A DNA stretch of 30,310 nt, taken from the IMG/VR virus record IMGVR_UViG_3300046007_003502, positions 1 through 30,310 of that record; one strand, 5' to 3'. Under the pieces are notes generated by a model. The model ran no database searches. It was not told the DNA's origin and worked only from the letters and a program-made list of their open reading frames with translations. The position numbers were made by a program, and so were the translations under genes. Below, piece after piece: positions 1-30,310 of this stretch; within the stretch, counting starts at the first letter, position 1, and every line of letters begins with the position of its first letter. This DNA is from a virus.

Positions 1-50
1 TGTTCAATATATGGTTTCTTTACAAACGTACATACCAGTTGTGTCTTCAA
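1..50 (-). CDS. Probable 5' end of a further gene, cut by the window edge
   Basis: A reading frame opens with TTG at 50-48, overlapping the TGA stop of the upstream 60-aa gene (TTGA), and stays open to base 1. It would begin M-K-T-Q-L-V-C-T-F-V-K-K-P-Y-I-E. A purine-rich GAGAGAGG lies just upstream, though its spacing to TTG is short (about 2 nt). The only ATG nearby (33-31) runs into a stop after nine codons. Stop/start overlap is common in this operon, which favours a real coupled gene. Too little is visible to assign a function. Confidence 0.35.
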   Translation of the reverse strand, partial: MKTQLVCTFVKKPYIE

Positions 51-229
51 TACCTCTCTCTCATTTGTTCCCGAATATTTTCCATCACTTCTCTAACTAC
101 GACCGGATTATCAATCTTTTCATTTAAAATACCTAAAAGGGCATAAAGATGTTCCTCATTTTTCAAATCTATTATACCAGATGGTATTTTTTTAGACCAT
201 TCTTCTAAAATATCTTCTATAATTTTCAT
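47..229 (-). CDS. Small conserved-looking phage protein (60 aa), function unknown
   Basis: This short acidic, probably all-helical protein has the pattern LEEWSxxxPSGIxDLKNxxHLxxL in its first half. I associate similar EWS...HL patterns with small hypothetical proteins of environmental tailed phages, but cannot confirm this by search. The ATG at 229 lies about 33 nt downstream of the ATATTTATA box at 262-270, so it may have its own transcript in addition to read-through from the polymerase-like gene. There is no signal peptide or membrane segment. The stop overlaps the putative start of the next gene, suggesting translational coupling. No function can be assigned. Confidence 0.75.
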   Translation of the reverse strand: MKIIEDILEEWSKKIPSGIIDLKNEEHLYALLGILNEKIDNPVVVREVMENIREQMRERY

Positions 230-260
230 TTCAAAATTCCTATTGAACGTTATTCTATGA

Positions 261-1475
261 TTATAAATATGGAGTTATACTACCAAAATCACTACCGATG
301 GAGCATTTAGTCGTCATATCGTCAGTTTCAAAAGCACGTTTTAATTGTGGTATCAATTTTAATTCATCGGGTGGAACGTCAAATACAAAAGCATCGTAAA
401 GATACATACAAAGTACAGTCTTTTTGTTAGACATTAAAGACAAAATTTTGTTTAGTTTACGAACATTGTACTCAGTCTCTAACGATTGTAAAAAATAATT
501 GAACACCTTATTTGGTGTTGGATTTTCTATTTCACGGAATCTCTTGTGATAAAAATATGACTCTGTATACCCTTTATTGATATACTCGTCGTACAACTCA
601 TCAATCATTGCCTGAACTCTTTGGAAGAATGGATGTTGAATAAATTGGTCTGTAATTGTTCCATATATGTTTTGGAATACTCGTGACTTTACTTCGTCAT
701 ATGGAATATCAAGATTCAACTGTTCTTTTATTTCTTCGTATGGATGTTTAGTAAAATTGTAGTAAAGAATCTTTGCCAATAACTTAATGTGAAATGCATC
801 ATAGTCAAACTGGACAATCTTTCCTCCTTCAAACCGAGAATGAATTTTATTACGTGTACCGTCGTTTTTATTCAAAGCAGAAAAGTTAAAGTTGTTCCAT
901 GAGTTACTTGGTCGAGAAGTTGCGGTATACCACATATAGTTTTGTTTCTTCATCTCATCACCAACAGGGATTTCATTCGATTCTATAAACTTGAATGTAT
1001 TTGTAAAATCTTCACAGTAATCTATACATTCTTTGGAAATCTTTTCTGGTTTATAATATGGAAGAGTAAAGAGAATGACATTCTCGGCAAACTCAATCAA
1101 TTTAGAAAGTGGAATTATCTTGGTTAACTTTTTAGAATCATAATACCGTGAGTAAAAATTCTCCATGACATTTGTATAGAATTCTTGTATATTTACATGG
1201 TCATGTATGTAATAATGAAGAAAAGAGTTTAAGTCTATACCACCGTCAAATGAATGGTACAACATAGACTTCTTATTCAATACAAGAGAGTTTGGATGAA
1301 TTTTTATAGAATCTAAACTGTAATCCGATGTTAATGCATCTGGGTGTGTGAAGTTTATTAGCTTCGTATCACCATTAACAAAATACAAATACAGACCAAC
1401 TATTTCCGAATCAGACGAATGGAAGTTATTGTTTGAAAAAAATGGAATACAAATACATGGATTATCTTGAAACAT
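261..1475 (-). CDS. Compact family-A DNA polymerase-like protein (404 aa)
   Basis: The C-terminal half carries the order of motifs expected of a family-A (Pol I-like) polymerase palm/fingers. They are TSRPSN...NFSALNK (about 186-202), motif A with FDYDAFHIKLL (catalytic Asp near 224), motif B with K263-x3-F-x3-YG (271-272), and motif C with LYDAFVFDV (Asp361). The usual HDE of motif C is YDA, and the Arg four residues before the motif B Lys is Tyr, so catalysis may be altered. Residues 25-90 weakly resemble the 3'-5' exonuclease fold (EIVGLYLYF...NFTHPD) but I cannot find the acidic exo I motif, suggesting an inactive proofreading domain. At 404 aa it is much shorter than E. coli Pol I or Klenow. 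It overlaps the upstream structural gene by 14 nt, so it is expressed with tail genes. ATG start chosen; upstream SD is weak (GAG at -9). Confidence 0.75.
   Translation of the reverse strand: MFQDNPCICIPFFSNNNFHSSDSEIVGLYLYFVNGDTKLINFTHPDALTSDYSLDSIKIHPNSLVLNKKSMLYHSFDGGIDLNSFLHYYIHDHVNIQEFYTNVMENFYSRYYDSKKLTKIIPLSKLIEFAENVILFTLPYYKPEKISKECIDYCEDFTNTFKFIESNEIPVGDEMKKQNYMWYTATSRPSNSWNNFNFSALNKNDGTRNKIHSRFEGGKIVQFDYDAFHIKLLAKILYYNFTKHPYEEIKEQLNLDIPYDEVKSRVFQNIYGTITDQFIQHPFFQRVQAMIDELYDEYINKGYTESYFYHKRFREIENPTPNKVFNYFLQSLETEYNVRKLNKILSLMSNKKTVLCMYLYDAFVFDVPPDELKLIPQLKRAFETDDMTTKCSIGSDFGSITPYL
262..270 (-). promoter_or_regulatory. ATATTTATA box (putative late promoter or processing site) upstream of the 60-aa gene
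   Basis: The minus strand reads ATATTTATA here, overlapping the last codons and stop of the polymerase-like gene and about 33 nt before the ATG at 229. It matches the box seen in nearly every long intergenic gap of the window. Because it also encodes the terminal residues PYL-stop, this copy is the least certain. Confidence 0.4.
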
Positions 1476-2136
1476 TATTTGATCTCGACTTATCGTATAT
1501 TGAGTGTTCTCTTGGGTTGTTTAATATTTGTCTCAATATAGGAAATTTTTTCGAGAATCTAACAATAATTCTATTATTCGTATCAACAACACCTGATACT
1601 TTAAGAATACCGTTCTGATATTGGTCGAACTCTGGACCAGTTAGTTTCCACGGTATTATTATGTAGTCCCACAGATATTGGTTTATACCAACATTGTCTT
1701 TATTAAAATCTTCAAGTTGTCTTGAATCCACTTCAAATATGATTTTATTGGGTTCATTTCTTTTATACACAAAATATCTATCCATACTACCGTCAGCAAC
1801 TTGGTCACTATTTGGAACAACTTTAACGGCTCTCGGTGCAATGTATTTCCAAGTTTGTTGTGAACCAACGATTGGTAATTTTTGACCATTATAAACTGTA
1901 TAATTTTTTAAATCCAAATATCTAAAGTAAGCTTCTGGATTGTCCTTGTAAACTACTAATCGGAATGACCTGTTTGGATCCCACTCTCGTTCACTATAAA
2001 CTTCTCCGTTTGAATATTTGTGGTAGTAGCCAACATATTCTCTCCAGTTATCTAAAAACATCCATTCTTTACCTGATGTGTATAGATTTCTTTGGATTTG
2101 ACTTTCTGGATAATATATCTTTTTACGAAATGCCAT
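1462..2136 (-). CDS. Conserved structural-module protein (224 aa), function unknown
   Basis: This soluble protein is rich in aromatic residues and has an N-terminal pattern KxIYYPxSQIxxNLYTxGxEW...YVGYYHxYSxGEVY. I associate this with uncharacterised proteins in the virion clusters of environmental myoviruses (recognition from memory, not a search). The start ATG is preceded by AAGGTG at proper spacing, and the upstream hub gene ends only 8 nt earlier, so the SD overlaps the hub stop. There are no membrane segments or repeats. Its place directly after the baseplate hub suggests a baseplate or tail-tip component, but the sequence gives no direct proof. Confidence 0.8.
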   Translation of the reverse strand: MAFRKKIYYPESQIQRNLYTSGKEWMFLDNWREYVGYYHKYSNGEVYSEREWDPNRSFRLVVYKDNPEAYFRYLDLKNYTVYNGQKLPIVGSQQTWKYIAPRAVKVVPNSDQVADGSMDRYFVYKRNEPNKIIFEVDSRQLEDFNKDNVGINQYLWDYIIIPWKLTGPEFDQYQNGILKVSGVVDTNNRIIVRFSKKFPILRQILNNPREHSIYDKSRSNNVSR

Positions 2137-2144
2137 ACTTCACC

Positions 2145-4364
2145 TTACTTCTTAAATAATATAGAACCGTCACCGGGTGTAATTGTACCGTTCTGAACTC
2201 CGGTTCCTGTTCCTACTCCACTAACTCTTTGTGGATTTGTTGTTGTAAATCCGTTTCCAAAAGTAAATTTTCCAGCTTGAGGTGCAGTTTGTTTAACCAC
2301 CGGAGTTGAACCCGGTGCAGATGGTAATGCTCCTTGATTTTCAGGTCTTGCCCACGGTGCAAGTAAATAACTTGGGGTGTTTTGATTACCCGTTCCTTCG
2401 CCATTTACTTGTGGTGCACCATCACCAAGACTTGTTACTCTAGCAACTGTTTCTAACTGTGTAGTCCAGTCTTTATTTTCAATAGAGTGTATTATCTTGG
2501 TTACAGTAAATACCATTTTATATGTTGTATTGTAAGCAGATGGTATCATTGTAGTTGATAACGTATCACCAAACTTAAATCCATTTATACCATCCATGTT
2601 AACAGAAAACTTAACTGGATAAATTGCCTTATTCAACCAGTGGGCGTCTTGTGCATTCGATGTTCTTTTTATCTTAACAAGAAATCCACGGAGTTCTTCA
2701 GACCATTTGTCACTAAATCCACTAGCCATTCCATCAAATCTTAACCGTGATATGTTAGTTTTTGCATCAACATATTCTGTATCATATGCAGCATTATCTC
2801 GTTGTTCTTTTGTTGCGATTCTAACGTTAGATTGTTCTGGCTTTGTATTACCACGAGCAGCAGTAAATGCTGCCATTGCCATTGCAGGTGGTGGTTGAGA
2901 TGATATAGAAACACTACGGATTATTGGCTTAAATATCGTCGGTTCAAACTTATATGGATTTACAGTCAATCCAGTATGAAGATTGGTATCTTCTATTGTA
3001 AGAATAGATTTTAAGTTTTGTCCAGTTACATTATTTAGTTTTGGTTCAAACAAAACAGGAGTTAAGTCATACATATCACCAGACGCATAGTTTATTCTTT
3101 TACAAAATTCATCCAACAATTTTGGTAAAGTTTTGTACGGAATGTTGTTTGCGTTGTCAGATATAAAACCTTCGTATGTACTTTTTACATAATCTGTTCC
3201 AAGTAATATCTCACCTATATTTATAGTACCTTCTTTCTTATTTGATGTTAATGGGTTTGAAGTATCACCACCTTGTCCAAATGGTTGTAATTGACCGTAT
3301 CTCCCCATCAATTTATCTGGAAAATATACATCAACTGGATGAGAAGACACTACATCGGGTAGATATTGCGTTTCATTACCGTAACATTGAACCGCAAAAA
3401 TCTGTTTTACTGGGTCATCGAATTGGTCTAATAGTTCATTTATAAACTGAGCAAGTGCACCAAATTTAACATACCATTGTGTTTTCGTTACACGAGAAGC
3501 ATTTTGTGTATCACCACCGTCGGTTTCTTGAGATTCTTGTAAAGGCAATCCAATAGCAAAATAATCTAATTTATTGTTGACTGTACTTTCTCTTGGAACA
3601 TATTGAGACTGTCCGTCTCCGAGTGCAATAGATGAACTCAATCTTGATAAATCTGCATCGATTACTTTTGATAAGTTACTACCAACCATTTCCTTACCAG
3701 CCGCATCCACAGTTTTAACTGTGTTATCACTTTTATTCATCATGTCCGCAGATATACCTATAGCAAGACCTGATGGAGAAATTATAGAAACATTTGCACT
3801 TACAGATAAGTCGTTATTAAAGTTCCAGTTAAAATCATAAACAATACCTGTAAATTCTCCAGTGCACGCTCTTTGATTGTGTGCATATGTACTCCAACCC
3901 CATCTTAAATTTATCTCTCGACCCGGTACAAAAAAAGCATCTTCTATACCACCAATATCAAATCCAGTTCCAGACATTCTTGGAAAGATAGTGAAACTCA
4001 TTTGTGCTTTCATAAAGGAACCAAGTTGTCCTTCATTTGTAATATCTACTTTTGTTAGGAGTGGTTTATTTGGAACATTTCTGTCTGCATTATAAAGAGT
4101 CAAATTACCCTTTGTGTCTGACATAACATTTGAACCAGCAGTACCTAAAACAATCGACGGTATATGTAAAGATTTTACAATTGCCCATGCAGTTTTTTGA
4201 TAACCCCACTCAACACTTTTTGGTGCAGATTTACCAACACTCCGCACTCTACGACCAACCAATACAGCTCTGTTGTTTAATTCTGATTGAACAAAACTAT
4301 TTACCGTTTGATAGAATGGGTTTACATTATTACTTTTACCATCGGATGAAAATACGGTTGCCAT
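2145..4364 (-). CDS. Baseplate hub protein, gp27/gpD-like (739 aa)
   Basis: The region at about residues 560-660 (NKAIYPVKFSVNMDGINGFKFGD..., then a WTTQLETVARV strand) has the form of the final domain of phage hub proteins of the T4 gp27 / P2 gpD / VgrG N-terminal family. In that family a 'GdxFxxxYlP...ykFxVtkxxHxi..W.T.le...r' stretch closes the tube-like fold. It follows the LysM gene by 3 nt, the usual place of a hub gene (tape measure, adaptor, LysM, hub). The protein is larger than T4 gp27 (about 390 aa) or P2 gpD, with a big middle section (about 230-480). The last 80 residues are low-complexity Gly/Pro/Gln/Thr, likely a flexible linker or spike-binding tail. SD GGAAAG lies inside the end of the LysM gene. 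Confidence 0.7.
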   Translation of the reverse strand: MATVFSSDGKSNNVNPFYQTVNSFVQSELNNRAVLVGRRVRSVGKSAPKSVEWGYQKTAWAIVKSLHIPSIVLGTAGSNVMSDTKGNLTLYNADRNVPNKPLLTKVDITNEGQLGSFMKAQMSFTIFPRMSGTGFDIGGIEDAFFVPGREINLRWGWSTYAHNQRACTGEFTGIVYDFNWNFNNDLSVSANVSIISPSGLAIGISADMMNKSDNTVKTVDAAGKEMVGSNLSKVIDADLSRLSSSIALGDGQSQYVPRESTVNNKLDYFAIGLPLQESQETDGGDTQNASRVTKTQWYVKFGALAQFINELLDQFDDPVKQIFAVQCYGNETQYLPDVVSSHPVDVYFPDKLMGRYGQLQPFGQGGDTSNPLTSNKKEGTINIGEILLGTDYVKSTYEGFISDNANNIPYKTLPKLLDEFCKRINYASGDMYDLTPVLFEPKLNNVTGQNLKSILTIEDTNLHTGLTVNPYKFEPTIFKPIIRSVSISSQPPPAMAMAAFTAARGNTKPEQSNVRIATKEQRDNAAYDTEYVDAKTNISRLRFDGMASGFSDKWSEELRGFLVKIKRTSNAQDAHWLNKAIYPVKFSVNMDGINGFKFGDTLSTTMIPSAYNTTYKMVFTVTKIIHSIENKDWTTQLETVARVTSLGDGAPQVNGEGTGNQNTPSYLLAPWARPENQGALPSAPGSTPVVKQTAPQAGKFTFGNGFTTTNPQRVSGVGTGTGVQNGTITPGDGSILFKK

Positions 4365-4367
4365 ATA

Positions 4368-4703
4368 TTATCTTTCCATGTTTTCATTATCCATTAAGGT
4401 TCTTATACCAACATATTCATCATAAAAAGGAATTCTTATAACTTTTCCAGCAGGCACATTAAAACTTCCTTTTCCAAGATTATTTGCTTTCGCTATAACA
4501 AACCAAAGAGATTCGTCACCATAAAATTCTTTTGCCAATAAATCTAAACGGTCACCTTCTTGTGAAAGTATTTTAGTGTCATCCTGAGTTACAAAATCTG
4601 GATACATCACAGTTGATAGTCTTCTGACGTATTTTATGTTTCCGTCATTTTCGACTTTCTTTGAGTTATTAACTATTGTTGCGACTTCATATCTGTTTGC
4701 CAT
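4368..4703 (-). CDS. LysM-domain baseplate protein, gp53/gpX-like (111 aa)
   Basis: Residues about 35-95 form a LysM-like fold: a turn with SQEGDRLDLLAKEFYGDESLWFVIAKANN, then GKGSFNVPAGKVIRIP. The pattern DxLxxLAxxFYGdxxLWWxIAxANn is typical of LysM modules in tail proteins such as P2 gpX and the T4 wedge protein gp53, where the domain packs against the tube or hub rather than cell wall. AAGGA lies 7 nt before the ATG. The gene sits 10 nt after the large adaptor-like gene and 3 nt before the hub, matching the compact baseplate order of contractile tails. Whether it corresponds to gpX or gp53 cannot be settled from sequence alone. Confidence 0.8.
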   Translation of the reverse strand: MANRYEVATIVNNSKKVENDGNIKYVRRLSTVMYPDFVTQDDTKILSQEGDRLDLLAKEFYGDESLWFVIAKANNLGKGSFNVPAGKVIRIPFYDEYVGIRTLMDNENMER

Positions 4704-4713
4704 AATATATTCC

Positions 4714-7700
4714 TTATCTATCTATTCCACCATAAGGCGAACTCTCTTCACCCGGTGCATATCTATAAGTAGTTGTATCAGTTTGTGGGCCTTGGAAATT
4801 TTCAGGTAAAGATGGTTTAGTTAATGGATTTGTTTGAGAATCGTTAGATTCTTGTCTTGATGCAATACCATCACGTTCTTCAGGATTTACCTGTGGTATA
4901 GTTGATTCAGTTCCGGGTGGTATATTATAAAGTCTTCTATTTTCCTGAGTATCAAAGTTTTGTTTGTTTCCAGTTTCATCAACATCAAATGTCTTAAAGT
5001 AATTTACTCTAACATCATCATTTGGAATCAAACCATTTTCCAATTTACCAGCAGCACTATCATCGAATAGAGAATACATAACACCATTGTATTCTGGTCT
5101 GTAAACTCCTATCGGTGTGAATGAACACTCAGCACGTACAGTTTTTGGTAGTTGTAAAACACCAGGTGATGATTCATCTCCAGTTTGTCCAAGAAGATTT
5201 CTATCATCTTTTAGTTTTGCAGTTTCCCATGTTGTTTCACTATTATCAAAACTGTATCGAATACTTGTCATAAATCCAGGCATCTTTCTATAAAGATTAC
5301 CGATGTTCAAACGAATTATCGGTGCTCTCATAAATCCACCCTTCGTGTATTCAGGCGCAGTCCATGATGCCAGATTATTTAGTTTTCTCCACGATGCTTT
5401 CATTTCATCACGAGAAGTAATTTGTACTGTGAAATCAAATGTTATATCTCTATCATATCCTTGATAAACATAAAGAGGGTCTGCTCGTCCCATGTACTTA
5501 ATAGGAGTCCAGTCTGAATTATGACTATCTGATATGTTTCCAAATGTAGCTCTGAATACAATTACTTCCGCAGGTCTACTTTGAGTACCATTTATAGTTA
5601 ATCCTGTAAAGTAAAACTCTACTAAATCTTCGGCACCGGGTAAATTCTTGTTTTCATAACCACCAACTTCATATACGAGTTCCTTTGATATTTCAAATTT
5701 ACCACGTTTGTAATCTATGATGTTTATTCTATCTCCACGGAATTCATTATCTGGATTTTTTAATCTTGGTATAGAATGTCCTTCTTTTGCCTTTGCATAA
5801 GATATTGTATTCAAGAAAGGTTTATTTCGTTTAACACCAACTTTACCATGTTTTCCAAATCCAAATCTATCTTCGAGATTATTATTTTCGTAGTCTATTA
5901 TCTGTGGGTCTGAAATAAAAGATTCCATTTGAGGATTATTTAAATCTAAATCTGCTCTAAAATCATTCATGTCCCCAACATTTGTTACCGAGTTCTTTGA
6001 CCTACGTCTATCTCGTGTTACACCGAGTTTATCATAAGTTGCAGTTCTGTATTGCAAAAGTGGATTTGAAAGATTTGCATGAATAGGATTTACACCTTTT
6101 GCCAAACTCTCTGCTCTTTGTACTTGATTTGCGTCAACAGGTTTCAATCTGTTATCAAACAAATCATACTTTGGATCAAATGGATTTTGTTTTACAATCC
6201 TATCCACAGTTGATGGTTGTAAATTAGTTATATTGTTTGAATTTCTAGTTGTGTTCTCGTCATTTATTTCATAAGGACCACTTGGTAAATTGTAAGCAAT
6301 TGTCCTTAACATATTTGATAAATTGAACGAATCACTATATGTTGCCATTGCGGCGTAGTATGTGTTTCGCTTTGCACTTAACTGGTACTGTGGTTCTTTT
6401 TGTTCGCCTGTTAACATCAACAATGGAGTTGTTGTGTATGTTGTTAAATACGGATGTGTTGCACGGTTTATCTGTGTTCCACCGACTCCAAACAATGATT
6501 GAGGACCGCCAAAAGTAGATGACAATCTAACTATACCAGTTTGACCTGTTAATTTTTTAGCCAGTTCTAATCCAGCTTTAGCAAAAGCAGCAGTAGTTGC
6601 ATCAGCAGAAACATCAGCAGCAACAACAGGTTTAAATGAATTAGGTAGAAGTTCTTTCATCAATCCAATTAAACGGTTATAATCTTTTTGTCTATCAACA
6701 AGAGAAGGACTTTCTAGGTCATCAAACTTTTTATATTGTGGGTCGATGAATTTACTTTTACTTTCTCGTGCTAAAGTAGCATCTTCGTACCTATTCAAGT
6801 AATCCTTACTAAATGGAACTACACCGTGTCTTGGTAAATGTAAACCTACCCTTGCACTTGGTATATTCGCAATAATAGAAAGTGGATTAAATACTTGTGT
6901 TGCTGGTGCTCCCAAGAATGAACTCTCTGGTTTTAAAGGATTTATATCCACATTTGGATTCATTAACTGTAATCCAACTTGTCTTACATTAAACAAAAGT
7001 CCTTTAACACTAGCAGTCCATTTTCCAAGACGAATTGTATCTGCAAGTATTCTTTCTGTTTGTGTTACAACACCACCTCTTATTATACCATCGTCAAATG
7101 TTACACCAAATCCCCAACGTTGATTTTCAACTTCACCATCACGTTGAATACCACGGACAACATAAGGTTGGAAGAAAAATGCCGGCTCTGAATTAACAGA
7201 TTCTTTTTGTAGTTTGTATTTAGAATACTGTAAATCTAAAGGAGATGGTGAACGTCTTGTTGTTGCCCATTTAGTAACAAATCCAAGATTCTCCGTTCCT
7301 TCTTTCAATGCTCTTTCATACTTCTTGAGATATGAACCAGCTTTTGCACCAGTCTTTATTTGACCGTCTGGTATTTGTGAATCTAATGTAGATACAAGTG
7401 TACCATCTATCCACGGTCTTGGTCCTAATGATTTTGGTGCGTATTTCTCGTCTTTGTCTTTTGTTGTTTTCATTCCACCACGAATTGCACGAGAAACTTC
7501 AATTCCCAATCGAGTACCAGATTCTGCATTGTAATTTAGTAACGGAGATATATTTGGATAAAGTGTACCATCAAAAGTTGACATATTAACCATGAATCCA
7601 GTTCTTTCAGATGGAGTGTAACCAAAGAATGAAGTGTATGGGACTCGTCTTACCGATGAACGTAAAGTTGTTCCTGCAAATGAAAGTGAGGAATATTGTT

Positions 7701-10359
7701 CAGACAATTTTGTTTCGGATTTATCTGAAAATAATCTACTAAATCCTTTTATTGCATCTGGATTTTTTCCTGGAATATAAAAGAAGTTTACTTCTGGTGA
7801 TTTTTGTCTATCTCCTACCCACGTAAATCTACTAGCTTTTGGAACATACTTACTGTCCAAATATTGAGCAAGTCTATCGAAGCCACTTGATGGTGTATCA
7901 TTAAAGAAATTTGTTTGAGGTGCATTTAATCTGCCACCAGCAAAAGAATATCTCGATACATCGGTTTTAAATTCACTAACTTGTGATTGAGCAAACGTAG
8001 TGAATCCTGTATTATTTACATCTAATAGATAGTTTACAGCATTTGCCTGTCTTGATGTTCCCTTGAAAGAAAATACCGAGACATCTTTCTTAAATTCACT
8101 TACTTGTGATTGTGGAAAAGTTGTAAATCCATTATTAGATTGGTCTTGTATAAAGTTTACACTCGGTGCCTGACGTGAACTTCCTTTGAATGTAAATCTA
8201 CTTGAATCATCTGAAAAATTTGATACAAGAGGGGTAACTTTTGTTACAAATCCTGTTGAATTTGTATTTGTGAAATAATCAACGGGAGATGGTAAAGTTC
8301 CTTTAAATGTAAATTCAGAACTATCTTTACTAAACTTTGTTTGTAGTTTTGTTATAAACGTAGTAAATCCTTCTCCGTTTACATTTTGGAAAAAGTTTGT
8401 TGCAGGAGATTGAGAATTACCACCTTTCCATGTAAAGATAGAACCATCTTTTTGATATTCACTAACAAGTGGTGTTATGAACGATGTAAAGTTTCCAATC
8501 GTTGAGGCATTTAACCTATTACCATCCCAATCAAGTAACGATGAATCTTTCTTGTAAAGAGAATTTAGTGCAACAGGAGATACAGAAAATCCACTTGTAG
8601 TGTATCTTCCACCAACATCAAAATAATTAACAGAAGGTTTTCCAGAAAAACCGTATTTAGATGTTTCATTTTTAAAAGAAGTGTTACCAATCACTGCAAA
8701 TTTCTTAAAACCAACCCCGTTTACATCGGATATAAAATTGACTTCTGGTGCTCCATTTCTAGAACCCAACCAAGCAAATTCAGAATTGTTACTGTATTCT
8801 GTAAGTCCCTTCTGTGGTTTTGATGTGAATCCGCTTGCATTAGAGTTTCCAAAGAAATTAACTTCTTGTGTTCCTTTTACGGAAAGAATTGACTTATCAG
8901 GATTTTCATTTCTACCGGACGGATTTGTTCTTATTGTGCCGTCAATATTTAGTGAACTGTTATCTTCTATTTGATTAGATTCTCCCGTGTACTTTCGTTT
9001 ATCGTCCACAGGTCTTAATGGTTGAAGATTTTGTAATCTTGATGTTGTTTCAAATCTAAACGGTATTCCGTCTGGATTTAATCTACTTTCATCTTGTAGA
9101 TGATTTGTACCATTTTCTATTCTGAATATTTTCGTATTTGGATTAACTACAAGACCTTGCTTTAAAGTCTCTGTAAATATTTCAGGTGATTGTATATCTT
9201 TATCAAAAGTTAATTGACTTCTTTCCAAAGCAATATCCGGATTTACCACGTTGTTTAGTGGAGAAATCAAATCTTTATTTATTAAAACAGATTGACCTGT
9301 CCTATCAAACGATAGTGGTTTTCCAAACACAATAGTCTTTGGGTCAGTTATATTGTCTCTGTACTCTTGACTATCTGTTTTTATATCAGGTGAAGATATT
9401 TCTTTGTTATCAGTTTGTTTAGTACCAAACACGTTTGCACTTTGTCCCGATTTATCTTCGGTTAAAGGAATACCAAATACATCTAAGCTTTGTCCAGACT
9501 TATCCATAATTGGAGATGGTTTAAGTGGGTCTGGACTTTGGTCCGACTTATCCATAATTGCAGATGGTTTAAGTGGGTCTGGACTTTGTGATTCTTTGTC
9601 CAATACAACATTTGATGAGAAAACATCAGGACTTTCAGATGTTCTATCCGAACTTTGATTTACTCGGAAAACATCCACTGGTGACATTTTATCCGATGAA
9701 TTATTTGCAGGTAAAATATCAGGACTTGTATCTGTTCTATCAAATGTTAATGGTGCTTTATTTATACCGATATTTGGATTTGTTATGTTATCGGTTGCAT
9801 CATTTTTATCTATGAATATCTTTGGACTTGATTCTTGTTTATTATCAGTCTGTTTTACAGAGAAAACATCAGGACTTGAATTTTTTCTATCAATAGTTTT
9901 CGCCAGTAACATATTCACTTCGATTGGCGATGATAGATTATTTGTACCACGTTCTGATTTTAGAATGAGTACATCTGACTTGTTCAACTTCGTTGAAAAT
10001 GTGTTTATCTTTATTTCACCAAATTTTGAAGATACTTCTTCAGTAGAAGGTTGGACTATTGTTTTTCTTCTATCTTCAACATTTATAGGACTAAATCTAG
10101 ATACAGAGTTTATTATTAAGTCTTTTGACATCTTTTTTACAACATCGTCTAATGTTGTAGATGACAATTTATTCTGTATAGGTTCTTGTTTTGGCTTGTT
10201 TATATTTGGTGAAAATGCAGAAACTCTTTCGGAAATTGGTTGAAATGAACCGAAAGCCGTTGAACCTTTTGTCTTTGAAGTTTCTGGTCTTGTTTCGCCA
10301 GAAGATTTGACATTGGCACGAAATTTAGATAAGTCAGATGATAGGTCTACTAAAGCCAT
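4714..10359 (-). CDS. Giant repetitive virion protein with C-terminal tail-tube/baseplate adaptor-like domain (1881 aa)
   Basis: Four parts can be seen. Residues 1-155 are polar and low-complexity. Residues about 158-395 hold a degenerate array built around D(K/R)xxxSPDxF. Residues about 490-895 hold about nine to ten copies of a roughly 40-aa unit (xFxFKGxSRQAPxVNFFxDxNxxGFTTF...SEFKKDxS). The rest is non-repetitive and ends in a globular region (about 1545-1790) with WxPIKYMGRADPLYVYQG, DITFDFTVQI, LASWTAPEY and APIIRLNIGNL. The last part resembles adaptor proteins that join tail tube to hub (P2 gpU or T4 gp48/gp54 position). Placement between tape measure and LysM genes agrees, but this is an inference. 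Such proteins are normally a few hundred residues, so over 1400 residues are an extension, possibly a fibrous appendage. The ATG has only a weak SD (GGG). Confidence 0.7.
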   Translation of the reverse strand: MALVDLSSDLSKFRANVKSSGETRPETSKTKGSTAFGSFQPISERVSAFSPNINKPKQEPIQNKLSSTTLDDVVKKMSKDLIINSVSRFSPINVEDRRKTIVQPSTEEVSSKFGEIKINTFSTKLNKSDVLILKSERGTNNLSSPIEVNMLLAKTIDRKNSSPDVFSVKQTDNKQESSPKIFIDKNDATDNITNPNIGINKAPLTFDRTDTSPDILPANNSSDKMSPVDVFRVNQSSDRTSESPDVFSSNVVLDKESQSPDPLKPSAIMDKSDQSPDPLKPSPIMDKSGQSLDVFGIPLTEDKSGQSANVFGTKQTDNKEISSPDIKTDSQEYRDNITDPKTIVFGKPLSFDRTGQSVLINKDLISPLNNVVNPDIALERSQLTFDKDIQSPEIFTETLKQGLVVNPNTKIFRIENGTNHLQDESRLNPDGIPFRFETTSRLQNLQPLRPVDDKRKYTGESNQIEDNSSLNIDGTIRTNPSGRNENPDKSILSVKGTQEVNFFGNSNASGFTSKPQKGLTEYSNNSEFAWLGSRNGAPEVNFISDVNGVGFKKFAVIGNTSFKNETSKYGFSGKPSVNYFDVGGRYTTSGFSVSPVALNSLYKKDSSLLDWDGNRLNASTIGNFTSFITPLVSEYQKDGSIFTWKGGNSQSPATNFFQNVNGEGFTTFITKLQTKFSKDSSEFTFKGTLPSPVDYFTNTNSTGFVTKVTPLVSNFSDDSSRFTFKGSSRQAPSVNFIQDQSNNGFTTFPQSQVSEFKKDVSVFSFKGTSRQANAVNYLLDVNNTGFTTFAQSQVSEFKTDVSRYSFAGGRLNAPQTNFFNDTPSSGFDRLAQYLDSKYVPKASRFTWVGDRQKSPEVNFFYIPGKNPDAIKGFSRLFSDKSETKLSEQYSSLSFAGTTLRSSVRRVPYTSFFGYTPSERTGFMVNMSTFDGTLYPNISPLLNYNAESGTRLGIEVSRAIRGGMKTTKDKDEKYAPKSLGPRPWIDGTLVSTLDSQIPDGQIKTGAKAGSYLKKYERALKEGTENLGFVTKWATTRRSPSPLDLQYSKYKLQKESVNSEPAFFFQPYVVRGIQRDGEVENQRWGFGVTFDDGIIRGGVVTQTERILADTIRLGKWTASVKGLLFNVRQVGLQLMNPNVDINPLKPESSFLGAPATQVFNPLSIIANIPSARVGLHLPRHGVVPFSKDYLNRYEDATLARESKSKFIDPQYKKFDDLESPSLVDRQKDYNRLIGLMKELLPNSFKPVVAADVSADATTAAFAKAGLELAKKLTGQTGIVRLSSTFGGPQSLFGVGGTQINRATHPYLTTYTTTPLLMLTGEQKEPQYQLSAKRNTYYAAMATYSDSFNLSNMLRTIAYNLPSGPYEINDENTTRNSNNITNLQPSTVDRIVKQNPFDPKYDLFDNRLKPVDANQVQRAESLAKGVNPIHANLSNPLLQYRTATYDKLGVTRDRRRSKNSVTNVGDMNDFRADLDLNNPQMESFISDPQIIDYENNNLEDRFGFGKHGKVGVKRNKPFLNTISYAKAKEGHSIPRLKNPDNEFRGDRINIIDYKRGKFEISKELVYEVGGYENKNLPGAEDLVEFYFTGLTINGTQSRPAEVIVFRATFGNISDSHNSDWTPIKYMGRADPLYVYQGYDRDITFDFTVQITSRDEMKASWRKLNNLASWTAPEYTKGGFMRAPIIRLNIGNLYRKMPGFMTSIRYSFDNSETTWETAKLKDDRNLLGQTGDESSPGVLQLPKTVRAECSFTPIGVYRPEYNGVMYSLFDDSAAGKLENGLIPNDDVRVNYFKTFDVDETGNKQNFDTQENRRLYNIPPGTESTIPQVNPEERDGIASRQESNDSQTNPLTKPSLPENFQGPQTDTTTYRYAPGEESSPYGGIDR
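7675..8892 (-). repeat. About nine to ten copies of a roughly 40-aa coding repeat
   Basis: Within the 1881-aa gene, residues about 490-895 show a recurring unit: S-x-F-x-(F/W)-K-G, a short linker, AP-x-VNFF or NYF, D-x-N-x-x-GF-(T/V)-T-F, then SEFKKD. Spacing is about 120 bases. Units around residues 727-800 are the most alike, including a repeated FxQSQVSEFK segment. Regular aromatic and Gly positions suggest a repeating beta structure. Confidence 0.85.
9175..9888 (-). repeat. Degenerate coding repeat array, D(K/R)xxxSPDxF type
   Basis: Within the 1881-aa gene, residues about 158-395 repeat a 17-24-aa unit containing DK or DR followed by S-P-D-x-F/L. The two closest copies (around 9490-9590) are almost identical at DNA level over a 51-base unit encoding SPDPLKPS(A/P)IMDKS. 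The composition (Ser, Pro, Asp, Lys, Asn) suggests disorder or a chain of short binding motifs. Near-identity of two units points to recent slippage or recombination. Confidence 0.8.
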
Positions 10360-10380
10360 TTATTTGCCCATAATTGTTAC

Positions 10381-10390
10381 ATATAAATAT
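10381..10390 (-). promoter_or_regulatory. ATATTTATAT box upstream of the giant adaptor-like gene
   Basis: The minus strand reads ATATTTATAT in the 48-nt gap between the tape measure stop (10408) and the ATG at 10359. It lies 22-31 nt before the start and matches the box recurring at other gene starts. It is a putative late promoter or RNA-processing site. Confidence 0.55.
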
Positions 10391-10407
10391 CAGATGTGAT
10401 AATTATA

Positions 10408-13400
10408 TCAACCTGTACCGGCAAGTAAATCTATTCCTCTTCCACCTGAACGTGTTACACCTGACTCTCTTGAACGTTGTATGTTTGTTCCGATAGTTTC
10501 TATTGTTCTGTCTCCAATCTTGATAACCGTCGGTTGATTTAGTCCACTAACCAACTGTTCAAGTAAGTTAATCATTTTATCAAGTTTTACGTTTGATTCA
10601 TTCTTAACACCGATACCACCAGAAGGAGTTGATACGGCAGTTGTTGTTTCATTTGCGGTTTTACCAAAAAGAAGTTTATTTACAAAACCAACGATACCAG
10701 TCGGTTCAGCCACTTCCATTCTAACTTGAGATAATTCTTTTAGTTTATCAACATTCAATTTGTTTATTGCCTCATTTAATAACTGAATGTTTGAAGTTAG
10801 ATTTGATATTGCACTTGGTGCTTTTGAATTAGCTGTTTCTAATGTCTTTATAAAATTACTGAATTTACTTGAAAACGCAGTAAGATTTTGTACTTGCATT
10901 TCACCTATGGTTTCAAAAATACTTGGGTCTATATTGTTGACGGCTTCAGATACCATTCCCATTAACCAAGAAAATCCACCAATTATTGAACCTGAATTTT
11001 TTGGAAGAGAACCAAGTGATGTCAAAAACTCTTTGAATTTATTTGCAAATCCAGTCATTGATTCCCATGATGAACTTGTAAATTCTTTTATGTCTTCGTA
11101 ATCCAATTCTGAAAGTGCATCTTCGAACCAATCAAATATTTTATCCACTTGAAGTAAATTTTTCTGAATATCTGGTGTTGCTTTTACCAATGATAATGAT
11201 TCCAATCCTTTATTGATATTTGAACCAACATTTGATAGGTCTGTTTTTGCAAGTTCTGCAAATGCCTTTACATCATCAAAATCTAATTCATCGAGAGAAT
11301 CTTCCAACAAGTCAAACGTAGTTTCAAGTTGACTCCAATTTATATTCTCATTTATACCGACCAATGAATTTATACCTTCGACTAAATTAGAACCAGCTTT
11401 CTTCATTTCAGCTTTTGCCAAATCTCCAAATGCAATCAGGTCATCAAAATTTAATTCATCCAAAGCATCTTCTAGTTCATCAAATGAATCTTCAATTGCC
11501 TTTATATCTAATGCCTTTGGAACCTTAGCAAGTTCTTTCAATCCATTTACAATGTTCTTTCCTGCCGCACTCATATCTCCTATTTCTGATAGGGACTTGA
11601 GTCCTTTACCTAAAAGATTGACACTAGCAGCAAACCCACCAAGTGCAACCGAGGCAACTCCAAGTGCAATAGAACCAAGAGTTATAGGTACTGATGCAAG
11701 ACCTAACAAAGTGAATGAAGCGGCTACTTTAGCTAAAGCAGTAAAAATACCATCAAAGTTTTTCCATTTTATTTTGGACAGTATTTCCAAACCTTTGGCC
11801 GCAATAAGTAATGAAGCAGAAAATAATACAAGAGATGCACCTAATGCCACAAGTCCTGTTGCAGTTACTCCACCATCTGCCATTACAACTTTACCCAAAA
11901 TAGTAAGTACAGCGGCAACACCAAGTAATGCTGACATTACACCAATACCACCGAGAACTTCATCCCAATTTAGTTTTGCAAACTCTTGGAAAGCTTTTGA
12001 TGTTATCCAAAGAGCACCGGCAAAAGCAATTAAAGATATTCCAAGTGCAACAGCATTTTGAGCAAACGGTGTTATACCAGAACCAAACGATGCTAGTTGA
12101 CTACCAGCACCACCAGCTCCACCAAGACCACTTGATGCATTGGCTATTTGTTGAACTCCTCCTGCAAGATTACTTGCGGCAGATGATGCACCTGTTAATG
12201 AACTTGTTAAAGCTTTGACTCCGTTTACAATCAAAGCCTTTCCTACAAAGTAAGTTGCTATTGTTGCTAGAAGACCACCTATTATACCAACCGCAACTCC
12301 AGTTCCACCAAATAACTTGTTGACGTATGAAATACCTGATGCAAGTGCTTTACCAGCAGAAACAAGACCATACATAATTGTCTTTATACCTTCGACTGTA
12401 CCCTTAATAAACTCGGCACCTTCAGCAGAATCTAGAAAGTGATGAACTTGTTCAAGAAGTGGAGCAAGTGTTGAAGACAAAGTTTCTTTTATTTTTGTCA
12501 TTGCATCACTTATACGTTCATTTATCGTTGCTACTTCTTTTTCTTTTGCAAGTTGTGTTACATAATCTTTTAGTTTACCACTACCAAGTTTTTCGGATTC
12601 TTTTCTAAGTTCTTCTGCATTTTTAGCTTGGAGTGCATCTAATTTACTCTGACTTATACCGAGGTCTTTTAACTTTTCTTGAGCAATCAAAAGTTTTGAA
12701 ACTTGGTCTACTGTCATACCGAACGCTTCTGAAATTGATTTTCTCTGTAAGAAGTTCATCTTTTCAAATTCAGCGGCAGAACCAAGTTGATTTAACATTT
12801 CTTCTTGTAACGATGCAATATCGTTGTTAAGGGCATACTGACGTGCCAGGTCGAAGTTTATATTCTTACCTGTAAGAACTCTTGCTTCCATTTCTTTTTC
12901 AAGGGAAGTTTCAAAATCAAGTATTCCTTCTCCGAAATCTTGAACTTGGTCTAATTCTATTCCAAGTAACTTTGCTTTTTGTGCAGCTTTAAGAAGTTCT
13001 TGTCCACCTTTCTTAAAGTTCATTACCATCGTCGGTGAAAGTTTCGATATTAACATTATAGAAGCTTTTGTTCCCAAGAAACCTTTACCCATTTTTATAC
13101 TGTCTTTTACAAGTTCACCCATTGATTTTTTAGTCATTACAGATAAACCGTGTAAATTACTTACTTCATCAGCAGATAAACCAAATTTTTCTGTTAAGAT
13201 AGTTGTGTCTTCGACGAGTTTTTTAGCTTCTTCGTTTCCTTGTTTTAACAATGGTACAAGAGAAAGACCATTTAAAGAATTTTGTGCTTCCTTGATACCT
13301 TTAGCAACTTCCATAGAGTTTACACCAACAACACCCATTTCTTTTGCAATGTCAAGTGATATGTGATGTATCTTATCGGCTTCTTCTCTACTAGCAGTAA

Positions 13401-14289
13401 ATAGTTGTCCTATTTCTTTTAATTCTTCATCGAGGTGACCAATCGCATGAGATATGGCATAGAATATACCAAGTACACCAGCTATACCGAGTGCCGGAAG
13501 TGCGTATTTAGCAAATGAACCTGCCGCCATTTTAGCAACTGAAAATGCACTAACTCCAGCACTACCAGATTCTTGAAATGCCTTTGTTATCTTTTTCTTT
13601 ATACTGTCTCTTGTTTCTTCTATTAATTTAGATGCCTTCTTACCGAGAATATGTCCTATTAGTCCATGACCTCCAAACTTATGGGCTAAATTTTCAATTC
13701 CACCAAGAGTTTTTTGTAGAGCACCGCCCATCAATGTATTTTCGGATAAAAACTTTTTCGATAAATCATTCGCTCTTTGTTGCGTACTATTTATCTCATT
13801 CATCGAATCAAGTCTATCTTTAATAAACTGTAAAAGTTCTTTTTGTTTGTTATACTCTTTTTCACCGAGAAAATCTCTTGCCAACTCAGTATCTAACAAA
13901 AGTTCTGCAAGTCTATTGTGTTCTTTTGATAAATCAACTATCTCAAATGAATCTTCAACTATGTTGTTAGAATTTGTTACAATATCTATGTATTTACTCT
14001 GAAGCTCATCTAGTAAGTCTCGTTGTGATGAGTATTGTTCTGTAAGAACTTTTGCTCGGTCGGAATCAGACTGACTTAGTTTATCTATCTTTTCTCCAAC
14101 CGTTGCTATTAACTTAGCGTTTGTGTAAAGTTGTTGTTGAAGATTTAATGTATCTGCGTAATTTTCTAAACTCTGATTTTCGAGCGCACCGATTTGACCC
14201 AAAATCTCTTGTTGCTTTCTCAAAGCATCATTGAGTCTGTTTTGGCTATCTATTGATTCTGACTTATTATTTTCTTTTTGTTTTGCCAT
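10408..14289 (-). CDS. Tail tape measure protein (1293 aa)
   Basis: The protein has the usual build of a tape measure. Residues 1-180 are charged helix/coiled coil. Hydrophobic segments occur near 250-285 and in several stretches between about 660 and 900, and the tail of the protein is again helical. The middle segment (GILDFETSLEKEMEAR..., LARQYALNNDIASLQEEMLNQLG...) is of a type I associate with tape measure proteins of environmental myoviruses. Three related helical repeats lie at about 907-1087. It is more than twice the length of T4 gp29 (about 590 aa), so the tail may be long if the usual near-linear length relation holds. It lies just downstream of the chaperone-like pair and upstream of baseplate genes, as expected. 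No clear SD; it starts 12 nt after the 91-aa gene and is probably translationally coupled. Confidence 0.9.
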   Translation of the reverse strand: MAKQKENNKSESIDSQNRLNDALRKQQEILGQIGALENQSLENYADTLNLQQQLYTNAKLIATVGEKIDKLSQSDSDRAKVLTEQYSSQRDLLDELQSKYIDIVTNSNNIVEDSFEIVDLSKEHNRLAELLLDTELARDFLGEKEYNKQKELLQFIKDRLDSMNEINSTQQRANDLSKKFLSENTLMGGALQKTLGGIENLAHKFGGHGLIGHILGKKASKLIEETRDSIKKKITKAFQESGSAGVSAFSVAKMAAGSFAKYALPALGIAGVLGIFYAISHAIGHLDEELKEIGQLFTASREEADKIHHISLDIAKEMGVVGVNSMEVAKGIKEAQNSLNGLSLVPLLKQGNEEAKKLVEDTTILTEKFGLSADEVSNLHGLSVMTKKSMGELVKDSIKMGKGFLGTKASIMLISKLSPTMVMNFKKGGQELLKAAQKAKLLGIELDQVQDFGEGILDFETSLEKEMEARVLTGKNINFDLARQYALNNDIASLQEEMLNQLGSAAEFEKMNFLQRKSISEAFGMTVDQVSKLLIAQEKLKDLGISQSKLDALQAKNAEELRKESEKLGSGKLKDYVTQLAKEKEVATINERISDAMTKIKETLSSTLAPLLEQVHHFLDSAEGAEFIKGTVEGIKTIMYGLVSAGKALASGISYVNKLFGGTGVAVGIIGGLLATIATYFVGKALIVNGVKALTSSLTGASSAASNLAGGVQQIANASSGLGGAGGAGSQLASFGSGITPFAQNAVALGISLIAFAGALWITSKAFQEFAKLNWDEVLGGIGVMSALLGVAAVLTILGKVVMADGGVTATGLVALGASLVLFSASLLIAAKGLEILSKIKWKNFDGIFTALAKVAASFTLLGLASVPITLGSIALGVASVALGGFAASVNLLGKGLKSLSEIGDMSAAGKNIVNGLKELAKVPKALDIKAIEDSFDELEDALDELNFDDLIAFGDLAKAEMKKAGSNLVEGINSLVGINENINWSQLETTFDLLEDSLDELDFDDVKAFAELAKTDLSNVGSNINKGLESLSLVKATPDIQKNLLQVDKIFDWFEDALSELDYEDIKEFTSSSWESMTGFANKFKEFLTSLGSLPKNSGSIIGGFSWLMGMVSEAVNNIDPSIFETIGEMQVQNLTAFSSKFSNFIKTLETANSKAPSAISNLTSNIQLLNEAINKLNVDKLKELSQVRMEVAEPTGIVGFVNKLLFGKTANETTTAVSTPSGGIGVKNESNVKLDKMINLLEQLVSGLNQPTVIKIGDRTIETIGTNIQRSRESGVTRSGGRGIDLLAGTG
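11030..11569 (-). repeat. Three-fold helical repeat in the tape measure protein
   Basis: Three units of about 55-65 aa each contain a DxFD(E/L)(L/F)E(D/E)(A/S)L(D/S)EL(N/D)(F/Y)(D/E)D core followed by F-x-x-LAK-type and SxxxGLxSL-type segments (tape measure residues about 907-1087). The DNA copies have diverged, so this is old. Repeat gain or loss in this kind of segment is a plausible way to change tail length. Confidence 0.75.
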
Positions 14290-14301
14290 TTAGTACAACT
14301 A

Positions 14302-14577
14302 TTACTTTTTACCCTTTTTAGCTCTAATATCTTTGAACTTTTCAAGTTTAATTGTGTGTTTTGTTGGCTCGATACACCCATACTTTTTACAATAATCTTC
14401 TGCTTGCTTTTCTGCTTTAGCAATACTATCAAAAACCCGTTGGGTTATCTTTTGAAGTTCTGGGTCATCCTCGAACATCTTCTTGGCTTTCCAGTATTGT
14501 TTATCGGTAATCCAATTAATTACGTGATCGATTATACCTTCACGGATTAATTTCATTTGTTTTGGTGTTAGTTTCAT
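14302..14577 (-). CDS. Small basic protein with capsid-targeting-like N-terminus (91 aa)
   Basis: I place the start at the ATG at 14577 rather than the TTG 12 nt upstream, because GAGG lies 6 nt before this ATG. The protein then begins MKLTPKQMKLIREG, similar to two other proteins in the window and shaped like the T4 capsid-targeting sequence followed by an (L/I)-x-E prohead protease site (here IRE before G). The remainder is lysine-rich and helical, ending KKGKK, consistent with nucleic-acid binding. It lies between the chaperone-like pair and the tape measure gene and is preceded by a terminator-like hairpin plus a promoter-like box, so it may be controlled separately. Function unknown. Confidence 0.75.
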   Translation of the reverse strand: MKLTPKQMKLIREGIIDHVINWITDKQYWKAKKMFEDDPELQKITQRVFDSIAKAEKQAEDYCKKYGCIEPTKHTIKLEKFKDIRAKKGKK

Positions 14578-14593
14578 ATAGTACCTCAAAATA

Positions 14594-14627
14594 AAAAGTC
14601 TTCATACCAATAAATATGAAGACTTTT
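14594..14627 (-). terminator. Intrinsic terminator after the chaperone-like pair
   Basis: A perfect 13-bp stem (arms AAAAGTCTTCATA and TATGAAGACTTTT) closes an 8-nt loop. On the minus strand it is followed by TATTTTG, so the transcript ends in a U-rich tract. It lies 13 nt after the stop of the 80-aa ORF. The ATATTTATT box falls within the loop and arm, so termination and re-initiation signals overlap. Confidence 0.75.
14609..14617 (-). promoter_or_regulatory. ATATTTATT box inside the terminator hairpin
   Basis: The minus strand reads ATATTTATT, 32-40 nt before the ATG of the 91-aa gene, spanning part of the stem and loop of the terminator. It matches the recurrent box at other gene starts. 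A promoter here would restart transcription immediately after termination. Confidence 0.5.
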
Positions 14628-14639
14628 AATAATACCATC

Positions 14640-14882
14640 TTATTTAGATGGTCTAGAAAATTTAGGAGCCGATGTTGATTGTTTGGTAGAAGCTTCTTGT
14701 TCTGCCTTATTTTTAGCTTCTATGGCTTTACTTACTTGTTGTATGTAAAATCTACGAAGATATATCGGCAAATTATAAACTTCTTCCCAACTAAAACCAC
14801 CTTTTCCATAATAACACAAAGAAAATATCTCTTCGTGTAAACCTAGCTTATAATCAGGTCCCAGGCCAAAAAAAGGACACAT
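14640..14882 (-). CDS. Second ORF of the tail assembly chaperone-like pair (80 aa), probably made by frameshift
   Basis: The ORF has a pattern FFGLGPDYKLGLHEEIFSLCYYGKGGFSWEEVYNLPIYLRRFYI, then a charged helix and a Ser/Lys-rich tail. It overlaps the end of the 289-aa gp26-like gene by 29 nt in the +1 frame. Its own ATG (14882) has no convincing SD, while the overlap contains TCC-TTT-TTT-TGG. A +1 or -2 slip there would join residues 1-285 of the upstream protein to G6 of this ORF, giving about 360 aa. Small second ORFs between tube and tape measure genes in many tailed phages are tail assembly chaperones made this way (lambda G/GT, P2 E/E'). In T4 the corresponding neighbours are genes 26 and 51. 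A separately initiated 80-aa protein is the alternative. Confidence 0.75.
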   Translation of the reverse strand: MCPFFGLGPDYKLGLHEEIFSLCYYGKGGFSWEEVYNLPIYLRRFYIQQVSKAIEAKNKAEQEASTKQSTSAPKFSRPSK

Positions 14883-15723
14883 CCATCGGAATCGTTAATT
14901 CCGAAGCCTCACCCGTTTCATCTGAAATGAATGTGAATGTCATGTCCAAATCTGGTGCAATGTCCCTCATGTATGCCCTGAGTGCCCGTGAGTCCTGTGC
15001 AAACAATTCATTATCAACAAAGTTATTAACTACGGCACGTCCTTTTTCACCGTCAACCGCAGTAATAATGTGTTTCAATCGAGTTGTAAGCATCCTATCC
15101 ACACCACTACGATTAATTTGTTTTGTCATTGACTTTACTTCTTTGTCAATTTCATTCTCCACACCGTGTGTAAGAAGTCTGAAAGTAACAACTCGTTTCG
15201 ATTGTGGTAATTCGAAGTCAAATTCATTCTTACGTTGCTCGAATAGAGAATAATCCACCTCCTTGTGCTCTATTTGAGTCAAATCAATAGTGACTTTTTG
15301 TTTTGTTCCTGGTGAACTTGGGTCTTCGATTTGTACTGTGTAATCTTTACCATAACCTAAAATACGAGCGGCAACCATAATTGCATTCTTGTCACCGAGA
15401 TAAAGGTCATTATAATTAATCGGAGTGACGATGAGAGATTCAAATAACTTATCAAGAACAACACCTTGCTTGATAAGATTTTGAGATGTGAGAATATCTT
15501 CTTCCTTTGCAGTCATATATTTCATTTCCACAACACCTTCTGATAGAGGATGTCCTTCTGGGTAAAGTAAACCCTTTGATGGTAATGGTATAATTTCTGT
15601 TGGGAAGTTTGACTTTTTGGCGGCAAGTGGTTTGTGTTCTGCTATCAATTGAGCTTTCAACTCTGCATCTGATAGTGTTTCTCCACTATTCGGGATATTA
15701 TATCCCGTTGGTAATTGAGCCAT
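14854..15723 (-). CDS. gp26-like tail assembly / baseplate hub-associated protein (289 aa)
   Basis: The sequence has the hallmark stretch of the T4 gp26-type family: a disordered start, then LPSKGLLYPEGHPLSEGVVEMKYMT, AKEEDILTSQNLIKQG, VLDKLFESLIV, GDKNAIMVAARILGYG, and a C-terminal FFWPGT. T4 gp26 is classed as a baseplate hub subunit. The place here, between tail tube and tape measure with an overlapping second ORF, is that of tail assembly chaperones, so a chaperone role is my preferred inference. AGGA lies 7 nt before the ATG. The C-terminal codons for FFW coincide with the T7 slippery run, so most ribosomes would end here and a fraction would extend into the 80-aa frame. Confidence 0.85.
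   Translation of the reverse strand: MAQLPTGYNIPNSGETLSDAELKAQLIAEHKPLAAKKSNFPTEIIPLPSKGLLYPEGHPLSEGVVEMKYMTAKEEDILTSQNLIKQGVVLDKLFESLIVTPINYNDLYLGDKNAIMVAARILGYGKDYTVQIEDPSSPGTKQKVTIDLTQIEHKEVDYSLFEQRKNEFDFELPQSKRVVTFRLLTHGVENEIDKEVKSMTKQINRSGVDRMLTTRLKHIITAVDGEKGRAVVNNFVDNELFAQDSRALRAYMRDIAPDLDMTFTFISDETGEASELTIPMDVSFFWPGT
14868..14874 (-). other. Candidate programmed frameshift site (T7 run)
   Basis: On the minus strand the run reads GTG-TCC-TTT-TTT-TGG in the upstream frame, and CCT-TTT-TTT-GGC in the downstream frame. The seven T residues allow tRNA-Phe to re-pair perfectly after either a +1 or a -2 slip. The upstream-frame stop (TGA, 14856-14854) follows within four codons. No downstream pseudoknot was evaluated. 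Confidence 0.55.
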
Positions 15724-15764
15724 AACTAAATCCTAAAACTAAATGAAACAATATTGTTCGTATT

Positions 15765-15773
15765 AATAAATAT
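15765..15773 (-). promoter_or_regulatory. ATATTTATT box upstream of the gp26-like gene
   Basis: The minus strand reads ATATTTATT immediately after the hairpin that follows the tube gene, 42-50 nt before the ATG at 15723. It belongs to the recurrent box family. Confidence 0.55.
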
Positions 15774-15804
15774 GGGTATACCGAGATTTTTCCCGATATA
15801 CCCA
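15773..15804 (-). terminator. Hairpin after the tail tube gene
   Basis: The minus-strand RNA can form a 14-bp stem with an AAAA loop: UGGGUAUA pairs with UAUACCCA, and UCGGGA pairs with UCUCGG through two G-U wobbles. On the plus strand those two positions would be A-C mismatches, so the hairpin is better formed in the minus transcript. The following UAUUUAUUAAUA is only moderately U-rich, so it could be a weak terminator or an mRNA-stabilising/processing hairpin. Confidence 0.6.
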
Positions 15805-15823
15805 CTTTAATTTTTTCTATAAA

Positions 15824-16312
15824 TTAGAATTGTAGGATAGCGTAATCATATTCAAGTGTAAGTGAAATTTCAACAGGGTCGTCTGTACCCCAGTCCATTT
15901 CGCCCATACTTGTTGCCTGAATAAAGGCACCCTTCAAAGTCCATTCTTCAACCTTGTCACCAACAGGTCCAAGAGTATTGAATGTAATGTCTTTCTTATA
16001 GAAGTCTGAATAGCCATCACGACCTGTGACAGATTCGTGTGATAAACGAACCCACTCCATAACTGCCTGTGCAGCTGATGGTACGATTGGGTCATACAGC
16101 TTAATTGTTACTGGTTCCCACTTTGCTTTACCCTTAATCATTCTCTTTACGTTGATGTGTTCAAGAGTGATTGCGTTAAAGGTAACGTTCGGACGTGATG
16201 CACCTTTGATAAGGTAAGCAGGAACACCTTCGATATACATAATAAACCGGTTCGCAAGTTTCGGTTCATATGGGGTAAAGAAAATTTCGGTAGGATCGAG
16301 TAGTTCAGCCAT
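15824..16312 (-). CDS. Tail tube protein, gp19-like (162 aa)
   Basis: The length and pattern match T4 gp19-type tail tube proteins (163 aa in T4): an N-terminal FTPYEPKLANRFIMYIEGVPAYLIKGASRP, then strands around GKAKWEPVTIKLYDP, AAQAVMEWVR and a closing DWGTDDPVEISLTLEYDYA. The W-x-P-(V/I)-x-(I/L)-x-(L/F)-Y-D and 'D(W/Y)...ei.l.l.yd.a' features are typical of this family. GGAG lies 6 nt before the ATG and an ATATTTATAT box about 30 nt before it; a hairpin follows the stop. Separate signals and good codons fit a protein needed in many copies per virion. It assembles around the tape measure protein and is enclosed by the sheath. Confidence 0.95.
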   Translation of the reverse strand: MAELLDPTEIFFTPYEPKLANRFIMYIEGVPAYLIKGASRPNVTFNAITLEHINVKRMIKGKAKWEPVTIKLYDPIVPSAAQAVMEWVRLSHESVTGRDGYSDFYKKDITFNTLGPVGDKVEEWTLKGAFIQATSMGEMDWGTDDPVEISLTLEYDYAILQF

Positions 16313-16341
16313 TTATTTCTCCAAATTTAAAAATCTCTTTC

Positions 16342-16351
16342 ATATAAATAT
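16342..16351 (-). promoter_or_regulatory. ATATTTATAT box upstream of the tail tube gene
   Basis: The minus strand reads ATATTTATAT, 30-39 nt before the tube ATG, in the 55-nt gap after the 116-aa gene. It is one of four exact 10-base copies in the window. Confidence 0.6.
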
Positions 16352-16367
16352 AGTTCCAACGAGAAAA

Positions 16368-16718
16368 TCATCGTCCAAGCAGTTTTACAAATTTTTCAGT
16401 TTCTCTCATGAGCTTGGTTACTGATTTTCCTTGTCTATTGAAACCAAAGACACCTTTCATAAACTGTGACATTTGTGTAGATGTCAATGAATCTCCATTT
16501 TGACTGTCTTCCAAATCTGCTCTTAATTTTCTGAGTACAGATTCTGATTCATTTAATTCTTCAATAGAATCTTGAGTATAATCCAAAATTAATCCTATTG
16601 ATTGTTTTATTCGCGATACTTCTGATGGCGAATAAACATATGAGGTTCCTTCTTTTCTAAGTTCACTTAGAACTTTAGAAGCTTCTTTTAGTAGTTGTTC
16701 TCTTGATGATAGTTTCAT
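16368..16718 (-). CDS. Helical protein with capsid-targeting-like N-terminus (116 aa)
   Basis: It begins MKLSSREQLLKEA, closely similar to the N-terminus of the 200-aa protein at 28889-29491. The pattern is a short amphipathic helix ending L-x-E before Ala, as in T4 capsid-targeting sequences cut by the prohead protease gp21 after (L/I)-x-E. The rest is predominantly helical and charged with no cysteines or membrane segments, ending with a basic stretch (FNRQGKSVTKLMRETEKFVKLLGR). AAGGAG lies 6 nt before the ATG, one of the best SDs in the window. It sits between the sheath and tube genes, where T4 has no gene. Function unknown; an internal (encapsidated) protein is a reasonable hypothesis. 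Confidence 0.75.
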   Translation of the reverse strand: MKLSSREQLLKEASKVLSELRKEGTSYVYSPSEVSRIKQSIGLILDYTQDSIEELNESESVLRKLRADLEDSQNGDSLTSTQMSQFMKGVFGFNRQGKSVTKLMRETEKFVKLLGR

Positions 16719-16740
16719 TTTTATCTCCTTTTATAAAATT

Positions 16741-16762
16741 GGGGAGTATATTTCAACTCCCC
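16741..16762 (-). terminator. Hairpin after the tail sheath gene
   Basis: A 7-bp GC-rich stem (GGGGAGT with ACTCCCC) encloses an 8-nt loop, followed on the minus strand by AATTTTATAAAA. It lies 12 nt after the sheath stop and just before the SD of the 116-aa gene. The U tract is imperfect, so partial termination or 3'-end stabilisation is likely. This is the only gap of 45 nt or more without a clear ATATTTATAT box. Confidence 0.55.
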
Positions 16763-16774
16763 CCGATTATTTCA

Positions 16775-19216
16775 TTAGGCACCTGGGAATGCCGCACCTG
16801 TTGATTGAATGTTGAAGTCAAGAATGATGAATTCAGCAGTCTTCGCAGGTTGTAAGAACAATTGACCATAAAGAATGTTACGGTCGATGATGTCAGGCGT
16901 ATTATTTGACTCATCCATGATAACGCGGAAGGCATAAAGACCTTGACGTTGTTGGATTGACTCAAGATAAGGAGTAACGATGTTTAAGAATCTTGTACGT
17001 GTTTGTGTTGTATTTTGTTCGAACACAAGGTAACGTGTAGCAGAAGCAATAAACTTCTTAGCTGCAATCAAGAGACGACGAACATTGATACGGTCAAGAG
17101 CAGATGGCTTACCTTGAAGTGTCTTCTGACCCCATACACATACTCCTGTTGATGGGAATACTGCGATTGGGTTGATTCTAGCATCGTATAAGTCATCACG
17201 TTCTGTTTGTGTCAAACGTGTCTTAACTTCAACAACTTCTGTAAGACCACCACGATTCAAACCAGCAGGAGCGAACCATTCAGCAGATACACGGTCATTG
17301 AAAGCCATAACACCTGGAAGAACAACTGAAGGTGGAACCCAAACTGGCTTGTTACGTTCGAAGTCAATAACCTTGACCCACGGATAGTAAGTTGCTGCGT
17401 AGTTTGTATCGAGACCTTCAACTGTTGAAACAGCTGTTGCGATGTTATCGTTGATACCAACTGTGTCCATCACATAGAAAGCATCACCACGGTCTTCACA
17501 CATATCCTTTGCATATGTTGTGATTGGTGAATGTAATGAGTGGAGAACACCCGGTGTTACCAACATATTGATGTCAAACTCATCAGAGTTAGAAATCGTA
17601 TCAAGTGCCTTCTTATATGATGTATAACCAGCGGCAGAAGTTGTTGAGATGTCAAATCCTTGAGTATTTCCTGCCTCGATGTATGCACCGGTCTTCTTTT
17701 GAAGATGTGGCTTGTGTCCATCAAATCCGCCTTGGAATGGAACCATGAACTTACGAGAATCAACTGATGTGTTCGTTGTAAGATTGATAGAACCAGTATA
17801 AGGAGATGTTGAAGATGGATAACTTGCACCAACATTCTGATTGAAGTCGCTCAAATAGAAGTCAACATTTGAACCAGTTGTTGATTGACTTGCTGGAATT
17901 GGACGGAGATAGTTAAAGTTATCTGTTCCGCTGAAATCATAGCTGAATCCGTAATATACACGACGGTTATAAGCTCCACCAGATGTTTGGTCTGATACGA
18001 AAGAAGCAGCACTTGGTTGTGTGAAGTCATCAGGGATTGGTGATGTTAGAGCACGGAATCCAAACGGTACAAGTGTTTGTGATATAGCTCCATTTGCAAC
18101 TGCATCTGTTACTTCAACACGAACATACTTTGACTTGTTAGAGTAATCACCGTTAACAACAACCTTACCTTCAGATGTGATTGTTACATATCTATCACCG
18201 ATTACACGAGCGATATAACGTGGTGAGTTCGGGTCAAGGTTACACTTGAATGATTCAACAACATTTGGACGAAGGTCGTCATCTTCATATGTAAATGGTG
18301 AACTATAAACCTTTGATTGGTCTACATAACGAATGATAACATCAAAGTCACCATATTCAGAACCAGCGATTGTACCAGCTGGACGAATGTTAGCGATACC
18401 GACCTTAACTTCATAGTTTGCATGAACACCGTGTGAAAGTGTTGCGAATCGGAAGAGATTTGTTGAAGCAGCACCGACCTTTTGTGAAGTGATATATGGT
18501 GTAAATGCTTCGAGATAATCATCTGTGAAGTCCCATGATACAGGGTTTGCAGAACCTGTTTGAATTTCAACGATAGATGCAGGGTCTGCGGCTAATGATG
18601 CAGATGCTGCTTTGGTGAAAGCAACATAGTTATAAACTGCGTGAGTTCCGTATGCACCATATCCGTAAAGGTCACCGATAAATGCGGTGCTTTCAGGATT
18701 GATAGACGCACTAAATGCAGTTCCGTTTTCACTGATAGCCTGACCTGTGAAGGCAGATGTGTCTGTTGTAAACCCACCAGAAACAGTAAGAACAAATGAA
18801 CCACTTGCATTTGATGCTAATGATGAACTAGCAAATAATGAATCTGCATCGGCATTTGTAACTACGAATGTAGGATGAAGAACGGAAATTAACCGTCTTC
18901 CGTATGAACCACTTGCAACAAGTGCAATTGGATGTTTAAGGGAATAACCGCCTGAACCAAGAACACGAACGATAGTTGCACTACCGGCGTTGTTAAGATA
19001 GTTCTTAGCGGTGTATGGTAGGTATGATTGTTCATATCCACCACCAAATCTTGTTACGAAATCGTTGTATCCTTCAACTACCGTAGGAACAAATGCCGGT
19101 CCTTTGAGTGTTGGGCCTATAAGAGCCGCACCAATTGCACCGATTCCTTGTGGTAGGAATGAAAGATCCTTTTCGACCGTAAACACGCCAGGACTTACAA
19201 TTCTTTCATTAGCCAC
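16775..19216 (-). CDS. Contractile tail sheath protein, gp18-like (813 aa)
   Basis: The C-terminal half has the clear sheath family signature. This includes KPVWVPPSVVLPGVMAFND, (R/S)AEWFAPAGLNRG, DDLYDARINPIAVFPSTGVCVWGQKTLQ, LDRINVRRLLIAAKKFI and a final ...EFIILDFNIQSTGAAFPGA, known from T4 gp18 and other contractile sheaths. The N-terminus (SPGVFTVEKDLSFLP) is the usual strand-exchange arm. It is longer than T4 gp18 (659 aa), mainly through Ser/Ala/Gly-rich insertions at about 110-215 and 340-520, probably surface domains. The start is GTG at 19216 with GGAG upstream. An ATATTTATAT box lies 36-45 nt before the start. Codons look more GC-rich and regular than in neighbours, fitting high expression. 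Confidence 0.96.
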   Translation of the reverse strand: MANERIVSPGVFTVEKDLSFLPQGIGAIGAALIGPTLKGPAFVPTVVEGYNDFVTRFGGGYEQSYLPYTAKNYLNNAGSATIVRVLGSGGYSLKHPIALVASGSYGRRLISVLHPTFVVTNADADSLFASSSLASNASGSFVLTVSGGFTTDTSAFTGQAISENGTAFSASINPESTAFIGDLYGYGAYGTHAVYNYVAFTKAASASLAADPASIVEIQTGSANPVSWDFTDDYLEAFTPYITSQKVGAASTNLFRFATLSHGVHANYEVKVGIANIRPAGTIAGSEYGDFDVIIRYVDQSKVYSSPFTYEDDDLRPNVVESFKCNLDPNSPRYIARVIGDRYVTITSEGKVVVNGDYSNKSKYVRVEVTDAVANGAISQTLVPFGFRALTSPIPDDFTQPSAASFVSDQTSGGAYNRRVYYGFSYDFSGTDNFNYLRPIPASQSTTGSNVDFYLSDFNQNVGASYPSSTSPYTGSINLTTNTSVDSRKFMVPFQGGFDGHKPHLQKKTGAYIEAGNTQGFDISTTSAAGYTSYKKALDTISNSDEFDINMLVTPGVLHSLHSPITTYAKDMCEDRGDAFYVMDTVGINDNIATAVSTVEGLDTNYAATYYPWVKVIDFERNKPVWVPPSVVLPGVMAFNDRVSAEWFAPAGLNRGGLTEVVEVKTRLTQTERDDLYDARINPIAVFPSTGVCVWGQKTLQGKPSALDRINVRRLLIAAKKFIASATRYLVFEQNTTQTRTRFLNIVTPYLESIQQRQGLYAFRVIMDESNNTPDIIDRNILYGQLFLQPAKTAEFIILDFNIQSTGAAFPGA

Positions 19217-19251
19217 TATTTATCTCCAAAAAAATGATATAATCGTCTCTG

Positions 19252-19261
19252 ATATAAATAT
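19252..19261 (-). promoter_or_regulatory. ATATTTATAT box upstream of the sheath gene
   Basis: The minus strand reads ATATTTATAT, 36-45 nt before the GTG start of the sheath gene, in a 62-nt gap. It is an exact 10-base copy of the recurrent box. Confidence 0.6.
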
Positions 19262-19278
19262 AGTCAAAAAAATCCAAA

Positions 19279-19563
19279 TTATTGACCAGACGAAATAAAT
19301 CTTCCGGAATCTAAATCAAGTACACCATCTCCATACTTTTCATTAAGATTACGAACCAATTCTTGTTCTTTCTTCTGTAATTCATCATATGTTGAAAATA
19401 AACTGGCACGTAGTTCTTTGACATCTGCCAATCTCTTTTCCAAAAGATGTAATTCTACTTCAACCTGACCTATTTGAGCTGTGGTCGTGGCGTAGTTTGA
19501 TTGGAGTTCTTTTACGGACTCAATATCCGTCTGTTCAAATTCTTTTCCAACTTCTTCTGACAT
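19279..19563 (-). CDS. Small coiled-coil protein (94 aa)
   Basis: Residues about 15-75 form a heptad-like helix (TTAQIGQVEVELHLLEKRLADVK..., LQKKEQELVRNLNEK), followed by a short conserved-looking tail YGDGVLDLDSGRFI. Homologues with a similar helix plus 'GxGxLDLxSGxF' ending seem to occur in structural regions of environmental myoviruses (from memory). AGAGG lies 5 nt before the ATG and an ATATTTATAT box 34-43 nt before it. It lies between the gp15-like and sheath genes, where T4 has the terminase genes 16 and 17, so those genes must be elsewhere. Possible scaffold or chaperone; unproven. Confidence 0.8.
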   Translation of the reverse strand: MSEEVGKEFEQTDIESVKELQSNYATTTAQIGQVEVELHLLEKRLADVKELRASLFSTYDELQKKEQELVRNLNEKYGDGVLDLDSGRFISSGQ

Positions 19564-19596
19564 AAAAACCTCTTATTAAGTAATAAAACATTATAC

Positions 19597-19606
19597 ATAT
19601 AAATAT
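19597..19606 (-). promoter_or_regulatory. ATATTTATAT box upstream of the coiled-coil gene
   Basis: The minus strand reads ACATATTTATATGT, an almost perfect palindrome around the recurrent box, 34-43 nt before the ATG at 19563 and just before the end of the gp15-like gene's gap. Confidence 0.6.
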
Positions 19607-19608
19607 GT

Positions 19609-20538
19609 TTAAATTTCCGTAGTGTATACGTCTGGACTTCTTCCTATTGATTTATCCGTAAATGAATCATTTGGTGTTCCGTTTGAATCATATTCAGTCC
19701 AAAGACCAAATTCACTTTCAGCACCAAAGGCAATCTTATTTGGACCCACCACTCGTTTTGTTGTAACTTCTGTGGCAATATTCTTCGGTAATAAGTAACC
19801 ATGTACTGTTAATTGAAAGTTTGCTCTTACTAAACGATCTTGACCAGTTGTATTTGAATCCTCCATTGTTAGAGAATCTATCATAGTTGCAAACTTAAAG
19901 AAGTTTTTATCGCCAAATGATTTACCACCATAATATACAAAATTTTCTATTATGTGATTCAGTTGGCTTTGATATTCTGTCCATAAAATAAAATCATATG
20001 TAACATCAACATAGTCAGGTATAGGGGTTACAAAATACTCTTGTGGTTTCTTCGTTGCATATAATGTAGAGAACCTGTCATATGGTGACATCTTTGAATA
20101 CTTTTGTTTCATAACGTAAGCAAGTTGATTTGTTGTTGCAACCTTATTCCTACGAAGTTCTTGTTTCATATTCACACCGGAACGTCTGAATGTAATAAGG
20201 GGGACTAATGTTTTTCCTTTCTTATCTTTCAGATACCCGTTTCTTTGGATTGATGTCCATTTTTCTGAGTTGGCATAAAGAGTTGGTACTTCTATCGTTT
20301 CACCATTATCTTCCACCTTTAATTGCATTGTTTGGTCTATAAACGATTTTACTGCAAAGTCAATATCATAAAGTGTTACACCGAGACTTCTTGTCTTATC
20401 CTTATCTCTACGAACTTGTGTATGACGTGCCTGTCCTAAATCTATTCTAGGATTTTGTTCTGAATTACGGTCATCAATAAATGAGTCACGAGTTCTTTTT
20501 ATTGGTGATTTACGATATGGAGATGAGTTTTGTGGCAT
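19609..20538 (-). CDS. Tail completion / sheath stabiliser-like protein, gp15 position (309 aa)
   Basis: After a basic, disordered start (about 1-45), the protein has motifs LGVTLYDIDFAVKSFID, KWTSIQRNGYLKDKKGK, LVPLITFRRSG, PYDRFSTLYATKKP, YFVTPIPDYVDVTYDFILWTEY and RANFQLTVHGYLLP. These recall a virion protein family of T4-like environmental phages. Length and order (after two neck-like genes, before the sheath) agree with T4 gp15 (272 aa), which caps the tail and binds the neck. Direct similarity to gp15 cannot be shown by eye, so the assignment is by position. The start overlaps the stop of the upstream gene (TAATG), showing translational coupling. Confidence 0.65.
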   Translation of the reverse strand: MPQNSSPYRKSPIKRTRDSFIDDRNSEQNPRIDLGQARHTQVRRDKDKTRSLGVTLYDIDFAVKSFIDQTMQLKVEDNGETIEVPTLYANSEKWTSIQRNGYLKDKKGKTLVPLITFRRSGVNMKQELRRNKVATTNQLAYVMKQKYSKMSPYDRFSTLYATKKPQEYFVTPIPDYVDVTYDFILWTEYQSQLNHIIENFVYYGGKSFGDKNFFKFATMIDSLTMEDSNTTGQDRLVRANFQLTVHGYLLPKNIATEVTTKRVVGPNKIAFGAESEFGLWTEYDSNGTPNDSFTDKSIGRSPDVYTTEI

Positions 20539-21065
20539 TAGATATTATCTGGTAAATTGTTACTTTCTAAAATTCTTGGAGCAGAACGTATCTCTTCAAC
20601 ATGAATACGTGAACGTCTTGTCAAGTGTGTATTGGCTATAATAGAAACGTTATGACCCCATCTTTCGGTTGCAAAAGAATAATCAGGATTCTTACCACCG
20701 AAGTATTGATTTTCAAGTATTGTATCTACTTCCCAGTATTCTCCGTTATATTCGATTACATCACCAACTTCAACATAAGTTTCAACTTCTTTTAAGAGTT
20801 CACGAATAAATCCAAAATCACAATTCTGATTGTAATCCTGTCCAAATTCAGTTCCCTCGTAAGTTTGTTCTTGACGATTGATTAACGATGGTATCTTAAT
20901 AGGTTGTAAGTAAACTTTCTTATCTGATTCATCATACAGATTTGTTTTTGTGTTTTCTAATGAAAGTTTATACAAACCAACTTCTGTATCTATAATGTCC
21001 ACAATCAATTCCATGTTCAGTTTATGAACCAAAGAAGCATCCCGTTGTCCGTGAAATAATGGCAT
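20538..21065 (-). CDS. Neck protein, gp14 position (175 aa)
   Basis: A mostly beta protein with segments HKLNMELIVDIIDTEVGLYKL, VEVGDVIEYNGEYWEVDTI and FATERWGHNVSIIANTHLTRRSR. The 'GDVIEYNGEYWEV' turn followed by a strand is common in head-tail joining proteins. AGGA lies 7 nt before the ATG, and the gene is 4 nt after the gp13-like gene and overlaps the start of the gp15-like gene by one base. By order it corresponds to T4 neck protein gp14 (256 aa) but is shorter. Probable role: head-tail connector. Confidence 0.6.
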   Translation of the reverse strand: MPLFHGQRDASLVHKLNMELIVDIIDTEVGLYKLSLENTKTNLYDESDKKVYLQPIKIPSLINRQEQTYEGTEFGQDYNQNCDFGFIRELLKEVETYVEVGDVIEYNGEYWEVDTILENQYFGGKNPDYSFATERWGHNVSIIANTHLTRRSRIHVEEIRSAPRILESNNLPDNI

Positions 21066-21069
21066 CGGT

Positions 21070-22221
21070 TTATCCTATGTAGATTTTTAAAGGAGTTGCG
21101 TTCAATGAAACATTTAATGATTCTACCTCTGCACGTTTTGCTTCAAGAAGTTTAGAACGAGTCATTGTATCTAACATAGTTCTTAATTGTTCTACAAGAG
21201 ATTGTTTTTCGGTAGCAGCTGATGACAGTAGGTCTGCAGCATTAAGTGTTGTTTCTCCGTTTGGAATTGGTATACTTCCATACTTACCACGAACATATCC
21301 TAACATTTCTTTTGCTAGAGCTAAACCATACGTGTATATCCAACTCTTACCAACAGAGTTTATCTTTGAATAAACCATAAAGTCATACGGAGCATTTGAC
21401 ATATCAGATACCAATCCTGTAACACCAGATCCAGAAATTGGTTGGTTTTTTAAAGGATTGGAACGTTCTTCTTTTACAATATACTCAATCCAAAGTTTAA
21501 AGTCTCTGACAGGTATTGGAAATATACGAAGTTCATTGTTGATTATTTCAAATGAATATGAGGACTTTCTCATCATATCGTTGAATTCAATTGCCTGAAC
21601 ACGAAGTAAGTCAGCATACATAGGCATCAACATGAATGATACACCTGTTGAGTATGCACCGAATCCAAATGTATCTAACATCGCTTGATTACCCAAGTAT
21701 GGGTCATAGAAACGAATAGATGCTGGTGGTGCATAGTGATGAACCTTCTTAATTTCAATAGAACCAGTTGGTTTATACACATCACGAATAAGACTATCTA
21801 AATTATATCTCTGTCTATTTTCAGTTACATCAATTGAAGCAGAATAGAAAGTAACGTTACCGTTTGTAAATGTTTCCGAACCATACTCTGTTGCCAATTG
21901 AATTAGACCACCCATGTTCGTTGAAACATTTTGGTGAGTCAAGTTATTGTCAACTGGTGTTCCCATAATACTCAATAAATTCTGTTGAATATTAAATTGG
22001 TTTACATTGTAGGAGTATTCGTATATCGCCTCTTCAAAGCAAGCATAGAAGTTTACATCTTGTAATTCAACATCTACTATTGGATAACCCAATCTTTTAG
22101 CACACCAATCTGCAAATGCATCAATATCTGATTGAAATCCAGCATCAGAATCGAATGTTCCGAACGGTGTACTACCTGTTGTAAAACTTGAACTACCAGG
22201 CCATATAGGAATCTCGGTCAT
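21070..22221 (-). CDS. Neck / head-completion protein, gp13 position (383 aa)
   Basis: The N-terminal part has FADWCAKRLGYPIVDVELQDVNFYACFEEAIYEYSYNVNQF, the pattern of head-tail connector proteins in which a helix bundle follows a 'LGxPxxxVEL' start. A middle beta region (IKKVHHYAPPASIRFYDPYLG; FEIINNELRIFPIP) follows, then a long helix (AATEKQSLVEQLRTMLDTMTRSKLLEAKRAEVESL). T4 gp13 is 309 aa and this gene has the same place upstream of gp14- and gp15-like genes. It is preceded by AAGAG and lies 9 nt after phoH. Assignment rests on order plus general resemblance. Confidence 0.7.
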   Translation of the reverse strand: MTEIPIWPGSSSFTTGSTPFGTFDSDAGFQSDIDAFADWCAKRLGYPIVDVELQDVNFYACFEEAIYEYSYNVNQFNIQQNLLSIMGTPVDNNLTHQNVSTNMGGLIQLATEYGSETFTNGNVTFYSASIDVTENRQRYNLDSLIRDVYKPTGSIEIKKVHHYAPPASIRFYDPYLGNQAMLDTFGFGAYSTGVSFMLMPMYADLLRVQAIEFNDMMRKSSYSFEIINNELRIFPIPVRDFKLWIEYIVKEERSNPLKNQPISGSGVTGLVSDMSNAPYDFMVYSKINSVGKSWIYTYGLALAKEMLGYVRGKYGSIPIPNGETTLNAADLLSSAATEKQSLVEQLRTMLDTMTRSKLLEAKRAEVESLNVSLNATPLKIYIG

Positions 22222-22230
22222 TTATTTCTC

Positions 22231-22953
22231 TTATTTCTGTTCTTCAAAATAGTTCAATATATTGTCAACTATTGGATGACGATGATTTGTTTTTAGTTCG
22301 TACACACCAAGTCCAGGGACAGAGCTGACCATATTAAATAAATATGGAAAACCAGAGTCTTTCTTATTCTTTAAATCGGTCTGTGTGACATCACCACAAA
22401 TTAACATTTTAGAATTTGTACCAAGACGAGAAAGAATCATCTCCATCTGTGATTTCGTTACGTTCTGTGCTTCATCAACGATAACACAAGCATTTACGAA
22501 TGTTCTACCACGAAGAAATGAAATCGGTGCAATCTCAATGATATTTTCGTTTATGAGTTTCTCAATTCTTGGTTTACCGTATAACATATACATATTTGCA
22601 TGAATTGGAGCCACCCACGGATTCATCTTTTCTTTTATATCACCGGGTAAGAATCCAATATCTTCGTTAGATACCGTTGGTCTTGTAATGATAATTCGTT
22701 CAACTTCACGATAGAAAAGATATTCGAGAGCAATTTGTGTTGCAAGGAGTGTTTTACCCGAACCAGCTTTTCCTGTTAAAACAGAGATGGTATCTCTTAA
22801 TATATGAGACTTTACTTCTTTTTGTTCCCCATTCAGGGACATATTGAATTGTATCTTATTTTTAATTTGTTTCCTCCCTTTCTTTATACCTGAAACTTCA
22901 ATACCGGCAACTTCTTCTTCGAGAATGTATTCTTCTGCATTTTCATTTATCAT
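22231..22953 (-). CDS. phoH: PhoH-family P-loop ATPase (240 aa)
   Basis: All PhoH hallmarks are present: Walker A GKAGSGKT (61-68), the TRPTVSNEDIGFLPGD segment (90-105), Walker B CVIVDEAQN (156-164) and GDVTQTDL (187-194). PhoH-like genes are frequent in marine and freshwater phages. The family is related to the helicase-type ATPase domain, and its phage role is unsettled (RNA metabolism or phosphate-stress response have been proposed). The first 30 residues are an acidic then basic extension. AGGAG lies 5 nt before the ATG. The gene is packed between the membrane GAF-like gene and the neck genes, so it is probably transcribed with late genes, which is not where a metabolic gene would be expected. 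Confidence 0.95.
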   Translation of the reverse strand: MINENAEEYILEEEVAGIEVSGIKKGRKQIKNKIQFNMSLNGEQKEVKSHILRDTISVLTGKAGSGKTLLATQIALEYLFYREVERIIITRPTVSNEDIGFLPGDIKEKMNPWVAPIHANMYMLYGKPRIEKLINENIIEIAPISFLRGRTFVNACVIVDEAQNVTKSQMEMILSRLGTNSKMLICGDVTQTDLKNKKDSGFPYLFNMVSSVPGLGVYELKTNHRHPIVDNILNYFEEQK

Positions 22954-22961
22954 AAAAACTC

Positions 22962-23555
22962 CTACAATAATTTAGAAAGGGTTTCTCCTATAACTTTACC
23001 GTCTTCTTTGAATTGTACATAATCTTGTTCTATCATTTTTTCAATCTTATGTGTCCATTCAAATCCAACCATACCGACTAATTCTATACCTCGTGTAATT
23101 GGATAAACAATAGCAGACTTTGTTCCTCGTTGGACAAAGAATGCTCTTGTTAAAATATCATCTATGTTTTCTACTACTGGAAAGATACCACGTTCGGTTT
23201 GAACTGAGTCAACCAATCCCGAATAAAGTGTGATTGGTAAATTTTGGTATTCTTTAAATTCGGTGCTAACCCCGTCTTCGAGTGCTTCAAAGGTGGTTGA
23301 TAGTTTGTTCATGGATTTACCTGTCTTGTATTTACCACCGTTATGACGTTGTAGTATAAAAGACCGTTGAGCTTTGTATTCACCCAATTGTTGCTCTAAA
23401 ATGGTTTGAACTAATTTGGATTGAGAAATCTCACGGGTAATCTTACGATGTTTGTATTCACCGTATTTGTATTTCAAGAACCAAGACAGGAATACTCCCG
23501 TTAAGGTTACTGCACTTGAAACTATTAGTTGTATGTAATTTGAGAGTATTTCCAT
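22962..23555 (-). CDS. Membrane-anchored GAF-like domain protein (197 aa)
   Basis: Residues about 8-28 form one hydrophobic segment (YIQLIVSSAVTLTGVFLSWFL) followed by KYKYGEYKHRK, giving an N-out/C-in anchor. A helix (about 40-60) links to a globular domain with RSFILQRHNGGKYKTGKSMNKLSTTFEAL, LPITLYSGLVD, FFVQRGTKSAIVYPITRGIELVGMVGFEW. The last part is the 'G..S.....i...g..vG.i.i' strand pattern of GAF domains. GAF domains bind small ligands, but no ligand residues can be assigned. It is 58 nt downstream of the large Hint gene, after a strong terminator, with an SD-like AGGA only 1 nt from the ATG. A regulatory or lysis-timing role is possible; this is speculation. Confidence 0.7.
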   Translation of the reverse strand: MEILSNYIQLIVSSAVTLTGVFLSWFLKYKYGEYKHRKITREISQSKLVQTILEQQLGEYKAQRSFILQRHNGGKYKTGKSMNKLSTTFEALEDGVSTEFKEYQNLPITLYSGLVDSVQTERGIFPVVENIDDILTRAFFVQRGTKSAIVYPITRGIELVGMVGFEWTHKIEKMIEQDYVQFKEDGKVIGETLSKLL

Positions 23556-23559
23556 ATCC

Positions 23560-23568
23560 TATAAATAG
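23560..23568 (-). promoter_or_regulatory. CTATTTATA box close to the GAF-like gene start
   Basis: The minus strand reads CCTATTTATAGG (palindromic ends), only 5-13 nt before the ATG at 23555. If the box acts as a -10 element, transcription would begin at or next to the start codon, giving a leaderless or nearly leaderless mRNA. Confidence 0.45.
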
Positions 23569-23581
23569 GATGGTTGGAAAG

Positions 23582-23609
23582 AAAAAAGGGTGTCATAAAA
23601 GACACCCTT
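23582..23609 (-). terminator. Strong intrinsic terminator after the 1678-aa gene
   Basis: A perfect 9-bp stem (AAGGGTGTC with GACACCCTT) has a 6-nt loop and is followed on the minus strand by TTTT and C. It starts 5 nt after the stop codon at 23614. Its form is that of a classic Rho-independent terminator for minus-strand transcription. Confidence 0.9.
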
Positions 23610-23613
23610 GAAA

Positions 23614-26600
23614 TTATCCACCAGTATTTGATGTCTGAGTATTTCCAGGATAACTCCTAAGTTTTCTACGGATATATTTAGCGTTATCTTGTAGTGGAGT
23701 CGATAGGGGTTCTCTCGGTGGTAAATCATATGGTCTGAATTGAAAATCAATATCTATAGGTTTATTTTTAAGGTTCCACCACGCATAAAACTGATTATAG
23801 TTTCTTACTATTGAAGACCATTCATTTCTAAAATCATATTGTAACCATGCATATAACCAAGTAGGCATAGAACCAGGTGCACCATTTGAATATTTTGGTG
23901 GTAAACAAAGTTCGGGTATAGAACAAATTTTTAAAAATCTTGGTGAAGGACTACAAGTTGGACAGGTTACATCGTTACATATACCATAAAGTTGACAATC
24001 TAAATCTGGTTCTGGTTCATCTATTTCGTTAACTTCGATTAAAGATTCTGCCAAAGTATTAATGTTATCATCATATCTAGTAACTGGTAAATAATCGTCA
24101 ATAGGAGCGGGCACTGGTTTATTATGAACACGAATACCGTTTGCAATGTAGGTTGAATTCGGTTCAACACTTATATTGTAGGTAAAATCTTGTTTTAGAA
24201 ACTCAATACTGACTATTTTAGTTCTTTCATTTTTGTCAGTAATTAGATAGTCGCCTACTAATAGATTTCCTATTTCTACAAATTCATTCTTTTCCGTCAA
24301 AACAGGGTGATTCTTTGTTATGTCCAAATACTTTCCATTTTCTAAACTATATCGATATAAATCAGAAACATTTTCTGTATGATGGAAGGTCTTTGTTACA
24401 ATTGAGTTATGTAGATTTCCATTTTCATCAAAAGATATTACTTCATCTCCAATCTTAATTTTGGAAATTTCGATTTCCCCATTTGATGAAATTACTTTTG
24501 TATCATCAGAAAAACAATTTGTTTCACATTCTTGAATTTTTTCTATAAGTTTTTGATACACCTCTTCAGTGGATAATGTAACTTGATATTCACATCCTTG
24601 AATTTCTTTACCACTAGATACATCTTTATATCTTGTTAATGATTTTATTTTTGGTGAATTTGGAGACAGATTAGATTCCCAATCACTTCTCACTATCCCA
24701 TCGTTTGGCCAGTTCATATCATTATAATCTTTTTCTGTATCTATCAATTTCTCCATAAAACAACAACCTTTACCGAAATTTGGATTAACCAAATCTAAAC
24801 CATATTTCTTACGGATAAGATAGACTTTTTCACTATCACTTATTCCAGTTGACCATAATGGATTATTTACTTTATGTATAGATAGATATGGTGGTACTGT
24901 TAGTATAAGTTTCTTGATTCCAAATTCAGTAACACCAGATTTATGAGTTCCTGTAAAATACTTTGATAATGAATCAGAGCTTTTTATAGTATTTGCATCT
25001 CTTGCGTACTTATAATTTGGCAAAAATTCCAAAATCTTTGTTTCGCCTTGATTTCTAACTAATTCTGTTTTATTTTCTAGTATCCATTCAAAATATAAGT
25101 CATTTATCAATTTTGCATTAGTATATGGTATACCTTCGTGTAAGAAATAAGGGTCATACTGTTTAAATAATTCCTTTATAAGATTGTTAAAAATATCAAA
25201 CGATTGTTCTCTATCAGATGTATGAATACCTAAATCAAAATGATTCGGTGCAACATCAACTACTCTTGGAGCAGGATTTATATCCGGTATTGGTCCTGTA
25301 AAATTTGATGACATTCGATATGATTTAAATTTCTGTCTGTCTTTATCTATTATTTGTTTTAATATTCGTGCGTCTTCACAACTTAAATGAGACCAAAATA
25401 AAGATTCCCCGTTTTTCCCCATCAAATCATCGTAACTTTTTATAATGTAATCTTCTCTTTTCTTTATTGTTTCTGATTGAACATCTTGATATGATGTTGG
25501 ATTACCATTACTATCATAGGCAACTGGCAATTTCCCATCAGATGTTTTTTTTATTTTAATCTGACCCCCAGATTGTACATATGGTCCTTCGATATATCCG
25601 CCTTTATATGCATCAATAAATTTCTGTTTTAATTTTTCTCGTTTTTGTCCTAATTCTATATTGTCAAGAGTTTCACTTATAACTAAAAAAGTTCCAGTTA
25701 CAATCCAACCGAATGCATTTTTACCTATACCAAGTCTCTCGGAGAAAGATCTAACGATTGCCGATTCCCATGCCCACAATGATATAATAGAATTTATACT
25801 TGTTGACGCAACTTTGAACCAAGCAATTGTAGTTTTTTTCTCCAATGCAGCGTAGAAATCCGCATACCATTTATACGCGGTCGATGAATATTTAAAAAAC
25901 TTACCGTATATAATATCTTTTATGATACCATTTGCGGTTTCTGCCTTTAACCAAATGGAAGGTAAATAATTTCCACTTATAAATGTTTTAGATGTATCTA
26001 GTATTTTATGTGTGACTGCATATTGAAGTTGAAATAAAGCAGTCGCTGCGTTTAAACCCCAATATACCTGTGATGTACTTTTTGCTTTTAAGGCATCTAT
26101 AGCCAAATTTTCGGCTTCAGACCAAAAATTCGGTATGCCAGAAATTTTTTTATCGCTAAACATTCGATAAATTGTTTTCTCATTTGGTATTTTTCTTCCA
26201 TCAAAAAAATAACCAGAAAAAATTTGTTCAAATATTTTTCGTTGTTCAACGGATATTGAAAATTCTTTTTTACGTCTATCTATACCAAACTCGGTATTTA
26301 CAAGAGCAATTGATTGTAATTTTTTCAGAGAAGTTATTGCAGCTTGAAAAACTATCAAATATATCTTGTACTCCAATTCTGTTAAAGTTTTACCGTCTCC
26401 AGAGTGTGAATCTAGCCAAGGTTTTGAAAAAACTGATGTAAAATCAGGTTCTATTAAAGTTCTTGGATACATTAAAGTTTTTTTATCAGAACAAGAACCC
26501 TTATATTCATTCGGAATAAATACAGAAGCATCAAAATCAGATTCAAATGTATTCTCCGGAAATGCTCTATTTAGTGGATTGTTTCCGTCAAAAAGTCCTA

Positions 26601-28650
26601 TCCATGTTGATGGAGAAAATGGGTCTCCTATTTTTGCATAAACCCCAGTTCCTTGTTTATTCCATACACGTTCATGATATTTAAAATGAGGGTGGTTTTT
26701 ATCAAGAGACTGTATGTTTGATATATATGCAATCAAATTTAAATTTTCTATTTCTTTTTCTACGACTTTGCCACTTTCAACTGCAATAGTTTTGACGTTT
26801 TTTTGAGAAACATTTTTAAATGACTCATTTGCAATTGATAATTTTGTTTTCTTCTCACCATACTCATTAATCACATCCTTAAAAGAACCATCTACTCCAT
26901 AAATTACAGGCAAGATTTCTTTTTTATCTAGACCGTCTTTTATAGCATTCGAAAATATTTCTGCCTCTTTTATTAATTCTCTACCTTTAATTTCCGATTC
27001 TATTTTGAGGATGGAAAGATAATTTACTGGTATACCACCTCTTGGTCCATTCTGAGTCATTATTGTGCCGTTTGGTGATTTATTATCTATTCCATCAGAT
27101 ACGGTATCTCTTGAATCGAACCAATATGTGACATTTTCCATATCATCTAAATAACTATTAGAACCAAATCGTGTATAATTAGATATTGGATTAGTATTTG
27201 CATTACTCACACCACCCATCTGTATCTCGTTTGGTTCAGTATCAAACACATTATATTTAGATAGACTAAATCCCGTTGGATAATACTTCCTATTTTTTTC
27301 ATTTGAATCATCAACAGCATGACACCATAAACCATAATACCAATAATCCATATCTTCTTTTTTATATTTAGCATCATCTAAAAATCTTTGATATGGGTCT
27401 ATTGTTTTAGTAGGTGATGATTGCCCAGCAATAAAATGAAAATTTGCTCTTTCAAATTTTATAACTTTTCGTTCATCATTAGATGATGGATACTTTTTAT
27501 TATATCTATAAAATGGCTCTGGTAATAAAAACTGATTTTCGTATCTCATCCTAAATGGATATTTTTTTTGATATACGTCGTCCATGTTTTCGATACGGGT
27601 AGGATTTATTCGTTCTTTTGTCCTTGTATTATATGTATGAGGTGGGTATCCAAATTTATCTGAATATCTTTGGTCAGGTGATGCAGATATTCCATGAAAT
27701 AATCTCAAATAAAATATCTTTTCTCTAATACTAGGTATAGGAACTCCACGTATAGAACTAAACGGTGTTTGAATTTTTCCAGTTCCCGGAAGAATTTCAT
27801 TATCACCGATACCGGGAATTGAATCACGGGATATGGAAATTAACTTACCGATGTCACCAACTTTTATGGATGGTAAACCTGTCTTATTTTTTGTTACAAA
27901 TATACCATAATCATTTGCAATTTTTCTATATTCGTCATTTTCATGAGACGCTAACCATAAAAGATATAATGGTTCTTGCCGTGTTGATGTGTTAACAATT
28001 AAATTGTATAAGAAAGGGTCAAATTGATCAATTTTTGTAAGATTCAAATATTTTCTAGCAGAATCAACTGCTATATTAAAAAGTACCATATCATCATTTG
28101 ATGTTGTTAAATTTGGAGTTTCACTTCCATTTTTTAACACATCAGCTAAAAGAAGTTGGCTAAGTAATACATTACTACATTCCAATCTTGTTCTTTTTTC
28201 TGCCATTTGTGAAACAATAAAATCAAAATCTGGCCATAAAAATAAAGACTCACCCACTCCAACAACATCTTTCAATTGAGATTTGATAATTTCAATTTGT
28301 TTTGATGCTAATGGGTGCTCAAAAATATCAGGATTTCCATTTATACTTTTAAGTATTTCGTCATCAGTTGGAGCAAAATTTAAAACAGAATCTACCCAGT
28401 ACCATTTCCTGTGTTCCAACGGGTGTGCTTTAATAACAAAATCGGATGCATATTCTTTTCCGTTTTCATCATTACTCAAATCGAAATATTCGGAATTTAA
28501 TATTGTCTGTAAAAACCTAAGTTCTATATCTGTAAAGTTTGAATAATCAAAATCGATAAATGCTCTATTTCCTATTTTTTTATTATAGGAATCTATTGTA
28601 CCAGACCATTCATATTGTCCAAAAACAGAATCTAGTTGTGCAAATCTCAT
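23614..28650 (-). CDS. Very large protein of unknown function with an internal Hint (intein-like) domain (1678 aa)
   Basis: Residues 1-1378 form a large soluble region rich in Asp, Asn, Lys and aromatic residues, with no family I recognise. Around 960-1000 there is a more hydrophobic helical stretch. Residues 1379-1510 are a complete mini Hint domain starting with Cys1379 and ending His1509-Asn1510. It is followed by 168 residues including a Cys-rich patch (six Cys within about 31 residues, 1552-1582) and a Trp/Tyr-rich end. Predicted autoprocessing would separate a 168-aa C-terminal piece. TAGG lies 6 nt before the ATG. The gene sits upstream of neck and tail genes and between small genes with virion character, so a virion or injected protein is likely. 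It is visibly more AT-rich than the sheath gene, hinting at lower expression or separate acquisition. Confidence 0.75.
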   Translation of the reverse strand: MRFAQLDSVFGQYEWSGTIDSYNKKIGNRAFIDFDYSNFTDIELRFLQTILNSEYFDLSNDENGKEYASDFVIKAHPLEHRKWYWVDSVLNFAPTDDEILKSINGNPDIFEHPLASKQIEIIKSQLKDVVGVGESLFLWPDFDFIVSQMAEKRTRLECSNVLLSQLLLADVLKNGSETPNLTTSNDDMVLFNIAVDSARKYLNLTKIDQFDPFLYNLIVNTSTRQEPLYLLWLASHENDEYRKIANDYGIFVTKNKTGLPSIKVGDIGKLISISRDSIPGIGDNEILPGTGKIQTPFSSIRGVPIPSIREKIFYLRLFHGISASPDQRYSDKFGYPPHTYNTRTKERINPTRIENMDDVYQKKYPFRMRYENQFLLPEPFYRYNKKYPSSNDERKVIKFERANFHFIAGQSSPTKTIDPYQRFLDDAKYKKEDMDYWYYGLWCHAVDDSNEKNRKYYPTGFSLSKYNVFDTEPNEIQMGGVSNANTNPISNYTRFGSNSYLDDMENVTYWFDSRDTVSDGIDNKSPNGTIMTQNGPRGGIPVNYLSILKIESEIKGRELIKEAEIFSNAIKDGLDKKEILPVIYGVDGSFKDVINEYGEKKTKLSIANESFKNVSQKNVKTIAVESGKVVEKEIENLNLIAYISNIQSLDKNHPHFKYHERVWNKQGTGVYAKIGDPFSPSTWIGLFDGNNPLNRAFPENTFESDFDASVFIPNEYKGSCSDKKTLMYPRTLIEPDFTSVFSKPWLDSHSGDGKTLTELEYKIYLIVFQAAITSLKKLQSIALVNTEFGIDRRKKEFSISVEQRKIFEQIFSGYFFDGRKIPNEKTIYRMFSDKKISGIPNFWSEAENLAIDALKAKSTSQVYWGLNAATALFQLQYAVTHKILDTSKTFISGNYLPSIWLKAETANGIIKDIIYGKFFKYSSTAYKWYADFYAALEKKTTIAWFKVASTSINSIISLWAWESAIVRSFSERLGIGKNAFGWIVTGTFLVISETLDNIELGQKREKLKQKFIDAYKGGYIEGPYVQSGGQIKIKKTSDGKLPVAYDSNGNPTSYQDVQSETIKKREDYIIKSYDDLMGKNGESLFWSHLSCEDARILKQIIDKDRQKFKSYRMSSNFTGPIPDINPAPRVVDVAPNHFDLGIHTSDREQSFDIFNNLIKELFKQYDPYFLHEGIPYTNAKLINDLYFEWILENKTELVRNQGETKILEFLPNYKYARDANTIKSSDSLSKYFTGTHKSGVTEFGIKKLILTVPPYLSIHKVNNPLWSTGISDSEKVYLIRKKYGLDLVNPNFGKGCCFMEKLIDTEKDYNDMNWPNDGIVRSDWESNLSPNSPKIKSLTRYKDVSSGKEIQGCEYQVTLSTEEVYQKLIEKIQECETNCFSDDTKVISSNGEIEISKIKIGDEVISFDENGNLHNSIVTKTFHHTENVSDLYRYSLENGKYLDITKNHPVLTEKNEFVEIGNLLVGDYLITDKNERTKIVSIEFLKQDFTYNISVEPNSTYIANGIRVHNKPVPAPIDDYLPVTRYDDNINTLAESLIEVNEIDEPEPDLDCQLYGICNDVTCPTCSPSPRFLKICSIPELCLPPKYSNGAPGSMPTWLYAWLQYDFRNEWSSIVRNYNQFYAWWNLKNKPIDIDFQFRPYDLPPREPLSTPLQDNAKYIRRKLRSYPGNTQTSNTGG
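24121..24516 (-). other. Hint domain, A-type bacterial-intein-like (132 aa, no endonuclease)
   Basis: Block A is CFSDDTKVISSNG with Cys at position 1. Block B is DITKNHPVLT, with the conserved Thr and His (Thr1445, His1448). Block F is FTYNISVEPNSTYIANG and block G is IRVHN. The residue after the terminal Asn is Lys, not Cys, Ser or Thr, so standard splicing chemistry lacks its acceptor; cleavage is expected, as for many A-type bacterial-intein-like domains. No homing endonuclease insert is present. Confidence 0.88.
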
Positions 28651-28657
28651 ACAAAAC

Positions 28658-28873
28658 CTATTTAATCAATTTATATAAATTTACAATCTGTTGTACCCAC
28701 TTTACTAATTCAGTTGGCTTATCTTTGTATAGAATTGGTTTATTTTTCATCAATAAAGATAACTGATTGTAGATTTTTAAGTTTTTTTCTTTTTCAATCT
28801 TTAACTGTGGAGGTACTTCAAATTTTTCAGAAGAATTTGATTTATTTTTTTCTAATATGTTTTTCTGTCTCAT
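28658..28873 (-). CDS. Small lysine-rich protein (71 aa), function unknown
   Basis: A hydrophilic helical protein with many Lys, Asn and Glu residues, a predicted disordered first 25 residues and a C-terminal helix TELVKWVQQIVNLYKLIK. AGGA lies about 8 nt before the ATG, and it is 15 nt after the 200-aa gene and 7 nt before the large Hint gene, so all three are likely on one transcript. No motif recognised. It could be a chaperone or partner for the large protein, but nothing in the sequence proves that. Confidence 0.7.
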   Translation of the reverse strand: MRQKNILEKNKSNSSEKFEVPPQLKIEKEKNLKIYNQLSLLMKNKPILYKDKPTELVKWVQQIVNLYKLIK

Positions 28874-28888
28874 ATATTTAGTTCCTAA

Positions 28889-29491
28889 TTATGGCATCAT
28901 ACTGAAAGATAATTCTTCTAGTAAATCGAGTATAAATCCTTTAATTCCTTTGCGGGCTGATTTTTTCTTTTGATCATATAGTTGACTCCATTCGGCAAAT
29001 CTCATAGTCTTACCCGGATATTTTACAGATGGTATAGGTTCAAGTGTTTCTGCATCATAAACTTCTCCTTGTAAATCACCTTTTATTTTTTTTACAACTA
29101 TACTTTCGAATACTCCAGTAGCAGGTCCAGCTGTCATATAATCCCACCAACTATCAATCAACCTTTCATTTAATTCTTCCCACTTCTTCATTCGTTCACG
29201 TTCCTTCAATTTTATAGGGTCATTGGTCGGTGGTAGATTCTTGAGAGCCCATTTACTTGTAACAGGTTTGTTTCTCCAAGAATCATTTTTCTTTTTTGAT
29301 TTCGATGATTCATTTGTTTTATTCATACGTTCAATCTTTTTTGCTAGTTGTAATAATGAACGAACTTTTACATCTAATTCGTAGTAATCAGAGTCTTCAG
29401 TTAATGATGTACGTCTACTAACGGATTCAGATATTTTCTTTAATTCAATATCTGCTTCTTCAAGTAATTTTTTTCTGCTAGTAAGTTTCAT
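28889..29491 (-). CDS. Protein with capsid-targeting-like N-terminus (200 aa)
   Basis: I choose the ATG at 29491 over the GTG 12 nt upstream: GGA lies 7 nt before it, and the resulting start MKLTSRKKLLEEA matches that of the 116-aa protein. The helix ends L-E-E before Ala, the form of a prohead-protease (T4 gp21-type) site. The rest has a basic middle (SKSKKKNDSWRNKP) and a conserved-looking region ERLIDSWWDYMTAGPATGVFESIVV...YDAETLEPIPSVKYPGKTMRF, then a hydrophobic helix near the C-terminus. No known family recognised. The upstream gap contains a recurrent late-type box. Candidate internal or virion protein. Confidence 0.75.
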   Translation of the reverse strand: MKLTSRKKLLEEADIELKKISESVSRRTSLTEDSDYYELDVKVRSLLQLAKKIERMNKTNESSKSKKKNDSWRNKPVTSKWALKNLPPTNDPIKLKERERMKKWEELNERLIDSWWDYMTAGPATGVFESIVVKKIKGDLQGEVYDAETLEPIPSVKYPGKTMRFAEWSQLYDQKKKSARKGIKGFILDLLEELSFSMMP

Positions 29492-29514
29492 TGTTATTTC
29501 CACTATGATATATC

Positions 29515-29524
29515 ATATAAATAG
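29515..29524 (-). promoter_or_regulatory. CTATTTATAT box upstream of the 200-aa gene
   Basis: The minus strand reads CTATTTATAT, 24-33 nt before the ATG at 29491, in the 48-nt gap after the upstream gene. It is a one-base variant of the recurrent box. Confidence 0.55.
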
Positions 29525-29539
29525 TCATTTAATTTAAAA

Positions 29540-30310
29540 TCATACACCATTTGACGTTTTTAAATTTGTACCCTTTGGTACTAATAAACAAGTACAATTA
29601 CCGTCTTTATCTTTACGGAAATAGAATGTCCTAGATACACCGTACCAAATATCACTTTCAACGATAATATACATTTCTTGACCCGGTTTTAGACCATCAC
29701 ATCCTTGAATTGGGTCATTTAAATTCATTTTTTTGATAAATGAATTGTTACCTTCTATAAAATACTTGATTCTATCACAATCTAACGAGTTTATATTTGT
29801 TAATGGTATCGCGTCACCAAGATTTATTGTAATATCAGGTATTCTCGTTGGTGGAGTTGGTGTAACTATATCCGGTTTCTTACCACCACCTTCCACTCTC
29901 TTATCATCTTCTTTAACACGTTGTTGTATTTTCGAATTAATATCGGATAAAAATCTAGGCCATATTTGCATAATATAACCCTCACGTTCCCATTCCAATC
30001 CTGGTTGTCCCATAGAATACTGCCAAGCAATTCCTGTAATATCGAATACACCAGTTGGAACCGGTACTCTATATCTAGCAATTTCTGTATTTGCATTTAT
30101 TCTTATAGGTATAACAAATCCATTTTCGTCTGCCGCATAATAAACCTTATTCGGTAAAAACTGAACTTTTGATGGGTCTAATTTTTCTTGTATTACAACG
30201 TCTGAATATAAACGATACCCATAATCTATTGGATGTCTATTTCTCCAAATTGGGCTTTCTCCCTTATAGTTTTCATATCTATTGATATAATTTGTTAGTG
30301 CCTGACGTCC
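29540..30310 (-). CDS. Conserved phage protein, 5' end outside the window (at least 256 aa)
   Basis: The frame stays open from the window edge to the TGA at 29540. The internal ATG at 30013 is not the start, because the sequence upstream reads as continuous protein: YKGESPIWRNRHPIDYGYRLY, DPSKVQFLPNKVYYAADENG, then FDITGIAWQYSMGQPGLEWE. It continues with REGYIMQIWPRFLSDIN, a Pro/Thr linker (TPTPPTRIPDITINLG), and a Cys-containing beta region (SLDCDRIKYFIEG, PIQGCDGLKPGQEMYIIVESDIWYGVSRTFYFRKDKDGNCTCLL). I do not recognise the fold. Its place at the head of this cluster suggests a virion component, perhaps a baseplate or appendage protein. Confidence 0.8.
   Translation of the reverse strand, partial: GRQALTNYINRYENYKGESPIWRNRHPIDYGYRLYSDVVIQEKLDPSKVQFLPNKVYYAADENGFVIPIRINANTEIARYRVPVPTGVFDITGIAWQYSMGQPGLEWEREGYIMQIWPRFLSDINSKIQQRVKEDDKRVEGGGKKPDIVTPTPPTRIPDITINLGDAIPLTNINSLDCDRIKYFIEGNNSFIKKMNLNDPIQGCDGLKPGQEMYIIVESDIWYGVSRTFYFRKDKDGNCTCLLVPKGTNLKTSNGV

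Follow-up and report, generated by a model that had tools for sequence, protein, structure and literature searches.

An A-type bacterial intein-like Hint domain as a putative self-cleaving linker in a giant protein of a phage structural gene cluster

Introduction

What does a complete, predicted self-processing domain do inside a giant protein encoded among the structural genes of a phage? The question is raised by a 30,310-base viral contig that was analysed over its whole length (the window) and in which a 1678-residue protein carries an internal Hint domain. To our knowledge, the role of bacterial intein-like (BIL) domains for the proteins that host them is still open. In the relatives of the window protein, one and the same boundary occurs as a fusion, as two genes and joined by a Hint that was probably gained twice, which makes this family a natural comparison for the role of BIL domains.

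The Hint domain of the giant protein

The giant open reading frame (ORF) and its parts, with the basis of each assignment in brackets, are as follows.

23614..28650, minus strand: giant ORF, 1678 aa (open reading frame and translation)
24517..28650, minus strand: body, residues 1-1378, the N-terminal flank of the Hint (remote, mainly C-terminal homologues in L085 (2017 aa), L108 and L116)
25411..25923, minus strand: conserved body core, residues 910-1080, a hydrophobic stretch and an EGPYxQSxG motif (core HMM)
24517..24594, minus strand: conserved body end CEYQVTLSTEEVYQKLIEKIQECETN, residues 1353-1378 (similarity to L085, L108, L116 and L088)
24121..24516, minus strand: Hint or A-type-BIL-like domain, residues 1379-1510, 132 aa (Pfam, profile, AlphaFold2, Foldseek)
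24514..24516, minus strand: Cys1 (C1379), predicted to form the thioester (present in 58/58 of the full-length, non-redundant Hints)
24307..24318, minus strand: block B, Thr1445-x-x-His1448 (Thr 57/58, His 58/58)
24121..24126, minus strand: terminal His1509-Asn1510, predicted Asn cyclisation site (His 54/58, Asn 55/58)
24118..24120, minus strand: +1 residue Lys1511 (sequence)
23617..24120, minus strand: C-terminal piece, residues 1511-1678, 168 aa (only in the near-identical contigs L002 and L003)
23905..23997, minus strand: Cys-rich stretch, six Cys in residues 1552-1582 (sequence)

An earlier note on this DNA had read a complete mini Hint at 24121-24516, and residues 1379-1510 indeed contain Cys1379, Thr1445, His1448 and His1509-Asn1510 as it described. 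The 1378-aa body in front of the domain and the 168-aa Cys-rich part behind Asn1510 are likewise in place, and the +1 residue is the non-nucleophilic Lys1511. The domain is just 132 aa long and has no endonuclease insert. The six Cys residues within residues 1552-1582 of the C-terminal piece compare with eight in the entire 1378-aa body.

Two Pfam families match the domain with scores above their cut-offs, PT-HINT with 30.7 bits (cut-off 27.7, E 4e-7) and Hint with 30.1 bits (cut-off 29.7). Hence, the match to Hint domains is above chance. The Intein_splicing family scores 31.3 bits, which is under its cut-off of 35.8. When a profile of related phage Hints was compared with solved structures, the best match was the BIL domain 2LWY (E 6.5e-22), and both the gp41-1 intein (1e-10) and Hedgehog (0.008) ranked behind it. 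AlphaFold2 modelled the domain with a pLDDT of ~97, and a Foldseek search with this model gave BIL2 of the Tetrahymena BUBL1 locus as the top matches, with 2LWY and inteins also found. Most of the 168-aa C-terminal piece was modelled with a pLDDT below 50, and the model of body residues 683-1378 (four sequences) had a pLDDT of 31, which made it unusable for fold assignment.

The domain combines a Hint fold and inner splicing motifs lacking an endonuclease with Cys at position 1 (C1379), a C-terminal His-Asn (H1509-N1510), a +1 residue (K1511) other than Cys, Ser or Thr, and a hypervariable, non-conserved host protein, as the content of its genomic slot differs between relatives. These are sequence-level features of A-type BILs, and judged by its sequence the window Hint is one of them. 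Type A BILs end in His-Asn and mainly cleave (PMC4031507; see also PMC7664689), and they can splice or ligate at a low level by aminolysis, in which a freed amine attacks the thioester (PMC4031507). Two other memberships were considered and rejected. A class 1 intein would require a +1 nucleophile in place of K1511 and a conserved site of a conserved protein in place of a variable slot protein; for a polymorphic toxin the PT-HINT domain is present, but Pfam gave no toxin or immunity partner in the C-terminal piece and the next gene.

The variable slot in the structural gene cluster

The window carries genes for tail sheath, tube, tape measure, baseplate, PhoH and neck proteins. Its closest cultured phage is Microcystis phage Mel-JY01 (76% in the sheath), in which the gene order is capsid, one 241-aa protein, a p197 homologue, PhoH and neck. 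Among the relatives, which are freshwater myoviruses, the block p197-PhoH-neck-...-sheath is constant and the slot between capsid and p197 is variable: it mostly holds small proteins of three families, giants being in the minority. The contig ends before the capsid gene, and we infer the capsid side of the slot from the relatives. The position of the giant protein among structural genes suggests that it may be part of the virion, where the earlier note saw a possible maturation switch or tether in the Hint. The other genes at this locus are listed below.

22962..23555, minus strand: p197, the conserved gene downstream of the variable slot (comparison with relatives)
28889..29503, minus strand: upstream 204-aa ORF, the counterpart of a 214-aa ORF in L085 (E 6e-6)
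29540..30310, minus strand: open ORF of 256 aa that forms the C-terminal part of another large protein of the slot (54% over 103 aa, against the 1130-aa ORF of L085)

Two relatives encode a protein of 459-460 aa in the same gene cluster (L029:726-2105 and L121:373-1749). The L029 protein shows weak Zn-finger-like, MTES_1575 nuclease-like and Mom-like matches, and the L121 sequence is similar to it.

The boundary between body and C-terminal region

The giant body has a conserved end, C[EQ]Y.I.L..E.F followed by Cys, in five contigs: the window, L085, L108, L116 and L088. The body end of the window is similar to that of each of the other four with pairwise z of 5.5-8.3, and none of 500 shuffles reached the score in any comparison. 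A core HMM built from the window, L085, L108 and L116 independently recovered L121 (E 3e-4). Viral scans with the body and with the family alignment found no giants beyond the five of this body family, and no relative of the giant body was found in cultured phages.

What follows the body end differs between these contigs. In L085 the body ends at a stop codon (TAA) and a new 226-aa gene begins, with AGGAG ahead of its ATG. In L108 and L116 the chain continues past the body end without a Hint. In L088 a Hint with an HN-Lys junction is located at the body end, and what comes after this Hint is similar to what comes immediately after the body in L116 (score 87, z 7.8, 0/500 shuffles). As the flanking regions are homologous, the Hint behaves in this pair as a module that L088 has and L116 lacks between them. 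Relatives both with a Hint (L088) and without one (L108 and L116) were thus found, as the earlier note had suggested looking for. Its description of a Hint inside a giant protein holds insofar as the domain is internal to the ORF. However, no single fixed protein hosts the Hint as an insert. It lies where two modules meet, and relatives connect these modules by fusing them directly, encode them as separate genes or place another Hint between them.

The C-terminal region of L116 and the 226-aa ORF of L085 share a 27-aa match, a score reached by 1/500 shuffles. The 168-aa piece of the window gave nothing significant against the C-terminal regions of L108, L116, L088 and L085 (z -1.0 to 1.7), and it has no demonstrable homologue outside the near-identical contigs L002 and L003. 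Its homology to the other C-terminal regions appeared plausible in a multiple alignment and was not significant in the shuffle tests, so its proposed equivalence to them is based on position, clustered Cys and an STPL motif.

Two contig-specific observations concern this boundary. In L088 (1045-2706), the Hint is preceded by no more than the final ~110 residues of the giant body, and the 350-aa ORF upstream, which overlaps by a few nucleotides, is not recognisable as the remainder of the body. The contigs L002 and L003, from samples with adjacent accession numbers, start (L002:1-10 and L003:1-10) 0 and 25 nucleotides from the 3' boundary of the window Hint; these starts may reflect an assembly fork caused by population variation, a pattern indistinguishable from chance.

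The Hint-less relatives L108 and L116 are what one would expect of an ordinary mini-intein that excises itself without consequence for the phage. The domain has a size of 132 aa with all inner splicing motifs, and low-level splicing is possible in type A BILs (PMC4031507). The +1 residue is, however, Lys instead of Cys, Ser or Thr, the host proteins are hypervariable rather than conserved, and a sequence profile ranks a BIL domain as the nearest solved structure. We consider a neutral mini-intein very improbable.

The same comparison bears on a release mechanism resembling that of polymorphic toxins, in which the giant would be delivered into the cell together with the DNA, and the variable C-terminal piece would be freed by the Hint as an effector. 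The Pfam PT-HINT match is above its cut-off, the succession of a variable N-terminal body, a hydrophobic stretch, the Hint and a variable C-terminal piece resembles the toxins described in PMC3482391, and the C-terminal pieces differ between relatives. Yet the C-terminal region stays fused to the body in L108 and L116, and the 168-aa piece has no toxin domain by Pfam. Nor was an immunity gene recognised: the next gene, p197, has no Pfam match and is conserved in phages that lack any Hint. Such an effector function is therefore quite improbable.

Conservation and ancestry of phage Hints

Conservation was evaluated in 58 non-redundant full-length phage Hints that are less than 70% identical. Cys1 and the block-B His are present in all 58 and the block-B Thr in 57; the penultimate His is kept in 54 and the terminal Asn in 55, the other three having Asp. 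The scan motif included His-Asn with alternatives, which partly biases the terminal His-Asn counts; Cys1 and block B were absent from it, and the requirement for full length mildly favours Cys1. The earlier note had named free substitution of the catalytic Cys or Asn in homologues as evidence against self-processing, and these numbers speak against such substitution. The few catalytic departures are mostly second copies with a terminal Asp for Asn and, in tandem proteins, a first copy that lacks the Cys. The +1 residue is Lys in 18 of the 58 Hints, Gly in 13, Arg in 9 and Cys in 7. An inactive remnant that serves as a structural spacer would hardly retain every catalytic residue, as the window Hint does, nor would these residues be conserved across very divergent Hints, which makes this explanation extremely improbable.

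In a maximum-likelihood tree of the 58 Hints, the window Hint forms a group (support 100/99) with five Hints from L126 and L089, all of which come from the same genomic slot. BLAST of the window protein against the L089 and L126 proteins found little similarity outside the Hint; one of the L089 proteins matches the body core weakly (E 0.01), which is insufficient to call the two homologous. On this sequence evidence, different giant proteins carry Hints of one lineage that is specific to the slot. The Hint of L088 lies on a different branch from that of the window, and for this reason the boundary between body and C-terminal region was probably filled by a Hint twice, in the window and in L088, although the long branches allow other histories.

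Hints in other phage contigs

Proteins with more than one Hint were also observed. The slot proteins L126:2713-6699 and L089:6655-9915 have two: the first ends in HN-Leu or HN-Lys, and the second, located right at the C-terminal end, retains Cys1 and ends in SDR or RDR. The segments between them are about 64 and 197 aa long and have flanks like those of the central part of a double-BIL protein. Two to four tandem Hints per ORF of 750-913 aa are found in L218:4241-6976, L212:220-2958, L200:199-2913, L219, L204 and L213. Several of these arrays have HN-K or HN-R one or two residues ahead of the next Cys, and the first copy of L200-type arrays has no Cys1.

Lambda-like siphophage contigs also encode this type of domain, within tail assembly protein I and within tail fibre J. 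In L182:7641-8957, L184, L187, L188, L191, L173, L172 and L180, the Hint is located in the Gly-rich hinge of a lambda-type tail assembly protein I (for L182, PHROG 32, E 1e-24). The layout is an N-domain ending in ...VPIVEGAGGGGGGG, Cys1 of the Hint, VHN and GGGGKGGGG. No cultured phage was found with a Hint in tail assembly protein I. According to PMC1779556 the N-domain is ubiquitin-like and its terminal Gly is conserved, so these proteins are possibly phage ubiquitin-like/BIL fusions resembling Tetrahymena BUBL. The gene that follows in L182 (8964-14327), L184, L173 and L172 has a second, internal Hint that belongs to a different tree branch; the L182 gene is J by PHROG 31. Long proteins with a Hint near the N-terminus are present in L165:7935-14108, L174:7926-10886, L190, L161, L163, L159 and L183. 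Their first 15-28 residues or so end Gly-rich (in L165, VPLIEGGGGGGG) and are followed by the Hint and HN-GGGG or HN-KGG; the L165 and L174 proteins are tail fibre J (phrog_31), with the J domains after the Hint.

A different use of the thioester was also considered. The Hint could activate the body C-terminus for conjugation, whereby an amine, either the side chain of Lys1511 or a lysine in a different protein of the capsid or the host, would attack and thus attach the body covalently, in the manner of Tetrahymena BIL2 with its ubiquitin-like domain. Beside the window Hint, whose flanks are poorly modelled by AlphaFold2, Pfam recognised no ubiquitin-like domain. BIL2 of the BUBL1 locus, the top Foldseek match, forms a Lys isopeptide bond (PMC8616854); the +1 residue is Lys in the window Hint and in 18 of the 58 Hints counted above; and the C-terminal second Hints of L126 and L089, with Cys1 kept and Asp for Asn, fit a role in which it is mainly the thioester step that counts. 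On the other hand, no acceptor is known, the intact Asn1510 suits plain cleavage, and Lys at +1 by itself does not predict conjugation. Conjugation by the window Hint is unlikely in our view. We regard as slightly more doubtful still the general form of this idea, that phage BIL-type Hints perform ATP-free conjugation in virion assembly, parallel to Tetrahymena BUBL, by passing the thioester of the body end (elsewhere, of the Gly-rich end of tail assembly protein I) to a partner lysine and so attaching the giant slot proteins.

A candidate self-cleaving linker

The reading that we favour, with moderate confidence and on grounds of sequence and predicted fold, is that the A-type BIL Hint of the window acts as a self-cleaving linker between the body and the C-terminal piece. 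It is supported by the retention of the catalytic residues across 58 diverse phage Hints and by a boundary that is fused, split or Hint-joined. After translation, Cys1379 would convert the N1378-C1379 bond into a thioester, which would then react with water or an amine; Asn1510 would cyclise, cutting the chain before Lys1511. The products would be the body (1-1378), the free Hint and the 168-aa Cys-rich piece as separate chains, the state that L085 attains with two genes. A minority might be religated via the freed amine of Lys1511 into a continuous chain as in L108 and L116. Of the earlier prediction of cleavage rather than splicing, cleavage stands as the main expectation (PMC4031507), but a non-nucleophilic +1 residue is compatible with splicing because aminolysis allows ligation in type A BILs (PMC4031507). 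With their direct fusions, L108 and L116 show that some members of the family do without cleavage. If the self-cleaving linker is real, it would place self-processing alongside the phage prohead protease and make viruses a source of small autocleaving linkers.

Comparison with known systems

In the open-access literature, to which our search was confined and whose silence is therefore weak evidence, phage Hints are reported only as enzyme inteins (for example in terminase, ribonucleotide reductase and helicase). The phage inteins of terminase, helicase and polymerase have the same fold and about 25-34% identity (cultured phages), but they reside in conserved enzymes, whereas the host protein of the window Hint is hypervariable and the +1 residue is Lys. 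The Hedgehog autoprocessing domain (1AT0) shares the Hint fold and the Cys1 thioester; its sequence match is much weaker (E 0.008), and the window Hint, unlike it, is internal and ends in His-Asn. The PT-HINT domain of polymorphic toxins (PF07591) also sits just before a variable C-terminal piece, but no toxin domain or immunity gene is recognised here. Tetrahymena BIL2 (6Y75/6TMM), the top fold match, is a BIL domain with thioester chemistry; it is found in a ciliate and flanked by ubiquitin-like domains, none of which is recognised here.

The closest counterparts are the A-type BILs, of which 2LWY of Clostridium thermocellum is a solved example and with which the window domain shares the Hint fold, Cys1, the T..H motif, the terminal His-Asn, a non-nucleophilic +1 residue, the lack of an endonuclease and a hypervariable host. 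Known A-type BILs are found in hypervariable regions of non-conserved bacterial proteins, whereas the window Hint belongs to a phage structural gene cluster and marks a boundary at which relatives are fused, split or joined by a Hint. In summary, it is a known domain type in an unusual host, the proteins of a phage structural cluster.
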